From Pirellula sp. (GTDB taxonomy: Bacteria > Planctomycetota > Planctomycetia > Pirellulales > PNKZ01): a stretch of DNA of 64,000 bases. Shown here one piece after another: positions 1 to 64,000 of the stretch. Within the stretch, counting starts at the first letter, position 1, and each line of letters opens with the position of its first letter. The notes under the pieces were generated by a model. The model worked only from the letters and a program-made list of their open reading frames with translations. It was not told the origin of the DNA and did no database searches. Made by a program: the position numbers and the translations under genes. The stretch lies in assembly GCA_013822735.1 (NCBI GenBank), contig PNKZ01000003.1, positions 248,001-312,000 on the forward strand, in the 5' to 3' direction.

Positions 1-2352
1 TTCGCGCCCGACGGCGGTTCGCCTCGCTGCGATGTGTCTGCCGCGTCGCCGGAAGTTCCGGCGGTGATTCTCTACACCTCCGGATCGACGGGCCAGCCCA
101 AGGGCGTGGTGCTTACGCACGGCAATCTATCGGCTCAGAATCAAGCCGTTCGCCGCGCGATGGATTACCGGTCGCTTGATCGTACAACGACGCTCTCGTC
201 CCCTTGCTTCGATGCGTCGCTCGAAGAGATCTTTGCGCCGTTGTGTGCCGGTGCGCTGTTGGTGCTCCCCGCGGTCGACGTGCTGAGTTCGCTCCAACGG
301 TTGCAAGAGCTGGCGCGTGCCGAGCAACTCACCGTGCTCGACATGCCGACCTCGCTATGGCGAGAGCTGACCAACGGTCTTTACGAAAGCGGTTGCGAGT
401 TTCCCGGCTCCGTGCGCGCCATTATGACCGGCGGCGAGCGGGCGACGGCTGCCACGTTTGCCCGATTCTTACAAGTCGGCGGCGGTCGTATTCGCTGGTT
501 TAACGCTTATGGACCCACGGAAGCCACGATCTGCGCAACGCTCTACGAACATGATCCGCGCCAGACCGCAGCCGGCGAAGCGATTGTTACAACGGACGAG
601 CCGCCGGCTCCCCCCATCGGTCGACCCATCGCCGGTGCAATGGTCGCGGTCGTAGATCGTTGCGGCAGGCCGGTTGCTCCGGGAGTTGCCGGCGAAGTCT
701 ATATCGGCGGCGCCGGCGTCGGCCTAGGCTATTGGAATCGCGACGAGTTGACGCAAGAGCGATTTGTCTCGCGCCCTTATGCGGCCCTGCCGGAGGGCAA
801 ATACTATCGCACCGGCGACTTGGCATTGTGGAACGATGCCGGACAACTCGAATACGTCGGTCGCATCGACGGCCAGGTGAAACTGCGCGGGTTTCGCATC
901 GAACCGGCGGAAATCGAAGCCGTATTATCGCGTCATGAGTCGGTGCGCGATGTTGTCGTGTCGGTGGCGACCTCGCCGTTTGGTACCGAAGTGCTGGCCG
1001 CATTCGTGGTTCCTCAGCCGCAAGCAGTGTTTGATCCGGACGGGTTGCGCGCGTTCGCCGCGCGACAACTGCCGTCGTACATGGTTCCGCAGCGTTTGGT
1101 GGCGCTCGCCGCGTTGCCGCTTACTCCCAACGGAAAAACCGACGTTGCCCGGCTTCCCGATCCGTTCTCCGCCGATCCGGCCAGGGATGATGTTCCGCAG
1201 CGCGTTCCCACCGAACTCGAAAGCCGCATCATGGAAGTGTGGCAGACGATGCTGCCGACCGATTCTCTGCGCTTGGACGACGACTTCTTCCAGCTGGGAG
1301 GCGATTCTCTCAAGGCCATGACGCTCGCGGCGCGATTGGAATCGAAGCTCGAAACCAAATTGGCCGTCAATCTTGTTTATCGCGCTCGGACTCCGGCGGC
1401 GCTGGCCCGAGAGTTGGCCTGCCGCGACGTGACGTATGAGTTGGCTCCCCTCGTCAACTTGCGCGCGGGAGACGGCGCGCGTCCCCTGTTTCTCATCCAC
1501 TCGCTCGGCGGCGATGCTTGGATCTATCGCGAAGTGGTTGAGGAACTCCCGGGCGGCTTCGCGATCTACGGCTTACAGATTCCCGGACTTGACGGAACCG
1601 GTACGACTCCCGACACGATCGAAGCGTCGGCAGAGTTGTTTATAACGCTCGTGAAGAGCTTGCAACCGGTAGGGCCTTACCGAGTGGCGGGGTACTCCTC
1701 CGGCGGGCTCGTGGCGTTCGAGATGGCCCGACAACTCGCCGGCCGCGGCGAGTCGGTGGAGTTTCTCGGCTTGATCGATTCCGGACTGCCGACCTTGATA
1801 GAAGCCGCGGCCGAACCGGGGAATGTCGAGCGACTCCGCGGAGTGGTTCGCAGCATTCCCGGACTCGTCAAAGAAATTTGGGCGATGCCGCGCGGTCGAC
1901 GAATTCCGCGCATCGGCGGATTTCTCCGCCGTTTGTCGCGTCGCATGATGGGCGGCGACGCGCAATCCGAAGGCGAACTTACCGAACGCGATATGCGCGA
2001 GTGCTTCGCGGAAGACGTGTCGATGTTTTCACCGCAACGCTTGGACCTGATCCGGCGACACTTCGAGGCCATCGAACACTACGCACCCCGCCCCTATGCC
2101 GGCGATGCCCATCTATTCCGCTCGACGCGACAGCCGGTGTTCGGCACGCAGAGCGCAACGCTGGGTTGGGAGCGTTTGATTCATGGTCGATTGACGGTGG
2201 CCGACGTTTTCGGCGCGCATGCGGTGCTGATGAAGCGACCGCACGCGGCCGAGTTGGCTCGTGCACTGTCGGCCGTGTTGCAACAACTCGAACGCGAAGT
2301 GGCGAGCGAGCCGGAAGTCGAGCTTCAGCTGATGGCGGAAGCCCCGGCCTAA
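1..2352 (+). CDS. Nonribosomal peptide synthetase, terminal A-PCP-TE module (5' partial)
   Basis: The reading frame is open from base 1, so the N-terminus lies outside the window; the GTG at 34 is not a credible start because adenylation motif A3 (YTSGSTGQPKG, nt 70-105) follows almost at once. Further adenylation motifs are visible in order: NAYGPTEATI (about nt 502), YRTGDLALW, GRIDGQVKLRGFRIEPAE and PLTPNGKTD. Next comes a carrier domain with the phosphopantetheine serine in LGGDSLKAM (about nt 1297-1320), then an alpha/beta-hydrolase thioesterase with HSLGGD, the nucleophile motif GYSSGG (about nt 1690) and a late histidine in FGAHAVLMK. By family knowledge this module activates an amino acid, tethers it, and releases the product by hydrolysis or cyclisation. 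Substrate cannot be read because the start of the A domain is missing. The stop overlaps the convergent peroxiredoxin stop by a few bases. Confidence 0.93.
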   Translation, partial: FAPDGGSPRCDVSAASPEVPAVILYTSGSTGQPKGVVLTHGNLSAQNQAVRRAMDYRSLDRTTTLSSPCFDASLEEIFAPLCAGALLVLPAVDVLSSLQRLQELARAEQLTVLDMPTSLWRELTNGLYESGCEFPGSVRAIMTGGERATAATFARFLQVGGGRIRWFNAYGPTEATICATLYEHDPRQTAAGEAIVTTDEPPAPPIGRPIAGAMVAVVDRCGRPVAPGVAGEVYIGGAGVGLGYWNRDELTQERFVSRPYAALPEGKYYRTGDLALWNDAGQLEYVGRIDGQVKLRGFRIEPAEIEAVLSRHESVRDVVVSVATSPFGTEVLAAFVVPQPQAVFDPDGLRAFAARQLPSYMVPQRLVALAALPLTPNGKTDVARLPDPFSADPARDDVPQRVPTELESRIMEVWQTMLPTDSLRLDDDFFQLGGDSLKAMTLAARLESKLETKLAVNLVYRARTPAALARELACRDVTYELAPLVNLRAGDGARPLFLIHSLGGDAWIYREVVEELPGGFAIYGLQIPGLDGTGTTPDTIEASAELFITLVKSLQPVGPYRVAGYSSGGLVAFEMARQLAGRGESVEFLGLIDSGLPTLIEAAAEPGNVERLRGVVRSIPGLVKEIWAMPRGRRIPRIGGFLRRLSRRMMGGDAQSEGELTERDMRECFAEDVSMFSPQRLDLIRRHFEAIEHYAPRPYAGDAHLFRSTRQPVFGTQSATLGWERLIHGRLTVADVFGAHAVLMKRPHAAELARALSAVLQQLEREVASEPEVELQLMAEAPA

Positions 2353-2939
2353 CCGCCGAGCTTCTTGGCGGTCTTTTTCTTGTTGACGGCGGCCGATGGT
2401 GCGGCGGCGGCTTTCTTGGCGGCAGGCTTCTTCTTCACCGGCTTCGCGGCCTTCGCAGGCGCAGCACCGCTCAAAGCTTTCACCGCGTCGATTACTTCCG
2501 AGTCGTGGCCGTCGACGTTGACTTTCTCCCAAACGTTCCGGAGCTTCCCTTCCGCGTCGAAGAGAAACGTCGAGCGTTGAATGCCCATGTACTTGCGGCC
2601 GTACATGCTCTTCTCCTGCCAGGCGCCGAAGGCCTCGGCCGCGGCATGGTCCGTGTCGGCCAGCAGCGGAAAGTTGAGCGAGAACTTGTCGCGAAACTTG
2701 CCGTGGCTCTTCACGTTGTCGGGACTCACGCCGTATACCGCGACGCCGAGCTTCTTGAGCTCCGTGCTCCGGTCGCGGAACGCGCACGCCTCGCGCGTGC
2801 AGCCCGGCGTGTCGTCTTTCGGGTAGAAGTAAAGGACGACCGTTTTGCCGCGCAGATCGGGCAGGTGCACTTGGCCGCCGTCGTCGGCTGCGAGCGTCAG
2901 ATTTGGAATTTGTTTCCCGACCGTCAACCATTTGCTCAT
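2349..2939 (-). CDS. bcp: Peroxiredoxin, BCP/PrxQ type, with Lys/Ala-rich C-terminal tail
   Basis: Thioredoxin-dependent thiol peroxidase of 196 aa. The thioredoxin fold shows LRGKTVVLYFYPKDDTPGCT, in which the cysteine after TPG is the peroxidatic cysteine, with a conserved Arg in the FRDR segment and WQEKSMYGRKYMG typical of the BCP class. The catalytic domain ends near residue 155, the usual length for BCP. After it comes a tail of about 40 residues made almost only of Ala, Lys and Pro, resembling histone H1-like or Ku-tail extensions; the tail's role is unknown and it may bind nucleic acid (inference). A second, resolving cysteine of the 2-Cys BCP type is not seen five residues downstream (TPGCTREACAF has Ala-Cys four residues later), so the resolving partner is uncertain. 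The gene converges on the NRPS gene with a 4-base overlap of the 3' ends. Confidence 0.93.
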   Translation of the reverse strand: MSKWLTVGKQIPNLTLAADDGGQVHLPDLRGKTVVLYFYPKDDTPGCTREACAFRDRSTELKKLGVAVYGVSPDNVKSHGKFRDKFSLNFPLLADTDHAAAEAFGAWQEKSMYGRKYMGIQRSTFLFDAEGKLRNVWEKVNVDGHDSEVIDAVKALSGAAPAKAAKPVKKKPAAKKAAAAPSAAVNKKKTAKKLGG

Positions 2940-3129
2940 CGGAAGGCTTCGCTTTCCCGCAAGGTATTGGAAAAATTACCCGATTCGTCCGGCATTTTAG
3001 CGCTTCGGGCGCTTTCCGCCGGCCCCGGAGCGAATAGAATTAATAGAGAGCCGCCGACGCGAACCTTTCGCGTTTTTCCGCGGTCAGGATATGATGGGAA
3101 CGTCGCAGCGTTTCGAATTTAGTCACCCC

Positions 3130-3139
3130 GGAAAGGGAG
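3130..3139 (+). promoter_or_regulatory. Ribosome binding site fixing the rsfS GTG start
   Basis: A purine-rich GGAAAGGGAG lies immediately before GTG at 3143 and is the reason for choosing that start. Confidence 0.6.
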
Positions 3140-3142
3140 TAC

Positions 3143-3565
3143 GTGGTCACCAGCAGCGCGAAAAAAGAGGTATCGCAAAAAGAGACTTCGCAGGTTGCAG
3201 CGCGCGAGCGCGCCCTGGGTCGGGCCTTGGCAGCCGCACAGACGGCGCACGACAACAAGGCTCGCGACATTCAGATTCTCGACCTCCGCGAACTGACCAC
3301 CGAATTCGATTACTTCGTCATCGCCACGAGCGGCAGCACGCGGCAGATGCACGCCGTGAGCGAAGAAATCGACCACTGCCTGGAAGACGACCTTCACGAT
3401 CGCCGCCTGGGGCTCGAAGGGTACCAAACCGGCGGTTGGATTCTGCAAGACTACGGCGACATCGTCATCCATCTCTTCGACGCCAAGACACGCGAATACT
3501 ACCGCCTCGACGAACTCTGGACCGGCGCGAAGCGCGTGCCGTTCACGCCGAAGGATCCCGCGTAG
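3143..3565 (+). CDS. rsfS: Ribosome silencing factor RsfS
   Basis: A 140-aa protein of the RsfS/Iojap family, which binds ribosomal protein L14 on the large subunit and blocks subunit joining in slow growth. Family signatures are DIQILDLRELTTEFDYFVIATSGSTRQMHAV, split here as the DL-x-L...YFVI-x-T-x-S core, then GYQTGGWILQDYGDIVIHLF and YYRLDELW near the C-terminus. The N-terminal 30 residues form a charged extension. The start is GTG at 3143, supported by a good Shine-Dalgarno sequence. The usual partner nadD is not adjacent. The gene stands alone before the repeat-filled gap leading to argS. Confidence 0.95.
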   Translation: MVTSSAKKEVSQKETSQVAARERALGRALAAAQTAHDNKARDIQILDLRELTTEFDYFVIATSGSTRQMHAVSEEIDHCLEDDLHDRRLGLEGYQTGGWILQDYGDIVIHLFDAKTREYYRLDELWTGAKRVPFTPKDPA

Positions 3566-3668
3566 GATTTTGTCGGAACCCGTCGTTTCCAATGGGCGAT
3601 GATACCCGGCTCGCCGGCCGTGAAGCCGGCCTATTTTTGGCCGGCCGTTTGGTAGAATGTCGCCGACG

Positions 3669-3755
3669 AGATGGGAGACGAGAGACTGGAGACGTGAGCG
3701 TTGCTGCGAGGCGACTTTGGGCTCCCGTCGGCGGTCTCCCGTCTCGCGTCTCTTT
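3669..3755. repeat. GAGAC-family repeat, copy 1
   Basis: Left arm contains GGGAGACGAGAGACTGGAGAC and the right arm carries complementary GTCTCCCGTCTCGCGTCTC, so the unit can fold into a long imperfect hairpin. Related low-complexity GGAGACTTGGAGA / GTCTCC arms occur at 30786-30893 and 57797-57860. Confidence 0.6.
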
Positions 3756-3759
3756 CCAC

Positions 3760-3895
3760 CACTTACGTCGACGCGCCGAATCGGCCCGTGCGCAGATAAC
3801 TCAGGCTATCTGCGCACAACCCTAAAACCCACAAGGGGTGCGCAGATAAGTCGAGTTATCTGCGCAGCGCCAGTTGGCGAAAATCGACGTAAGTG
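3760..3895. repeat. Composite palindromic element with ACTTACGTCGA ends and two TGCGCAGATA hairpins
   Basis: The ends are inverted copies CACTTACGTCGA (3760-3771) and TCGACGTAAGTG (3884-3895). Inside are two perfect 11-bp stems: GTGCGCAGATA/TATCTGCGCAC (3788-3817, 8-nt loop) and TGCGCAGATAA/TTATCTGCGCA (3839-3866, 6-nt loop). The same ends, in the opposite orientation and around other TGCGC-rich sequence, recur at 25999-26146. Confidence 0.65.
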
Positions 3896-3989
3896 CTGAA
3901 AGTGCCGCGCCGGAATCTGCAAGCGCTCCGCTGCGTGTCGCGGCTTAACCGTCAATCGAACCCCGAACTTTGAACTCTGAACCGCACCG

Positions 3990-5981
3990 ATGAACATCCG
4001 CAGCCGGCTTCGTGATCGTTTGCAAACTGCCCTGGAGGGCTTGGCCCCCGCCCCCGACGCAGCCGTCGATTTGGCCGGCCTGGCCGAAATGGTCGTGCCG
4101 AGCCAAGATCCGAAGTTCGGCGACTATCAGATCAATTGCGCGATGCCGTTGGCGAAAGCCTTGAAGCGTCCGCCGCGCGAAGTGGCACAGGAACTCGTCG
4201 ACCGGCTCCAAGTCGACGATCTCTGCGAAGCGCCGACGATCGCCGGCCCCGGCTTCATTAACTTGAAAGTGCGCGACGATCGGCTCGTGTCGCTGCTGCA
4301 AACGGCCGCGAAGGACGACCGGCTCGGCATCGCTCCGGTCGCGCATCGCAAGCAATACATCGTCGATTACTCGGCTCCCAACGTCGCCAAGCCGATGCAC
4401 GTCGGGCACATCCGCTCCTCGGTGATCGGCGACAGCATCTATCGCACGCTCAAGTTTCTGGGGCACAACGTCGTCGGCGATAACCACATCGGCGATTGGG
4501 GGACCCAGTTCGGCATGATCATCTACGGGTTCAAGCACTTCCGCGACGACGCGGCGTATCGTGCCAACCCCGTGGCGGAGCTCTCAAGGCTGTATCGGCT
4601 GGTGAATCAACTTGTCGGCTACTTCGAAGGGCAAGCCGAACTACCGAAGTTGCGACAGAAGGCGGACGCGGCGAAGGCCGTGCTGGCTGCGGCACAAACG
4701 ATTGCGCCGACCGGTGATAAGAACGTCGATAAGAAGAACGCCCAAACATTGAAGAAGGCGCAGAACGACGTCGAGTCGTCGGCCAAGGCCGTCGCCGAGT
4801 TGCAAGAAAAGCTCGCCGCGATGGACGCCGATCCGGCCGTCGCCAAGCTGATTGCCGCACATCCGAAGATTGGCGCCGCGGCCCTGGAAGAAACTGCCAA
4901 GCTCCATTCCGGCGACGAAGAGAACCTAAAGCTTTGGCAAGAGTTTATGCCGCCGTGCTTGGAGGCACTCGAAGAAACATATCGTCGCCTGCACGTGACG
5001 TTCGACGAAACGCTGGGCGAGAGTTTTTATCACGATCGACTGGCCGAGGTCGCCGAAGATTTCGAGCGGAAGGGGCTCGCGCGCGAAAGTGACGGCGCGC
5101 TCTGCATCTTCCTGCCCGGCCAAGAAACGCCGATGCTTATTCGCAAAAAAGACGGCGCGTTTCTCTATGCGACGACCGATCTGGCGACGATCAAGTACCG
5201 CATCGAGCGTTGGAAGCCTGACGCGGTGCTGTACGTCGTCGACCATCGGCAGAGCCTGCACTTCGAACAATTGTTTGCTGCGGCGAAGCTCGCCGGCTAC
5301 GACGCCTGCGACTTCCGGCACATCAGCTTCGGCACGGTGCTCGGCAAGGACGGCCGGCCGTACAAGACCCGCAGCGGTGATACCGTCGGACTGAAGGGCT
5401 TGCTCGATGAGGCGGTGGAACGGGCCGCGACGATCGTCGCCGAGAACGACGAGCGCAATCCCGAAGGCCCGCAACTGTCGGCGGAGGAGCGGAAACGCGT
5501 GGCGGAGACCGTCGGGATCGGGGCGCTAAAATATGCCGACCTGTCGCAGAACCGCACGAGCGACTACGAATTCAGCTACGACAAGATGCTGGCGATGAAC
5601 GGCAACACGGCGACGTATATGCAGTACGCGTATGCCCGTGTGCGGAGCATCTTCCGACGTGGCGGCGTCGACATCGAAGCGCTCCGAGCGAAGAACATCG
5701 CGATCGAACTGAACACGCCTGCCGAACGACAGCTTGCCGTCTCGATCTTGCGCTGCGAGGAAGCCCTCGAATTAGCGCTTGTCGACTTCCGGCCGAATCA
5801 ACTCACGACATATCTGTTCGAACTGGCGAGCCACTACTCGACGTTCTTCGACCAGTGTCCGGTGCTGAAAGCGCCGACGCCCGAACTGCGCGACAGCAGG
5901 CTAATGCTGTGCGATTTGACGGCCCGAACGATCAAGCTCGGCTTGTCGCTGTTGGGGATCGACGTCGTGGAGCAGATGTAG
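3990..5981 (+). CDS. argS: Arginyl-tRNA synthetase with coiled-coil insertion
   Basis: Class I aminoacyl-tRNA synthetase, 663 aa, charging tRNA-Arg in the cytoplasm. It has the N-terminal Add-1 tRNA-binding domain (residues 1-105), the HIGH motif as HVGH at 137-140 within SAPNVAKPMHVGHIRSSVIGD, the GDWGTQFGM segment, and the ArgS-type degenerate KMSKS region around GKDGRPYKTRSGD. The anticodon-binding DALR domain ends the protein with LLGIDVVEQM. Typical bacterial ArgS is about 550-590 aa; the excess is an insertion at about residues 217-305 in the catalytic domain, rich in Lys, Ala, Gln and Glu and likely coiled coil. The residues before and after it match the family without a gap, so it is not a frameshift artefact. 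Confidence 0.97.
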   Translation: MNIRSRLRDRLQTALEGLAPAPDAAVDLAGLAEMVVPSQDPKFGDYQINCAMPLAKALKRPPREVAQELVDRLQVDDLCEAPTIAGPGFINLKVRDDRLVSLLQTAAKDDRLGIAPVAHRKQYIVDYSAPNVAKPMHVGHIRSSVIGDSIYRTLKFLGHNVVGDNHIGDWGTQFGMIIYGFKHFRDDAAYRANPVAELSRLYRLVNQLVGYFEGQAELPKLRQKADAAKAVLAAAQTIAPTGDKNVDKKNAQTLKKAQNDVESSAKAVAELQEKLAAMDADPAVAKLIAAHPKIGAAALEETAKLHSGDEENLKLWQEFMPPCLEALEETYRRLHVTFDETLGESFYHDRLAEVAEDFERKGLARESDGALCIFLPGQETPMLIRKKDGAFLYATTDLATIKYRIERWKPDAVLYVVDHRQSLHFEQLFAAAKLAGYDACDFRHISFGTVLGKDGRPYKTRSGDTVGLKGLLDEAVERAATIVAENDERNPEGPQLSAEERKRVAETVGIGALKYADLSQNRTSDYEFSYDKMLAMNGNTATYMQYAYARVRSIFRRGGVDIEALRAKNIAIELNTPAERQLAVSILRCEEALELALVDFRPNQLTTYLFELASHYSTFFDQCPVLKAPTPELRDSRLMLCDLTARTIKLGLSLLGIDVVEQM

Positions 5982-6018
5982 TTGTCGAGTCGGCAGGGGC
6001 AGCCGGCAGAAATAAGGT

Positions 6019-6103
6019 GGGTGGCTGGGGCAGAACGCAGTGATGCCCCAGTTGCCTGCATGCGTTCTCTGGGGCATCGCTAACGCTCTGCCCCAGCCAC
6101 CCC
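6019..6103. repeat. GGCTGGGGCAG palindromic repeat between convergent genes, copy 1
   Basis: Left arm GGGTGGCTGGGGCAGAACG... with GATGCCCCAG; right arm CTGGGGCATCGC ... CTGCCCCAGCCACCC. The arms are near-perfect inverted complements, giving a long hairpin between argS (+) and the PIN gene (-). A diverged second copy lies at 61858-61942, also between convergent genes, so a bidirectional terminator role is plausible. Confidence 0.75.
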
Positions 6104-6115
6104 TGCAGGCACCGA

Positions 6116-6973
6116 TTATACGACGCTGTCGAATCGGCCAAAAACCATGCGGCCGGCCGTGGTTTGCGTGACGCTCGTTACCGTGAGGTGGACGGTATGT
6201 TCGACATGCTCGCGTGCTCCCTCGACGACGACCATCGTGCCGTCTTCCAAATAGCCGACTCCTTGCGTGGCTTGCCGGCCCGGGCCGACGATCTGGAGCG
6301 TGAGTTTGTCGCCCGGCAAACACGGGGGCTTGAGGGCTACGGCGAGTTCGTTCCAGTTGACGACCGGAACGCCAGCCGCTTGAGCCCGCTTTTGCAGGCC
6401 GACGTCGACGGTGAGCAACCGAGCATGGCGCGCAACGGCCAGTCGAATGAGCCGCTCATCGACGGCGGTGGCGAACCCCGCGACTTTCTCCGGCTCGTGC
6501 ATTTGCAGGCGATCGCCGAGCTCGGTGCGCAATTGGTTTAAGACATCGAGCCCGCGCCTGCCGCGCGTACGACGGGTCACGTCACTTCCGTCGGCCAGCA
6601 TTTGGAGTTCGTCGAGCACGAACGGCGCAATCAGCAGCGGCCCGTCGAGCGCGGCGGTCTTCAACACTTCGACGATCCGGCCGTCGACGAGCGCGCTCGT
6701 ATCGACGACGAGCGGACCGCCAATACCACCGGCGGCGCTCGTGGCGCGAAAAGTCTTCGCAGCCCGTAGCCCGTAAAGCAAGGTCAGCGCGAAATACACG
6801 GTGAAGAAGAGAAGCACCGAGCGCAGCCATGGGGCGCGACCTTCGCCGAAAGCGCCGAGCGCTTCGAGCGCCACGTTCACGCCGAAGCCGAAGAGCATTG
6901 CCCCTGCGCTAGCCAGCAGCGTGGTCTTAAACGGCATCGCCGGCAAAGCCGAGCCTTGTGTACTTCGTTCCAT
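6116..6973 (-). CDS. Membrane-anchored PIN/TRAM-domain protein, YacL family
   Basis: 285 aa. Two hydrophobic segments at about residues 17-37 and 49-68 place the protein in the inner membrane. A PIN nuclease-fold domain follows, with the first acidic residue in VVDTSALVDGR (about 88-98), a second acidic cluster in VLDELQMLAD and a third in LLTVDVGLQKRA. The last 60 residues (PGDKLTLQIVGPGRQATQGVGYLEDGTMVVVEGA) match a TRAM RNA-binding domain. The arrangement equals Bacillus YacL-type proteins, predicted RNases or RNA-binding proteins of unknown target. It starts 6 bases after the dgt stop and is probably the last gene of a HIT-dgt-PIN operon. Confidence 0.9.
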   Translation of the reverse strand: MERSTQGSALPAMPFKTTLLASAGAMLFGFGVNVALEALGAFGEGRAPWLRSVLLFFTVYFALTLLYGLRAAKTFRATSAAGGIGGPLVVDTSALVDGRIVEVLKTAALDGPLLIAPFVLDELQMLADGSDVTRRTRGRRGLDVLNQLRTELGDRLQMHEPEKVAGFATAVDERLIRLAVARHARLLTVDVGLQKRAQAAGVPVVNWNELAVALKPPCLPGDKLTLQIVGPGRQATQGVGYLEDGTMVVVEGAREHVEHTVHLTVTSVTQTTAGRMVFGRFDSVV

Positions 6974-6979
6974 ACGATC

Positions 6980-8104
6980 TCACGCGGCGAAGAAGCGTTG
7001 GAACTCTTGTTGGCAAAAGCGATCGGTCATGCCCGCGAGGTAATCGCAGACGCTTCGCTCCAAGCCGTATTCGGCGACGCGCGTTTGGAACGACTCGGGC
7101 ATCTTTTCGGGCCGCTTGCAATAGCCGTGGAACATCGCGCGGAGCTGATCTTGGGCGATGCGGCGTGAGGCGACGACCAGCGGATTGCGATAGACCCGAT
7201 CGTAGAGGAACTTTTCCAACTCGTTCTTGAGCTCGGTAAGCTCCGGCTCGAAGGCGACGATCAGCGGCGCCTCGCAGACGGCGGCGAGGCAATCGATGTT
7301 GCCGGCTTCCAAACGCCGCATCGCCGCAGCGAGCATGTCGCCGATTTGCCAATCGATCAGTTCGTGGAGCGTCGCGCGGCGAAGCTCGCCGTCGTCGAGC
7401 CCTTGATATCGGGCTCGCACACGATCGGTGGCTTGCCGCCACAAGGGGACTTCGGCCAACTCCTCATGGGTGAGCAGCCCGAGCTGCAGGGCATCGTCGA
7501 CGTCGTGCGTGTCGTAAGCGATGCTGTCGGCGGCGTCGACCACTTGCACTTCGAGGATCGGACGCTGCGCCGCGCCGCGCTTCACCACGCGGCTTTGCTG
7601 GCCGGCCAAGACTTCGAAGCTGAGGTTGAGCCCGGGAAAGTCGGGATAGCGCTGCTCGATAATCTCGACGATCCGCAGTGCTTGGCGATTGTGCGAGAAA
7701 CCGCCGTGGTCTTTCGTGCACTCGTGGAGCACGTCTTCCCCGGCATGTCCGAACGGCGGATGGCCGAGATCGTGCATCAGCGCGAGGGCTTCGACCAAAT
7801 CTTCATTCAGCCGCAGTGCGCGGCCGATGGTGCGCGACACGCTGGCCACTTCATGCGTGTGCGTCAGGCGCGTGCGATGGAAGTCGCCCATTTCTCGCGT
7901 GAAGACCTGCGTCTTGCCGCTGAGCCGACGATACGCGGTGCTGTGCACGATGCGATCGCGGTCGCGTTGAAACGGCCCGCGATACGGATGCGACGGCTCG
8001 GAGAATTTGCGGCCCGCCGAGAGCGCGCTGAACATTGCATAAGGGGCGAGCAACGCGAGTTCGCGTTCGGCGACGGCGTCGGTGTGCGGCGAACTAAAGG
8101 GCAT
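6980..8104 (-). CDS. dgt: dGTPase-like HD-domain deoxynucleotide triphosphohydrolase
   Basis: 374 aa. The N-terminus has the family signature YRGPFQRDRDRIVHSTAYRRLSGKTQVF in shorter form (R-D-R-D-R-I-x-H-S-x-x-F/Y-R-R-L), then RLTHTHEV (metal-ligand His at about 82-84) and MHDLGHPPFGHAGE containing the HD pair at about 111-112. These are the metal site of dGTP triphosphohydrolases, which hydrolyse dNTP to nucleoside and triphosphate and control the dNTP pool. Length and motifs fit the dGTPase-like type 2 group, which may act on several dNTPs. It overlaps the upstream HIT gene by 11 bases, implying coupled translation. Confidence 0.94.
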   Translation of the reverse strand: MPFSSPHTDAVAERELALLAPYAMFSALSAGRKFSEPSHPYRGPFQRDRDRIVHSTAYRRLSGKTQVFTREMGDFHRTRLTHTHEVASVSRTIGRALRLNEDLVEALALMHDLGHPPFGHAGEDVLHECTKDHGGFSHNRQALRIVEIIEQRYPDFPGLNLSFEVLAGQQSRVVKRGAAQRPILEVQVVDAADSIAYDTHDVDDALQLGLLTHEELAEVPLWRQATDRVRARYQGLDDGELRRATLHELIDWQIGDMLAAAMRRLEAGNIDCLAAVCEAPLIVAFEPELTELKNELEKFLYDRVYRNPLVVASRRIAQDQLRAMFHGYCKRPEKMPESFQTRVAEYGLERSVCDYLAGMTDRFCQQEFQRFFAA

Positions 8105-8624
8105 CCGAAAGCAACTCCCAAAGCGCGTCGAGCGATTGCGGGATCACGCGTGCGCCCGCAAACACGGGCATGAAATTCGTGTCGCCGTTCCAGCGGGGGA
8201 CGATATGCCAATGCAGGTGACCGGGCAAGCCCGCTCCGGCGATGCGGCCGAGGTTGAGTCCGACGTTGAACCCTTCGGCGTTCATCCGCTGTTCCAAGAT
8301 GCCGACCAGTCGGGCCACGGTCTGCATCAATTCGACATGTTCTTCGGCGTCGAGTTGGTCGAGCCGAGCCTTGTGCAAAAGCGGAGCGACGAGGAGGTGG
8401 CCGTTGTTGTAGGGGTAGCGATTGAGAATGATGATCGACTTCGAGCCGCGGCCGACGACGAAATTGCGGCGATCGTCGGCCGCCGTGGCGGCGTCGCGGC
8501 AGATAAAGCAGTCGTGATCGGCCGCCGGCAACCACGCGGGCTCGGCTTGCGGAGCGTCGGGTGCAGACTGGTCTCCTTGGATGTAGCCCAATCGCCAGGG
8601 AGCCCAAAGCTGCTCGTAACGCAC
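8094..8624 (-). CDS. HIT-family hydrolase, Ap4A phosphorylase-like
   Basis: 176 aa. The histidine triad reads GHLHWHIVPRW (H-x-H-x-H with the middle histidine nucleophilic). The N-terminal MRYEQLWAPWRLGYI and CFICRD (a possible zinc ligand pair) are typical of the long bacterial HIT proteins related to Ap4A phosphorylase. Proteins of this class cleave dinucleoside polyphosphates or nucleoside phosphoramidates; the substrate is not determinable. It is first in the leftward operon with dgt and the PIN/TRAM gene, so a nucleotide clean-up role is a reasonable inference. Confidence 0.92.
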   Translation of the reverse strand: MRYEQLWAPWRLGYIQGDQSAPDAPQAEPAWLPAADHDCFICRDAATAADDRRNFVVGRGSKSIIILNRYPYNNGHLLVAPLLHKARLDQLDAEEHVELMQTVARLVGILEQRMNAEGFNVGLNLGRIAGAGLPGHLHWHIVPRWNGDTNFMPVFAGARVIPQSLDALWELLSDAL

Positions 8625-8650
8625 GAAAATCGTCCTGTTAGTAGTTGTTC

Positions 8651-8722
8651 TGTAGGGAACGCCCTCTGTGGCGTTCCGGTTTTCAGCGGTTCGCGGAACG
8701 CCACGGAGGGAGTTCCCCTACA
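8651..8722. repeat. TGTAGGGAACGCC palindromic repeat, copy 1
   Basis: Left arm TGTAGGGAACGCCCTCTGTG continues GCGTTCCG to 8678; right arm from 8694 is CGGAACGCCACGGAGGGAG followed by TTCCCCTACA to 8722. The arms are inverted complements with a short spacer. A single arm of the same family is present at 25612-25641. Confidence 0.7.
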
Positions 8723-8976
8723 AGCGTCGGGGTGCCGGCAATCTCGTCGCCGGCACTGCTCTTAAGTCTAGAACCTTGTATCGGTTAAGGAAAGTCGGGA
8801 ACGGGACTCAAGTAGGTAAACCTTAACGGTCGAAACGATAGGCGGGACCGTAACGACGCCGGCAGGGGGAATCTCGCGATGCCCAGGCCGCGCCGTCGGC
8901 GTGGTACGATGAACGGGTCCGACCCCGCAAGTGAGCGCGGCAGGTCGAGAAGTTCGTCGTTCCGCGGAGTTTGCGC
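8723..8976. other. Intergenic remainder between the HIT operon and scpA
   Basis: Divergent promoter region. A small perfect hairpin GTGCCGGC/GCCGGCAC lies at about 8731-8757. No consensus promoter was recognised, and no gene. Confidence 0.5.
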
Positions 8977-9924
8977 ATGAACATGGCGCTTGCGTCGTTA
9001 CGTCGCCCGAAGTCTTCGCCCCTGAAGCGTCCCGCGACGAGCGACGAATCCACGATGAACTTCCGCGTCGAACTCGAAGCGTATCGAGGCCCGTTGGATC
9101 TGCTGCTCTACTTGGTGCGGAAGCACGAAGTGGAGATCGTCGATCTCCCGTTGGCGATGATCACCGATCAGTTTCTGGCGCATATCGAGATCTTGGAACG
9201 GCTCGATATCGACGGCATCGGCGAATTCCTCGAGATGGCCGGGACGCTGATCGAGATCAAGTCGCGCTTGGTGTTGCCGCACGCCGACGAAGTGGAAGCG
9301 CCGCTGGAAGATCCGCGGCAAGACTTGGTGCGGCAACTATTGGAATACAAGCAGTTTCGCGACGCCGCGAGCATGCTCGAAGATCGGGCCCGCGGCTGGC
9401 AGGAGCACTTCTCGAGGATGGCGGTCGATCGGCCGCGCGGCGATGCGCTGGAGCGCGAGCCGCTGGAAGAAGTCGAGCTGTGGGACTTAGTGAGCGCGTT
9501 TTCGCGGATCGTGCGTGAGAACCAAGGGACGCCGCAGGCCAATATTCTGTACGACGACACGCCGATCCACGTGCACATGGAGCGCATCGCGGCGCTCTTG
9601 AACGAGCGGGGACATGTGGCGCTGGGCGAACTCTTCGAGCCGGGAATGCAAAAGTCGAAGCTGGTCGGCATGTTCTTGGCCGTGCTGGAGTTGGCCCGAC
9701 ATCACTCCGTGAAGACCGAGCAGCTGAACTTGTTCGGCGAGATTCATGTGTATCCCGGGGCCGACGGCAAGGTTTCCGTCGATGCCGAAGCGGCCGATGC
9801 GTACGATCATCCGGGCACACACGATGCGGCCGCCGCCGCATCGGAGAGCGCTGCGGCGACTGCCGTGCTTGAAGCGCCTGTCGACGCGCGGGCGAAGCGC
9901 TCGCGCGGGAAGAAGGCGAAGTAG
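8977..9924 (+). CDS. scpA: Segregation and condensation protein A (kleisin)
   Basis: Kleisin subunit of the bacterial condensin SMC-ScpA-ScpB. The N-terminal SMC-neck-binding region reads MNFRVELEAYRGPLDLLLYL, followed by VRKHEVEIVDLPLAMITDQF and EFLEMAGTLIEIKSRLVLP, the family hallmark. The C-terminal winged helix includes HVALGELFEP and FLAVLELARH. ATG at 8977 is chosen because GGAG ends 7 bases upstream; TTG at 8971 and ATG at 9055 (directly before NFRVELEAY) are alternatives, and 9055 would match the shortest family members. The last 45 residues are an Ala-rich tail ending in a Lys/Arg-rich patch. scpB is not adjacent. Confidence 0.93.
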   Translation: MNMALASLRRPKSSPLKRPATSDESTMNFRVELEAYRGPLDLLLYLVRKHEVEIVDLPLAMITDQFLAHIEILERLDIDGIGEFLEMAGTLIEIKSRLVLPHADEVEAPLEDPRQDLVRQLLEYKQFRDAASMLEDRARGWQEHFSRMAVDRPRGDALEREPLEEVELWDLVSAFSRIVRENQGTPQANILYDDTPIHVHMERIAALLNERGHVALGELFEPGMQKSKLVGMFLAVLELARHHSVKTEQLNLFGEIHVYPGADGKVSVDAEAADAYDHPGTHDAAAAASESAAATAVLEAPVDARAKRSRGKKAK

Positions 9925-9978
9925 TTTGCCGCAGGGAGACACGTCGGGCTTACGCCTCGACGCTCGCCCACGGATCGG

Positions 9979-11358
9979 CTACTTGTGGATCGTGCGGCCG
10001 TCGCAGCCCAGGGCCGCTTCTTTCATCACTTCGGCCAATGTCGGATGGGCGTGGCAGGTGCGGGCGATGTCTTCGGAGCTTGCGCCGAATTCGATCGCAG
10101 CGACGGCTTCGGCAATTAGGTCGCCGGCGCGCGGGCCGAGGATGTGCACGCCGAGCACGCGATCGGTCTTGGCATCCGCCAAAACTTTCACATAGCCGTC
10201 GGTCATGCCGAGCGCTTTGGCGCGGCCGTGGAAGCTGAAGGGGAACGAGCCTTTGCGGTATTCGATTCCGGCGGCCTTGAGTTCGTCTTCGGTCTTGCCG
10301 ACCGATGCGACCTCGGGCTCCGTGTAAACAACGCTCGGAATCGCGTCGTAATTGACGTGGCCGTAGCCGGTGGCGATGAATTCCGCGGCCGCTACGCCTT
10401 CGTCTTCTGCTTTGTGGGCGAGCATCGGGCCTTCGATACAGTCGCCGATTGCGTAGATGCCGGAGACCGGCGTGCGCAGGTGTTTGTCGACCGGAATGCG
10501 CTTCTTAGCGTCGAGCTGCAGCCCGACGGTTTCCAAACCGAGCCCTTCGGTACACGGCACGCGGCCGACCGAAACGAGGACCTTGTCGCAATGGATCGGT
10601 TCGCCGCCTTCGACCGTGACGACGCACTTGGAACCGTCGTACTTGGCGCTGGTGACGCGCGTCTTCAAGCGGAACTCGATCCCTTGCTTCTCGAAGATCT
10701 TCTGAGCGTCGCGGGCCAGTTCGGTATCCATGCCGGCCATGATGCGGTCGAGGAATTCGAGGACCGTGACTTTCGCGCCGAGCCGCTTCCAGACGCTGCC
10801 GAGTTCCAGGCCGATGACGCCGCCGCCGATGATCACTAGATGTTCGGGGACCTTATCGAAGTTGAGGGCTTCGGTGCTCGTGCCGACGTGCTTGCCGTCG
10901 AACTCGATGCCGGGGATCATCATCGGCTTGCTGCCGGAGGCGATGATCACGTTCTTCGCGGTGAGCTCCTGCGGTTGATCGCCGTCGACCGCGACTTTGC
11001 CGGGGCCCGCGAGGCGACCGGTGCCGCGATAGCGTGTGACCTTGTTCTTCTTGAAGAGGAATTCGATCCCCTTGGTGAGCGAGTCGACGATGCCGTCTTT
11101 GCGCTTGAGCATCGCCGCGAGGTCGAGCGACGTGCCGGAGGTGTGGATACCGTGGGCGCCGAGCTCGTGCTGCGCCATGTGGTAGAGATGGCTCGATTCG
11201 AGCAGGGCCTTGCTCGGGATGCAGCCGATGCGCAGGCAGGTGCCGCCGAGTGCTTGTTCCTTCTCGATGCAGGCGACGTTCAAGCCGAGCTGTGCCGCGC
11301 GAATGGCGGCGACATATCCGCCGGGACCGGCGCCGATGACGATGAGGTCGTGGTTCAT
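9979..11358 (-). CDS. lpdA: Dihydrolipoyl dehydrogenase (E3)
   Basis: 459 aa flavoenzyme that reoxidises dihydrolipoamide on the E2 subunit with NAD+. The FAD site is IVIGAGPGGYVAAIRAAQ, the redox disulfide is C41/C46 in GGTCLRIGCIPSK, the NAD site is VIIGGGVIGLELGSVW, and the C-terminal dimer interface carries the catalytic His-Glu pair in CHAHPTLAEVMKEAAL. Its position downstream of sucB and sucA shows it serves 2-oxoglutarate dehydrogenase, though it may be shared with other complexes. A palindromic repeat occupies the gap to sucB. Confidence 0.97.
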   Translation of the reverse strand: MNHDLIVIGAGPGGYVAAIRAAQLGLNVACIEKEQALGGTCLRIGCIPSKALLESSHLYHMAQHELGAHGIHTSGTSLDLAAMLKRKDGIVDSLTKGIEFLFKKNKVTRYRGTGRLAGPGKVAVDGDQPQELTAKNVIIASGSKPMMIPGIEFDGKHVGTSTEALNFDKVPEHLVIIGGGVIGLELGSVWKRLGAKVTVLEFLDRIMAGMDTELARDAQKIFEKQGIEFRLKTRVTSAKYDGSKCVVTVEGGEPIHCDKVLVSVGRVPCTEGLGLETVGLQLDAKKRIPVDKHLRTPVSGIYAIGDCIEGPMLAHKAEDEGVAAAEFIATGYGHVNYDAIPSVVYTEPEVASVGKTEDELKAAGIEYRKGSFPFSFHGRAKALGMTDGYVKVLADAKTDRVLGVHILGPRAGDLIAEAVAAIEFGASSEDIARTCHAHPTLAEVMKEAALGCDGRTIHK

Positions 11359-11370
11359 GGTGCTTAAACT

Positions 11371-11443
11371 TTTAGCCCCCGGCGAGTCGCCGGGGGCAAG
11401 GGAGTGTGCTTCGTGAGGCTCCCGGCGACTCGCCGGGGGCTAA
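11371..11443. repeat. TTAGCCCCCGG palindromic repeat, copy A
   Basis: Two arms, TTTAGCCCCCGGCGAGTCGC (from 11371 to 11397) and its inverted counterpart ending GCCGGGGGCTAA (11418-11443). Each arm is also a self-hairpin around GGCGA/TCGCC. The unit lies in the sucB-lpdA gap. Related units are at 25670-25730, 26171-26320 and 59308-59364. Confidence 0.75.
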
Positions 11444-11464
11444 GAAACGGCACGGAACGTGCCA

Positions 11465-12775
11465 TTAGATTTCCAGCAGAATCCGCGACGGATTTTCGAT
11501 CGTTTCTTTAATGCGGCGGAGGAACGTCACCGCTTCACGACCGTCGATGATCCGATGGTCGTACGTGAACGCCATGTACATCATCGGGCGGATGACCACT
11601 TGGCCGTCTTTCGCCATCGGGCGTTCTTGAATGGCGTGCAGACCGAGGATGCCGCTTTGCGGCGGGTTGACGATCGGCGTCGAGAGGAGCGAGCCGAACA
11701 CGCCGCCGTTGGAGATGGTGAACGTGCCCCCTTGGAGCTGTTCGAGCGTGAGCTTGTTGTCGCGGGCCAGCTTGCCGTAGGCCTCGATCGATTGCTCGAC
11801 TTCCGAGAAGCTCATTCGTTCGGCGTTGCGAAGGACAGGGACAACGAGGCCCTTGCCGCCGCTGACGGCGATGCCGATATCGTAGTAGTTGTGGTAGATG
11901 ATGTCGTTGCCGCGGATTTCCGCGTTCACTTGCGGCACCATCTTCAAAGCGTCGATCGTCGCCTTCACGAAGAACGACATAAAACCGAGCTTCACGCCGT
12001 GCTTCTGCAAGAACATGTCTTTGTGTTCGTTGCGAAGCGTCATCACCGACGACATATCAACTTCGTTGAACGTCGTGAGCAGCGCGGCGTTGTGCTGGGC
12101 TTCGACCAACCGCTGCGCGATGCGACGGCGAATCGGGCTCATCGGCACGGCTTCTTCACGACGCGAGGCCGAGCCGCTCAAGCCGACCGAGGTCGACGGC
12201 ATACCGCCGCTCTTTTGCGGTGCGGCGGCCGGCGGAGCCACGACGGCGACGGCGGCCGGTTGCCTAGAGGGTTCGGCGCGCGGGGCCTCGGCCTGCCGCA
12301 CGACGTCTTCCTTGAGCATCCGTCCGCCGGGTCCGGACGCGGAGACTTCGCTCGGTTGCATGCCGCGCTGGGCCAGCTCGCGCGCGGCGGCCGGCATCAC
12401 TCGCACGTCGCCCGAGCCGTTCGACGCACCGCCGGTCGCAATGGGAGTTTCGTTCGATACGGCCACCTTGGAAGCGGGAGCGGCTGCGGCGGGCGCGGCG
12501 GGCTCGGGCGCTTTACCGGGAGTTGCCGCGGCAGCACCGGCGGGTTCCAAGTAGCCGATCACTTCGCCGACTTGCGCCGTCTCACCTTTTTTCTTCAGCA
12601 CCTTGGAGACGACGCCCGCTTGCGGCGCGGCGAGTTCTACCGTGGCCTTGTCCGATTCGATCTCGACGAGATTCTCGCCGGCGGCGGCATGAGCGCCTTC
12701 GCCTTTGCGCCAGTCGCCGATGAAGACTTCGGTAATCGATTCGCCAAGTGACGGAACGCGGAGTTCGATGGCCAT
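11465..12775 (-). CDS. sucB: 2-oxoglutarate dehydrogenase E2, dihydrolipoyl succinyltransferase
   Basis: 436 aa from ATG at 12775, chosen because [20 protein letters not shown] is the exact N-terminus of lipoyl-domain E2 proteins; the open frame upstream overlaps a terminator hairpin. The lipoyl lysine is K43 in [11 protein letters not shown]. An Ala/Pro-rich hinge, a peripheral subunit-binding domain ([26 protein letters not shown], shortened here) and the catalytic acyltransferase domain follow, the last with [11 protein letters not shown] containing the active-site His and Asp. It transfers succinyl groups to CoA. It lies between sucA and lpdA. Confidence 0.96.
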
Positions 12776-12858
12776 GATTCGGTCTGGGAGTACTGCAAGA
12801 GAGCCGGTGTTGGAAAACGCTTCCCGAGAGAACGAGAATGCGTGCGGAATGCGGTCGT

Positions 12859-12897
12859 AAAAAAAGCGAGGCGAGCGTCCCTGGGGCGACGCTCGCC
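12859..12897 (-). terminator. Rho-independent terminator between sucA and sucB
   Basis: On the minus strand a 10-bp perfect stem (GGCGAGCGTC / GACGCTCGCC, 12870-12879 with 12888-12897, loop of 8) is followed within five bases by a run of seven T. It sits after the sucA stop and before the sucB start. Confidence 0.8.
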
Positions 12898-12920
12898 GCG
12901 ACATCTCAGGATACTAGGTT

Positions 12921-15785
12921 TTACCGTCCGCCGAAGGCCTGGGCCAGGAGTTCACTTTGTTCCAACTTGTGGCTGCTGTTGGAGCCGGTGGCGGGGCTGC
13001 CCGACGCGTGACGGCTAATTCCGCTGAACTTGAGGCGGCCGAAGAGCTTTTCTCCGAAATTAATACGCATAAACCGCCAAGCGCCCATATTCTCAGGTTC
13101 TTCCTGAACCCAAAATACCGGCGTTCCGTCCGGATAGCGGGCCAATTCGGAGCGAAGCTGTTCATTCGGTAAGGGATAGAGTTGCTCGACGCGCAGGATG
13201 GCGACGTCTTCGCGACCCAATTCTTGCCGCTTGGCTTCGAGGTCGTAATAAATTTTGCCCGAGCAGAGCAGCACGCGGTCGACCTTTTCGCGGTTGGGAT
13301 TCGAATCGGGGAGCACGCGTTGAAACATCCCTTGCTCGAAATCTTCGAACGGCGATACGACCTTCGGATGACGGAGCAAGCTCTTGGGTGTCATGATGAT
13401 CAGCGGCTTGCGCCACTTGCGAAGCGCCTGGCGGCGGAGCAAGTGGAAGTATTGCGCCGGGGTCGTGGCGTTGCAGACTTGGATGTTGTCTTCCGCAGCT
13501 TGTTGGAGGAAGCGTTCGAGACGAGCACTCGAGTGTTCCGGGCCGGCCCCTTCGAAGCCGTGCGGCAGCAACATGACGATGCCGCTTAACCGGCGCCACT
13601 TGTCTTCGCCGCTCGTGATGAACTGATCGATGATTACTTGCGCGCCGTTGACGAAGTCGCCGAACTGCGCTTCCCACATCACCAAGCCTTGCGGCCAGTC
13701 GAGGCTGTAGCCGTATTCGAAGCCGAGCACGGCCGTTTCCGATAGCGGGCTGTTGTAGATTTCGACAGGCGCTTGCGACGGCAAAATATGATTGAGAGCC
13801 ATGTAGCGCCGACCGTTTTCGTAGTCGTGTAGCACGGCGTGGCGATGGCTGAACGTGCCGCGCTCCGAATCTTGACCGGTGAGGCGGGTCTTGTAGCCGT
13901 CGACCGCCAGCGTGGCCAATGCCAGCGCTTCGCCGGCCGACCAATCGAGCGGCTTGGCCCCCTTGGCCATTTCCTTGCGGGCGTCGAGCACTGCGCGTTG
14001 TAGTTTCGCGTGCACGTTGAAATCGGCGGGGACGGAAGCGAGCGTATCAAGGTAGGAAGCGAGCTTCTCGCGGCTGACGCCCGTGTTGAGTTCTTCCGCT
14101 TCACTTTCCAAGCCGCCGCGGTAGCCCGCCCACAGGCCGGTCCACGGAGCCAGACGCGGCTTGAACTCGGGGCTGCGGGCCACGCTCAGGTCTTTTTCCA
14201 ATTGCTCGCGACGACGCGCGGCGATGGCGTCGGCTTCCACGCGCGAGATGCCGTCCATCTTCAAGAGATATTCGAGGTAACCTTCGCGAACGTTCTTCGT
14301 GCGTTCGATCGTCTTGTACCAGAGCGGCTGCGTGAAGGTCGGTTCGTCGGCTTCGTTGTGTCCGCGGCGACGGTAGCAATACATGTCGATGACGACGTCG
14401 CGTTTGAACTCACGGCGGAAGTCGATCGCCAACTGCACGACCTGAGCCACGGCTTCCGGATCTTCGCCGTTCACGTGGAACAGCGGGCTTTGCAGCATCT
14501 TCGCCACGTCGGTGCAGTAGGCACACGAGCGCGATTCTTCCGGCGCGGTGGTGAACCCGATCTGGTTGTTGATGATGATATGGAGCGTGCCGCCGATGTT
14601 GTACGGCCCAAGCTCGCTCATATTCAGCATTTCTTGCACGACGCCTTGGCCGGCAAACGCCGCATCGCCATGGATGACGACGGCCAAGCCGCGCTCGTGT
14701 TGCGAATCGCTCAGCTTGTCTTGCTTGGCGCGGAGGCGGCCCTGGACGACCGGGCCGACGAACTCTAAGTGGCTGGGATTAAAAGCGAGCGACAGGTGAA
14801 CCTTGCGGTTCGTGCTGGTGACCCAATCGGAACTATGGCCGAGGTGGTACTTCACGTCGCCGCGACCGAGGTGCAATTCGGGATCGACGTCGGCGAACTC
14901 GCGGAAGATTTGCTGCGGACTCTTCCCCATGATGTTGGCGAGCACGTTCAACCGGCCGCGGTGCGCCATGCCGACGACGATTTCTTGAGTGCCCTGTTCC
15001 GCGGCGCGTTCGATCGCCATGTCCAACAGCGGAATTAAGCTTTCGGCCCCTTCGAGCGAAAAGCTCTTGGCGCCCAAGAAGCTCTTCTGCAGGAACTCTT
15101 CAAAGATCACGGCATCGCTGAGCTTCGTGAGAATGCGAAGTTGTTCCTTACGCGACATCTCCAGCCGGTTTTCGCTTCCTTCCATCCGGTCTTGCAACCA
15201 CTGGCGGACGCGGTAGTTGTCGATGTGCATGAATTGCACGCCGATCCGGCGGCAATACGTGTTGCGCATGCAATCGATGATCTCGCGCAACGTGCGTTTC
15301 TTCGGACCCTTGATCGTGCGGGTCGAGAGCGACATTTCGAGATGTTCGTCGGTGAAACCATAGTACTCGGCTTCCAGCTCGGGCTGCGGCGGGCGCGGCA
15401 AGCCCAGCGGATCGAGCGTCGCAACCATGTGGCCGCGCACGCGAAAGGCGCGGACCATTTGGTCGACGCGGTCTTGCAGCACCACCATGTCGACGCCGTG
15501 CTTCGCCGGAAGAGCGGCTTGGCCGTTCGTCGTCGGGGCATCGCCGCCGTCGGCCGGCGGATTGAAGACGCTATGCGCCTTGAACGACGGGCCGAGCTGC
15601 GGACGCGGCCATTCGTAGGCGGCAAACTTCGAGAAGAAGCGTTGCCAATCGCGCGACACCGAGTTCGGGTCGTTCAGGTAATCGGCGTAGAGGGCTTCGA
15701 CGAAGCCCGCGCTCATGCTGTTGAAATCGTTGTGGAAATCGTCCCCGGAGGAGTCTGTTTCCGGTTCTTCAGTGAAGAGCGCCAT
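12921..15785 (-). CDS. sucA: 2-oxoglutarate dehydrogenase E1
   Basis: 954 aa thiamine-diphosphate enzyme that decarboxylates 2-oxoglutarate in the TCA cycle. Visible signatures are the N-terminal E2-binding segment (FVEALYADYLNDPNSV and DWQRFF), LIPLLDMAIERAAEQGTQEIVVGMAHRGRLNVLAN in shortened form, the ThDP motif beginning HGDAAFAGQGVVQE and running to NNQIGFTT, and the transketolase-like pyrimidine domain with EAQFGDFVNGAQVIIDQF. The C-terminus RVEQLYPLP and VFWVQEEPENMGAW are typical. Length matches E. coli SucA. The ATG at 15785 lacks an obvious Shine-Dalgarno sequence. A terminator directly follows, so sucB may be transcribed at a different level. Confidence 0.97.
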   Translation of the reverse strand: MALFTEEPETDSSGDDFHNDFNSMSAGFVEALYADYLNDPNSVSRDWQRFFSKFAAYEWPRPQLGPSFKAHSVFNPPADGGDAPTTNGQAALPAKHGVDMVVLQDRVDQMVRAFRVRGHMVATLDPLGLPRPPQPELEAEYYGFTDEHLEMSLSTRTIKGPKKRTLREIIDCMRNTYCRRIGVQFMHIDNYRVRQWLQDRMEGSENRLEMSRKEQLRILTKLSDAVIFEEFLQKSFLGAKSFSLEGAESLIPLLDMAIERAAEQGTQEIVVGMAHRGRLNVLANIMGKSPQQIFREFADVDPELHLGRGDVKYHLGHSSDWVTSTNRKVHLSLAFNPSHLEFVGPVVQGRLRAKQDKLSDSQHERGLAVVIHGDAAFAGQGVVQEMLNMSELGPYNIGGTLHIIINNQIGFTTAPEESRSCAYCTDVAKMLQSPLFHVNGEDPEAVAQVVQLAIDFRREFKRDVVIDMYCYRRRGHNEADEPTFTQPLWYKTIERTKNVREGYLEYLLKMDGISRVEADAIAARRREQLEKDLSVARSPEFKPRLAPWTGLWAGYRGGLESEAEELNTGVSREKLASYLDTLASVPADFNVHAKLQRAVLDARKEMAKGAKPLDWSAGEALALATLAVDGYKTRLTGQDSERGTFSHRHAVLHDYENGRRYMALNHILPSQAPVEIYNSPLSETAVLGFEYGYSLDWPQGLVMWEAQFGDFVNGAQVIIDQFITSGEDKWRRLSGIVMLLPHGFEGAGPEHSSARLERFLQQAAEDNIQVCNATTPAQYFHLLRRQALRKWRKPLIIMTPKSLLRHPKVVSPFEDFEQGMFQRVLPDSNPNREKVDRVLLCSGKIYYDLEAKRQELGREDVAILRVEQLYPLPNEQLRSELARYPDGTPVFWVQEEPENMGAWRFMRINFGEKLFGRLKFSGISRHASGSPATGSNSSHKLEQSELLAQAFGGR

Positions 15786-16338
15786 GGCAATGTCGGTAAA
15801 AGGTGGATTCGCGAGTTGTGCGGGAACGAGAATACGGCTCAGGCAACAACGGGTTGTAAATCGGTCGATCGCCTAAGCCGGAAAGGAATCGAAAGTGCGG
15901 CTTAAGAATGGAAGTGCGGAAACGCCGAGATGCGGATCGCTCGTGCCGTAGGGGGAAAACGTCGCCACCGTCGAAATCATCGGTTCGAAAGAGAACTCGA
16001 CTTGGGGGGCGCGTAATAGTTTACCGCTTGGGCAACTTGTGATGAATTCATCACGGAGTGAGGATCCGCGGATTCTATCGGTAGGCGGGCCTTTCCAAAG
16101 ATTTTCGCTAACAGTCCGGACTCTTCTACGCAGCCAGCGTAGTCGAAGGTCGGCAAAGTCTGCGGAAACCGAATTCGTGGAACTGCAAAACGTGGAGGTT
16201 ACACGATCGAGAAAAGCTTGGCCATCGCGCCTTGGCCACACTTTGAGACTATCGTAACGACATGTGGCGCACGAGAGCGATAGGAATTTGGAGACAGCCC
16301 TGCAAATCCACGTTGCCTAACGGGTTCAAATAGCGTGT

Positions 16339-16360
16339 AAGTGTTTTTTACTAAACACTT
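16339..16360. repeat. AAGTGTTT/AAACACTT inverted repeat
   Basis: Perfect 8-bp arms with a 6-base spacer in an A/T-rich patch. It could be an operator for sucA or a weak hairpin; nothing decides between these. Confidence 0.4.
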
Positions 16361-16407
16361 TGCGGAACGGATTTCAATTCGGAAAGCCAAGCAAAAAGTT
16401 CGTAATT

Positions 16408-16441
16408 ATTCTTCCGCCGGCGATCCTTGCCGGCGAAGAAT
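16408..16441 (-). terminator. Candidate terminator of the LuxR-type gene
   Basis: Stem ATTCTTC-GCCGGC with one bulged C and a 7-base loop, about 40 bases after the stop of the leftward regulator gene. There is no T-run directly adjacent, so the call is tentative. Confidence 0.4.
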
Positions 16442-16480
16442 AGATGACCTTATGGCCCCGATCTAGCTGTCCTGTAGGGG

Positions 16481-17116
16481 CTAGTTTAGGGAAACCGAGG
16501 ACGACGCAGCGAGCAAACCCGATGTTTGCAGCACGGCCGCGATTTCCGCCAGGCTCCGTGTTCCCATCTTGGTGAATACACGTTTGCGGCGAGCTTCGAC
16601 GGTCCGCAGCGCAATGCCCAGTCGCGACGCGATGTTCTTGTTCACCTTACCGTGGAGCATCAGTTGCAGGACTTCCCGCTCGCCGTCGGTAAGTTGCGCA
16701 AGCCGGCGCTGTGCGGCGGAGGTTTCCGAGAGGCGTTGTTGGCGTTGGAGCGACAATGCGCACGCCCCTTCGATGGCCGTCGGCAGGAGTACCATATCGG
16801 CCGGAAGTTCCAGGATATCCGCGGCGCCGTGACGCATGGCATTTACGCAGCGTCGCGTGTCGGCATTGTCGAGTACCACGAGCGTGGTCAGCGGGGAACC
16901 GGAAGATTCCAACATGTCCAGCAATACCGCCGGCTCATCGACGCGGGCGACGATGCACCCGGCTTGCATAATGTCGGAGGAGTTTTCGAACACCACGACG
17001 GTATCGTGTCGGGCAAACTGGAATCCCCAGCGGATGACGACGTCGCGTACGGACGCCTCCGTCGCGGGATCTAGTCCGATGGCGTGACAAATCAATCGCG
17101 ACTGCATGGCAATCAT
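16481..17116 (-). CDS. LuxR/FixJ-type regulator with degenerate receiver
   Basis: 211 aa. The C-terminal 65 residues form a GerE-type helix-turn-helix: LTDGEREVLQLMLHGKVNKNIA followed by LGIALRTVEARRKRVFTKMG. The N-terminal 120 residues resemble a CheY-like fold in outline (a strand LTTLVVLDNAD, then AMRHGAADILELP, which corresponds to the family's AM-x-x-GAxDFLxKP) but the acidic pocket and phospho-acceptor Asp are not recognisable, and the Lys of the KP motif is Leu. It may therefore act without phosphorylation. ATG at 17107 (MQSR) is an alternative start three codons in. It is divergent from the ECF sigma/kinase pair. Confidence 0.85.
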   Translation of the reverse strand: MIAMQSRLICHAIGLDPATEASVRDVVIRWGFQFARHDTVVVFENSSDIMQAGCIVARVDEPAVLLDMLESSGSPLTTLVVLDNADTRRCVNAMRHGAADILELPADMVLLPTAIEGACALSLQRQQRLSETSAAQRRLAQLTDGEREVLQLMLHGKVNKNIASRLGIALRTVEARRKRVFTKMGTRSLAEIAAVLQTSGLLAASSSVSLN

Positions 17117-17328
17117 CTCAATTCTCTTTCAAAAACTGTGCGACCGGGGTCGCGGGATCGATTGGTTAGGGCCGCCGCTTGGGATCGATCATGCCCGCCG
17201 GCTCAACGGATCTGCCGGCGCTAGGGGATGCGCTAAACAGGTCCGAAACCCGCAGCCTAAAATCTTTCGCCCCAAACAAAGCGTCAAAATCGCTCACAAC
17301 ACCCCCCACATATAGGAGTGTTTTGCGC

Positions 17329-17334
17329 TATAAT
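17329..17334 (+). promoter_or_regulatory. Candidate -10 element for the ECF sigma/kinase operon
   Basis: A perfect TATAAT inside GCTATAATTG, about 55 bases before the chosen start. No convincing -35 hexamer is seen at the usual distance, so confidence is low. Confidence 0.3.
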
Positions 17335-17386
17335 TGTCTTTGGCCTGCGCGAAACCGCAGAATGGAGTTTGATATCGGGGTGTTCC

Positions 17387-17959
17387 TTGGCGGAAATTGC
17401 TCGGGCGGAAATCACGCGAATTCTTACGCAATTGCGCAACGGCGATGATCGCGCCGCGGAGCGATTACTGCCGCTGGTCTACGACCGGCTGCGGGATATT
17501 GCGCGCAATCAGTTTCGCAACGAGCGTCGCAATCACACGCTGCAGCCGACCGCGCTCGTGCACCAAGCGTATCTGGAAATGGTCGAGCACGATGCCGTCG
17601 ATTTTCAGGCGCGCACGCATTTCTTCGCTACCGCCGCCAAGATCATGCGCCAGCTTCTCGTCGACCATGCGCGATCGAAGATGCGGCAGAAGCGCGAAGG
17701 CTCGCGACGTCGGATCCCTCTGCACGACGACGTACTCACGCTCGAACGGGATGAAGACGTGCTGCGCGTCGAGGAGGCCTTGGAAAAGCTTGCCGCCGTG
17801 GATGCCCGACAGGCGACCATCGTCGAACTTCGCTTCTTCGGCGGACTCACGGTCGACGAAGTTGCTCACGTGCTGAAGGTTTCCAAACGCACCGTGGAAG
17901 CCGAATGGACGATGATCCGCGCTTGGCTCCGGAAGGAACTTGCCGGAGACGAGACGTGA
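17387..17959 (+). CDS. ECF RNA polymerase sigma factor, planctomycete/acidobacterial subgroup
   Basis: 190 aa from TTG at 17387 (alternative GTG at 17318). Region 2 is visible as RAAERLLPLVYDRLRDIARNQF, with LQPTALVHQAYLEMVEHDAVDFQARTHFFATAAKIMRQLLVDHAR, listed here only to show the LV-x-x-AYL and FFA-x-AA-x-x-MR-x-x-L-x-DHAR signatures of this subgroup. Region 4 is VELRFFGGLTVDEVAHVLKVSKRTVEAEWTMIRAWL with the helix-turn-helix. Such sigma factors are typically paired with receptor kinases in place of anti-sigma factors, and here the next gene is one. The stop TGA overlaps the kinase start GTG by two bases. Confidence 0.92.
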   Translation: MAEIARAEITRILTQLRNGDDRAAERLLPLVYDRLRDIARNQFRNERRNHTLQPTALVHQAYLEMVEHDAVDFQARTHFFATAAKIMRQLLVDHARSKMRQKREGSRRRIPLHDDVLTLERDEDVLRVEEALEKLAAVDARQATIVELRFFGGLTVDEVAHVLKVSKRTVEAEWTMIRAWLRKELAGDET

Positions 17960-20373
17960 ACGACGAGCAGCATCGCCTGATCAAAGACATCTTTCTCGAA
18001 TGTTCGAAGCTCGAAGGGGAGCAACGACGCCAATGTGTCGAGCGGCGTTGCGGCGACGACGCGGCAATGCGCCGCGAGGTCGAGCTGCTGCTCGCGCATC
18101 ACAAAAGCTCGACGATCATGCCGGCGTCGAATCGCGACAGCAACCCTTCCAAGACAGGTTCGCGCTCGAGCAATCGTTCGCGTTCGCGCGGCTCGCGCAC
18201 TCGTACCGCTTGGCGACGAGCGATCAATCAATGGGCCGACCGCCTCAGCGTTTCCGGGCAAATGGCTCTCGGCGCCGCGGCGACGCTGCTGTTGGTGTTC
18301 GGCATGGCCTGGTGGTCGCAACATTCCATCGCGATGTCGTCGCGCAACTATTGGGCCAATGGTTTCGCATCGATGCTCAAGACGACGGATGAGAATCTCA
18401 CCGCTTGGTTCGATTCGGAGCGTTTCGCCGTCGAGGCATGGTCGGCGCAGCCGGAGTTTCGTGACGAGATGGAGAAGTTGCTTTCCGCCATACCGCCGGC
18501 GGCCGCGAACAATGCCGGTTTAACGGAGTTGTCCGCACCGCAGGAAGCGGCGCCGACGGGCGCTCACGACCCAATTCCGAAGTCTATTAGGGATCGCGCG
18601 CGACATGACGCCGTCGCCGTCGTTTGGAATGCCGACGGTAAAGTCGTCATCGGTGAGTCGACCGCTCGAGAGGGCCTCACGTCATTCGCGGCGGGCGAAC
18701 GGTTTCGTGAGGCCTTGGCGGGCAAGTCGTCGATATTGCTGCCGCATCAGTGCGAAGCATTTGCCGGTTCTCAGTGGTGCGGCGCCGGAAAGCCGGTCAT
18801 GGGCATACTCGCACCGATTCGCGGCGAAAGTAAATCGATCGGAGTGATCTTCGTCGCAGCGCCGTCGATGATCTCGGAGTTCACGCGTAGGCTCAATTCG
18901 ATCACGCTGCTCAGTTCGGGCGACGCCTTCGCGTTCGACAAATCCGGCCGCATGCTTACGGAAAGTCGTTATCGCGATGAGCTTGTGGAGGCCGGAATTT
19001 TAAAAGGCGAGAACCCGACAACGGTGTTGATGCTGGTGCGCGATCCGCAACGCGATATTCGGAAAAGCACCGCTGCGGAGATTCCTTACGAGGCGAACTA
19101 TCCGACTCTCGCCGTGACGCGCGCTTTAGGAGGCGTCGACGGAGTCGAAGTCGACGGCTATCGCGACTATCGGGGCGTCGACGTCATCGGCGGCTGGCAT
19201 TGGATGCCCCAACATGATTTCGGCATCGTCATTAAGCTCGATCTCGACGAGGCCTATGATCAGCTCGACAACCTACGCGTCTTGTTTTACGTGCGCATGC
19301 TGCTCATGGTCGGCGTCATGATGTTGCTGCTTTATTCATGGCGGTCGTCGATCTTGGCACGTCGTCGGATTGCGGAAACGCCGCGCATCGGCCCCTACGT
19401 GTTGGACATTGCCATCGGCGAGGGAGGGATGGGGCGCGTCTATCGTGCCCATCACGCGCTCCTGAAGCGTCCGACGGCGGTGAAAGTGATTAAGCCGGAA
19501 TTGGTCAACGAACAGACCACGGCCTGGTTCGAGCGCGAGGTTACGCTCGCCGGCAAGCTCACGCATCCCAACACCATCGAAATCTACGACTTCGGCAGCA
19601 CCGAAGAAGGTCAGTTCTATTGCGCCATGGAACTCTTGCGCGGGCTGACCCTTTCGCAAGTACTGCTCATCGAAGGGGTGCTGCCGTTGCCGCGCGCGTT
19701 GTACGTGCTGAAGCAGGCGGCCGCGTCGTTGGCCGAAGCGCACGAAATGGGGCTCGTCCATCGCGACATCAAACTTCATAACTTGATGCTCTGCTTTCTC
19801 GGCGGCGAGGCCGATTTTCTCAAAGTGCTTGACTTCGGTCTCGCGAAGCAGTTCGAAAGCGAGGGCGACGTGCAACATACCGCTTCCTCGTTCCATGTGG
19901 CGGGCACGCCGCTATTCATGGCGCCGGAGCGACTCAAGCCCCCGTACAACGCTGATGCACGGAGCGACGTTTACGCGCTCGGCGTCGTCGCGTTCAAGCT
20001 GTTGACCGGTCGCGATCCGTTTACGGCCACGACCGACCTAGAAATGTTCAATCATGCGTTACATACGCCGCCGCCGCGCGCGTCGAGCGTAGCCCAGCAG
20101 CCGATTCCGCCGGAACTCGACGACTTGATCTTAAGCTGCCTCGCCAAAAGCCCCGACGATCGACCGCGCGACGCCGCGGAAGTCGCCGAGCGTTTGGAAG
20201 AACTGTGCGCGAAGCATCCCTGGCGACAGTCGGAAGCGCAAGGTTGGTGGCTTGCGAACCGTCAGCGCATTCGCGACTTAGCGCCCGACTGGGACGCCCG
20301 GGGCTATTCCGGAATGTTGCGAGCGGCAGGCTCGAAGACCGCGCAATCGACCTCACCGTCGTCGAACTTGTAA
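17956..20373 (+). CDS. Receptor Ser/Thr protein kinase with Cache-like sensor, coupled to ECF sigma factor
   Basis: 805 aa from GTG at 17956 with GGAGAC 5 bases upstream; the frame is open further 5' but this start gives a GTGA overlap with the sigma gene. The N-terminal 50 residues match the short helical leader (REVELLLAHH) common to planctomycete kinases. TM1 is at about 103-120, an extracytoplasmic sensor of the dCache type spans about 121-441 (DAFAFDKSGRMLTESRYRDEL near 323; VDGYRDYRGVDV near 399), and TM2 is at about 442-462. The kinase domain starts at 480: Gly loop IGEGGMGRVY, Lys510 in AVKVIK, HRDIKLHN (Asp604), DFG 626-628. All catalytic residues are present. It probably controls the ECF sigma factor by phosphorylation (inference). 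Confidence 0.93.
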   Translation: MNDEQHRLIKDIFLECSKLEGEQRRQCVERRCGDDAAMRREVELLLAHHKSSTIMPASNRDSNPSKTGSRSSNRSRSRGSRTRTAWRRAINQWADRLSVSGQMALGAAATLLLVFGMAWWSQHSIAMSSRNYWANGFASMLKTTDENLTAWFDSERFAVEAWSAQPEFRDEMEKLLSAIPPAAANNAGLTELSAPQEAAPTGAHDPIPKSIRDRARHDAVAVVWNADGKVVIGESTAREGLTSFAAGERFREALAGKSSILLPHQCEAFAGSQWCGAGKPVMGILAPIRGESKSIGVIFVAAPSMISEFTRRLNSITLLSSGDAFAFDKSGRMLTESRYRDELVEAGILKGENPTTVLMLVRDPQRDIRKSTAAEIPYEANYPTLAVTRALGGVDGVEVDGYRDYRGVDVIGGWHWMPQHDFGIVIKLDLDEAYDQLDNLRVLFYVRMLLMVGVMMLLLYSWRSSILARRRIAETPRIGPYVLDIAIGEGGMGRVYRAHHALLKRPTAVKVIKPELVNEQTTAWFEREVTLAGKLTHPNTIEIYDFGSTEEGQFYCAMELLRGLTLSQVLLIEGVLPLPRALYVLKQAAASLAEAHEMGLVHRDIKLHNLMLCFLGGEADFLKVLDFGLAKQFESEGDVQHTASSFHVAGTPLFMAPERLKPPYNADARSDVYALGVVAFKLLTGRDPFTATTDLEMFNHALHTPPPRASSVAQQPIPPELDDLILSCLAKSPDDRPRDAAEVAERLEELCAKHPWRQSEAQGWWLANRQRIRDLAPDWDARGYSGMLRAAGSKTAQSTSPSSNL

Positions 20374-20379
20374 GCGGCG

Positions 20380-21663
20380 CTAGACCTGCGGTTGCCAACC
20401 GTTGCGATATTCGCGCCCCCAAAACTTGCCGGCTTCGGCGTCGACGGGCTTGTGCGTCGTCGCGTCGATCTGCAAAGCCTTGCCCGTGCGGTAGGCGATG
20501 TTGCCGAGATGGCAGAGCAACGTACTCTTGTGCCCTTCTTCGATGTCGGCGTTCGGGCGTTTGCCGTCTTTCACGCAGGCGAGGAAGTTGTCGATGTGGA
20601 ATTGGTCGCCGGCGGGGTGCTTCTCTTCTTCCAGCAACTTGCCGCCGGCGTCGTACACGTTGACGGTCGTATGGCTGACGGTCACCGTGCCGTTCTCGCC
20701 GTAGAACGATACTTCATGCTTCGGCGCTTCCGGGGCAATCGGCTTATAGAAGCTACGCCCTTCCCAGATGATGGCGCGATCGCCGAATTCGAACGTCGAC
20801 ACGCTCGTGTCGGGCGTCTCTTGGTCATCGTTGTAGCGATAGCGTCCGCCGGCGGTCGTGACCTTGGTCGCATAATCGACGTCGAGACCCCAGCGGCAGA
20901 TGTCGATCAGATGGACCCCGTTGTTGCCGAGCTCGGCCGTGCCCCAGTGCCACATCCAATGCCAGTTGTAGTGCACGAGGTTGTCGCGGTATTCGCGCTC
21001 CGGCACCGGACCTTGCCAGAGATCGTAGTTGAGCCATTCCGGCACCGCCGCGGCTTGCCCCTTCTTAATTGTCGGGCGCGGGTTGAAGTAGTAACCGCGC
21101 GCTAAGAGCGGTTTGCCGATGGCGCCGTCGTGCAGCTTTTTCACGGCCGAAATGTAGGCCGGCATACTGCGGCGCTGCGTGCCAAGTTGCACGACGCGAT
21201 TGTGCTTCCGCGCCGCTTGTACCATCCACTCCCCTTCTTGGGCGTTGTGGCTCGCAGGCTTTTCACAATACACATGCTTCCCGGCGTTGCAGGCCATGAT
21301 CGTCGCCGGCGCGTGCCAAAAGTCCGGTGCGGCGACGACGAGCGCGTCCACCTTCTTGTCATCGAGAATCTTGCGCACGTCGACCACTTGTTGCGGGTTG
21401 TTCCCCGCGAGTTTGGTCACGTGGCTCGCCCCCTCCGCCAGACGGCGCGAATCGACTTCGCACACGTATTCGATGTGACAGTTCGGGCTCGGCGCGAAGG
21501 AGTTAATCAATCCTTTGCCGCGCCCGAGCCCCATCACGCCGACGACAATCTTCTCATTCACCGAGGTCGCTCTGGCGCGCGCGGGCTGATTGTAAGTCGC
21601 ACATCCGGCGACCATTCCCGCCGCCAACGAACGGTTCAGAAATTCGCGTCGATTGAGAGTCAT
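20380..21663 (-). CDS. Tat-exported Gfo/Idh/MocA-family oxidoreductase
   Basis: 427 aa from ATG at 21663, chosen because MTLNRREFLNRSLAAGMVAGC is a twin-arginine-type signal. The Rossmann domain follows (KIVVGVMGLGRGKGLI), with the family EKP motif in GKHVYCEKPASHN. The C-terminal alpha/beta dimer domain has HWGTAELGNNGVHLIDICRWGL, a site where His/Asp act in catalysis in relatives, and ends with FWGREYRNGW. These exported NAD(P)-dependent oxidoreductases are numerous in planctomycetes and are thought to act on sugars or sugar derivatives; the substrate is unknown. Only 6 bases separate its stop from the convergent kinase stop. Confidence 0.93.
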   Translation of the reverse strand: MTLNRREFLNRSLAAGMVAGCATYNQPARARATSVNEKIVVGVMGLGRGKGLINSFAPSPNCHIEYVCEVDSRRLAEGASHVTKLAGNNPQQVVDVRKILDDKKVDALVVAAPDFWHAPATIMACNAGKHVYCEKPASHNAQEGEWMVQAARKHNRVVQLGTQRRSMPAYISAVKKLHDGAIGKPLLARGYYFNPRPTIKKGQAAAVPEWLNYDLWQGPVPEREYRDNLVHYNWHWMWHWGTAELGNNGVHLIDICRWGLDVDYATKVTTAGGRYRYNDDQETPDTSVSTFEFGDRAIIWEGRSFYKPIAPEAPKHEVSFYGENGTVTVSHTTVNVYDAGGKLLEEEKHPAGDQFHIDNFLACVKDGKRPNADIEEGHKSTLLCHLGNIAYRTGKALQIDATTHKPVDAEAGKFWGREYRNGWQPQV

Positions 21664-22105
21664 CGAAATCGGGCTCCACAAAGAATGGAAGAGAAACGGA
21701 AGGGGCGCGTTATGAAAACGTGCTGCCGGATGTTGAGGCGGGGAGATAGAAGGCGGGGAAATTGTGCAGACGCCGCGTCGAAACAAGGCAGGCATCGCGA
21801 CAACGGCATCGCATTATGTTCGTATTTGACAAAGGTCGCAAATATTGTCGAACGTCGCCGTGTACTTGGCGCGTAACGCCGCAAACCCGGAAATTACGCG
21901 TGCTTGTGCGTTTTTATTGTCATGGAAACGCGAGCCTCCGTCGCGGCTTTTGCCGGCATTGCCAAGCGTCTGTTGCGACTCTTTGGCACGTTTCTTGCCT
22001 AACACTGGAACCGTCGCTGGAAGATCGTGAATCCAAACGACTTACGTAAGGCGGATGCTTAGTTTCACGACGTTTGCTGCCGGTTTTTTGGGCAGGAGTT
22101 AGACC
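21664..22105. other. Divergent intergenic region with sigma-54 promoter match
   Basis: About 440 bases between the leftward oxidoreductase and the rightward HhH protein. Apart from the -24/-12 match listed next it holds no recognisable gene. A TTGACA at 21826-21831 has no partner -10 at a proper spacing. Confidence 0.6.
21984..21998 (+). promoter_or_regulatory. Sigma-54 (-24/-12) promoter match
   Basis: TGGCACG-TTTC-TTGC matches every fixed base of the sigma-54 consensus TGGCACG-N4-TTGC with the exact spacing between GG and GC. A start of transcription would fall near 22010, about 95 bases before the ATG at 22106 on the same strand. No gene for RpoN or an enhancer-binding activator lies in the window. 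Confidence 0.65.
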
Positions 22106-23287
22106 ATGATCAAGCACTCGGCTTCCGTTCGTCAGATGCGTTTCGAGTTGGCCGCTCGATTCGACAAAATCCGCAATCTCTTACTCACCGATCGATACGC
22201 TCCGCAACTGAGCCATCCCCTCGCCTATTGGGCGCTGCCGGCCGATCGTCGGCTTCCCCGGGCTTTGCTTCATCGCCCGCTCGGCGACCTCCTGCGAACT
22301 CCCTACGATTCGCTGGCCGCCGTGCCGGGCATCGGTCAAAAGAAGATGCAATCTCTGCTCAAGCTTCTTGACCGGGCTTTGCATACCGACGAACTCGAGA
22401 AGGAACGTCTCGAACACATCGCGCCGCAGGCTGCGGTTGTTTCCGAAGTTCCGCTTCCCGCGGTCGCCGGCGCCGCCGATCCTTCGAATATCTCCGAAGT
22501 CACTTGGGCCACGTGGCGCGCCACGGTCGTCGCCCATCGCTTGGGCCATGAGCCGCTTGGTTGCTTCGCCGGTTCGCTCAGCGAACTGCCGCGAGTGATC
22601 TGGAGCGTGCCGCTCGAACATTACGCCGGACTCACGCTTGAGAACATTCGCAAGCTGAAGACGCACGGTGAGAAGCGCGTTCGCTGCGTCGTCACCATCT
22701 TCGGTCAACTCCACTCGTTGCTCGACGGCAAGCCGGCCGACGGTCGCGTGCAGGTTCGCCTCACGCCGCCGCGCATCGAGACCTTGGAAAAGCGCGTCCA
22801 ACAAATGGTCGCCGGAATCGACACCCTTTCCGTCGAAACGCTTCGCGAACAACTGCTTGAGCCGCTCGTCACGCAAATCGGCGTCGATGCCGGCGAACAA
22901 ACGGCCACGATGCTCCGCGGTCGCCTCGGCCTCGACGGCGCCCCGCTCAGCGTCCGTCGCACCGCCATGCGGATGCGGCTCACTCGGGCCCGCATCTATC
23001 AACTGCTCGAAGACGCCGCCACGGTCGTCGACGTTCGCTGGCCGCGCGGCAAGGCTCTCATTCGCCAACTGCTCGAACGCACCGCGGCCATCGGCCTTGA
23101 TTCGGCCGAACACCGTACGCTTCGCGTTATTGCTGAAACCTTCTTCCCCACGGAATTCCGTCCTGCTCCGACGTCGCTGCCGTTCGTGCGGCGGTACGAT
23201 TCGCAGCAAGGCTGGACGCACACGTCGCCGGTTCGCACAGGCGATCGCATCGCTGCGATCAGCACCGCCGCGGCCGGAATGCGATAA
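22106..23287 (+). CDS. Unrecognised protein with HhH-like and HTH-like segments
   Basis: 393 aa, no signal peptide or membrane segment. ATG at 22106 has AGGAG 7 bases upstream. Residues about 66-90 (LRTPYDSLAAVPGIGQKKMQSLL) resemble a helix-hairpin-helix of the kind in the RNA polymerase alpha C-terminal domain. Residues about 280-310 (RTAMRMRLTRARIYQLLEDA) resemble a sigma region 4-like helix-turn-helix, where LTRARIYQLLE parallels the VTRERVRQIE recognition helix. The middle (GLTLENIRKLKTHGEKRVRCVVTIFGQLH) is charged and helical. A nucleic-acid-binding regulator is a fair guess; no assigned family is recognised. It is preceded by a sigma-54 promoter match and followed by a strong terminator, so it is a monocistronic unit. 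Confidence 0.85.
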   Translation: MIKHSASVRQMRFELAARFDKIRNLLLTDRYAPQLSHPLAYWALPADRRLPRALLHRPLGDLLRTPYDSLAAVPGIGQKKMQSLLKLLDRALHTDELEKERLEHIAPQAAVVSEVPLPAVAGAADPSNISEVTWATWRATVVAHRLGHEPLGCFAGSLSELPRVIWSVPLEHYAGLTLENIRKLKTHGEKRVRCVVTIFGQLHSLLDGKPADGRVQVRLTPPRIETLEKRVQQMVAGIDTLSVETLREQLLEPLVTQIGVDAGEQTATMLRGRLGLDGAPLSVRRTAMRMRLTRARIYQLLEDAATVVDVRWPRGKALIRQLLERTAAIGLDSAEHRTLRVIAETFFPTEFRPAPTSLPFVRRYDSQQGWTHTSPVRTGDRIAAISTAAAGMR

Positions 23288-23326
23288 CTCGCATACGTAC
23301 CGTTCGAACGGGTTTGGTTCCTCGCG

Positions 23327-23366
23327 AAAGCCCTCGACGACTCCGGTCGTCGAGGGCTTTTTCTTT
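23327..23366 (+). terminator. Strong rho-independent terminator
   Basis: Perfect 15-bp stem AAAGCCCTCGACGAC / GTCGTCGAGGGCTTT with a TCCG tetraloop (23327-23360), followed by TTCTTTT. It ends the 22106-23287 transcript. Confidence 0.92.
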
Positions 23367-23514
23367 TGTCCGACCCCGCTCATATTTCTGTTCACCCCGG
23401 CTTCGCTTCCGACTTACAATCGCGATCGCCCTGCCCTGCTGAATTGCTGCTAACGTCCCCTCGCTTGCGCGTCGGGGCCAGTATGTTACTACTCACCCCT
23501 GACCCCTCGCCCTT

Positions 23515-24300
23515 ATGATCTGGGACCTCCACTGCCATCTTTCCGGCGTCACGGGTCGCACGCCGGCCGAGCGCATGGGGAGGCTCATCGAAATCGCCGA
23601 CCGCGTAGGTATTGAGCGGCTTTGCTTTTATATGGGCATGACTTGGACGAAAGAGCCGACGCCCGAAGATTTACAAAAACAAAATGACGAGGTGCTCGAA
23701 GCCCTTCAGCACTATCATGATCGCGCGTTTGGCTTCTGTTACGTCAGCGGCGACCACGTCGAGAAAAGCCTCTCGGAAATCGAGCGTTGTATCGCCGCCG
23801 GCCCGATGGTCGGCATCAAGCTTTGGGTGGCCCACCATTGCAACGACCCGGCGATCGACCCGATCATTCGCCGCGCCGCGGAACTCAAGGCGGTGATCTA
23901 CCAGCACACCTGGCTTAAGACCGACGGCACGACGTATCCCGGCGAGTCGAGCCCGTACGATTTGGTCGAGCTCGCCAAACGCCACCCGCGCACGCCGCTC
24001 ATCCTTGGACACACCGGCGGCCAGTGGGAACTCGGCATCCGAGCCGTGCGGGCCTATCCGAACGTGAGCATCGACATCGCCGGCAGCGACCCGACGGCCG
24101 GCCTCGTCGAGATGGCGGTCCGCGAACTCGGCGCGGAGCGCGTGATCTACGGCAGCGATTGCGGCGGCCGGAGCTTTGCGTCCCAAATCGCCAAGGTCCA
24201 CGGCGCCGAGATCTCCGAGCGCGAGAAGCGGCTCATCTTCAAAGAGAACTTGAAACGCATGCTCATGCCGATCCTCAAAGCTAAGAACGTTCAGGTCTAA
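23515..24300 (+). CDS. Amidohydrolase (metal-dependent TIM-barrel hydrolase)
   Basis: 261 aa. N-terminal MIWDLHCHLSG supplies the H-x-H metal ligands, later conserved sites are KLWVAHHCNDP, IYQHTW, ILGHTGGQWELG (His) and YGSDCGGRSF (Asp), the pattern of amidohydrolase family 2 (COG2159). These enzymes hydrolyse or decarboxylate diverse small molecules; no substrate can be named. No Shine-Dalgarno sequence precedes the ATG. It is followed after 18 bases by a related gene and then a GNAT gene, so the three form a probable operon. Confidence 0.88.
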   Translation: MIWDLHCHLSGVTGRTPAERMGRLIEIADRVGIERLCFYMGMTWTKEPTPEDLQKQNDEVLEALQHYHDRAFGFCYVSGDHVEKSLSEIERCIAAGPMVGIKLWVAHHCNDPAIDPIIRRAAELKAVIYQHTWLKTDGTTYPGESSPYDLVELAKRHPRTPLILGHTGGQWELGIRAVRAYPNVSIDIAGSDPTAGLVEMAVRELGAERVIYGSDCGGRSFASQIAKVHGAEISEREKRLIFKENLKRMLMPILKAKNVQV

Positions 24301-24318
24301 CGCAAGCCGCCGAAATCC

Positions 24319-25089
24319 ATGATCGACGTCAACGTTTATCTCCATCGCTGGCCGTTTCGTCGGGTTCCCGGCGATGAGCCCGAGGCCCTCGTCGCGAAGC
24401 TCCGCGCCGCCGGCGTCACGCAGGCTTGGTGCGGCAGCTTCGATGCCCTGCTCCATCGCGATATCGCGGCGGTCAATTCGCGCTTGGCCGTCGAGTGCCG
24501 CAAGTTCGGCCCAGGATTTCTGGAGCCGTTTGGTGCGGTCAATCCGACGCTGCCCGACTGGCAAGACGACATCCGCCGCTGCCAAGAGACACACTCCATG
24601 AAGGGAATTCGGCTGCATCCCAACTACCACGGCTACAAGCTCGATGATCCGCGCGTCGTCGAATTGCTCTCAGCGGCCGCGGCTCGGAAGTTGCTCGTGC
24701 AGATCGCCGTGACCATGGAAGACGAGCGCACCCAACACCCGCTGGTGCAAGTGCCGCACGTCGACTTGGCTCCGCTGGTCGCGCAGCTCGAAAGCCTCAC
24801 CGCGCTGCGCGTGGTCGTGCTCAATGCGTTTCGCGGCGCCAAGGTCGACGTCGTCGATAAGCTTGCCTCCTCGCGTCGCGCCTGGTTCGAGATCGCCACG
24901 AAAGAGAATGTCGCCGGCGTCGAAGCGCTGGTACAACAGGTGGGGCACGAGCGCGTGCTGTTCGGCAGTTACGCCCCGCTGTTCATCCACGAATCGGCCG
25001 TCTGGAAGTTGCGCGAATCGCCTCTCGGCGGCGGGCAATTGGAAGCAATTCAAACGGGCAATGCCCGACAACTGATAGGAGCGGCATGA
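24319..25089 (+). CDS. Amidohydrolase-family protein, metal site reduced
   Basis: 256 aa, same TIM-barrel family as its upstream neighbour (MIDVNVYLHRWPFRR, GIRLHPNYHGYKL, VLFGSYAPLF). The N-terminal metal motif is N-x-Y-L-H rather than H-x-H, and the terminal acidic position reads GSYAP instead of GSD-x, so at least two usual metal ligands are replaced. It may be a non-catalytic or metal-independent homologue working with the preceding enzyme (inference). Its stop overlaps the start of the GNAT gene (ATGA). Confidence 0.82.
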   Translation: MIDVNVYLHRWPFRRVPGDEPEALVAKLRAAGVTQAWCGSFDALLHRDIAAVNSRLAVECRKFGPGFLEPFGAVNPTLPDWQDDIRRCQETHSMKGIRLHPNYHGYKLDDPRVVELLSAAAARKLLVQIAVTMEDERTQHPLVQVPHVDLAPLVAQLESLTALRVVVLNAFRGAKVDVVDKLASSRRAWFEIATKENVAGVEALVQQVGHERVLFGSYAPLFIHESAVWKLRESPLGGGQLEAIQTGNARQLIGAA

Positions 25090-25595
25090 TGCCCGCAGTT
25101 ACCGTTCGCGATGCAACCCCTGACGACGTGGAGTTGCTCCACACTCTCGTCTGTGAACTGGCCGAGTACGAAAAGCTTCGTGATGCCGTACGCGCGACGA
25201 GCGACAGCATGCGGACCGCCTTGTTCGGTCCGCGCCCGTATTGCGAAGCGCTCGTCGGCGAGATCGACGGCTCGCCGGCCGGCTTTGCCCTCTTCTTTCA
25301 CAACTACAGCACGTTTGCCGGCAAGCCGGGCATCTATCTCGAAGACCTGTACGTGCGGGAAGCGTCCCGCGGCCATGGCCTCGGCAAAGCCCTCTTCAAG
25401 CGAGTCGGCGAGATTGCCGTCGCCCGTGATTGCAGCCGCATCGAGTGGTCGGCTCTGGATTGGAACGAACCGGCGATCCGCTTCTACACGGCGCAAGGAG
25501 CCCGCGAGATGAGCCAATGGTGCATCTACCGCTTAGACGGCCCCTCGCTACAATGGCTCGCCGCGCCGCACGAAACACCCCCGCCGACGACGTAG
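25086..25595 (+). CDS. GNAT-family N-acetyltransferase
   Basis: 169 aa. Acetyl-CoA-binding motif A is YLEDLYVREASRGHGLGKALFK (the R-x-x-G-x-G loop is RGHGLG); motif B is EWSALDWNEPAIRFYTAQGA. ELAEYEKLRDAV near the N-terminus and FFHNYSTFAGKPGIYLEDLYV, given here in part, are characteristic of the diamine/spermidine acetyltransferase-like subgroup, so a polyamine or thialysine-type amine is a likely acceptor, not proven. Start ATG at 25086 overlaps the upstream stop by four bases, implying translational coupling with the two amidohydrolases. Confidence 0.9.
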   Translation: MMPAVTVRDATPDDVELLHTLVCELAEYEKLRDAVRATSDSMRTALFGPRPYCEALVGEIDGSPAGFALFFHNYSTFAGKPGIYLEDLYVREASRGHGLGKALFKRVGEIAVARDCSRIEWSALDWNEPAIRFYTAQGAREMSQWCIYRLDGPSLQWLAAPHETPPPTT

Positions 25596-25611
25596 CAGCA
25601 GCGAAACACTC

Positions 25612-25641
25612 TGTAGGGAGCGCCCTCCGCGGCGTTCCGCG
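25612..25641. repeat. TGTAGGGAGCGCC half-element
   Basis: TGTAGGGAGCGCCCTCCGCG continuing GCGTTCCGCG, one arm of the palindromic family found complete at 8651-8722. Confidence 0.6.
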
Positions 25642-25669
25642 TGCGAGATTTCATTGATGCTCGCTCTTT

Positions 25670-25730
25670 TATTTAGCCCCCGGTCGGCGACCGGGGGCGC
25701 CCGCCGTCGCCGACGACGGGCTAAATAAAT
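25670..25730. repeat. TTAGCCCCCGG palindromic repeat, copy B
   Basis: ATTTAGCCCCCGGTCGGCGA... then ...CGACGACGGGCTAAAT. Outer ATTTAGCCC/GGGCTAAAT arms flank two inner hairpins. Nearly identical to the copy at 59308-59364. Confidence 0.75.
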
Positions 25731-25998
25731 CGCCGTGCCGCCGCACGCCAACATCAAATTGCCAAACAACAATCGTTCCTTCGTCCGCTTTCTTCTTACT
25801 AATCAACTGCGCAATTTCTTGCGCGCAACATGCGCGGACGGCACATTTTCGTGCGCCGCACCGACAATTTGTTGCGCGCTGCGCCCGGTTGCCGTTTCGC
25901 GTAGTGCGCGGCCCCGAGAGAAATCGCGCACTCGGCAACGTAGTCGGACGACCTCGCCGCGCCGCACGCGGCAATTGTCGCCGCTCGCCGCGCTCGAG

Positions 25999-26146
25999 AT
26001 CGACGTAAGTCCTCGAACCGCCCCCTGCCCCTTGCGCACAACGTCGAACCGGTAGTGCGCCCCCTTGTTGGTAAGCGCTCCGACGCGCACTACGAGGGGG
26101 CGATTGTGCGCGTTTCGACGAGTTAGTGCGCAGCACTTACGTCGAT
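25999..26146. repeat. Element with ATCGACGTAAGT inverted ends
   Basis: Perfect 12-bp inverted ends ATCGACGTAAGT (25999-26010) and ACTTACGTCGAT (26135-26146). The inside has two further inverted pieces (GTAGTGCGCCCCCTTG and its complement around 26052-26105). The ends are shared with the element at 3760-3895. Confidence 0.6.
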
Positions 26147-26170
26147 TCCGTGATGCGCGAATTTTCCCTC

Positions 26171-26320
26171 TTAGCCCCCTGCGAGTCGCCGGGGGCCGGT
26201 TCGAACTGCATCGATTGGGAATTGTTGAGCAGCGCATACGATTTCTCCCGGCCCACGGCGTTTTCATCCGCGGTTCGAAAAACAAGCGCCGTTTGCCCCC
26301 GGCGACTCGACGGGCGCTAA
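26171..26320. repeat. TTAGCCCCC palindromic repeat, copy C, arms split
   Basis: TTAGCCCCCTGCGAGTCGCC (from 26171) and its inverted partner GCCCCCGGCGACTCGACGGG ending in GCTAA (26295-26320), separated by about 100 bases. The sequence is diverged from copy A. Confidence 0.6.
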
Positions 26321-26470
26321 CAAGGCGCAAAGTCTCACGCCGTATTGTCCCAAACCCGCCGGCCCAAATTCCAGAGCACTTTTGGCCGGCCAAATCTACG
26401 CTTGACGGACGCACAGCGGAGCGCGCATTCGGCATTCAACAGCGCGCGACGATCGCAAGCATGTCGCCGT

Positions 26471-28750
26471 TCACCGCTGCGAAAAGTCCGACGTTCGATC
26501 CAGCGGCGGCGCGCCGGACGCTTGCGTCGCTTCGAGCGACGACTTGTTCAACGTGATCTCCGCCGCCGTCGTCGCGTTCTGGAGTCCGGCTTGCGTTTGC
26601 CACCAAGCGGCGGCCGATTGCCAAGTCCATGGTTCGCCCGGCTTGATCGCTTCCAGCCGCGCCAGTAGATCGCCGGCGTCGGTCGGACGGGCCGTTTTCT
26701 CTTTTTCCAAACAACGCATCAGCAGCGCTTCGAGCTGCGGGTCGATGCGCCGGCCGAGTCGGGCCGACGGCGGTTGCGGCGCTTCGCTCGTGTGCTTGAG
26801 GCAGATCTCCATCAGCGTCGCGCCGTCGAATACCGGCGTACCGGTCAGCAGAAAGTAGCCGACCGCGCCCACCGCATACACGTCGGCCCGAGCATCCACT
26901 TCGTCGGGCGCCGTCACTCCTTCGGGCGACAAATACAGAGGCGTCCCCATCAGCGCGTTCGGGCTCGTGACGCCGGCCTGATCGACGCCGTCGCGCGCCT
27001 TGACGAGTCCGAAGTCGAGCACCTTCACAAAGTCGCACAAGCCGCCGCGGCGCGTGAGGAAGATGTTCGCCGGTTTGATGTCGCGATGCACTAAGCCTGC
27101 CGCGTGCGCTTCGGCCAGCGACCCGCAAAGCTGTCGAAGAATGTGCAGCGTACGCGCCTCGCCGAGCGGGCCGTATTTCTTCACTAGGTCGTCGAGATTG
27201 AGCCCCTCGAGGTATTCCATCGCGTAGTAAAAAATACCGTCGTCGGTCCGGCCGTAATCGAAGATGGCCACGGTATTCGGATGGCTCAGCCCGCTGGTGA
27301 GTTGCACTTCGCGCTCGAAGCGAGCCAGGGCGGTGTCGGAGATTTTGTCGAGGTCGAGCAACTTGACGGCCGTCGGGCGACGGAGCATCGCGTGTCGCGC
27401 TTTGTACACGGTTCCCATGCCGCCGGCGCCGAGCTTGTCTTCCAAGGCATATTGCCCGAGCTGTTTGGCCGTGAGCGTGGCGGTTTGCAGAGCCCGCTGC
27501 TGCCTCGTGATGTATTGCATGGCGAAGAAGATGCCGATGGCGCTGAGCCCGAGCAGACTCATCAGGCTCCAGAATGCGCGACGGAGGAGAATAACCGGGA
27601 GAAACGCTTCGTCGCTGTCGACCTCGGTGGCGATGCCGAAATCGTATTCCGGAAGCCAACGCCACGCGCCGACCTTGAAGACGCCGCGGTAGCCGCGATA
27701 GCCGTCGGCGTCGACGCCGTTGTGCCCAAGGACGGCGTCGGCCGCCATGCGCGTGAGCGGTTGCTCGGGTCGGCGAAGCGTGGGACGTTCGCCGGCGGCC
27801 ATATTCACGCCGGGGTCGCGCACTTCCACCGTGAGAATCGACCGGGCGTCGGGGCGGTCGACCAGCAGACCGATCTGCTTGAGCTCGTCGTCGAACCGGC
27901 TTTCGCTGAGCAGCAGGCCTGTCTTGTCGAAAGCATAGGTTTCGCCGGAGTCGCCGAAGCGCACCGTTTCGAGAATGCGCGTGAACTGATCCTCGGGCCG
28001 AATGCGTAGACCGAGCGACGCAAAGCCGCGCCCTTCGTCGTCGCGCAGCGGTGCGATGGTAAACATCGTCGGCAGATTAGTGCGTAGCTCACCGTGCTCG
28101 TCGGGAAGTAGGAGCGGGCTCGGAAACGGCTTCGAGACCAGCGACCCTCCGGCCACGGCCTTGACGAAGATTTCTTGTCGATAGCCGGCGAGCTGCTTTC
28201 CGACCGCGGCATCCTGATCGGCGGCCACGACCACGCCGCTCGGCGAGACGACGAAGAAGCCGACGTGGTGACTGCTCGCGAGGCGCGGCTTCAGCCGAGC
28301 GCGCAAGTTGCTCTGAGCCGGAGACTGGATGAGTCGGCGTTCGACATCGGCGGCGTCCTTGGGTTCGGCATCGGCCGTCTTGAGCAGTTCATCGACGAGC
28401 GAGCGGATTTGCTCGTCGTGCGCGTACAGTTCGGCGATGCGCCGTTGCTCGGTCATCCAGGCTTCGACGGCGGCGACTCCGGCATCGGCCATGACGTCGA
28501 GTTCGGCGACCCGTTGCTCACGCATGGCATGTTCGACGACGCGATGCACGCCCAAGCCGGCCGCACCGAGGATCACGGCGGCGAGAATCGGCCAGGCCCA
28601 AACGCTGCGCCGGAGGAATTTGCCGGTGGCCTGCATGCGCGACGAAGCGCCGAGGATGCGCGAGAAGCGGCCGATGGCCGAGCGCGAAAGCGCATCGGCA
28701 AACGAACGAGAGAGGGAGCCGCGAGCGGAATCGTGTGGAGACGGCGTCAT
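26471..28750 (-). CDS. Receptor Ser/Thr protein kinase with Cache-like sensor (paralogue of the 17956 kinase)
   Basis: 759 aa. Cytoplasmic N-terminus, TM1 at about 51-69, extracytoplasmic sensor 70-388, TM2 389-411, kinase 434-705. The Gly loop is LGAGGMGTVY, the lysine K463 is in AVKLLD, the catalytic loop is HRDIKPAN (Asp557), DFG at 579-581 and the activation segment ends MGTPLYLSPE. Sensor landmarks ETYAFDKTGLLLSESRFDDEL, shared with the 17956 kinase, include DADGYRGYRGV and LPEYDFGIATEVD, so the two proteins are paralogues over their full extracellular part. Unlike its relative it has no neighbouring sigma factor. The C-terminal 55 residues after the kinase are low-complexity. The ligand is unknown; Cache domains usually bind small molecules. 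Confidence 0.93.
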   Translation of the reverse strand: MTPSPHDSARGSLSRSFADALSRSAIGRFSRILGASSRMQATGKFLRRSVWAWPILAAVILGAAGLGVHRVVEHAMREQRVAELDVMADAGVAAVEAWMTEQRRIAELYAHDEQIRSLVDELLKTADAEPKDAADVERRLIQSPAQSNLRARLKPRLASSHHVGFFVVSPSGVVVAADQDAAVGKQLAGYRQEIFVKAVAGGSLVSKPFPSPLLLPDEHGELRTNLPTMFTIAPLRDDEGRGFASLGLRIRPEDQFTRILETVRFGDSGETYAFDKTGLLLSESRFDDELKQIGLLVDRPDARSILTVEVRDPGVNMAAGERPTLRRPEQPLTRMAADAVLGHNGVDADGYRGYRGVFKVGAWRWLPEYDFGIATEVDSDEAFLPVILLRRAFWSLMSLLGLSAIGIFFAMQYITRQQRALQTATLTAKQLGQYALEDKLGAGGMGTVYKARHAMLRRPTAVKLLDLDKISDTALARFEREVQLTSGLSHPNTVAIFDYGRTDDGIFYYAMEYLEGLNLDDLVKKYGPLGEARTLHILRQLCGSLAEAHAAGLVHRDIKPANIFLTRRGGLCDFVKVLDFGLVKARDGVDQAGVTSPNALMGTPLYLSPEGVTAPDEVDARADVYAVGAVGYFLLTGTPVFDGATLMEICLKHTSEAPQPPSARLGRRIDPQLEALLMRCLEKEKTARPTDAGDLLARLEAIKPGEPWTWQSAAAWWQTQAGLQNATTAAEITLNKSSLEATQASGAPPLDRTSDFSQR

Positions 28751-28804
28751 GCGAAATTGCGGCGGCGAGAAGGTGGAAACGGTAGAAGAGACCGCCCCGA
28801 TATG

Positions 28805-30079
28805 TTACCCGCCTGCCGTCGCCAAGACGTAGGGCCCCTTCGGAATGACGGCGATTTCCGCCTTCGGGCCGTATTCGGCGAGCGATTCGGCGACGGCCGT
28901 TTCAATGCTCACGGCCGGTTCGACGAAGAGCCCTCGCAAGGTTTCCGCCGGCAGGCCGTCGCTCACGACTTTCACACGTGCTTTGCGCCGGACCTTCGCA
29001 AGTTCTTCGAGTTGCCATTGATCCATCACGAAGTAGTCGGTGTTCGTGATCCGGTCGACAAAGCCTTCGAGCGTCGGGTTCTCGCCGAAGAGTTTGGTGA
29101 ACTCCGGGCTGCCGATCCCTTCGCTCATGCTCGCCGCGAGGATGATGGTGCCGCCGGGCTTCACGACCGCCATGGCGCCGACCATTCCTTTGACGGCCTG
29201 ATAGAACGTGGTGTCGAGCGGATAGCCCGCCCCGCTCGTGACGACGATGTCGACCTCGCGCTCGGCCCGATCGACGACGACGGTCCGCACGAACGCAACG
29301 CCGGCTTCGAAGGCTTCGATCATGTCGCCGGCGCAGAAGTAAAGCGGCCGGCGATGGGCGTCGATCACCGTGTTGACGATGAAGTCGCATCCGGCGCGCT
29401 GAGCGATCCAAGTGTTCTCTTCGTGGACAGGGTTCCCTTCGAGCGAGCCGCTTTGGGCCAGCGGATGTTCGAGGAACCGCGGACTGTGCCAAGCTTTCAC
29501 GGTCTCTAGGGCCGCGATGCCGGGGCAGATGAGCTTGCGGCCGCCCGAGAAGCCGGCCATGAAATGGGGCTCGATCAGCCCGACCGTGATCTTTAATTCC
29601 GCTTCGACGTAGCGCGTGTCGATCCAGATCGGCACGCCGCGCGGGCTCTCGCCGAGATAGGTATGCTCGTCGCGGCGCTTGCCGAAATGATTCTCGCAGC
29701 GGTACGTCTCGGCGATGCGCCGGCCTACGAGTTCTACGAGTTCTTCCCCTTCGTTGGGCCGATGCAGGCCGGTCGCGACGAGAATCGTGATCCCGGCGCG
29801 CGGCACGCCGGCCGCTTCGAGCGTGCGGAGGATCGGCGTGAGCATCAGCTCGTTCGGTACGGGGCGCGTGACGTCGCAGATGAGAATGCAAGCGCTCTGC
29901 CGGCCGCGCGCGAGTTCGGCGAGCGGCGGCGTGCCGAGCGGCGCGGCAAGCACGCGATCGAGATCGCCGCCGGGATCGACGAGCGGCGCGGCGTCTTTAT
30001 ACGCCAACGTGCGCACCACGCGCTCTGAGGGCAGGTCGACTTCGAGCCCTCGCTTCCCGTATTCCAACTTGACGCGCAT
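28805..30079 (-). CDS. larA: LarA-like nickel-pincer racemase family protein
   Basis: 424 aa, lactate racemase N-terminal and C-terminal domains (DUF2088 family). The signatures are [28 protein letters not shown] (catalytic/metal-pocket His), [20 protein letters not shown] (His and the Lys that carries the nickel-pincer nucleotide) and the C-terminal [16 protein letters not shown]. Family members racemise or epimerise 2-hydroxy acids using a nickel-pincer cofactor made by LarB, LarC and LarE; none of these is nearby, so either they are elsewhere or the substrate is other than lactate. Many LarA homologues are known to act on other hydroxy acids. The gene stands alone between the kinase and the small basic protein. 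Confidence 0.88.
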
Positions 30080-30225
30080 CGGGGTACCTCTTGCGACTTC
30101 TATTCGCCGTGGTCCTCATCATTGTACGCGCATGAAAAAGTCGGAACCCGAAATCCAAGGCTCGGGCTGCGTGCGCCGAACCATCGACTTCGAATTCCGA
30201 CTTGAATCGAGCGCTTTCGCGCAGA

Positions 30226-30543
30226 CTACTTCTTGGCGGCGGGCTTCGCGGCCGGCTTGGCAGCGGCGGCTGCGGCGGGCTTCGCACCGGCGGCAGGCTT
30301 CGCGGCGGCGCCCTTGGCACCGGCGGCCGGCTTGGCGGCGTCTTCTTCCCCTTCGGCGGCCTTCTTCTTTTTCTTCTTCATCGACAGCTTCGCAACCCGC
30401 GTCTTCGGCAGGCCGTAAGGGCTGTTCGTTTCGTCGGCGAAGCGATCGCTTCCCTTGAGTTGCTCGATCCGTTCGGCGCGGGTCAGCACGTTACGGGAGC
30501 GCGTGCTCCCGGCGCGAACGCGCAAGCTCTTGTCCATCGTCAT
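30226..30543 (-). CDS. Small basic protein of the Planctomycetes/Verrucomicrobia/Chlamydiae group with Lys/Ala tail
   Basis: 105 aa from ATG at 30543, with GGAG 9 bases upstream. The first 60 residues (MTMDKSLRVRAGSTRSRNVL, then TRAERIEQLKGSDRF and GLPKTRVAKLSMKKKKKK) match the short basic protein known from Chlamydiae and Verrucomicrobia near rRNA loci and widespread in planctomycetes; its function is unknown. Here it carries an extra C-terminal tail of about 45 residues of Ala, Lys, Pro and Gly. The tail resembles the one on the peroxiredoxin at 2349-2939. High charge suggests nucleic-acid or ribosome association (inference). Confidence 0.88.
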   Translation of the reverse strand: MTMDKSLRVRAGSTRSRNVLTRAERIEQLKGSDRFADETNSPYGLPKTRVAKLSMKKKKKKAAEGEEDAAKPAAGAKGAAAKPAAGAKPAAAAAAKPAAKPAAKK

Positions 30544-30947
30544 GTTACTAGTCTCCGTATGCGGCAGCCGGTCGCGACGGTGGTCCCGGCGATGTCTCGG
30601 CAAAATTTGGGAAACCGCCATTCTACGGCAGGCGGGGAATCGTTCAAGACGGGCTTTTTCGCCGTGGCGCGGCTGAAAAACGACGTGTCGTACGCGCGGC
30701 ACCCCGATTGGGCGGCTTTCCGACGTTCGCTCAGACGATAGGCTGCAAATGTTCACCAGTTTGCTACGATGCCGCTCAGGGTACTGAAGACCGGGAGACT
30801 TGGAGATTCGAAGACTTGGAGATCAGCAACGATTTGGACTTCGCTCTGCCGCCCGATTCTTACGTCTCCTAGTCTCCTCGTCTGCCACTCTCCACGTCGT
30901 TCTCAAGGCCTGTGCGCCTCCCTGGTGAACTAGGTCCAAGAAAAAGC
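30544..30947. other. Intergenic region between small basic protein and lhr
   Basis: Divergent promoter region with a GAGAC-type repeat (30786-30893). No further gene. Confidence 0.5.
30786..30893. repeat. GAGAC-family repeat, copy 2
   Basis: GGGAGACTTGGAGATTCGAA and GACTTGGAGA on the left, ACGTCTCCTAGTCTCCTCGT on the right, in inverted orientation. Compare 3669-3755 and 57797-57860. Confidence 0.6.
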
Positions 30948-33900
30948 ATGCCGCTCAGCCATTTCCATCCCGTTCTTCGTGATTGGTTCGTCGACAAGTT
31001 TCGCGAGCCGACCGATCCGCAGCGTTTGGCATGGCCGAGCATTGCGGCCGGCCGGCATACGCTGATTGCCGCGCCGACCGGCAGCGGTAAGACGATGGCG
31101 GCGTTCACCGTGCCGCTGGATCGGTTGTTGCGCCAGGCCGTGAGCGGCGAACTGCTCGACTCGGTCGACGTGCTGTACGTGTCGCCGCTCAAGGCGCTCA
31201 GCAACGATATTCGCCGCAACTTGGTGTCGCCGCTGATCGAGATCGAAGCTGCGGCGCAAGCGGCGGGCTTGAACCCCACGCCGATTCGCGTCGCCGTGCG
31301 CACCGGCGACACGCCGCAGAGCGAGCGGCAGGCGATGCTCAAACGGCCGCCGCAGATTCTGGTGACCACGCCGGAGTCGCTTTATTTGTTACTCACGTCG
31401 TCGAAGGGGCGCGAGATCCTGCGCACGGTGCGCACCGTCGTGGTCGACGAAATCCATGCGCTGGCCCGCGATAAGCGCGGCTCGCATCTGACGCTCTCGC
31501 TCGAACGGTTAGACGCCCTCTGCCCGACGCCGCCGGCTCGCATCGGTCTCTCGGCAACGCAGCGGCCGATGGACGAGATCGCCCGCTTTCTCATCGGCTC
31601 GGGCAACGTCGAGATCGACGGCACACCGCGCTGCGAAATTGTCGATGTCGGCCATTTGCGCACGCTCGACCTCGGCTTGGAAGTGCCGCCGTCGGAGCTC
31701 GAGGCCGTTTGTTCGCATGAGCAATGGGGCGAGGTGTACGAGCGGATCGTACAGCTCATTCAAACGCACCGCAGCACGCTCGTGTTCGTGAATACGCGCC
31801 GGCTGGCGGAGCGCGTGACGCACCATCTTTCGGAGTTGCTCGGTGAAGAATCCGTCGCGAGTCACCACGGCAGCCTCTCGCGCGAGATGCGGCATTCGGC
31901 CGAGCAGCGATTGAAAGAAGGGGGGCTCAAAGCGGTCGTCGCCACGGCGAGTCTCGAAATGGGCATCGACGTCGGCTACATCGACTTGGTGATCCAGATC
32001 GGTTCGCCGCGCTCGATTGCGACGTTCCTGCAACGCATCGGCCGCGCGGGCCACTCGCTCGGGGCCGTCCCCAAGGGGCGACTGTTTCCTCTCACGCGCG
32101 ATGAACTGGTCGAGTGCCTCGCACTGCTCCGCGCCGCGCGCTCCGGCCGGCTCGATACGATCGAGATCCCGCAGAAGCCGCTCGATATTTTGGCTCAGCA
32201 GATCGTCGCCGCCACGGCCGCCGACGAATGGGACGAAGACGAGCTGTTCGCGCTCTGTCGCAGAGCTTGGCCTTATCGTGCTTTGCTCCGGAGCGAATTC
32301 GACGAGCTCGTGAAGCTGCTGCACGAAGGGATGTCGGTCTCGCAACGCCACGGCATGCACATCTTCCGCGACGGCGTGAATAAGAAGCTCCGCCCGCGCC
32401 GGCATGCGCGCCTCACCGCACTCATGAACGGCGGCGCCATCCCGGAGCTCGCCGACTACCGTGTCGTCACGGCCGAAGATCGTACGTATCTCGGCACGGT
32501 GAATGAAGACTTCGCGATTGAGAGTCTCGCCGGCGACGTCTTTCTGCTCGGCAATATGTCTTGGCGCATCCAACATGTGCGCGGCGGCGAAGTGGTAGTG
32601 AACGATGCTCAAGGAGCCCCGGCGTCGATTCCTTTCTGGCTGGGCGAAGCGCCGGGCCGCACGGATGAACTCTCCACGGAAGTCTCGCTGCTTCGGCAAG
32701 AGCTCGACGCGCGGATCACGATCGGGCCCGCGTCGACTGCGACCGCCGCTCCGCCGTTGCCGCCGCCGAGCGATTCTGAGGCCTTTGCCGACGACTACGC
32801 GATTCTCGCCAAGCCGAAGCGCGGCCGCGTGAAACAGCAGAAGCTGTTCGGCGTGAAGCCGAAACGCCCCGCCGCCGCAGTGGCCGAAATCGCCAGCGTC
32901 GGGTGGGTCGAGCGTAGCGAGGCCCACGCGGTCAGCGCCATGACCACGCTTCCGACCAAGTCCTCCGAACCAAGCACCAAGCAGCAAGCACCAAGCACGA
33001 ACCTCCCGCCGGAGATCACCGCCGATACGCGCCCGGCCTTTGAATGGCTGCAGGTCGAATGCCCGACGGAAGAATGGGCGCTCGAGCAGGCCGTGCGATA
33101 CCTCGCTGCGCAAAAGGCCGCCGTCGGGTTCGTGCCGACTCGTTGGAAGATTCTCTTCGAGCGTTTCTTTGACGAATCAGGCGGGATGCAGATTGTAATT
33201 CATGCGCCGCTGGGGGCCCGCGTCACGCGTGCCTGGGGCCTCGCGATGCGGAAGCGGTTTTGCCGGTCGTTCGATTTCGAACTGCAAGCCTCGGCCGATG
33301 ACGACGGCTTCGTCTTGGCCGTCGGTCCGCAGCATAGCTTTCCGATCGACGCCCTCTTCAAGATGCTCAATTCGCAAAACGGCGAGCATTTGCTGACGCA
33401 AGCCCTGCTGGCCGCGCCGATGTTTGAAACGCGCTGGCGTTGGAACGCGTCGCGCGCGCTGGTCGTGGCGCGGATGAAGGGGGGCAAGAAAGTGCCGCCC
33501 CACATGCAGCGCTTCAAGGCCGACGATTTCCTGGGGGCCGTGTTCCCGGCGAAGACCGGCTGCTTCGAAAACCATCACGGCGATATCGAGCTTCCCGATC
33601 ATCCGCTCGTCCGCCAGACGATCCACGATTGCCACACCGAAGCGATGGACCTGACGCGCTGGCTCGCCACGCTCGACGATTATCGCGACGGCCGGATCGA
33701 GTTTCATGCGCTCGATACGCGCGAGCCGTCGCCGATGAGCCACGAGTTGGTAAACGCCAACCCGTACGCATTTCTCGACGATGCACCGCTCGAAGAGCGG
33801 CGCGCTCGGGCCGTATCGATTCGCCGCGGTACGACGATCGACGCCGTGCGCGATCTCGGTCGGCTCGAACCGGCGGCCATTGAGCAGGTGCGCGAAGAGG

Positions 33901-35549
33901 CGTGGCCGATCGTGCGCGACGCCGACGAACTGCACGACGTGCTGCTGAGCCTGATCGTGGTGCCTGCCGAAACCGGCGGCGATTGGCGCGGCTATTTCGA
34001 TCAACTGCGCCGAGCCGGTCGGGCCACGACGATGCGCACGCCGGAAGGACGCACGTTTTGGCTGGCCGCCGAAAAGCAGCCGGCCGCCGCGGCCCTCTTT
34101 ACCGAAGGGGTGCTGGAGCCGGCGATTCCGCTTACCGGCGAATGGGCGGCAAGCGTCGAAGACTCGGTCGCCGCGACGGCCGTCTTACGCGGCTGGTTGC
34201 CCTGCCTGGGGCCGACGAGTGTTACACGGCTGGCGGCGCTGCTCGGCCTGGCGGAGTCGCGCGTCGGGGCGTCGCTCGATTCGCTCGAAGGAGAAGGAGT
34301 CGCGCTGCGCGGCACGTTCACGGCCGAAGGGAATGCGGCGGCCGCCGGCGGGGCGAAACATCCGGAGTGGTGCGACCGTCGCTTGCTTGCGCGCATCCAT
34401 CGCCTGACGCTCGACGGACTGCGCAAGCAGATCAAACCGGTCGAGATCGCTGATTACCTGCGATTTCTCGTGCGGCACCAGCGCTTGGCGCCGGACTTGC
34501 GCTTGCGCGGCCGGGCCGGCTTGCGCGAGGCCATCGATCAGTTGCAAGGTTTGGAAATTCCGGCCGGCGCGTGGGAGTCGCGCGTGTTGGCGGCCCGGAT
34601 CGACGACTACGATCCGCTCTGGCTCGACGAACTCTCCCTCTCCGGCGAAGTGGTGTGGGGACGGTTGCGACCGCCGCGACGCGACGAAGAAGACGGACCG
34701 AGCAGCGTCGGGCTCTCACGCGTGATGCCGATCGCGCTCGCTTCGCGCGGCGACCTGCCGTGGCTGATGCCGCCGGATCGCAAGCCGGAGGAAGTACCGC
34801 TGCGCGGCAACGCGCTCGACGTGCAGGAGATGCTGAAGCAGCGCGGGGCGCTCTTCTATAACGATTTGCTCGGTCTCACCAAGCTGCTGCCGGGGCATCT
34901 CGATGCCGGCTTGTATGAGTTGGCGGCGCAAGGTTTGGTGTCGTCCGACGCCTTCGGCGCCGTGCGGGCGCTGGCGGCGCAGGACCGTAAGCAAGCGACG
35001 CGCGTGCGACTGCGCGCCCGCCGTCGCAAGGTCGGCAGCGTCACGATGGCCGGCCGGTGGTCGCAATTTCCGGGCTACTTGGCCGAGGTGACTTCGGAAG
35101 AGCGGGCGAACAAATGGGCGTGGCACCTGCTCAAGCGCTGGGGCGTGGTGTTTCGCGACCTGTTGGAACGTGAGAGTTGCACGCCGCCGTGGTGGCAGCT
35201 AGTGCAGCAATATCGACGGATGGAGGCCCGTGGCGAGATTCGGGGCGGGCGCTTCGTCGGCGGTGTCGGCGGTGAGCAGTATGCTTTGGGCGACGCCGTG
35301 GAAAAGCTGCGCCGCGTGCGCGAACAGCCGGCGACGCAGCAGTGGACGATTCTTTCGGCCGCCGATCCGCTGAACCTGACGGGCATCTTGTTGCCGGGAG
35401 CGCGCGTGCCCGCCACCGCCGGCAATTCGCTGGCAATGTGCGACGGGCGCGTCGTGGCGGTCGAACAAGCCGGCGAAGTGCGGTTCGTGGAACAAGTGAA
35501 CGCCCAGCAAACCGATGAGATCTTGAGTAAGCTCAAACGCACCGGCTGA
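30948..35549 (+). CDS. lhr: Lhr-family ATP-dependent DNA helicase (long form)
   Basis: 1533 aa from ATG at 30948 (GTG at 30912 also in frame). Superfamily 2 motifs are complete: Walker A in LIAAPTGSGKTMAAF, DEIH box in VVVDEIHALARDKRG, motif III IGLSATQRP, motif IV FVNTRRLAERV, HHGSLSREMR, and motif VI FLQRIGRAGHS. These are followed by the Lhr winged-helix and beta-barrel core and the C-terminal extension of long bacterial Lhr, a 3'-5' translocating helicase linked to DNA repair. Residues about 648-690 are a low-complexity linker (SVGWVERSEAHAVSAM, then TKQQAPSTNLPP) encoded by DNA that matches intergenic repeats of this genome, listed separately. The two flanking blocks remain in frame. Confidence 0.95.
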   Translation: MPLSHFHPVLRDWFVDKFREPTDPQRLAWPSIAAGRHTLIAAPTGSGKTMAAFTVPLDRLLRQAVSGELLDSVDVLYVSPLKALSNDIRRNLVSPLIEIEAAAQAAGLNPTPIRVAVRTGDTPQSERQAMLKRPPQILVTTPESLYLLLTSSKGREILRTVRTVVVDEIHALARDKRGSHLTLSLERLDALCPTPPARIGLSATQRPMDEIARFLIGSGNVEIDGTPRCEIVDVGHLRTLDLGLEVPPSELEAVCSHEQWGEVYERIVQLIQTHRSTLVFVNTRRLAERVTHHLSELLGEESVASHHGSLSREMRHSAEQRLKEGGLKAVVATASLEMGIDVGYIDLVIQIGSPRSIATFLQRIGRAGHSLGAVPKGRLFPLTRDELVECLALLRAARSGRLDTIEIPQKPLDILAQQIVAATAADEWDEDELFALCRRAWPYRALLRSEFDELVKLLHEGMSVSQRHGMHIFRDGVNKKLRPRRHARLTALMNGGAIPELADYRVVTAEDRTYLGTVNEDFAIESLAGDVFLLGNMSWRIQHVRGGEVVVNDAQGAPASIPFWLGEAPGRTDELSTEVSLLRQELDARITIGPASTATAAPPLPPPSDSEAFADDYAILAKPKRGRVKQQKLFGVKPKRPAAAVAEIASVGWVERSEAHAVSAMTTLPTKSSEPSTKQQAPSTNLPPEITADTRPAFEWLQVECPTEEWALEQAVRYLAAQKAAVGFVPTRWKILFERFFDESGGMQIVIHAPLGARVTRAWGLAMRKRFCRSFDFELQASADDDGFVLAVGPQHSFPIDALFKMLNSQNGEHLLTQALLAAPMFETRWRWNASRALVVARMKGGKKVPPHMQRFKADDFLGAVFPAKTGCFENHHGDIELPDHPLVRQTIHDCHTEAMDLTRWLATLDDYRDGRIEFHALDTREPSPMSHELVNANPYAFLDDAPLEERRARAVSIRRGTTIDAVRDLGRLEPAAIEQVREEAWPIVRDADELHDVLLSLIVVPAETGGDWRGYFDQLRRAGRATTMRTPEGRTFWLAAEKQPAAAALFTEGVLEPAIPLTGEWAASVEDSVAATAVLRGWLPCLGPTSVTRLAALLGLAESRVGASLDSLEGEGVALRGTFTAEGNAAAAGGAKHPEWCDRRLLARIHRLTLDGLRKQIKPVEIADYLRFLVRHQRLAPDLRLRGRAGLREAIDQLQGLEIPAGAWESRVLAARIDDYDPLWLDELSLSGEVVWGRLRPPRRDEEDGPSSVGLSRVMPIALASRGDLPWLMPPDRKPEEVPLRGNALDVQEMLKQRGALFYNDLLGLTKLLPGHLDAGLYELAAQGLVSSDAFGAVRALAAQDRKQATRVRLRARRRKVGSVTMAGRWSQFPGYLAEVTSEERANKWAWHLLKRWGVVFRDLLERESCTPPWWQLVQQYRRMEARGEIRGGRFVGGVGGEQYALGDAVEKLRRVREQPATQQWTILSAADPLNLTGILLPGARVPATAGNSLAMCDGRVVAVEQAGEVRFVEQVNAQQTDEILSKLKRTG
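32901..33003 (+). repeat. Intergenic repeat sequences inside the lhr coding region
   Basis: GGGTGGGTCGAGCGTAGCGA plus GGCCCACGCG (32901-32930) is the inverted equivalent of the intergenic unit at 38431-38460, with three mismatches in 30 bases. The following AGCACCAAGCAGCAAGCACC stretch resembles the complement of the TGCTTGGT-rich tract at 53441-53543. Both are read in frame as a linker. Confidence 0.7.
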
Positions 35550-35663
35550 TTTTCGTTTCGAGCGACGCGCCGGCCGTGTTAAGCTTTTCATCGTCATCCG
35601 GACGATTGGCCCGCCTGCGCACTTCTTCACGGTCGCAGGGTTTCGCAACATTTTGAGGTCGAT

Positions 35664-36497
35664 ATGATCGCCGTCGTGCGCTGCGCAGCCGTCTTCGTCG
35701 TTGCCCTGTGCTTGGAATGCGAGTGTGCGACGGCCCTGGCGCAAGCCGCACGGAATAAGGTTGTGAAGCCGTTCGGGTTCGATACGTCGCGCGAAGGGGA
35801 ATATACAAGCGGCGCGCTGCGGGCCGATTGGCCGTCGGTCGAGTTTGGCGAACCGAAAGGCCGCGCGTTCATCGTTCGTGACGATCGCACCCACGGGAGA
35901 GTGCTCCGCGTGAGTTATCCCCAAGGCTCCGTCGGTCCGGGCGAAGGGGGAATGCAGTTCCTCGTGAAACTTCCCCCTGCCGACGAATACTGGCTAAGCT
36001 ACTTGGTGAAGTTCGAAGAGGGATTCGACTTTCGCAAAGGAGGCAAGCTTCCCGGGCTCACCAGCGGCGGTAGCCGTTTCACCGGCGGTAAGAAGCCGGA
36101 GAACGGCGAAGGATGGAGTGCAAGATACATGTGGCGCGAAGCAGGCGTGCCGGAGATCTATCTTTACTACGTCGATATGCCCGGTGAATGGGGACAAGGA
36201 ATCGTATTCAAGGATGTGAAGTTCGAGCCGGGGCGATGGCATCGACTGATTCAGCATATTCGCGTTAACAGACCCGACAAAGCCGACGGACTGCTGGAAG
36301 CTTGGTTCGACGACAAGCAAGTGCTGAGCCGCAATGATTTGCGCTTGCGTATCGGCAACCAAGGGCAGATCGACAGTTTCTATTTCTCCACGTTTCACGG
36401 CGGTCAAGGAGACGAATGGGCTCCGAGCGTCGATAGCTTCGCCCGCTATGACGATTTCTTGCTCGATGTGAAACGACCCGCGTTTATTAAGCCGTAA
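35664..36497 (+). CDS. Secreted polysaccharide lyase, PL14-like
   Basis: 277 aa with an N-terminal signal peptide (MIAVVRCAAVFVVALCLECE...ATALA, cleavage near residue 26). The mature part shows YWLSYLVKFEEGFDFRKGGK, LPGLTSGG, WSARYMWRE, GRWHRLIQHIRVN and FYFSTFHGGQGDEW. These are the blocks of the PL14 beta-jelly-roll family of alginate and glucuronan lyases, which cut uronic-acid polymers by beta-elimination. The KGGKLPGL block is the most specific. Substrate is inferred only. It stands alone, 88 bases before the phosphohexomutase gene on the same strand. Confidence 0.8.
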   Translation: MIAVVRCAAVFVVALCLECECATALAQAARNKVVKPFGFDTSREGEYTSGALRADWPSVEFGEPKGRAFIVRDDRTHGRVLRVSYPQGSVGPGEGGMQFLVKLPPADEYWLSYLVKFEEGFDFRKGGKLPGLTSGGSRFTGGKKPENGEGWSARYMWREAGVPEIYLYYVDMPGEWGQGIVFKDVKFEPGRWHRLIQHIRVNRPDKADGLLEAWFDDKQVLSRNDLRLRIGNQGQIDSFYFSTFHGGQGDEWAPSVDSFARYDDFLLDVKRPAFIKP

Positions 36498-36585
36498 CGG
36501 GAGTTTCGAACGCCGGCGAAGGGGGCGTTTCGGCTATCGGTCGTCGAGCGTGCGGACCGAAGGTTTTGCAAAGGAACCACGAGGA

Positions 36586-38352
36586 ATGCCCGACGATCAT
36601 CTGCTAGAACGCATTTTTGCCGCAATCGTGCATGGAAAGCTAACCGCCGCGGCGGCCGGGAATTTGCGCCGCTGGCTTACGGCGCCGGGCTATGAAGAGT
36701 ATCGACCGGTGCTTGCCGAGTTGATTCACGCCGGCACTTGGGACGAGTTGGAAGCGGCCTTTTGGACGATCATTCCTTTCGGCACGGCCGGCCGGCGCGG
36801 ACGGATGCACCCGTTCGGCAGCGCGACGATCAACGACCGGACGATCGGCGAAAGCGCGCAGGCCTTGGCCGGGTACCTCGTGGAATTGCACGGCAAGGGC
36901 CAAGTCGGCGCGCTACGTTGTGCCGTCGCCTACGATACGCGCCACCGTTCGCGCGAGTTTGCCGAATTGTGCGCCGAGATCATGGCCGCCGCCGGCTTTG
37001 AAGTGCTGTTCTTCGACGGTTGCCGGGCCACGCCGGAACTCGCGTATACGGTACGCAATAAAGAGTGCGCCTGCGGCATCATGATTTCGGCGAGCCACAA
37101 TCCGCCGAGCGATAACGCGATCAAGGTGTTTTGGTCGACCGGCGGCCAAATCAACGCTCCGCACGACGCCGAACTCGTGGAACGGATCGGCCACGTCGGC
37201 AAGCTCGGGCGAACGCCGTTTGCCGAGGCCTTGGCGACGGGCCGCGTGCGCTATTGCCAAGCCGAGATGGACGGCCGGTATCGTGAAGTAGTCCTGCGCC
37301 AAGGGCATCATGGTCCGCGAGAGCTGAAGATTCTTTATTCGCCGCTGCACGGAGTCGGCGCGACCTCGGTCTTGCCGGTGCTCACGGCGGCGGGGTTTCG
37401 CGACATCGAACTTTTTGCGCCGCATGCCGCGCTCGACGGCGACTTTCCGAACGTGCCCGGCCATGTGGCGAACCCGGAAAATCCGCAGGTGTTCGACGTG
37501 CTCATCGAGCGGGCTGAGCAGACCGGGGCTCATTTGGTCTTGGCCAGCGATCCCGACGCCGACCGGATCGGCGCGGCCGCACGGCTCACGCGCGGCGGGC
37601 CTTGGCGCACGTTGAGCGGCAACCAGATCGGCGTACTGCTGGCCGACTACTTGCTGCAACGGCGCCAAGAAGCGGGCCGACTGACGTCCGACGACTTCGT
37701 GGTGACGACGATCGTCTCCACGGACATGCTGCGACGCATCGCCGACGGCTACGGCGTGCGCACGGCCGACGATCTCTACACCGGCTTCAAATGGATCGGC
37801 GAGAAGATCGACGAACTGGGTCCCGCGCATTACGTGTTCGGCTTCGAAGAGGCGCACGGTTACTTGGCCGGCGATTACATTCGCGACAAAGACGGCGCCG
37901 TGGCGGCGCTGCTGATGGCCGAGCTTGCAGCGCTCTGCGCCACGGAAGGTCGCACGCTGCACGAACAATTGGAGCGTCTGTACTTGCGGATCGGCCGGCA
38001 CTTGGAGAAAACCGTGCCGCTGACGATGCCCGGAGCCGGCGGCATGCTCCACATGCAAGAAATCATGCGACGGTTCCGCGCGGAAACGCCGCGTTCGCTC
38101 GGCGGCTTTCGGGTCGAAGAGGTGTGCGACTACGCGACGTGTACGGATCGGGTTCCTTCCGACTTGCTCGTGTTTCAACTCGAAGGAGGGAACCGGGCCG
38201 CGGTGCGCCCCTCGGGCACGGAGCCGAAGATCAAGTTCTATCTGTTTACGATGGAGCCGCCGAGTGGCTCGAAGGACACGGCGACGGCGCAGCGAACGCT
38301 GGAAGAACGGCTGAGGCGGTTGGAAGCCGACTTTTTGAAGTTTGCCAACTAG
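36586..38352 (+). CDS. Phosphoglucomutase/phosphomannomutase
   Basis: 588 aa from ATG at 36586 with GAGG just upstream. This is the alpha-D-phosphohexomutase superfamily: the phosphoserine loop is GIMISASHNPPSDNAIKVFW (Ser in SASHNP), the Mg site ASDPDADRIG, the sugar loop FGFEEAHGYLAGDYIRDKDG and the phosphate loop RPSGTEPKIKFY. The N-terminal 50-residue extension and overall length fit the PGM2/ManB-like long subgroup, close to eukaryotic phosphopentomutase/PGM2. It interconverts sugar 1- and 6-phosphates. Tolerance for glucose, mannose or pentose phosphate cannot be told from sequence. Confidence 0.93.
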   Translation: MPDDHLLERIFAAIVHGKLTAAAAGNLRRWLTAPGYEEYRPVLAELIHAGTWDELEAAFWTIIPFGTAGRRGRMHPFGSATINDRTIGESAQALAGYLVELHGKGQVGALRCAVAYDTRHRSREFAELCAEIMAAAGFEVLFFDGCRATPELAYTVRNKECACGIMISASHNPPSDNAIKVFWSTGGQINAPHDAELVERIGHVGKLGRTPFAEALATGRVRYCQAEMDGRYREVVLRQGHHGPRELKILYSPLHGVGATSVLPVLTAAGFRDIELFAPHAALDGDFPNVPGHVANPENPQVFDVLIERAEQTGAHLVLASDPDADRIGAAARLTRGGPWRTLSGNQIGVLLADYLLQRRQEAGRLTSDDFVVTTIVSTDMLRRIADGYGVRTADDLYTGFKWIGEKIDELGPAHYVFGFEEAHGYLAGDYIRDKDGAVAALLMAELAALCATEGRTLHEQLERLYLRIGRHLEKTVPLTMPGAGGMLHMQEIMRRFRAETPRSLGGFRVEEVCDYATCTDRVPSDLLVFQLEGGNRAAVRPSGTEPKIKFYLFTMEPPSGSKDTATAQRTLEERLRRLEADFLKFAN

Positions 38353-38360
38353 AGTCGCTT

Positions 38361-38400
38361 ACCCCTCACCCCCGGCCCCTCTCCCGCAAGGGGCGAGGGG
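38361..38400. repeat. CCCCTC/GAGGGG short palindromic repeat
   Basis: ACCCCTCACCCCCGGCCCCT then CTCCCGCAAGGGGCGAGGGG. This unit type (CCCTCACCCC...CCCTCTCCCGCAAGGGG) is a common bacterial intergenic repeat. Confidence 0.6.
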
Positions 38401-38430
38401 AGGCGGACGGGTTACTGCCGCAAGCCGTTC

Positions 38431-38460
38431 CGCGTGGGCCTCACTTCGTTCGACCCACCC
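38431..38460. repeat. GTGGGCCTC...GACCCAC repeat, intergenic copy
   Basis: CGCGTGGGCCTCACTTCGTT followed by CGACCCACCC. Partner of the in-gene copy at 32901-32930. Confidence 0.65.
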
Positions 38461-38468
38461 TACGACCG

Positions 38469-39176
38469 TTACGTCGTCAGCGGCAGCGGGGCGTGGAGGA
38501 AGTCGTTGTAGAGGGCCGTGGCGGCCGCTTCATCTCGGGCGCGAGCGACCATCGCGCCGCGCACGCGGGCCCGCATGATGACCCCCTTTTCCAGGTAGCG
38601 ACCAAACAGCCTCGTGCGGAGCTGCAGGCCTGCGGGAGTCTGCGTCGTACCGCAAGGATGCGCATGATCGACCGGGTGCACGATCTGCACGTAGCTCCAA
38701 TCGGCACCGCGCGGGCGAACGAGGGTCGCGCAGCCGTGGTACGCCGGCAAATCGACCGCGTCGTCGGCCGGCAGCAGATTGCCGACGACGACGACCGGCG
38801 CCGTATCGAGCAAGCTCGTATTGATCGAGACCTGCAGCTCGACGCAGGCGGCAACGTCGGCGAGCGCGCCATGGCCGACGTCGACGACATGCCAGTAGGC
38901 CTGAAGTCGATACGGCCGAGCGTCGGTTTGCGGATAGGTGGCGACGAGGTCCCGGCCGCGCGCGTACGACTCGGCGAGGCTCGGCTGCCATGGTTCCGGT
39001 TCGTTGAGGCCGACGCCGAGGATTTGCGTCGTCGCGTCGATCGTGCCGCCGGCGACGGCCGGCTGTTGCAAACCGGCAAACGGGCGGTTGAGGTCGATGA
39101 GGGCCTTGAGCGACGGCGCATCGTAGCGCGCGAGCGTGTCGTCAATGTGCCAATAGTTCGCCAGAGTTGCTTCCAT
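38469..39176 (-). CDS. Hypothetical protein, unrecognised family
   Basis: 235 aa from ATG at 39176 (MEATLANYWHIDDTLARYDA); the open frame extends upstream but runs through a terminator-like hairpin, so the inner start is preferred. No signal peptide or membrane segment. Visible blocks are YRLQAYWHVVDVGHGALADVAACVELQVS in part, VVVVGNLLPADDAVDLPAYHGC and RLFGRYLEKGVIMRARVRGAMV. The ending suggests a compact alpha/beta protein in which FGRYLEKGVIMRARVRG would be a helix-strand core. No family is recognised; it is probably restricted to planctomycetes (inference). Confidence 0.75.
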   Translation of the reverse strand: MEATLANYWHIDDTLARYDAPSLKALIDLNRPFAGLQQPAVAGGTIDATTQILGVGLNEPEPWQPSLAESYARGRDLVATYPQTDARPYRLQAYWHVVDVGHGALADVAACVELQVSINTSLLDTAPVVVVGNLLPADDAVDLPAYHGCATLVRPRGADWSYVQIVHPVDHAHPCGTTQTPAGLQLRTRLFGRYLEKGVIMRARVRGAMVARARDEAAATALYNDFLHAPLPLTT

Positions 39177-39493
39177 ACGCTCCGCCTGGTTGCCCCGAGG
39201 TCGATATAGTCGTAAGTCGATAAAAAAACCCCGCCGCTCACCGTGAAGCGAGCGGCGGGGCCGGAACAGAGAAGAGGCCAAACGTACCGAACGAATAATC
39301 AGCGAGATGATGGTTCCGTCTCGCCGGTGTGTCCACGGCCAAAAAGGCCACGCCCGCACGTCCTTTATCCTAACGCCGGCAAGGTCGGAGTAAAGCATTT
39401 TCTTCGCCCGCGGCGGCCCCTTTCCCCCTATAATCGCCGCTGTTTGGCCCGAACGCCGGTTTCGGGCGGTCGAAATGTCGGGGGGCCTGCGTT
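39177..39493. other. Intergenic region with terminator-like hairpin and -10 element
   Basis: Divergent region. It contains the hairpin at 39222-39260, a GGCC-AAAAA-GGCC hairpin (about 39338-39350) and a TATAAT at 39429-39434 in CCCTATAATCG on the plus strand, about 60 bases before the phosphatase start, without a clear -35. Confidence 0.5.
39222..39260 (-). terminator. Terminator-like hairpin upstream of a leftward gene (attenuator or small-RNA end)
   Basis: Minus strand: stem CCCCGCCGCTC / GAGCGGCGGGG (11 bp, 39229-39239 with 39250-39260), followed by seven T (39222-39228). It lies 46 bases before the start at 39176, so it would stop transcription before the gene; there is no other leftward gene between it and 39494. 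Confidence 0.75.
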
Positions 39494-40285
39494 GTGGATG
39501 ATTCGCTCGATCGCTATCTGGAAACCTGCCTCAAAGCGGCCCGTGCCGGAGGGGCCATTCTGCTCGATTGGGCCGGTCGCTTCGCCGCGCGCGAAAAGGG
39601 CCCGGCCGACCTCGTGACGGAAGCCGACCTCGCGAGCCAGGAGGCCGTGCGCGCGATCCTGCTGGGCGCGTTTCCCGAACATGGGTTCCTCGGCGAGGAG
39701 AACGGGGCATCGACCGTCGGCAAAGACGGCTATCGCTGGATCGTCGATCCGCTCGACGGCACGACCAACTACGTGCACGGCTTGGCGCAATACTGCGTTT
39801 CGATCGCCTTGGAGCGCAACGGCTCGCCGCTCGTCGGCTGCGTTTACGACCCGAAGGCCGACGACTGCTTCTTTGCGTCGCGCGGCCGCGGGGCATTCGT
39901 CAACGAGCAAAAGCTGCGAGTGAGCGACGTCCAAGAACTCTCGCAAGCGATGGTGGCGATGAGTTTCCCGCCGCGCGTGACGCGGAACGATATCAACGTG
40001 CAGGACTTCCTCAACGTCGTCGAGCGCGCGCAGGCCGTGCGGCGCATGGGGTCGTCGGCTTTGAATCTTTGCTACGTCGCGGCCGGCCGGCTCGATGCCT
40101 ATTGGGCGCGCGACACCAAATCATGGGACGTCGCAGCCGGGTTCCTCATCGTGGAAGAGGCCGGCGGGAAGCTTACCAGCCTCACGGGGGGCGCGCCCGA
40201 CTTGAATCGGCCCCAATTCATCGCCGCCGCCACGCCGCAGCTGCACGCCGAAGTGTCCGGGATCCTGATACCTATCAGCTCGTAG
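39494..40285 (+). CDS. Inositol-monophosphatase-family phosphatase
   Basis: 263 aa from GTG at 39494. Metal-site motifs are FLGEENGAS (Glu), WIVDPLDGTTNYVHG (Asp-Pro-Leu-Asp) and the C-terminal KSWDVAAGFLIVEEAGG (W-D). Family members dephosphorylate inositol phosphates, histidinol phosphate or adenosine 3',5'-bisphosphate and related compounds. Overall pattern (WDVAAG, GCVYDP) is closest to the SuhB/IMPase branch, but HisN-type histidinol phosphatase cannot be excluded. No operon partners are close. Confidence 0.92.
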   Translation: MDDSLDRYLETCLKAARAGGAILLDWAGRFAAREKGPADLVTEADLASQEAVRAILLGAFPEHGFLGEENGASTVGKDGYRWIVDPLDGTTNYVHGLAQYCVSIALERNGSPLVGCVYDPKADDCFFASRGRGAFVNEQKLRVSDVQELSQAMVAMSFPPRVTRNDINVQDFLNVVERAQAVRRMGSSALNLCYVAAGRLDAYWARDTKSWDVAAGFLIVEEAGGKLTSLTGGAPDLNRPQFIAAATPQLHAEVSGILIPISS

Positions 40286-40556
40286 CGATTGTGACGGATA
40301 TACGGAAGTTTAAGCTTCCCAATAATTTGCGACACGACGCAAGCTGGTTAAACTGAGTAGACCTTGCGGTGTCGCTGCTCGCCGTCCTTCGCGCTCTCGA
40401 GCGCGCGGCGAAGTCGCTGAAACCGCGCGCCACGGCCGACAGGTTCGACGTACCTTATCCGGCGGCGGCAACTAATTCAGAAGACGCTCCGGTTCGCCCG
40501 TCGGGTTTCGGCCACGCATCTCCGTCTGCTCCCATCTCTTCGAGGCATTTCTGCGC

Positions 40557-43500
40557 GTGTTGCTCGTCCGCCCGCGAATACTCCCGCTGCCGCTAATCGC
40601 CGCCTTGTGCCAGGTCTGGCTCGGTGCCGGTTCGGCCTTTGCGCAAGCGCCGGGCGTCGGCACGTCGGTACCTAAGGCGGCCGCTCCGGCTACGGCGCCC
40701 GCCGCTCCCGCCGCGGCCCCGGCCCCGCGCTTGGAAGCCAAGCCCGAGGTGTTCTACCTGCGCGATAAGGCCGGCCTGCTGCAACCGGTCGTCGGCTTCA
40801 GCCTCGAAAAGTTCGAGGAGATGCTCCTCAATCGCGACGACGCCGAGGGCAAACGCAAGAAGCCCGACTTCCGTTTCGACTCCGTCTCCGCCAAAGGCGC
40901 GGCCGACGATCGCTATGCCCGACTCGACGTGAAGTTCGTCGTCTATCTCGATGCCGCCGGCTGGATTCGCGTGCCGCTCGATCTGCAGGGAAGCGTCCTC
41001 GAACAATACGCCGACTACAAAGGTCCCGGCAACTTCGCCCTGCAATACGATACCGACCGCAAAGAGTACGCCGCCTGGATTCAAGGCGCCGGCGACAAGC
41101 CGCACGAGATCACCGTCAAGACCATCACGCCGCTGGAAACCGTCGCCGGTCGCCAACGCTTACGGCTCAGCATTCCGCGCGCTTGGAGCTCGGCGCTGGA
41201 AGTCACCGTGCCGCAGTCGGGCGTCGTCGCGCAAACTTCTCCCGGCACGATCTTAGAAGCGGTCGAGCGGCAGCAGAAGCAAAGCATCATCAAAGCCCGC
41301 GGCGTCGGCGGCGCATTCCAGCTCACCTGGGGTCCGGCCGAAACGGCCACGCGCAAGTTGCAAGTGCTGCTCGAAGCGCAGGCCGACTTGCTCGCGACGG
41401 TCGACGGCCGGTCCGTCTCCTACGAAACCGAGCTCACCGTCAATAGCTTCGGCGGCGAGTTCGATCGGTTCCTCGTGCAACTGCCGCCGTCGTCGGTGCT
41501 CGTCGAAGAAGAACTCGCCGACCTCGAACTCACCAAGCGCGCCCCGGCGAACAAGAACGATAAGTCGCTCGTCTACGAAGTACGCCGCACGAGCGGCCCC
41601 GCGAAAACGCTCACCGTGAAGCTCAAGGCGCTCCGTTCGCTCGAGCAGAACAAAGGCCAGACGACGTTCGATTTCGGCGGCTTCGAAGTGCTCGACGCCG
41701 TGCGGCAATGGGGCTACCTCGGCGTCGTGCTCGAAGACGATTGGCAAGTGCAGTGGATCGATCTCAATCGCATTCGTCAGGTCGACGCCTCGCCCAACTT
41801 TCTCGCGGGCCGCCACGCCGCGTCGGTCTTCGAATATTACGGCCGGCCGTTCACGTTGCAGGCCCGCATCATGCCGCGGGAAACGCGTATCTCGGTCGAC
41901 CCGGAATACACGGTCGACGTCACGCCGACGCGCATCTATCTGCAGGCTCGGCTCCGCTATCGCGTCGGCGGCGCGAAGGTGTTTTCATTCGCCGTCGATC
42001 TTTCGGATTGGCAAGTCGACGAGGTCGGTCCGGCGCAAATCGTCAATTCCGCGGCCGTGGTGCTCGGCCAAACCGCGCCGTTGACCATCCCGCTGTTGCA
42101 ACCTTCGGCAGGCGAGTTCGAGGTGACGCTCCGCGCCCATCGCGATCTCGCCCCCGGCGCGAAAGAGGCCTCGTTCACCGTGCCGCGCCCTCGGGCCGGC
42201 GTCGTCGGTCCGGCCAACCTCGTCGTGCAAGCGGCCGACAACGTCGAGCTCTCGCCGCGCGATTCGCTCCACACCGGCCTCGTGCGCCGCAAACGGGGCG
42301 AAATGCTAGGCAGCACGCGCGGCCGAAGCGTTTGGTCGTACGCCGTCGACGCGACCGACGCCAAGTTCACGGCCGACATCCGCGCGCTGGAGCGCAGCAT
42401 TCAAGTGAAGTGCCGAACCGAACTGCAGCCGGCGCGCGACGGCGGCACGGCGCGGCAAATCTTCACGTATGCCGTGGCCCGCGAAGCGGTCGACGCGCTC
42501 AGCTTCGACGTGCCGGCCCGACTCACCGACAAAGGAAACCTCGAGATCGATTTCGGCGGTAAACCGGTGCCGTGGGTCGTCGTCGACGAAGACGTGGGAG
42601 ACGGGCGCAAGCCGTCGCGCATTCGTGTGAACCTGCCCGCCGCGCAACTCGGCACGTTTGAAGTGTCGGCCCGTTATCCGTTGCCGGAAGAACAATTCGT
42701 GCCGCAGGCGAGCATCGCGCTGAAGGTGCCGCTCTTGGCGCCGGCCGACGGCGAACTGATTGAAAACGAGCTCCGGCTATCGAGCGCTCCCGGCCTCACC
42801 GTGCAGCACGTCGATCCGGCATGGACGAAGCGCGACGCGCCGCCGACCACCGGCGCCGCCGCGCCGCAGATGGTTTACACGGCGCGCACGGCCCCGGCCG
42901 AAACGACGCTCGGCGTTCGTTGGGACGATCCGACTCCGCCGCGCGACGTCGTCGTCGAACGGCTCTGGATTCAGTCGATCGACATCGGCCCCATGCGTCA
43001 GGAACGGGCCGTGTTTCGCCTGACGACGGCCGCCACGACGCTGGAGCTGAACCTTCCGCCGGCCTCGATCGTCGTCGCCGCCGAACTCGACGGCGCTCCG
43101 TGGGCCATGCCCGACGCCGGCCCCGACGGCCTCTATGTTTTGCGCCTCGCTCCTTCGACCGGCCGACGCGATTACGTGCTCGACTTGCGCTATCGCACGC
43201 CGCGCACCGGTCCGAGCGGCAGCACGTCGCTACCGACGCCGACGCTCGGGCACCTGCGCGAGCTACGCTATGTGTATCGCCAGGTCGTGCTTCCCGGCGA
43301 CGCCTGTTTGCTGCACGCCTCGGATGAATACGTGCCGGAGTTTGCTTGGAGCTGGCGCGATTTCTTTCTGGTGCGCAAGCCCCTTTTGGCACAGGCCGAT
43401 TTAGAAACCTGGAGCGGCGCGCGGCACGATATGCCGGTGCCGGAGCGGGCCAATATCTATCTCTATTCCGGCTTCGGTTCCGCGCCGACGTTCGAACTCG

Positions 43501-43901
43501 TCACGGCCCAGCGGACCACGGTCGTGCTCTTGGCCGCGGGCGGCGTGTTGTTGTACTGCTTGGCATTGCTTTATTTCGCGCCGATGCGCCGGCCGGCTTT
43601 GGTCTTGGTCGTAGCGTGTGCGGCACTCACGCTCGGCGTGCTTTATCCCGACGTCGCACCGTTGGCTTTGCAAGCGGCGCTGTTCGGCTTGGTGCTGTCG
43701 TTCACGGCCTTGCTGCTCGATCGCAACGTGAGCCGGCGGCGCGGTCGCACCGTGCGACAAGTGCTCGATCCGTCGTCGGTCGGCGCCGTGAGCGCCACGA
43801 AGACGCGCATAACCGCCGCCTACGTTCCTCCGCCGATGTCGACGGCGACCGTCGATTCGCCGGGGGGCGGATCCGCCGCGACCGCGGGGAAAGCGTCATG
43901 A
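40557..43901 (+). CDS. Giant exported membrane-anchored protein, module 1 (unknown function)
   Basis: 1114 aa from GTG at 40557. A signal peptide (LPLPLIAALCQVWLGAGSAF, AQ cut site near residue 30) leads into an Ala/Pro linker, then about 900 residues of predicted beta-rich extracytoplasmic sequence without a recognised domain. Blocks such as DDRYARLDVKFVVYLDAAGW, RVPLDLQGSVLEQYADYKGP and TLQARIMPRETRISVDPEYT (after the repeats) suggest repeated beta-sandwich units. At about 987-1055 three hydrophobic segments (VLLAAGGVLLYCLALLYF, LVLVVACAALTLGVLY, LFGLVLSFTALLL) anchor it, followed by a basic cytoplasmic tail of about 55 residues. The stop overlaps the next gene (ATGA). The pattern fits planctomycete cell-envelope proteins. 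No catalytic motif was recognised. Confidence 0.85.
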   Translation: MLLVRPRILPLPLIAALCQVWLGAGSAFAQAPGVGTSVPKAAAPATAPAAPAAAPAPRLEAKPEVFYLRDKAGLLQPVVGFSLEKFEEMLLNRDDAEGKRKKPDFRFDSVSAKGAADDRYARLDVKFVVYLDAAGWIRVPLDLQGSVLEQYADYKGPGNFALQYDTDRKEYAAWIQGAGDKPHEITVKTITPLETVAGRQRLRLSIPRAWSSALEVTVPQSGVVAQTSPGTILEAVERQQKQSIIKARGVGGAFQLTWGPAETATRKLQVLLEAQADLLATVDGRSVSYETELTVNSFGGEFDRFLVQLPPSSVLVEEELADLELTKRAPANKNDKSLVYEVRRTSGPAKTLTVKLKALRSLEQNKGQTTFDFGGFEVLDAVRQWGYLGVVLEDDWQVQWIDLNRIRQVDASPNFLAGRHAASVFEYYGRPFTLQARIMPRETRISVDPEYTVDVTPTRIYLQARLRYRVGGAKVFSFAVDLSDWQVDEVGPAQIVNSAAVVLGQTAPLTIPLLQPSAGEFEVTLRAHRDLAPGAKEASFTVPRPRAGVVGPANLVVQAADNVELSPRDSLHTGLVRRKRGEMLGSTRGRSVWSYAVDATDAKFTADIRALERSIQVKCRTELQPARDGGTARQIFTYAVAREAVDALSFDVPARLTDKGNLEIDFGGKPVPWVVVDEDVGDGRKPSRIRVNLPAAQLGTFEVSARYPLPEEQFVPQASIALKVPLLAPADGELIENELRLSSAPGLTVQHVDPAWTKRDAPPTTGAAAPQMVYTARTAPAETTLGVRWDDPTPPRDVVVERLWIQSIDIGPMRQERAVFRLTTAATTLELNLPPASIVVAAELDGAPWAMPDAGPDGLYVLRLAPSTGRRDYVLDLRYRTPRTGPSGSTSLPTPTLGHLRELRYVYRQVVLPGDACLLHASDEYVPEFAWSWRDFFLVRKPLLAQADLETWSGARHDMPVPERANIYLYSGFGSAPTFELVTAQRTTVVLLAAGGVLLYCLALLYFAPMRRPALVLVVACAALTLGVLYPDVAPLALQAALFGLVLSFTALLLDRNVSRRRGRTVRQVLDPSSVGAVSATKTRITAAYVPPPMSTATVDSPGGGSAATAGKAS

Positions 43902-46900
43902 GCCTTCCTCGTCGGTCGGAGCCTCGTCCCCGCGCCGGCCTCCTCGCGCTGATGGTCGCCCTGCTCGGGGTCGCGGCCGCGGGGAGCGTCGTTGTGAACA
44001 CCGTGGTTCTTGCGCAAGCTCCGGCCGAAGTCGGCGGCCAACCGTTGCCGCGCTTTCGCCGCGTGTTTGCTCCCGCCGACCAGTTCCAAGCGTGGCCGTT
44101 TCAGAACGAGCGCTACCTGCCGCTGCCGGGCCCGGAATTCGAAGACTTAGTCCGGCGCGCGGAAGCGGCGACTTCCGATGCCGGTCTTCCGGCCGGTTCC
44201 GAAGTTCTTTCCTGTCGCTACACCGCGAAGTTCGACGACGTCGATCTCACGGGCGAAGGGGAGATCGATCTCCGTCGCCGCAACGGCGAAACGCGATTGG
44301 TCCGTCTGGCCCCGTTCGGCTTGGCCGCGTTTAATGCGCGCTGGAGCGAAGGAGACGTTCCGGCGCGCTTGGGAGTTTCGGCCGGCGGCGACGCCTTGCT
44401 GCTGGTCGATCGCGACGACACGCTGCGCTTCGCTTGGAAGCAGCGCGTGGTGCGCGAATCGGCCGACGTGGTTTCGTTGTTCGTCGACTTCCCGCACTGC
44501 CCCGTGGTATCGCTGACGTTGGAACTGCCCGAGGCGTACGACGTCCAACGGGGCGAGTATGCCTTAGAGCGGAGCGAGAAGCCGAAAGACGGCCGCTACA
44601 CTTGGACGCTGCTCGCGGCCGGCGGACGATTGCGCGTGCGGTTCGCGAAGCGCGAAGCGGAGCTCGATTTGCGTCGCAACGGCGTGCGCATCGACTCCGC
44701 CTACGACTTCACGGAACGGGGCATCGAACTCACGGCGCAACTCCGCATCGACGCGCTCCATGCGCCGCTGGAAACGATCACGCTGGAACTCGATCCCGGC
44801 CTGACGCTGGTCGACGCCCGATTGCCGGATCGCCGCATCACGTGGTTTGCGTTACCGGAAGCTCCCGCCCCTCCCGCACCGGCGCCGGCAGCTCCTAAGC
44901 CGACGGCGACGAAGCCCGCCGACTCTAAAGCAGGGCCTGCCAAACCGACGGCCACGTCGACGAAGCCCGCCCCGAAGGCGACGGGAACGAAGCCCGCCGC
45001 CGCTCCTTCGGCGAAGCCTACAGCAACGCCGCCGGCCGTGGTTGCGAAGCCTGCCGTCGCGCCGCCGGCTCGTCCGCAACGCTATGTCCTAGAGTTCGAG
45101 CGCCCGTTGGTCGGCGCCGGGCGCACGTTGTTCCTCAAGGCGGTAGCGCCGCTCGTGGTCGGGCGTCGGCATCGCGTGCCGACGTTGCGCGCTCCGGATC
45201 TGTTTTGGCAACAAGCGACGCTGACGCTTTCCGTCCCTGCACCGCTCGAGATCGTGCGGCTCGATCCGCGCGAGAGCGTGTTTACGAATCCCGTGCCGCT
45301 GGCGGGCAATCGCCCGGGCGAAGCGGTCGAGGTACAGTGCTTCGCTCCTTCGGCAAGCGCCGACTTGTTGCTTGCCCGCCGCAATCGGCCGGTCGATGCG
45401 TCGACCGTCACGCTTTGGAGCGTGCGCGAAGAAGAAGCCGCGGCGACGTTCCACGGCGAGTTCCGCATCGAGGTCGGCCATCGTTTCATGCTCGAGGCCG
45501 ATCTCCCGTCGCGCTGGATCATCGATTCCGTCGTTTCGAGCCCCGCCACGGCCCTGGCCGATTGGTCGCTTTCCGACGCCGCCGATCGACGACGAACGCT
45601 CTCGCTCCGGTTGGCGCAGCCGCTGGCGCCCGATCGCCCGTTGCGGATCACGATCGTCGGACGTTTGAAACATCACAACGTCGGCGACCGACTCACGCGC
45701 GAGCAAATGCGGTTCGTGGAGTTTCGCAACACCGCCGATCCGCGACCGCTGTACGGACTGCGCGCCGAAGAAGGCTTGCGGCTGCAGCTGCGCGACGGCG
45801 ACGATTCGAAAGCAGTCGTCTCCGCGGAGCGCCTCGATCCGGTGCGGCGCGAATTGCTGGGCAGCTTCATCGCCGACTATTTGCTTTCCGGCGCCGATTT
45901 CTGGGAAGTCGACGTTCGGCGCGGGCTGGCCGACTTCGCGGCCGTCGTGGCCGTCGATGCGCGCTTGAAGGTACCGACCGAGACCATCGCGCCTCTCGCG
46001 CCCACGCCGCCCGTTTGGCAGTTGCAAGAAGAGTACCGCATTCATTTGCGGAACGCGGTCGGTATGCCGCTCGAGCAAGTGCGCGTGCGCATCGCCCCCG
46101 CGAAGACGACGCCGCTCCAGTGGACGCTCGGCGGCGGGCGCGGCGGACAGATTTCCGCCGTGCGACTCGCGGCATCCGATGCGGCCGCCGCCGGCCTGCC
46201 GAGCGTCGCGGCGGAAGAAATCTGGGAGATCACGTTTCGCAAACCGCCGACGGGGGAAGTGGAATTGGAAGGGCGACGGGAGTCGCCGCTGACGACGCAA
46301 ACGCCCGTCTCGCTGGCATCGGTCGTCGATGCCGCGCCGCAGTCGGGCGAAGTGCGCGTGACGGCCGACGCCGCCATGCCGGTACGCTTGATCAATCGCA
46401 CGCTCACTCCGCTGCCGGCCGCCGACGATGCGGAAGAGTCGGGCCTGCGCGGACTGTACCGTTACACGCCGGGGCTCGCTTCGACTTCGGAACTCGCGGC
46501 GCTCGAAGTCGCACAAGTGCGCGGGAATGAGAATGCGTCGCCCGCGGCGCTAGTGTGGCTCTTGCGCTACGATTCGAAATACGACGCCGCCCGACGACTC
46601 GTCCATCGTGCGACGCTCTACATGCAGGCTTTGCAAAACGAGCGTTGCCGACTCGTGGTCGACGAGCCGGCGCAACTCGCGGCCGTGCGCGTCAACGGCG
46701 TATCGCTCGCCGGCATTCATGGTCGCGAGGCGGAAATTAAGCTCGATTCGGCCGGCGCGCTCATGCGCGTCGAGGTCGACTTTACGACGACCGACGAAGC
46801 TGCAGGTCGACTCCGCATGCTGGAACTTCCCGTCGTACGGCTCGAAGTTCCCGTACTGTTAACCGTGCGCGAGGTGGCGGTGCCGACGTCGTTCGACGTG

Positions 46901-49900
46901 CCGGCCGACGCCGGGCTGCGGTCGTTGCGGACCAATGAAGGGGGACTGAGTTTGCGTCGGTTGTTCGGCCCGCTCGTTTCGCCGGATGCGACGGCGACGC
47001 TGACGCTTCCCTCGGGCCTCGGCGGCGGCGTCGCAACGACCGGTTTGCGACTGCCGCGCGCCACGCGCGACGTTGCGGAAGCGGTACGACTCCATTCGGC
47101 GCTCGGCGCCGTCTTACGCGAGCATAGTAGCCGCGGGCAAGATAATGCCGCGACCGACTCCCAACTGCCGCTGACGTGGGCCGATGCTTGGCAGGCGGCG
47201 CTCTTGCGGCAACCGTCCGGCGTCGCGACGTCGTTACGTTTTGATGCGCAGAACTTACGCACGGCGGGAGTCGCGGCGGAATCGATCGTCGCGACGGGAA
47301 TCCGTCCGGCGGACGACGATAAGGCGATCGGCGAGCAAACGTTGGAAGCCGCGGGCTTGGTGTTGGCCGTCGACGGTCGTGGTTTTGTGCTGACGACCTG
47401 CGGCGCGGCCTACACCGACGACGACGATACGCTCCGTGTTTTCACTCCGCAGGCCCTGCACGCGAGTCGCGGCGAAGCGGAGACTCCGTGTGAATTGAGT
47501 GATTGGAAGTCGGCCCCGGCAGGCGCCTGGAGCCTGTTGCCGACGAGCCCGAGCCTGTTTGCCGGCGAACCGCTCGGGCAAGACTACGTTGTGCCCTTGG
47601 AAGGAGATACCTGGGGCGTGTGGATCATTCGGCGCGAGATTCCGCCGCTCTTGGCGCTGGCGTTCGTGGCCGCCGGGTTCGTGCTGGCCCGCATTCTGTT
47701 CACGGCCCGGCGCGGGATGCTACCGCTGGTCGCGTGCGCGTTCGCCGTCATGGCGGCCGTGTTGCCCGACTGGATCGGGGCGGGCGCCGCATCGCTCCTG
47801 CTCGGCCTCGCGGCGGGAGTCGCCGTGTGCGTGATTTTGCCGCCGCGCGGGCGCATCCGTTCGCAACATTTGGGCGTCGGTACGGTGAACGAATCGGAGC
47901 GGCGCAGCGCTTCGAGGCCTTCGCGCGCGGCCCCGTCGCCGACCGCACCTTTGACGATCTGGTTGGCCGCGGCTTGTTGGGCGTCGACTGCATGCGCACA
48001 GTCGCCGGCCGCGACCCCGCCCGCGGACGCGGGAGCGTCGCAGCCCGCGGCGATGGTGTTCATTCCCGTCGATGAGAAGGGGAAGCCGAGCGGCGATCGG
48101 TACCAGGTGCCGGAGCGGCTGTTGCGCAGCTTGCAGGGGCGCGTGGGGCCGGACGCCGTCGCCGACTCGCCGGTGCTAATTCAGAGTGCACGCTACACGG
48201 CGCAGGTCGGCCGCGATGTGGAGCAAGCGCGTTACGTCGTCACGGAACTCCATGCGACGTTCGAATTGTTTGCCATGCAAGGGCCGGCTCGTGCGACGGT
48301 GCCGCTGGGGGTGGGACCTTGGTTGCCGGCCGGCGGCTCGGGCACGCTGACGGCGATGATCGACGGGCGGATGGTCGACGTCGAAACGACCCCCGGCGGG
48401 CAATCGATCTTGCTCGAGGTTGCCGAGGCGGGCGCCGCGCGACTGGAACTGACGTTGCGTCCCGCGGTGGTTGCCGCGGCCGGAGCTGCGACGTCGTTTT
48501 CGCTGGCGGTGCCGCGCGTCACCGATGCGGAGTTGCGGGTCGTCGCTCCTCCGGAGCTTGCCGACCTGACGGTCGCCGGCGCCGCCGAGGCGTTGCGTTG
48601 GTCGAAAGATCGGCATGAAGCGCAGGTGCGGCTGGCCGTGACCGATAAGCTTGCGCTTTCGTGGTCGGCGCAGTCGAACGTCGAGGCGCAGGCTTATTCC
48701 GTCGATCGATTGACATGGTTGCGCGTGCGTCCGGGGTCGATGGTGCTCGACCTCCGGCTCGTCGTACGCCCGCCGGCCGCCGGCGTGAAAGAAATCTTGC
48801 TGACGGCCGATCCGCGCCTGCAGTGGTTGCCGAAGCGCGGCGAAGATTCGTTGATTGCGGACGTCGAGCAAACCCCGGTGACGAACGACCAAGCGGTGGT
48901 CGGACAGCGCATTCGCTTGGAACTTTCGCGACCGATCGTGAAGGAAGAGACCGTGGAGGTGAGCTTCTTGCTCACGGGCGGGGCGGGCGTGGGGAACATG
49001 CGGCGACCGGAACTTCGCTTGGCCGAGGAAACGCCCGGCCTGCGACTCTTCGCGTACAGCGTCGACCCGCTGCTCGAGTCGAGCGTGCAACTCGGCACGG
49101 GAGTGAAGCCGCTGGCGGTGCCGGAATTTTTGAAGGCCTGGGGGCGTGATACGTTGCTGCCGCAAGCGGCCTACACGCTGACGGCGACGACCAACACTTG
49201 GACGCTTTCGGCGCGTCCGAAGCGCGCCGTGTTCGACGCGCGGCAGACCGAGGTCGTGGTGTGCGGCGCGCGGAAGTTGGATCTAGTGCTGGAAGCGGAA
49301 GTCGACGTGGCCGAGGGGTTGCTCTATCACCATGAGCTGCAAACGCCGCCGGAGATGACGATCGATTCGGTCGACGTGGCCGAGGTCGGCGACGATTCCG
49401 GCGGACGCGTAGGTCGCTGGTCGCGCGACGATCAGGGGAAAGTCATGGTGTTTCTCCGTACGCCGATCGGCGAGAAACATCGCCTGACTTTGCGCGGCAA
49501 GCTCCCGCTGGCGGGCTCGGCGACGGATAAGAAGCCGAAGGCCGGCAATGGCGACGACGGGGCTGCGCCCTTGGCGATCGGCGGAGAGACGGCTTTGCCG
49601 CAGTTGCGGCTGCTCGGGCCGCGCACGGACGAACGCACGGTGCGCATCGCACGCTTGCCCGAGGTGCTGGCGAGTATCGAGGGAGCGACGCACCTGAAGA
49701 GCGTGGGCGTCGACACGGCCGATTCCGGAGTTGCCGGGGCGCGCGTGATCGACGTGCTGCAAGTGTCGGGCTCGTCGCCGGCGGCGAAGCTCAAGGTGTC
49801 GCCGAATCCGCAAGCCGCCTCGGCGCAGCTGGTTTCCACGTATTTGCCGGAGGGGAAGGCGTGGCAATATGAATTGCGGATCGGCGTCGATGTGAAGAGC

Positions 49901-51370
49901 GGGCTGCTTGACGAACTGACGCTCGAACTGCCGCCGCAAATTGCGACGCCGCTGGCCTTGTCGCCTTCTATGCCGTATGAGGTGGTGGCGGGCTCCGGCA
50001 ATGCTCAACGCCGGCTCGTGCTCCGGCCGCGGCAGGCGATCGCGGGGAAGTTCGAAGTATTACTACAGGCCGGACTCACCGAAGCCCGGCGCGACGAACC
50101 TTTGCCGGTCGCGCGAATGTTGCGCGTGCCGTCGGTCGTGCATTTGCTCCGCTTGCCGCGCCATAGCGGGCTCACGCCGATTCGTTGGGAGACCTCGCAA
50201 CTGGCGCCCACGCGCTCGGCGAAGGTCGCGAGCAAGGGGGTCGCCGAAGAAGAATGGGACGCATATCGCGTCGTCGGCCCTGACCCGCAGGCCGTGTTGC
50301 GTTCGGCGCGCGGCGGCGGCCGGCCGTATGTGCGTTTGGCCGAACATCGCTTGTTGCCCGGCAGCGACGGCGCGCTGGTCGGCTTGAGTTCGTTCTTGAT
50401 GGAGCCTGCGTCGACGAGCGCGGGCGTATTGCTCCTGCCGGCCGATGCGGAGTTGTTGCTCGTCACGACGGCCGGAGCGGTCGTGCATGCCGAGTCTGCC
50501 GCGGCGGGCGTGTGGACGGTGCCGTTCGCTTCCGAGCAGATGCCGCACGACATCGACGTGCTCTATCGCTTGCCGTCGCGCGGGTATGCTTCGGGGGAAA
50601 CGCATACCGAAACGTTCGCGGTGCCGCGCTGGGAAGGGGTGCGCGCCGAACGTTCGTTGGCCGCGGTGTTGTCGCAGCGGAGCGGCCCGCGACATCTGCC
50701 GACCGACGGCAACCTCGTCGGTACTTTGCGCTCGCGACAGATTCGCCTGACGGCCCTCGACGCCGTGCTCGCCGATCTGGCGGGCGACGGTTCGCGCGCC
50801 GCGGCCGAGTGGGCGGCGCCGCTCGTGCAAAGCCGCTTGGAAACGGTGCGCGACTTGCGCATCGACACGGCCGCGCTCGGCGACACGGCGGAAGGGCGCG
50901 CGGCCCGAGAGTTCTTGGCGGCGTCCGACCTGCAATCGGCCGCCGCGAAACTTCCCGCGGCGACGTTGGCGCCGCCGGCCGGCGTCGACCTCACGACGCT
51001 CTGGCGCAGCGGCCCGGCCGACGCTTGCGACGCCGTCTATCTGGCCGCCGACGAAGAACTTGCCGAACTCCGGCTCCGTGTTGCGCCGCGCGAGATCCAT
51101 CGCGATTGGCGCGTCTACTACCTGCCCGCCCTCTGCGTGTCGGCGGCGCTCGCTTGTTGGGCCTTCGCGCGCGTCGACGGGTTCCTCCGCTGGCCGCAAT
51201 TGGCCGCGGTCGTCGTCGGCACCGCGTGGCTGCTGTTCCTACGGCCCACGATCGTCGGCTGGATCATCTTGGCCGTGGTCGTCGGTTGTCGACTTCATCC
51301 GAGCCTGCGACACGTGCGCGAGCGGCTCTTGAACGTGAGTCCGAAGCTCAGCGCCCTGCGAAAATCATAG
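43898..51370 (+). CDS. Giant exported protein of 2490 aa containing two modules, each with its own signal sequence
   Basis: ATG at 43898 overlaps the upstream stop. Module A (1-1329) begins with signal peptide GLLALMVALLGVAAAGSVVV, contains a Pro/Ala/Lys/Thr-rich linker at about 323-395, a long beta-rich region, and ends in three hydrophobic segments (LLALAFVAAGFVLARILF, LVACAFAVMAAVL, ASLLLGLAAGVAVCVIL). A polar linker with a GTG codon at 47885 (residue 1330) then leads into a second signal-peptide-like segment, APLTIWLAAACWASTACAQS, and module B (to 2490), again beta-rich, with terminal segments YYLPALCVSAALACWAF, LAAVVVGTAWLLFL and TIVGWIILAVVVGC. No stop separates the modules. It could be one polytopic protein, or GTG 47885 could start a third gene. 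Function is unknown. Confidence 0.85.
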   Translation: MSLPRRSEPRPRAGLLALMVALLGVAAAGSVVVNTVVLAQAPAEVGGQPLPRFRRVFAPADQFQAWPFQNERYLPLPGPEFEDLVRRAEAATSDAGLPAGSEVLSCRYTAKFDDVDLTGEGEIDLRRRNGETRLVRLAPFGLAAFNARWSEGDVPARLGVSAGGDALLLVDRDDTLRFAWKQRVVRESADVVSLFVDFPHCPVVSLTLELPEAYDVQRGEYALERSEKPKDGRYTWTLLAAGGRLRVRFAKREAELDLRRNGVRIDSAYDFTERGIELTAQLRIDALHAPLETITLELDPGLTLVDARLPDRRITWFALPEAPAPPAPAPAAPKPTATKPADSKAGPAKPTATSTKPAPKATGTKPAAAPSAKPTATPPAVVAKPAVAPPARPQRYVLEFERPLVGAGRTLFLKAVAPLVVGRRHRVPTLRAPDLFWQQATLTLSVPAPLEIVRLDPRESVFTNPVPLAGNRPGEAVEVQCFAPSASADLLLARRNRPVDASTVTLWSVREEEAAATFHGEFRIEVGHRFMLEADLPSRWIIDSVVSSPATALADWSLSDAADRRRTLSLRLAQPLAPDRPLRITIVGRLKHHNVGDRLTREQMRFVEFRNTADPRPLYGLRAEEGLRLQLRDGDDSKAVVSAERLDPVRRELLGSFIADYLLSGADFWEVDVRRGLADFAAVVAVDARLKVPTETIAPLAPTPPVWQLQEEYRIHLRNAVGMPLEQVRVRIAPAKTTPLQWTLGGGRGGQISAVRLAASDAAAAGLPSVAAEEIWEITFRKPPTGEVELEGRRESPLTTQTPVSLASVVDAAPQSGEVRVTADAAMPVRLINRTLTPLPAADDAEESGLRGLYRYTPGLASTSELAALEVAQVRGNENASPAALVWLLRYDSKYDAARRLVHRATLYMQALQNERCRLVVDEPAQLAAVRVNGVSLAGIHGREAEIKLDSAGALMRVEVDFTTTDEAAGRLRMLELPVVRLEVPVLLTVREVAVPTSFDVPADAGLRSLRTNEGGLSLRRLFGPLVSPDATATLTLPSGLGGGVATTGLRLPRATRDVAEAVRLHSALGAVLREHSSRGQDNAATDSQLPLTWADAWQAALLRQPSGVATSLRFDAQNLRTAGVAAESIVATGIRPADDDKAIGEQTLEAAGLVLAVDGRGFVLTTCGAAYTDDDDTLRVFTPQALHASRGEAETPCELSDWKSAPAGAWSLLPTSPSLFAGEPLGQDYVVPLEGDTWGVWIIRREIPPLLALAFVAAGFVLARILFTARRGMLPLVACAFAVMAAVLPDWIGAGAASLLLGLAAGVAVCVILPPRGRIRSQHLGVGTVNESERRSASRPSRAAPSPTAPLTIWLAAACWASTACAQSPAATPPADAGASQPAAMVFIPVDEKGKPSGDRYQVPERLLRSLQGRVGPDAVADSPVLIQSARYTAQVGRDVEQARYVVTELHATFELFAMQGPARATVPLGVGPWLPAGGSGTLTAMIDGRMVDVETTPGGQSILLEVAEAGAARLELTLRPAVVAAAGAATSFSLAVPRVTDAELRVVAPPELADLTVAGAAEALRWSKDRHEAQVRLAVTDKLALSWSAQSNVEAQAYSVDRLTWLRVRPGSMVLDLRLVVRPPAAGVKEILLTADPRLQWLPKRGEDSLIADVEQTPVTNDQAVVGQRIRLELSRPIVKEETVEVSFLLTGGAGVGNMRRPELRLAEETPGLRLFAYSVDPLLESSVQLGTGVKPLAVPEFLKAWGRDTLLPQAAYTLTATTNTWTLSARPKRAVFDARQTEVVVCGARKLDLVLEAEVDVAEGLLYHHELQTPPEMTIDSVDVAEVGDDSGGRVGRWSRDDQGKVMVFLRTPIGEKHRLTLRGKLPLAGSATDKKPKAGNGDDGAAPLAIGGETALPQLRLLGPRTDERTVRIARLPEVLASIEGATHLKSVGVDTADSGVAGARVIDVLQVSGSSPAAKLKVSPNPQAASAQLVSTYLPEGKAWQYELRIGVDVKSGLLDELTLELPPQIATPLALSPSMPYEVVAGSGNAQRRLVLRPRQAIAGKFEVLLQAGLTEARRDEPLPVARMLRVPSVVHLLRLPRHSGLTPIRWETSQLAPTRSAKVASKGVAEEEWDAYRVVGPDPQAVLRSARGGGRPYVRLAEHRLLPGSDGALVGLSSFLMEPASTSAGVLLLPADAELLLVTTAGAVVHAESAAAGVWTVPFASEQMPHDIDVLYRLPSRGYASGETHTETFAVPRWEGVRAERSLAAVLSQRSGPRHLPTDGNLVGTLRSRQIRLTALDAVLADLAGDGSRAAAEWAAPLVQSRLETVRDLRIDTAALGDTAEGRAAREFLAASDLQSAAAKLPAATLAPPAGVDLTTLWRSGPADACDAVYLAADEELAELRLRVAPREIHRDWRVYYLPALCVSAALACWAFARVDGFLRWPQLAAVVVGTAWLLFLRPTIVGWIILAVVVGCRLHPSLRHVRERLLNVSPKLSALRKS

Positions 51371-51581
51371 AGTTTCGCGTGCTTTTCCGGCCGGCGTCCC
51401 GGCGATGCCGGCATGGCGAGGGCCGATCGATCTTGGCGCGCCGCGACCCTTGGGGTACCTTTCGCCCGCTCGTTTCGACGTCGAGGATCGGCGTCGCGGA
51501 AGCGAGTCGGAATACCGCGTCCGTGCGGCCGTGTCGATGCGACGCGGCGCTAAGGACGTGCCGCGAGGGAAGGAGCCCGGA

Positions 51582-52097
51582 ATGAGCGCGCCCTATCAAA
51601 ACGTCGGTTTCCACGTCCGGTGGATGATTCGTCGCGATATGCAAGAAGTGCTCGCGATCGAAGCGGAATCGTTTGAGTTCCCTTGGTCGGAAGAAGAGTT
51701 CATTCGCTGCCTGCGGCAACGCAACTGCATCGGCATGGTCGCGGAGCTGAACGACGAAATCGTCGGCTACATGATCTACGAGCTCCACAAGAACCGGCTG
51801 CACGTTCTGAACTTCGCCGTCGACGCGACCGGCCGACGCCAAGGGGTCGGCTCGAAGATGATTTCCAAGCTCGTCGGCAAGCTCTCGCCGCAACGCCGCA
51901 GCCGCATCCTGCTCGAAGTGCGCGAGACGAATCTCGCCGCTCAGCTGTTCTTCCGTGCCCAAGGGTTTCGGGCCGTGAGCGTGTTGCGCGATTTCTACGA
52001 CGACACGACCGAAGACGCGTACGTGATGCAGTACCGCTATCGCGAAGCCGAAGTTCCCGCCCTCGACGCCTCGCAGATCACGCGACTGGCCGGCTAG
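51582..52097 (+). CDS. rimI: Ribosomal-protein-alanine N-acetyltransferase RimI-like
   Basis: 171 aa from ATG at 51582 with AGGGAAGGAG upstream. GNAT fold: N-terminal RDMQEVLAIEAESFEFPWSEEEF is the RimI signature (E-x-x-x-F-x-x-PW-x-x-x-x-F). Acetyl-CoA loop is DATGRRQGVGSKMI (R-R-x-G-V-G), and VRETNLAAQLFFRAQGFRAV is motif B. In E. coli RimI acetylates the N-terminus of ribosomal protein S18; other members act on diverse N-termini. It follows the giant-protein gene by about 210 bases and is probably independent. Confidence 0.9.
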   Translation: MSAPYQNVGFHVRWMIRRDMQEVLAIEAESFEFPWSEEEFIRCLRQRNCIGMVAELNDEIVGYMIYELHKNRLHVLNFAVDATGRRQGVGSKMISKLVGKLSPQRRSRILLEVRETNLAAQLFFRAQGFRAVSVLRDFYDDTTEDAYVMQYRYREAEVPALDASQITRLAG

Positions 52098-52118
52098 TAC
52101 TTCAGTGCCGGTTTTCTT

Positions 52119-52191
52119 CGCGAGCGGCGGGGTTTATCCCCGCCGTCTTCTTTGGCGTTCCCAGTCGGCGGAGATAAACTCCGCCGCTCGC
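52119..52191. repeat. GAGCGGCGG...TTTATC palindromic repeat
   Basis: CGCGAGCGGCGGGGTTTATC continuing CCCGCCG (52119-52145) pairs with CGGCGGAGATAAACTCCGCC ending GCTCGC (52166-52191). It lies between convergent genes rimI and the TPR gene. Confidence 0.7.
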
Positions 52192-52245
52192 CGCGAGAGA
52201 CTCTTCAACGACCGCCGACTCGCATTCGTCCGCACGGTCGTAAAT

Positions 52246-52281
52246 AAAAAAAACGGGGCGGTGTCCCCCGACACCGCCCCG
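52246..52281 (-). terminator. Rho-independent terminator of the TPR lipoprotein gene
   Basis: Minus strand: 12-bp perfect stem (CGGGGCGGTGTC / GACACCGCCCCG, loop of 4) followed by eight T. It is about 30 bases after the stop at 52310. Confidence 0.92.
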
Positions 52282-52309
52282 CCGCGTGCCCCCCGGCTCG
52301 CGTGATTTG

Positions 52310-53290
52310 TTAGCGACGCAGACCTCGACTCGCGTCACGAGTCGGACTTCTTGTCGCAGCGTGAACATGGAGATCGTCTTCCGCCGCGGAATCGTTCACA
52401 TAAATCGGCGCGGAATTTTGTGCGGCGGTGCGCGGCGCCTGCGATGTTGGCGCAGCGGCGCTCGCGTCTTTGTGCGAAGCGTCTTTGGTGGCGGGTAACT
52501 TTGGCGGCGGCTCCCCCTGCCGCATCGCTTCCTCATGCGTGACGCGCACGAATTCTTCGGAGAGTTGCTGCAGAGTTTGCGGCGGTTGTCGCAACGTCGG
52601 ATCGAGTCGCTGCGCTTCCGCGAGCTCACGGCGCGCATCGTCGGTACGCCCTTGCCGCGCGAGAATGATTCCCAAATTATTGTGTGCCGCGGCCGGATTT
52701 ACCGCGTGCGCGAAGGCGTCGTACGCCTCGTCGTACCGCTGTTGTTCGGCCAGAATGACGCCGAGATGGACCCACGATCGCTTATGCCGGGGATCGAGCT
52801 CAATCGCCTTGCGCGCCGACGATTCGGCGTCGTCGATTTCGCCGCACTGGAATTGAAAGTAGGCGTAGTCGTTCCAAAGTTCGGCGTTCTGCGCGTTTTC
52901 TTTCAGCGCGACGGCGTATTCCTTCGCGGCCCGTTTCTGATCGCCGAGTTGATCGTAAAGCACCGCTAAATGCGGGCTGATATCGCGACGATCGGGATCT
53001 AAACTGCGGGCGCGTTCATATTGCTCGACGGCCGCCAAGTGATCGGCGTGCGCTTCCATTTCGCGCGCCGTCGCCATACAAGCGTCGGCGGCGGAGGCGG
53101 AATCCGACGGGGCAGACGTCGCGTTCGCCGTAGGCGATCGCTGCGCCTTCGAATGACGCTCGGCTTGGGGAGCGCGTTGGTTCGTCGCGGCCGTCGTCGG
53201 CAACGGGAACGGCAGGCCGGAGCAGCCGGGATAGATTCCCAACAGCAATAGCGATGCGGCGCGGCGAAGCCTGGAAATGGGGATGGTCAT
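52310..53290 (-). CDS. TPR-repeat protein, probable lipoprotein
   Basis: 326 aa from ATG at 53290. The N-terminus MTIPISRLRRAASLLLLGIY runs into PGCSG, a possible lipoprotein cleavage site with a non-ideal box (Y-P-G-C). Tetratricopeptide units follow from about residue 75: HADHLAAVEQYERARSLDPD, ISPHLAVLYDQLGDQKRAAK, ELWNDYAYFQFQCGEIDDAE, SWVHLGVILAEQQRYDEAYD and AHNNLGIILARQGRTDDARR. Each has the alternating small/large pattern of TPR helices. The final 90 residues are low-complexity. TPR proteins are scaffolds; the partner is unknown. Only weak family signal exists outside the repeats. Confidence 0.85.
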   Translation of the reverse strand: MTIPISRLRRAASLLLLGIYPGCSGLPFPLPTTAATNQRAPQAERHSKAQRSPTANATSAPSDSASAADACMATAREMEAHADHLAAVEQYERARSLDPDRRDISPHLAVLYDQLGDQKRAAKEYAVALKENAQNAELWNDYAYFQFQCGEIDDAESSARKAIELDPRHKRSWVHLGVILAEQQRYDEAYDAFAHAVNPAAAHNNLGIILARQGRTDDARRELAEAQRLDPTLRQPPQTLQQLSEEFVRVTHEEAMRQGEPPPKLPATKDASHKDASAAAPTSQAPRTAAQNSAPIYVNDSAAEDDLHVHAATRSPTRDASRGLRR

Positions 53291-54035
53291 GGATTCGTGC
53301 GGTCGGGGAGCGAGGAGTCGGGACGGCCGGCGCCACGATGGTTCGTCGACGAACACCGCGCGGCTCGTAGCCGTGGTGCGCGTCGCTCCCATCGCCGCCG
53401 TGCGCAAGGGCCGTCACGTCGTCGCTGCGATCGTTATTCGTAGTGGGTGCGTGGTGCTTGGTATTTGTTGTTTGGTACTTATTGCTTAGTGCGTGGTAGC
53501 TGGTGTGAGGTACTGAGCACTCAGTACCGAGTACGGAGTATTCGCGGCCGGAGAACCAATGCCGTGTACGGAGTTCGTCGCAGGGCTGGGGGCGCGAACG
53601 ACGAGAGCGTCGTTCGACCGCGCGACGAGCAAAGTCGTGCGAAGAGAGGAATTCGAATCGCGATGCGCAGCGGGTGTTCGCGTCGCCGCCGGTAAGGCGG
53701 ACGACGGGCGCGCAGTACGGCGACGAATGGGTGCCGGCAAATACATCATGTCGACTGCGGTGGAGGGACCGCAGGCCAAGATCGCGAGTCGAAACGGGGG
53801 GATAACGCTCGGACAGGGCGTCGCTGCGCGGGGGCGCTGCTACGTCCTACGTCGGAGTTGTCCCGCAGATTCGTTGCGAAGCTGCAGACTCCGGCACGGG
53901 GGATTTATCGGTCGTGCCGGTTGGGAACTTTGGAGAAACAGTTCCGAATGTGAAGGGGCTGTTAAGAGTCACGAAGCCGTGCTTGCATGCCGGCAGCCGC
54001 CGGTGGAATCGATCTCGCCACTCGCTACTCGCCCC
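53291..54035. other. 745-base region without recognised gene
   Basis: Contains the low-complexity repeat at 53441-53543. Overlapping open frames across 53559-54485 have no family resemblance and the codon pattern is unconvincing, so none is annotated. Confidence 0.55.
53441..53543. repeat. TGCTTGGTA / GTACTGAGCACTCAGTAC low-complexity repeat
   Basis: GTGGTGCTTGGTATTTGTTG, TTTGGTACTTATTGCTTAGT and GGTACTGAGCACTCAGTACC (self-complementary) in series. The same TGCTTGGT word appears, complemented, inside lhr at 32955-33003. Confidence 0.55.
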
Positions 54036-54452
54036 CTACTCTCCCTGCAGCGTCAGGACGAGGCTCCGGCCCTCGGCGTGGTTGCGGTGTTCACCGAGGT
54101 AAATCCCCTGCCAAGTCCCGAGGCAGAGCTTGCCGTCGTGCACCGGGATGCTGATCGAACTGCCGATAAGAACCGACTTTACGTGCGCCGGCATGTCGTC
54201 GGGGCCTTCGATGGTGTGGACGTAGGGGAAACTCTCCGGGGCGACGGCGTTGACGGCTCGTTCCAGATCGGCCGGAACGTCAGGATCGGCGTTCTCGTTA
54301 ATCGAAATCGAGGCCGACGTGTGCCGGATGAAGACGTGCAGGAGCCCGACCCGGACATTTTTCAGCTCAGGCAGCGCATCGCAAACGTGTCGGGTGACGA
54401 GATGAAATCCGCGTCGGAATGCCGGCAGGCGAAACTCCTTATGGACCCACAT
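54036..54452 (-). CDS. yjbQ: YjbQ/UPF0047 family protein
   Basis: 138 aa, full family length. Signatures are GLLHVFIRHTSASISINENADPDV, in which the H-T-S-A-S-I-x-I-N-E core is diagnostic, and HDGKLCLGTWQGIYLGEHRNH with the conserved W-Q-G-I-x-L-x-E-H-R. A small beta-barrel; E. coli YjbQ is described as having thiamine-phosphate synthase side activity, but the physiological role is not established. The start MWVHKEFRLPAF is the usual one. It is divergent from the promoter at 54626. Confidence 0.93.
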   Translation of the reverse strand: MWVHKEFRLPAFRRGFHLVTRHVCDALPELKNVRVGLLHVFIRHTSASISINENADPDVPADLERAVNAVAPESFPYVHTIEGPDDMPAHVKSVLIGSSISIPVHDGKLCLGTWQGIYLGEHRNHAEGRSLVLTLQGE

Positions 54453-54546
54453 GGCGACGTTCTCCGACTCGTAAATGTTCTGTAATTTTCACCCTAAGCC
54501 GCGGCGGCGATTTTCGGGTTGGATTTGCAGTAAGTCATGTTATGCG

Positions 54547-54572
54547 AAACGTTTAACGACGGAAACGTTTCC
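54547..54572. promoter_or_regulatory. Tandem AAACGTTT palindromes, probable operator
   Basis: AAACGTTT at 54547-54554 and 54563-54570, centres 16 bp apart; the second is extended to the 12-bp palindrome GGAAACGTTTCC (54561-54572). Such sites are typical of dimeric repressors of the LacI/GalR kind, where AAACGTTT is the classical core. It lies 54 bp upstream of a consensus promoter. Confidence 0.5.
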
Positions 54573-54625
54573 CCCGCCTGTTAGCGGTGTCAAATGGGAT
54601 TCTATCAAATCGCCTCGAAAAAAAT

Positions 54626-54653
54626 TTGACATCGGTGAAGAGTCGAGAATAAT
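54626..54653 (+). promoter_or_regulatory. Consensus sigma-70 type promoter
   Basis: TTGACA (54626-54631), 16-base spacer, AATAAT (54648-54653), one mismatch to TATAAT. The transcript would start near 54660 and read toward the small gene at 54930. Confidence 0.65.
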
Positions 54654-54929
54654 CAATCGCTTTAAGTGACCGCTGTCCTACCCGCCCAGTACGAGAGCTC
54701 GGCGAACTCAGTTAGCCTGAGCTACGTACCCCAAGGCGGCGGTCGAGAGAGGTTGAGCCGTATTCGTATCGAGACATTGTTATGTTTCGGTCCGGCTCTG
54801 GTTTCTTAAGTATCGCGGACGGGAGCTTCCCGGACGGTTGGTGAACGGCCTTTTGCCGATTCTCCGGCCGTCGACGGTGACGGGCTCCGACGCGGGGCGG
54901 ATTTTTTCCGGAGGGTAAGACGAGCAGCG
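54654..54929 (+). other. Long 5' leader of the 54930 gene
   Basis: About 270 bases between the promoter and ATG. Several hairpins are possible (for example GAGCTC/GGCTC pairings around 54690-54725). No known riboswitch class was recognised. Confidence 0.4.
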
Positions 54930-55145
54930 ATGGGAAATGTATTTGACGCGATTCTTCAATTTGGACACGACGAAGATTATTCCCCCCGGGTCACGGACGA
55001 TTTCGTCCCCACGGACGCACCGGCCGGATCCAACGAGAAACTCGAAGCCTTGGCCCGGCGCATCGCCCTGGGTTTGCCGCTCTGGCACCCGGAAGATCGC
55101 CAAGATTACAGCGGCCTGACCGGCGCGGTTCGCCCGCGCGAATAG
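54930..55145 (+). CDS. Small acidic protein, unrecognised, probably conserved in planctomycetes
   Basis: 71 aa: MGNVFDAILQFGHDEDYSPR, then VTDDFVPTDAPAGSNEKLEA, LARRIALGLPLWHPEDRQDY, SGLTGAVRPRE. No signal peptide or membrane segment. The end, LWHPEDRxDYxGLTGAVRP, looks like a tight binding motif. GGAGGG at 54910-54915 is a possible but distant ribosome site. It has its own promoter, long leader and strong terminator, which argues that it is a real, well-expressed gene. Function unknown. Confidence 0.7.
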   Translation: MGNVFDAILQFGHDEDYSPRVTDDFVPTDAPAGSNEKLEALARRIALGLPLWHPEDRQDYSGLTGAVRPRE

Positions 55146-55215
55146 TACGAAACGAGACCGGGGGCATTTCGTAGGCTGCGATTCGTCTCACGGTAAAAAA
55201 ATCCGGCAGTATAAG

Positions 55216-55256
55216 AAGCGGCGACGTGCATCAGGCACGTCGCCGCTTTCTTTTTT
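55216..55256 (+). terminator. Strong rho-independent terminator
   Basis: 14-bp perfect stem AAGCGGCGACGTGC / GCACGTCGCCGCTT (loop ATCAG) followed by TCTTTTTT. It is about 70 bases after the small gene at 54930-55145. Confidence 0.92.
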
Positions 55257-55353
55257 GCGCGCGACTTCCTCGGCCGCCGCAATGCGCGAAACGAATGGTG
55301 TCGCACGGACGACAGAGAGTCGCACGGACGACGGAGTGCCGTGCGTCGCGAAC

Positions 55354-56835
55354 TTACTTCGCGGGCCGAGCGAAGGAAATCAGGGGAACGTCGTGCGCGA
55401 GGACCAACTTCTTAATCGTGTTGAACGACTCGATCAGAGCTTTGGTTTTCCTTCGCCGACTGTGAACGATCGATAAGGTGTCGGCCGTCATTCTCACGGC
55501 CTCCGCGGAACCGGCGATTTCGAGATCGCAATACGTGCAGTCTCGGTCGTACGTAACCTTCAAATGGGGATTCTTGGCGGCTTCCACGGCGTCGATCAGA
55601 TCTGCTACTTCAACCTCGGCGGGGAGAGAAAACTCCAGCGTGTCGAAGACGTTGTCGAATACTTCGCCAAAGGCGTCAGAGAGGATCTGGTCGGGCTGCT
55701 TGATGGCGTCGACCGTTCGTGTCCAAATCACCTCCGAGAGGCTGTTAGGGTTCAGCGTCACGCTTACGGAATAGTTGAAGTACGGAGTAACGATCGTGCC
55801 TGAGCCGTCCAAAGGCTCGGAAGCCGAGATTTCGCGCCGCGTGAAGTGAAACGAATTCTTGAGCGACTGGTAAACCGAGTCGAGGTCGTCTTTGATCTCC
55901 GTGACGGAAAGACCCGCAATAAAACTCTGCGCGGTGTCGTTGGCGCGATCGGGAAGACGGTACGAAGAGTTCCAGCCGGACAAGCTTTTGACGCGCGAGG
56001 ATTCATTCGCGGTAAAAGAAACCTTGTTAACCAATTCATTTCCCGGGGCGTCCGCTTTCTTCCTCGCGGCAAGAATGGGTCGCAAATCCGCAACCAGGAA
56101 ATCGCCGCTTGTTCCGCCGGACATCCAAGGCGTTTGTCGGATCGGCTTGGTGTGCTCAATGCTCAGCGATCGGGCCACCTCGGATCCTAAATAGTTCTGT
56201 AGCGACGATGAGAGCAGCAGGTTTTTTCGGAGCGCCGAGGGAGCATTTCCTTTGAGCGCTTCGATGAGGTGGTATGTCCAGACGCCGTGCTTGTGGTGGT
56301 TTGTCGGGTACGAGGTTTCATCCGACTGGCAGGCGGCGAAGCAAACGCAGTGCTCGGTGTGTTGGAGAAACCCCTCCAGCTCGCTCGCTTGTAAGTTGTC
56401 GTAGATTCCTCGCATACCGGGCGTCGCTCGCATGCCGCTCGCGCCGCAGTCGAGAAACAGAGCGATGTGTTTGCACTCGGAATCTTGCAATTCCTTGAAG
56501 AGCGCCGCGAGCGCAATGCTTGTCCCCTCCCAGTCGAATTCTTGGGTGTCATGGCAGGTGAGGAAATTCCGTCCTGCTTTCGAGAATGCATGCCCGGCAT
56601 AGTAGAAGTAGCAAACGTCGTCGCTGCGCAAGCGCGCGATGGCGCGCCTGACCTTGGACTCGACGGCCCCCTTCGTTGCGTCGCCGTCTATCAGTAGGGT
56701 CTGATCGGCTTTGTCGAAACCATGTAAAGCCAACGCCTCGGATAGAGCTTCGGCGTCGTTCCTCGCGTACCGAACCTGTTCGATTCCGGGGCTCGAATAG
56801 TTCTCGACGGCGATGAGGATGGCAATTTTAGTCAC
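55354..56835 (-). CDS. Caspase-like (peptidase C14 fold) protein with altered nucleophile motif
   Basis: 493 aa. The first 260 residues match bacterial caspase-like (orthocaspase/metacaspase) proteins: MTKIAILIAVENYSSPGIEQ, LRSDDVCYFYYAGHAFSKAG (catalytic His82), and LFLDCGASG at 127-134. The usual D-x-C-H-S-G becomes D-C-G-A-S-G, so the expected nucleophile position (131) is Gly and the next-door residue 130 is Cys. The p10-like segment is visible in FAACQSDETSYP and GVWTYHLIEALKG. Residues about 270-493 are an unrecognised C-terminal region. The gene is less GC-rich than its neighbours, which may mean recent acquisition. No gasdermin, NLR or CRISPR gene is adjacent. Protease activity is doubtful; a pseudo-enzyme or sensor role is possible. 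Confidence 0.85.
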   Translation of the reverse strand: MTKIAILIAVENYSSPGIEQVRYARNDAEALSEALALHGFDKADQTLLIDGDATKGAVESKVRRAIARLRSDDVCYFYYAGHAFSKAGRNFLTCHDTQEFDWEGTSIALAALFKELQDSECKHIALFLDCGASGMRATPGMRGIYDNLQASELEGFLQHTEHCVCFAACQSDETSYPTNHHKHGVWTYHLIEALKGNAPSALRKNLLLSSSLQNYLGSEVARSLSIEHTKPIRQTPWMSGGTSGDFLVADLRPILAARKKADAPGNELVNKVSFTANESSRVKSLSGWNSSYRLPDRANDTAQSFIAGLSVTEIKDDLDSVYQSLKNSFHFTRREISASEPLDGSGTIVTPYFNYSVSVTLNPNSLSEVIWTRTVDAIKQPDQILSDAFGEVFDNVFDTLEFSLPAEVEVADLIDAVEAAKNPHLKVTYDRDCTYCDLEIAGSAEAVRMTADTLSIVHSRRRKTKALIESFNTIKKLVLAHDVPLISFARPAK

Positions 56836-56898
56836 GGCAGCCGCATCCGCGTGGTCCGACGAGGTAAGGCGGTAAGTATGAAGGCGCTCCCACGAGCT

Positions 56899-57765
56899 CT
56901 ATGCGAGGTCCTTGCCGATGGCGTAGAGCTCTTCCGCGTCGAGCACCGCGTCACGGCGTTCGAAGAGTTGACGTAAGCCGGCCTTGTGGATCTTCATTTT
57001 CGTGCCGCCGACGCCGAGCGGTCCGTAGCAGGCGACGCCGCCGTGGTCGACCGCTTTGTCAAACGCTTCGATGCCGCCGATGCCGGCCGGCGGCACGGCG
57101 TTTAAGTCGATGGCCACCTGAAGACCGGGCGTTTGTTGCAGGGCGTCGGCCGTGAGTAGTTCCACGCCTGCCGCGCCGGCGGCGATGACGAGTTGGCATC
57201 CGGCGAGCGCCGCGGCGGCTTGGGCGACGTCGGCGGCCCCGTGCGCCGAGAGTTTCGCCTCCGGCACGGCGGCGCGAATCTCTGCACAAACTTGTTCGGC
57301 CCGCTTCGCATCGCGCGAGGCGACGCGTACGGTTGCTCCTTCGCGCGCGAGCAATCGTACGGCACGTCTACCGACGGGGCCGGTCGCGCCGAGCACCAAG
57401 GCCGTGGTCGCGGCCAGGTCCAAGTGTTTGCTTGCCGCCAAGACGGCGGCGGCCGCCGTGGTGTTGGCGCCGTTGGAATCGAGCATCACGGAGACCCGCA
57501 TCGGTCCGAAGAACGACTTCTTCACCGCCTTGAGTACCGCCTCCCCCGCGGCGACGTCAGAGCCGCCGATGAAGAGGGCCGTGTGGTGTAGGTCGTCGAC
57601 GCCGCGGGTGAAGATGGCGCCGTGAACCCGATCGCGGACGTTTTCGGCCGTGATTCCCGAGTGGCGGAAGAGGTGCTGCACGCCCGCATCAACGGCCACG
57701 ACGCCGTCGAAGACGCTTGGTTGCGAATCGGTATCGAGCTGCACGAGGATCAGGGGCTTCGACAT
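56899..57765 (-). CDS. NAD(P)-dependent methylene-tetrahydromethanopterin dehydrogenase
   Basis: 288 aa. N-terminal MSKPLILVQLDTDSQPSVFD and VDAGVQHLFRHSGIT are typical of bacterial MtdA/MtdB/MtdC. The Rossmann motif is ALVLGATGPVGRRAVRLLA, and LDSNGANTTAAAAV carries the pterin-binding Thr/Asn run; VAIDLNAVPPAGIGGIEA closes the domain. The enzyme oxidises methylene-H4MPT to methenyl-H4MPT in formaldehyde oxidation. Which of the three classes it belongs to is not clear from sequence alone. The next gene on the same strand is fae, the preceding step, making the pathway assignment strong. Confidence 0.9.
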   Translation of the reverse strand: MSKPLILVQLDTDSQPSVFDGVVAVDAGVQHLFRHSGITAENVRDRVHGAIFTRGVDDLHHTALFIGGSDVAAGEAVLKAVKKSFFGPMRVSVMLDSNGANTTAAAAVLAASKHLDLAATTALVLGATGPVGRRAVRLLAREGATVRVASRDAKRAEQVCAEIRAAVPEAKLSAHGAADVAQAAAALAGCQLVIAAGAAGVELLTADALQQTPGLQVAIDLNAVPPAGIGGIEAFDKAVDHGGVACYGPLGVGGTKMKIHKAGLRQLFERRDAVLDAEELYAIGKDLA

Positions 57766-57796
57766 AGGAATAGGCGCTAGAGGCTAGGCGCTAGGG

Positions 57797-57860
57797 GGGA
57801 GACTTGGAGACTTGAGACTTGGAGACGGGAGACGCCCTTCGGGCTCTTGTCTCCTATCTC
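57797..57860. repeat. GAGAC-family repeat, copy 3
   Basis: GGGGAGACTTGGAGACTTGA and GACTTGGAGACGGGAGACGC on the left, GTCTCCTATCTC on the right. It sits between the methylene-H4MPT dehydrogenase and fae. A direct repeat TAGGCGCTAG lies just upstream (57771-57794). Confidence 0.6.
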
Positions 57861-57871
57861 TTCGGCAAACG

Positions 57872-57908
57872 CAACAAGCTCGCCGGGGTGGGCCCGACGA
57901 GCTTGTTG
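57872..57908. terminator. Hairpin after fae, possible terminator
   Basis: 11-bp stem CAACAAGCTCG / CGAGCTTGTTG with a 15-base GC-rich loop. T-run is weak on the minus strand, so termination of fae here is only possible. Confidence 0.45.
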
Positions 57909-57937
57909 GTGTTTTGGTTCCTGATGCAACCCGCGGC

Positions 57938-58435
57938 TTAGAAGCCTTGGAAGGGGTGCTTGACCTTATCCTTCTGGGCGATCATTTCGTCGGCCGACGG
58001 CTTGCCTTCCATCGCGTTCTTGATGGCTTGCTTCGTGGCTTCGTAGTTGTAGTCGTAGATCTTCTTGTCGTCGGCGGCTTGCCAGTGGATGAACACGCCG
58101 CAAACGATGACGAGTTCTTCGGCCTTCGACTTCGGAATGATGTTTTCCGCAACGGCGTCGGCGACGGCCTTGGCGACCGCGGCTTGAGCGGGGCCGAACA
58201 TCTGCACGGCTTGCTTGGCGCCCTTGATCGTGACCTTCGTGATCATCACGGTGGCAGGCTTCACGGCCACGTTCGGCGTGAGCACGGCCAACAAGTTCGA
58301 ATGGCCTTCGCTTTGGCGAGCCAAGGCGTTGGCAAAAGCCGAGCCGACCGGACCTTGCTTGTCGCCGATGAGCAGATCAATGTGGGCAATCTCGTTACCT
58401 TCGCCGGCCAGGGCTTCGCCGATGTACATCGACAT
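57938..58435 (-). CDS. fae: Formaldehyde-activating enzyme
   Basis: 165 aa from ATG at 58435, with GGAGAAG upstream. The N-terminus MSMYIGEALAGEGNEIAHID carries the catalytic histidine in IAHIDLLIG. GSAFANALARQSEGHSNLLA and PATVMITKVTIKGAKQAVQM in the middle, and the end KDKVKHPFQGF, match Fae across its full length. Fae condenses formaldehyde with tetrahydromethanopterin to methylene-H4MPT. Its presence outside methylotrophs is typical of planctomycetes, where it serves formaldehyde detoxification. It is upstream of the dehydrogenase on the same strand, about 170 bases apart. Confidence 0.96.
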   Translation of the reverse strand: MSMYIGEALAGEGNEIAHIDLLIGDKQGPVGSAFANALARQSEGHSNLLAVLTPNVAVKPATVMITKVTIKGAKQAVQMFGPAQAAVAKAVADAVAENIIPKSKAEELVIVCGVFIHWQAADDKKIYDYNYEATKQAIKNAMEGKPSADEMIAQKDKVKHPFQGF

Positions 58436-58756
58436 AATGCGTACTTCTCCGCGTCTATTCGTTGAGGTGGGTGCGCCGTGAGTTCGTTTGCGTCCGCGAA
58501 GCTTTCGCTGCGAGCGCAATGGTACCGTCGCGCAAGAATTTGCGAACGAAAACCTACCAAAACAGCTGACGAATACAAGCCGCCACCCCCACTTTGGCGC
58601 GTTAAAGTTTGCCCCCCCTGCCCGCCCCCTTGCAGCATGATCTGCCGTAGATCAATCTAACGGACCATCGGTCACGGTATGACCGGTCGCGAGTCGGTCC
58701 GGTTGTTCGACAACCAACCGCTCGTAGTTGTGGAGAGACAGCTTACGGAGGTGGAA
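58436..58756. other. Divergent intergenic region fae / CAP gene
   Basis: A C-rich tract (about 58608-58634) is the only notable sequence. No promoter consensus was recognised. Confidence 0.4.
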
Positions 58757-59203
58757 ATGTTGAAGCAGCTCATGTTGTTCTTGGTCGTCGGGTTGACGGC
58801 AATCGCCGCGAAAGATTTGCGTGCGGAAGAAGCCCAAGCGGAGCAAAAGCCTGAGGAACAGGCCGAGTTCCAACTGACCGAGACGGAACAAACTGTGCTG
58901 GAAATGGCGAACCAGGAACGTACGCGACGCGGCATGCAACCGCTCGTCATCGATCCTTCGCTCGTCGAATCCGCTCGCGAACACGCCAACTGGATGGCCT
59001 CGAATCGCGTCATGCAACACACGTGGAAGCCGGTCGGCGAAAACATCGCCATGGGCCAAAACAGCTGCACGGCCGTGATGAACACTTGGATGAACTCGTC
59101 CGGTCACCGCGCCAATATCTTGGGCGGCTGGAATCGGATCGGTGCCGCGGCGTACACCACGCCGTCGGGCCGCATCTACTGGTGCCTGCAGTTCTTGCGC
59201 TAA
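58757..59203 (+). CDS. Secreted CAP (SCP/PR1-like) domain protein
   Basis: 148 aa from ATG at 58757, with GGAGG 5 bases upstream. Signal peptide MLKQLMLFLVVGLTAIAAKD is followed by a short acidic linker and the CAP domain: MANQERTRRGMQPL, REHANWMASNRVMQHTWK, GENIAMGQ, and MNTWMNSSGHRANILGGWNR. The cavity residues His (REHANW), Glu (GENIA), and His (SGHRAN) of the CAP tetrad are present. CAP proteins in bacteria are extracellular, sometimes lipid- or peptide-binding; the role here is unknown. A strong terminator follows at 59271. Confidence 0.9.
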   Translation: MLKQLMLFLVVGLTAIAAKDLRAEEAQAEQKPEEQAEFQLTETEQTVLEMANQERTRRGMQPLVIDPSLVESAREHANWMASNRVMQHTWKPVGENIAMGQNSCTAVMNTWMNSSGHRANILGGWNRIGAAAYTTPSGRIYWCLQFLR

Positions 59204-59270
59204 ATATCGCTTGCGCAAGCCGAGGCTTGTGCGAGTGAATCGGTGACCGAGAATTCGGTTAAACTCACGA

Positions 59271-59307
59271 CCGCCGCGAAGGGCCAATCCTTCGCGGCGG
59301 TTTTTTT
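59271..59307 (+). terminator. Rho-independent terminator of the CAP gene
   Basis: 10-bp perfect stem CCGCCGCGAA / TTCGCGGCGG with a 10-base loop, followed by seven T. Confidence 0.92.
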
Positions 59308-59364
59308 ATTTGGCCCCCGGTCGGCGACCGGGGGCGCCCGCCGTCGCCGACGGCGGGCTAAATA
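59308..59364. repeat. TTTGGCCCCCGG palindromic repeat, copy D
   Basis: ATTTGGCCCCCGGTCGGCGA... then ...CGACGGCGGGCTAAAT; nearly the same as copy B at 25670-25730. It is placed directly after the terminator. Confidence 0.75.
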
Positions 59365-59387
59365 TCAGCGATCATGAAAGTCGCACG

Positions 59388-60554
59388 ATGCCGCCAGAGC
59401 CGCTACTGCTGATCGGTGCGAGCGTCCGAGCCGTGGCCGAGTCGGCGGCCGCCGCAGGCTTCGAGGTCGGGGCAATCGACCTCTTCGGCGACGCCGACCT
59501 TTGCCGCACGGCTCGAACCGTGCGCCGGAGCGTCCGCTTTCCTACAGATGCTCTCCGACTGGCCTGCGACTTTCCGCCCGGCACTTGGCTCTACACCGGC
59601 GGGCTGGAAAACCACCCGCGCGTGGTAGGCCGCTTGGCGACGCAGCGACCGCTCCTCGGCAACGATGCCGACGTGATTTGCCGGGTGCGGGACCTCCGAC
59701 AATTGGGGGCCTTCCTGGAGGGGGCCGCCTTGGGGATTGCATTGCCGACGATCCGCGCGGGAGCGTCGGCACCCGTGGCGCCGGCGGCGGACGGGGGCCG
59801 ATGGCTGGTCAAGCAGCGTCGCTCTTCCGGCGGGCTCGGCGTGTGCCCGGCGTCGACGGGCGTGTCACCGGCCCGAGGTCGCTACCTGCAAGAGTTCATC
59901 GTGGGCACTGCTTACGGAGCGACGTATCTGGGCAACGGCCGCGAGGCCTGCTTCCTCGGCGTGGCCGAACAACTCGCCGCCCCTGCGGCCGATGGTTCGG
60001 CCCCGTTTCGCTACGGTGGTTCGCTTACGATGCCGATCGACGCGGACGATCGCAGACTACTGGTGGAACTCGGCGCGCGGCTGGTCGGCGAGTTTGCGCT
60101 GCGGGGCTTGTTCGGCGTCGATCTCATTCGCGATCCTGCCGGCCGTTGGTATTTGCTGGAAGTGAATCCGCGCTCGACGGCAAGCATGGACCTGTGGGAA
60201 TCGCCCGGCGCGCCGACGCTCATCGCCCGGCATGTCGCCGCCTGCCGCACCGGGGCGTTGCCGAATCTGACGCCGCCGGCGCCCTCTGCGCCGCTACGGG
60301 CGCGCAAGGTTCTCTACTCCGGCGCGTTACACGGCCGCGTGCCGGAGAAGCTCACGGAATCGTTATTCCAAATTCCGCACGGCGTCGACCGGCGCACGGT
60401 GGCCGACATTCCCCAAGCCGGCACCATGATCGCGCCGGACCAACCGCTCGTGACGATCTTTGCGACCGGCGCCGCGCGCGAAGAACTAACGGCGACGTTG
60501 GCCGAGATCGAACGGCAGGTTCTCGGATTGTTCGCCGAGGCGCTTGTTGAGTAG
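59388..60554 (+). CDS. ATP-grasp enzyme, possibly linked to methanopterin-type C1 metabolism
   Basis: 388 aa from ATG at 59388. N-terminal Rossmann-like pre-ATP-grasp segment (LLLIGASVRAVAESAAAAGF; EVGAIDLFGDADLC), then ATP-grasp features: GGRWLVKQRRSSGGLGVCPA (Gly-rich lysine loop), YLQEFIVGTAYGATYL, and metal ligands in FALRGLFGVDLIRD...WYLLEVNPRSTASMD (E and N). A C-terminal extension of about 100 residues follows. The family makes carboxylate-amine bonds using ATP. ATP-grasp genes of this kind occur in bacterial tetrahydromethanopterin gene clusters, and fae and mtd are 1 kb away, so a role with that cofactor is plausible but unproven. Confidence 0.82.
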   Translation: MPPEPLLLIGASVRAVAESAAAAGFEVGAIDLFGDADLCRTARTVRRSVRFPTDALRLACDFPPGTWLYTGGLENHPRVVGRLATQRPLLGNDADVICRVRDLRQLGAFLEGAALGIALPTIRAGASAPVAPAADGGRWLVKQRRSSGGLGVCPASTGVSPARGRYLQEFIVGTAYGATYLGNGREACFLGVAEQLAAPAADGSAPFRYGGSLTMPIDADDRRLLVELGARLVGEFALRGLFGVDLIRDPAGRWYLLEVNPRSTASMDLWESPGAPTLIARHVAACRTGALPNLTPPAPSAPLRARKVLYSGALHGRVPEKLTESLFQIPHGVDRRTVADIPQAGTMIAPDQPLVTIFATGAAREELTATLAEIERQVLGLFAEALVE

Positions 60555-60645
60555 CCCTACGTTTCGATAGTCTGTCGTGGTCGACGTGGCGCGTTCTCAG
60601 AGCCTGTCGCGCGATGGCCCCATGGTAGAATGGTGAGATGGACGG

Positions 60646-61125
60646 ATGTTGCTCGGAGTTGTGAGTGATACGCACGGTCAGACCGACTACACGCTCGATG
60701 CCGTGCGGATGCTGGCGTCGCTCGAGGTGGATGCGGTGCTCCATTGCGGCGACGTCGGTTCGGCCGACGTGGTGCGGCTCTTCAAGCCTTGGCCGACCCA
60801 TTTCGTGTTGGGCAATGTCGACGATGCGGCCACGATCCGCCGCGCCGTGGCCGACGCCGGTCAAACGTTTCACGAGCGCTACGGCGAATTGGAGTTGGCC
60901 GGCGTGCGCATCGCGCTGCTGCACGGCGATGACGGCCGGAAGTTCGAAGAGGTCGTGACGTCGGGCACGTTCGATCTCGTTTGCTACGGCCATACGCACG
61001 TTGCCAAGCAGCAGCAGCGGGGCAAGACCTTGGTGCTCAATCCCGGCGCGCTCTATCGCGCCACGCCGCACACGCTGGCCGTCGTGCGGTTGCCGGAGTT
61101 GGCGGTCGAAAGTATTCGCGTATAG
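60646..61125 (+). CDS. YfcE/MJ0936-family metallophosphodiesterase
   Basis: 159 aa. Dimetal calcineurin-like motifs are complete: VVSDTHGQ (D-x-H), HCGDVG (G-D), GNVDD (G-N-x-D/H), LHGDD and YGHTHV (G-H-T-H). Small proteins of this family hydrolyse phosphodiesters such as 2',3'-cyclic nucleotides in vitro; the natural substrate is not known. Only about 90 bases separate it from the ATP-grasp gene on the same strand, so co-transcription is possible. A TAGAAT directly upstream (about 60627) may be a -10 element, in which case the leader would be very short. Confidence 0.9.
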   Translation: MLLGVVSDTHGQTDYTLDAVRMLASLEVDAVLHCGDVGSADVVRLFKPWPTHFVLGNVDDAATIRRAVADAGQTFHERYGELELAGVRIALLHGDDGRKFEEVVTSGTFDLVCYGHTHVAKQQQRGKTLVLNPGALYRATPHTLAVVRLPELAVESIRV

Positions 61126-61358
61126 CGCGCCGACTGAATGGTTCTCAGGGCTTTCGCGGTGCCTCGGGGGATGGAAACGGGGGGCTTCTACGCCTCCGCG
61201 ATTCCAACGATTGTGAGGTTTTGAAAAATTTCCCCCCGCAGTCTGGAACCGCGCGAAGCAGAAATTAGAATTCACCCCGCGCGAGGGGCGGGCGGTTTTG
61301 CGCCCCCTCTCTGCGAGGAGACGAACGCCACCACAAATTTGATTCCAAGGAGAGCTCG

Positions 61359-61835
61359 ATGAACGTGCGATTTGCATGCTTGCGATGGACGGCCGCGTTG
61401 CTGCTGCCTGCTCTGACCTTGGCAGGGACGCCGATGCTACGGGCCGCCGAAGAGAAAGTTGCCGAGAAAACCGAAGCGAAGGCCGAAGCCAAGCCGGCCG
61501 CCAAAGAAGCGGCGGCCGAGGGAGCGAAGAAGGACGCCGATCGCCGCGGGCCGCTGCCGTTCTATTACGGCAAGGTAGTGGCGCCTGACCAGAAAGCAAA
61601 AATCTACGAAGTGCAAGAGAAGTTCGCCGCCGAGATTGAGCCGCTGGCAGCGAAGATCAAGGAACTGCAGGCCGAGCGCGATAAGGCGATCGAAGCCGTG
61701 CTCACGGCCGACCAATTGGCGAAGATCAAAGAACTAAAAGCGGAAGCCGCCGCGAAGGCCGCCGCCGGACGCAAGCCTGCGGCCAAGAAAGCCGCCGCGG
61801 AACCAAAAGCCGAGAAGACGGCGGCGGGCAACTAG
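61359..61835 (+). CDS. Small secreted Lys/Ala/Glu-rich helical protein
   Basis: 158 aa, ATG at 61359 with AAGGAGAG upstream. A signal peptide (WTAALLLPALTLAGTPMLRA, cleavage near residue 30) is followed by low-complexity Ala/Lys/Glu sequence, a short conserved core DRRGPLPFYYGKVVAPDQKA, a coiled-coil-like helix (KIYEVQEKFAAEIEPLAAKI, KELQAERDKAIEAVLTADQL) and another Ala/Lys tail. The core-plus-helix pattern resembles small periplasmic helical proteins of planctomycetes. Function unknown. Confidence 0.8.
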   Translation: MNVRFACLRWTAALLLPALTLAGTPMLRAAEEKVAEKTEAKAEAKPAAKEAAAEGAKKDADRRGPLPFYYGKVVAPDQKAKIYEVQEKFAAEIEPLAAKIKELQAERDKAIEAVLTADQLAKIKELKAEAAAKAAAGRKPAAKKAAAEPKAEKTAAGN

Positions 61836-61857
61836 CGCGCGTACCTGAGGAGACGTC

Positions 61858-61942
61858 GGGTGCCTGGAGCAGAGCGTGAGCGATGCCCCGGATGCGTTTG
61901 TCCAATCAACTGGGGCATTACTTAGTTCTGCCCCAGCCACCC
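61858..61942. repeat. GGCTGGGGCAG palindromic repeat between convergent genes, copy 2
   Basis: GGGTGCCTGGAGCAGAGCGT... and ...TTCTGCCCCAGCCACCC, with inner GATGCCCC/GGGGCATT. Diverged from copy 1 (6019-6103) but with arms still pairing over most of their length. It is between the 61359 gene (+) and the DUF11 gene (-). Confidence 0.7.
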
Positions 61943-62001
61943 TGAAGCGATGCGACCTCGGCCCATGCGCCGGGGTCGTGTCGTTTTTAGATCGCGCGAC
62001 G

Positions 62002-64000
62002 TTAAAACACGTTGGTCGACGTGGTCGCCATGATTTGGCTTTGTTGCGCTTGGCTCACTGCGGTAGCCGTCGCCACGGCGCTGCCCCGTTCGCGCGCAAT
62101 GCCGACGACGCGATAAGTTTGGGCTTCGCCGGGGCGTAGCTCCGCCAGGGGATTGAAGCGAATCGTACGGTTGTCGACGCTAAATTGCGTCGGGCCGGTG
62201 TGGCCGCTGCCGGGAGTCATTTGCGTCGGCAGGGCGACGGTCACTGCCACGTTGCGGTCGGAAACGTTGGCTAAGTTCCGCACCGTCACTTCATAGATGA
62301 CTTCATTGCCGACCGGCGCCGGATCGGTGAGATCGCGCACGTCGATCGTCAGCGTGTTCTGTTGTCCGGCGATGGCGAGGCAGGCTTCGGTGTCGGCCCG
62401 CACCCCTTCGCGGCAGGTGATCGTCGCACGGTTGCAGGCTCGGGCGGCGGGAGCTTGGCAACGGCATTCGATCTGGTAGCCGAGCACTTGTCCCGGCGAG
62501 AGCGACGACAAGGTCCAGTAGAGATCGTTCCCCGCGGCCTGCCAACCGTTCGTGGCTTGCGTCGGTGTGAGGCTGATATCGTAGTTGTCCGAGAGTCGCA
62601 CGTTGGTGGCGGCAACCTGCCCGCGGTTCTCGATCTCGATGTTGAAGAGCACCGTGTCGCCGACGCCGGCTTGCGCCTTGGCGGCAGTTTTGCGAATCAA
62701 CAGTATCGGTGCCGCGTTTGTGGTCGACGGCGTCGACGGAGGGGGTGTGACGATCGGCGGTACCGCAGGCAATGCGCCGGCGATGGCCGTGAGGCACGCT
62801 TGGGCCGAACCGCGGATGCCGGCGTCGCCCGAGAGCTCCATGTTGTTGCACCAGCGACCTTCTTGGACGACGCGGAGCCGTACGTTCACCTTGCGCGACT
62901 CGCCGGGCTGCAAGCTGCCGAGTTCGCGATTCTCAATCGGACTTGCCGCAAACTCGTGCTTCAAGCCTTGATCGAAGCGATCGACCAACACCAAGCCGTT
63001 GGCCGTCGTGCTGCCGCGGTTCGTCACCGTGGTGATGAACGTCACGTCTTCCCCTACCGCGGCTTGCGGCGGACCGACCATCGTGATTTCGATCGAGGGA
63101 TTGGTGACCGTCGTCGCGGCACAGTCTTGTGCTTGAGCGCCGTCGGCCGATTGCACCGTCGCACAGTTATTAATGATGCCCGGCTGCATGGCGCGGAAGC
63201 TGAGCTCGATCGTGCGCGCCTGCCCTGCCGGTAAGTCGCCGAGCGCCCAACTGAGCGAGGTCGGGCCGGCCGTGGCGGGCGGGTTGCTGCCGAGTAGCGT
63301 CAGGCCGGCCGGCACGGCGTCGGTCACCGTCACGCCGCGAGCCGTCAGATCGCTCGGGTTGCGGACGTCGATGCGATAGGTAATCGTGCCGCCGACCGCC
63401 ACTTCCTTCGGTCCGCTCTTATCGATATTCAAGCCGGTCGTCGACGTGGTCCACGTCTTCTGCGTGCTGCCGCTGCCGACGACGAGTTGCGTGCCGTCGC
63501 CGTTGGGCCAATCGGCCGGGCGGATCACTTGGATATTGATTTGATTGGTGCCGGCCGCGGGCGTCTGTTGGAAGATTTCCACCGGAGCTTGGCCGAGCGC
63601 ATTGCTGGTGACTTCCACAACCTGCGAACCGCTCGGCGCGAAGCCGGCCGCGGGTCCGCCGGCGATTTCGTAGCGCACGCGGTAGCCGGCGAGCGGGCAT
63701 TTGTTCGAATGCTTCACAAGCAACGTCGTAAACACATGCCGCGTGCCGGCAGGATTGATCGCCGGAGGCGGAAAGGTCCATTGGCAGTCGACCCAATACA
63801 CCGTGGCGGTCTGCTTGCGCGAATCCCACGAGCGCACCGTCGGCGCCACGGCCGAGACGAACGACGTTCCTTCGACCGGCGACGACATGGTCACCCACGC
63901 TTGGCCGCGCATGATCGGCACGTCGTCGCCGTTGTTCGGCGTACCGCGGTTGAGCATGATGAACTTCGACGACGTCGCGCTTACGGCGAACGAGTTATCG
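62002..64000 (-). CDS. DUF11/conserved-repeat surface protein (N-terminus outside the window)
   Basis: At least 666 aa; the frame is still open at base 64000 (residues ...SFAVSATSSKFI precede the ATG at 63957), so the start lies beyond the edge. Successive DUF11 units are visible, each with a GDTITY/GDEV-type opening: KEVAVGGTITYRIDVRNPSD, PQAAVGEDVTFITTVTNRGS, KAQAGVGDTVLFNIEIENRG and APVGNEVIYEVTVRNLANVS, each followed by V-x-DxxP-x-G-x-x/LPAGQ blocks. DUF11 repeats form Ig-like beta-sandwiches in large envelope proteins. Function unknown; probably structural or adhesive. The C-terminus ends SQAQQSQIMATTSTNVF. Confidence 0.9.
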   Translation of the reverse strand, partial: DNSFAVSATSSKFIMLNRGTPNNGDDVPIMRGQAWVTMSSPVEGTSFVSAVAPTVRSWDSRKQTATVYWVDCQWTFPPPAINPAGTRHVFTTLLVKHSNKCPLAGYRVRYEIAGGPAAGFAPSGSQVVEVTSNALGQAPVEIFQQTPAAGTNQINIQVIRPADWPNGDGTQLVVGSGSTQKTWTTSTTGLNIDKSGPKEVAVGGTITYRIDVRNPSDLTARGVTVTDAVPAGLTLLGSNPPATAGPTSLSWALGDLPAGQARTIELSFRAMQPGIINNCATVQSADGAQAQDCAATTVTNPSIEITMVGPPQAAVGEDVTFITTVTNRGSTTANGLVLVDRFDQGLKHEFAASPIENRELGSLQPGESRKVNVRLRVVQEGRWCNNMELSGDAGIRGSAQACLTAIAGALPAVPPIVTPPPSTPSTTNAAPILLIRKTAAKAQAGVGDTVLFNIEIENRGQVAATNVRLSDNYDISLTPTQATNGWQAAGNDLYWTLSSLSPGQVLGYQIECRCQAPAARACNRATITCREGVRADTEACLAIAGQQNTLTIDVRDLTDPAPVGNEVIYEVTVRNLANVSDRNVAVTVALPTQMTPGSGHTGPTQFSVDNRTIRFNPLAELRPGEAQTYRVVGIARERGSAVATATAVSQAQQSQIMATTSTNVF

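Follow-up and report, generated by a model that had tools for sequence, protein, structure and literature searches.

We found that a gene of Pirellula sp. at positions 43898–51370 (+) of the 64,000-nt stretch of DNA analysed here (hereafter, the window) likely encodes a two-protein membrane polyprotein, which, judging from its sequence, would be inserted through Sec and then split by signal peptidase, with the cut after A1367, giving an upstream protein, A, and a downstream protein, B. The probable outcome, as for viral polyproteins, is that one chain becomes two. The gene belongs to a very large, uncharacterised planctomycete protein family for which there is no convincing Pfam or NCBIfam match.

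The fused A-B gene is one stop-free frame of 2490 aa, open in the ORF reading of the window from the ATG at 43898 through the stop at 51368–51370, and homologues have the same frame. Module A begins with an N-terminal signal peptide (43898–44014, residues 1–39; predicted cut, read by eye, between VLA and QAP), followed by an ectodomain (44015–47647, residues 40–1250) and by three C-terminal transmembrane segments identified by hydropathy (47648–47839; residues 1251–1269, 1275–1293 and 1296–1314). Beyond these lies a positively charged loop (47840–47950), which we take to be cytosolic and to serve as the n-region of an internal signal peptide, and which contains an in-frame GTG at 47885 (residue 1330), 22 codons upstream of the hydrophobic core. 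The h- and c-region of the internal signal peptide (47951–47998, residues 1352–1367) end in a predicted signal peptidase I cut between ACA and QSP, after A1367, such that the junction in the window (residues 1352–1369) reads LTIWLAAACWASTACA before the cut and QS after it. Predicted mature protein B (47999–51367, residues 1368–2490) consists of a tandem beta ectodomain and C-terminal helices, with two transmembrane segments by hydropathy (51113–51286; residues 2406–2424 and 2445–2463). All these features are on the forward strand. The earlier note on this DNA had described the single frame with no stop between its modules, the N-terminal signal, the three hydrophobic segments that end module A and a second signal-like segment at the junction; each of these is present, and the arrangement recurs in 75 homologous junctions.

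The gene directly upstream, module 0 (40557–43901, +; 1114 aa), has a stop that overlaps the start codon of the fused gene (ATGA) and encodes a signal peptide (predicted cut between AFA and QAP), a beta-rich ectodomain and C-terminal hydrophobic helices. A and B are paralogous (hhalign E 2e-38), and, by sequence, module 0, A and B are three paralogous modules, all of which in the window share the pattern A followed by Q-[AS]-P at the predicted cut.

Both modules are encoded in one frame at 75 homologous junctions, 31 in Pirellulales and 44 elsewhere in the phylum, although this is partly built into the set because the junctions were gathered from long open frames. They come from 74 genomes, single-contig genomes such as G274 and G108 included. 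The fused state is not limited to this genome and is the usual one among loci with both sides of the junction readable; the exceptions found comprise a split locus, a frame with a nonsense codon and three loci arranged differently. Of the 70 non-Pirellulales genomes that had a match, 56 are represented by the 60 phylum loci (L075 among them), 44 of which gave a junction. Left out of the 60 were the split locus (L097), the locus with the nonsense codon (L118), 11 loci cut by contig ends or unclear, and L111, L148 and L152, whose arrangement differs in that the A-like module was not seen to be followed by a B-like one; L048 was dropped for having no junction. From the automatic list of helix clusters, five frames were removed as antisense or not the fused gene, five junctions were set by hand, and three more Pirellulales matches with frames of 2158–2429 aa were kept outside the 75.

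The homologue comparison proposed in the earlier note, asking whether the halves are separate genes elsewhere, gave one such case against the 75 fused junctions. Only in L097 (genome G100) are the two modules encoded by separate genes; there, B opens with a signal peptide of its own, which ends in AVRAEES and precedes an FYVPYDP stretch corresponding to the start of module B elsewhere. L118 was considered as a second split genome and rejected; because the in-frame TAG that interrupts it falls within the helix cluster, we treat this codon as a nonsense codon in the fused frame (or as an error) rather than as a boundary between genes.

To characterise the internal segment, we scored, with our own scripts, a stricter motif, defined as [AVGST]xA[QEDG] within 20 residues of the hydrophobic core. 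It occurs in 49 of the 75 internal segments, with a shuffled expectation for this set of 0.31, in 16 of 28 module A N-terminal signal peptides and in 44 of 381 other helices. Among the upstream helices TM1, TM2 and TM3, it was detected in 3, 1 and 5 of 54, respectively (Fisher p below 1e-10, the p-values overstating independence because the sequences are related). A looser motif is present in 61/75 internal segments versus 4–7 of 54 for each preceding helix; the stricter motif is absent from 26 of the 75 junctions and the looser one from 14. AxA in its strict form was rejected as the sole criterion: found at 38/75, it is no commoner than in residue-shuffled windows (0.49). The evidence therefore comes from the motif read together with the residue after it, from the comparison with other helices, from the lipoboxes and from the single split homologue.

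The loops at homologous junctions carry positive charge between TM1 and TM2 in 50/54, between TM2 and TM3 in 7/54 and between TM3 and the signal in 52/54, in agreement, for module A of the homologues, with the positive-inside rule. These charges would place the n-region of the internal signal in the cytosol. Under a simple hydropathy rule, exactly three upstream helices were not seen at 21 of the 75 junctions.

In four homologues (L125, L134, L139 and L142), the internal site is a lipobox. Together with L114, these form one clade (4/5 with the lipobox), and the N-terminal signals of the four look like signal peptidase I types. The tree was built with FastTree only from 73 rows, has many long branches and omits four junctions with too short a B. 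An internal segment that alternates between two peptidase signals argues against a plain transmembrane helix, which would have no reason to alternate.

Such a helix is nevertheless the core of the most serious rival explanation, which we regard as unlikely: the internal segment would be an ordinary fourth transmembrane helix (signal anchor), leaving one uncleaved polytopic chain with two large ectodomains. The continuous frame and the topology fit this explanation equally well, some internal segments are so hydrophobic that the 19-residue rule scores them as helices, and the absence of the stricter motif at 26/75 junctions is in its favour. However, the signal-peptidase-type c-region is found in 49/75 internal segments versus 1–5 of 54 for TM1–TM3, lipobox versions occur in one clade, and the core in the window itself is too weak for the 19-residue rule. 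The earlier note had envisaged two formerly separate exported proteins that became one polytopic protein. Two exported proteins in one frame are supported by the paralogy and by the split in L097, but a polytopic end product is probably wrong: with a signal-peptidase-type motif retained in most cases, and a lipobox in one clade, the internal segment has the appearance of being cleaved.

Very improbable is an internal start at or near the GTG at 47885, from which B would be made as an exported protein in its own right, either by itself or together with the fusion. Apart from the position of this GTG 22 codons before the hydrophobic core, this explanation draws on a GTG three codons from the aligned place in L033 and on a somewhat higher frequency of ATG at the junctions (28/75 versus 28%, binomial p 0.07). 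However, of 31 rows the window is the only one with a start codon in the aligned column, and 10 have one within three codons of it; any ATG, GTG or TTG in the 30 codons before the core occurs at 66/75 junctions versus 82% of random stretches (p 0.23), and nine junctions have no start-like codon at all. A Shine-Dalgarno match of 4 or more is present at 15/75 versus 22% (p 0.68), a weak test here because only 8 of 28 N-terminal starts have such a match. Moreover, a restart would need no common frame. We therefore rejected the internal start on the aligned column and on the codon and Shine-Dalgarno counts, which show no significant enrichment, and the suggestion in the earlier note that the GTG begins a third gene was not supported. 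An assembly error or a stop lost in this genome only, falsely joining two separate genes, would fit the separate genes of G100 and the stop codon in L118, where one codon is enough to break the frame, but it is refuted by the homologues, fused at 75 junctions in 74 genomes including the single-contig G274 and G108, and we give it almost no weight.

Under the preferred explanation, a polyprotein cut at its internal signal, the N-terminal signal peptide would start export of ectodomain A, and the three helices would anchor A and return the chain to the cytosol. The charged loop and the internal signal peptide would next engage the Sec translocon a second time, so that ectodomain B is exported, and signal peptidase I would cut after A1367 (between ACA and QSP). 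After the cut, A would keep the spent signal as a C-terminal helix, and the separate B would be held by its own two C-terminal helices, so that A and B might be made side by side in equal amounts. The topology, the cleavage, the enzyme responsible and the 1:1 output are what we infer from the sequences.

We compared the predicted folds of module 0 and B with known structures (entries 6ezn, 8pn9, 9gke, 5ni6 and 5ni4). In model numbering, B 403–596 matched ERAP1 (9gke; Z 12.7, rmsd 4.2, 169 aligned), B 46–218 matched LTA4H (5ni6; Z 12.0, rmsd 3.4, 153 aligned) and module 0 43–202 matched LTA4H (5ni4; Z 12.3, rmsd 3.0, 152 aligned); the models of B and module 0 have mean pLDDT of 69.5 and 75.5 and pTM of 0.41 and 0.38, respectively. 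Both modelled modules (0 and B) have predicted beta domains that resemble the N-terminal domain of M1 aminopeptidases and ribophorin I. Ribophorin I carries M1-N-like domains in tandem within a membrane-anchored protein, and the listed chains of the oligosaccharyltransferase entries are presumably OST1/ribophorin I. Good matches are confined to single domains, since superposing whole chains on the oligosaccharyltransferase chains gave a poor fit, with an rmsd of about 20 A.

The likeness to ribophorin I/OST1 and the M1 N-terminal domain thus lies in the predicted fold of single domains (Z about 12), whereas no Pfam model of either family was matched. The ribophorin model had no match in the window modules (E 1), 26 module B rows (E 0.1) or 24 module 0 rows (E 0.01), the Pfam scan of module A covering the window's own copy only, and Peptidase_M1 had none in the three window modules, in which this search thus found no M1 catalytic domain. 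Other matches were unconvincing: DUF5693 for module 0 of the window (E 0.037; no Pfam match for A or B), the NCBIfam DotG model for module A (E 0.031; no match in module A rows at 0.01), DUF7251 in 1 of 26 module B rows (E 0.026), and TgpA_N (E 5e-5), fvmJAB_N and DUF6056, each in 1 of 24 module 0 rows. A PDB sequence search returned nothing below E 0.03, and module A had no plasmid match. More weakly, we infer that the three modules may assemble at the envelope surface into a complex of non-catalytic M1-N/ribophorin-I-like beta domains.

By analogy, the nearest known mechanism appears to be that of Bradyrhizobium japonicum FbcH, a cytochrome b/cytochrome c1 polyprotein cut by signal peptidase at an internal signal sequence. 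As in FbcH, one bacterial ORF combines a membrane-spanning first protein, a putative cytosolic loop, an internal signal peptide and an exported, C-terminally anchored second protein. The two proteins share one uninterrupted ORF at all 75 junctions; the n-, h- and c-regions, a peptidase site and a preceding loop predicted to be cytosolic are recognisable in the window and at most junctions; and the second half is a separate gene with its own signal peptide in the one genome carrying L097. Unlike in FbcH, whose first part is a multi-pass cytochrome and whose proteins are unrelated to these, both parts here are large paralogous ectodomains, a third copy is the upstream gene, and one clade has a lipoprotein-type internal signal. 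In viral structural polyproteins, host signal peptidase cuts at internal signals, and the order of a stop-transfer helix followed by an internal signal is the same, but here the gene is cellular, the signal peptidase would be bacterial and there is one junction. Polyproteins cut at internal signal peptides are textbook knowledge for viruses and, to our knowledge, rare in bacteria; a search of literature titles yielded none on such a planctomycete polyprotein or on FbcH cleavage, with most subscription journals outside the search and absence in print therefore unproven.

We lean slightly towards an ancient, phylum-wide bacterial polyprotein whose internal signal would be under lasting selection for cleavage and, within a single clade, would have switched between recognition by signal peptidase I and by lipoprotein signal peptidase II, the chain then giving a transmembrane protein and a lipoprotein. 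Together with the third paralogue, joined in other lineages by an ECF sigma factor and by a VWA/YfbK anti-sigma-like protein, the products might constitute a stoichiometric envelope complex of non-catalytic ribophorin-like ectodomains. An uncharacterised planctomycete family thereby gains an architecture and a fold lead, and the combination of a widespread family, a natural split homologue and an apparent peptidase switch allows one to test why bacteria would retain two surface proteins in a single chain.

The fused A-B gene (43898-51370, + strand) opens with an ATG that overlaps the upstream gene's stop and runs through 2490 residues in a single frame with no stop, as an earlier note on this DNA had read it. 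By hydropathy, its product begins with a hydrophobic signal segment; three further hydrophobic segments (TM1-TM3) lie at residues 1251-1314, followed by a basic loop and then the segment LTIWLAAACWASTACAQS, bearing out the two signal-like segments described in that note. Within the 6.88 Mb genome that it comes from (99% complete), the whole protein as query matched only this gene; the module B profile also matched the upstream gene weakly (E 2.5e-11). Same-order homologues supplied profiles for modules B (A3) and A (A4), each of 26 rows, and for the upstream gene at 40557-43901 (module 0; A5, 24 rows); these matched pairwise over 816-953 columns (hhalign E 2e-38, 3e-36 and 2e-40), and the window therefore holds three related modules. 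Each comprises a signal peptide, an ectodomain and C-terminal helices, and two of the three, A and B, are encoded by one gene. An Ala/Pro/Lys/Thr-rich linker in module A (44867-45073, approximately residues 324-392) shares little with homologues.

This architecture recurs across the order and beyond it. Among 40 Pirellulales relatives, the module B query matched 32, and the profile recovered 6 of the remaining 8, for a total of 38; neither search matched G029 or G005, the latter a member of the window's own family. In the phylum sample, the profile matched 74 of 246 genomes; 70 of these lie outside Pirellulales, and we examined 60 loci drawn from 56 of them. The earlier note had asked whether the halves are separate genes elsewhere. 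Among the homologues the junction lies in one frame at 30 of 31 Pirellulales loci (the excluded locus, L048, is cut off before the junction) and at 44 of the 60 loci outside the order (43 genomes), whereas in L097 A and B are separate genes, 47 bases apart, with B carrying its own signal peptide. The rest of the 60 comprise one locus with a TAG (L118), three with another arrangement and 11 that are cut off or unclear. In the tree of B (73 rows), the sole split row falls among fused rows and requires one change, which we take as a probable fission, although the branches are long and the root is not inferred. A module-0 frame sits just upstream of the fused gene in 25 of the 31 Pirellulales loci; the six without a visible one lie near contig starts.

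Several loci depart from this pattern. The in-frame TAG of L118 (L118:13641-14000) interrupts, inside the cluster of helices, a frame that is fused in other respects, and could be a nonsense mutation, a sequencing error or an incipient split. In L111, L148 and L152 the gene after the A-like one scores best with module 0, with no B-like module seen, and a further module-0-like gene stands 3' of the fused gene at L108:13164-16721. Genome G274 has two loci, L100 and L101, the latter grouping with Pirellulales rows and, like the window, having an inositol-phosphatase neighbour.

The earlier note had also offered, as one of two alternatives, that an internal GTG at 47885 starts a third gene; the homologues do not support this. 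Only the window, 1 of 31 aligned rows, has a start codon in that column, and 10 of the 31, L033 included, have one within three codons of it. In the 30 codons preceding the hydrophobic core, 66 of 75 junctions contain a start-like codon, versus 82% for the control stretches (binomial p 0.23), and 15 of 75 contain a start with a Shine-Dalgarno match of at least 4, versus 22% (p 0.68). For ATG alone the figures are 28 of 75 versus 28% (p 0.07), a slight excess for which we have no explanation and to which we attach little weight.

The post-loop segment resembles a signal peptide across the 75 junctions (31 + 44). Counting cut-site motifs up to 20 residues from the core end, we found [AVGST]xA followed by Q/E/D/G in 49 of 75 internal segments (shuffled expectation 0.31), compared with 16 of the 28 module A N-terminal signals and 44 of the 381 remaining helices. 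With the looser form, [AVGSTLI]x[AGS][QED], the tallies were 61 of 75 (expectation 0.44), 21 of 28 and 64 of 381, respectively. Strict AxA alone, at 38 of 75, equalled the shuffled expectation (0.49) for the internal set. At the 54 of 75 junctions with exactly three called helices, TM1, TM2 and TM3, directly before the internal signal, carried the stricter motif in only 3, 1 and 5 cases and the looser one in 4, 7 and 5. The loop before the internal signal is positive in 52 of these 54 and the TM2-TM3 loop in 7, charges that would obey the positive-inside rule with a cytosolic n-region of the internal signal.

At four junctions (L125, L134, L139 and L142) the internal site is a lipobox, with ATGC, GGC or PGC ending the core, while the signals at their N-termini resemble the signal peptidase I type. 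On the B tree these four and L114, where the site is AxA, form one clade, a grouping that requires the signal type to have changed at least twice. A fifth regular-expression match, L057, was treated as chance, its Cys lying inside the core with a good AMAQ site later.

AlphaFold2 models (five rows) of B (mean pLDDT 69.5, pTM 0.41) and module 0 (75.5, 0.38) are nearly all beta, with a helical end in B. Their best single-domain matches (residues in model numbering) are N-terminal domains of M1 aminopeptidases: B residues 403-596 with ERAP1 (Z 12.7, rmsd 4.2, 169 aligned), B residues 46-218 with LTA4H (Z 12.0, rmsd 3.4, 153 aligned) and module 0 residues 43-202 with LTA4H (Z 12.3, rmsd 3.0, 152 aligned). 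Oligosaccharyltransferase chains, which we take to be ribophorin I/OST1, top both lists (Z 13.7 and 14.2), yet fit only domain by domain because the rmsd exceeds 20 Å. The top Foldseek rows for B are integrins, at a TM-score of about 0.1, which we read as probably reflecting chained beta sandwiches. Module A, through its paralogy, presumably has a similar fold to B and module 0.

In the window, an inositol-monophosphatase-like gene adjoins the family upstream, and tblastn found a homologue at 16 of 31 other Pirellulales loci and at L101 (18 of 92 sources including the window). Outside the order, tblastn detected YfbK-type von Willebrand A proteins in 12 of the 92 sources and ECF sigma factors in seven, with L114 an eighth by Pfam; as many stretches are cut, these neighbour counts are lower bounds. 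Pfam confirmed eight YfbK proteins, two with an anti-sigma zinc finger. YfbK-type proteins lie beside the family at L116, L121, L125, L131, L134, L137, L142 and L153, often with an ECF sigma factor, and L116 reads sigma factor, YfbK, module 0, fused A-B. At such loci, this company hints at a possible role in envelope sensing or surface-complex assembly. Elsewhere in the window, 55354-56835 (- strand) encodes a caspase (Peptidase C14) domain protein (E 2e-14).

We found no description of the fused A-B family in the literature searched, with coverage limited to the libraries used. The gene would work most like the FbcH polyprotein: of the defining features of that kind, it has the single ORF, the internal signal and a split homologue, and its cleavage is predicted. 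The sequences themselves show the architecture and how widely it recurs; topology, cleavage, enzyme and function we infer from them. Most likely, A would first be exported by the Sec pathway, the three helices would act as stop-transfer, the internal signal would re-initiate export for B, and cleavage after A1367 would yield A and B in equal amounts. In our judgement, the fused gene is probably a variant of the FbcH-like polyprotein, in a different family.
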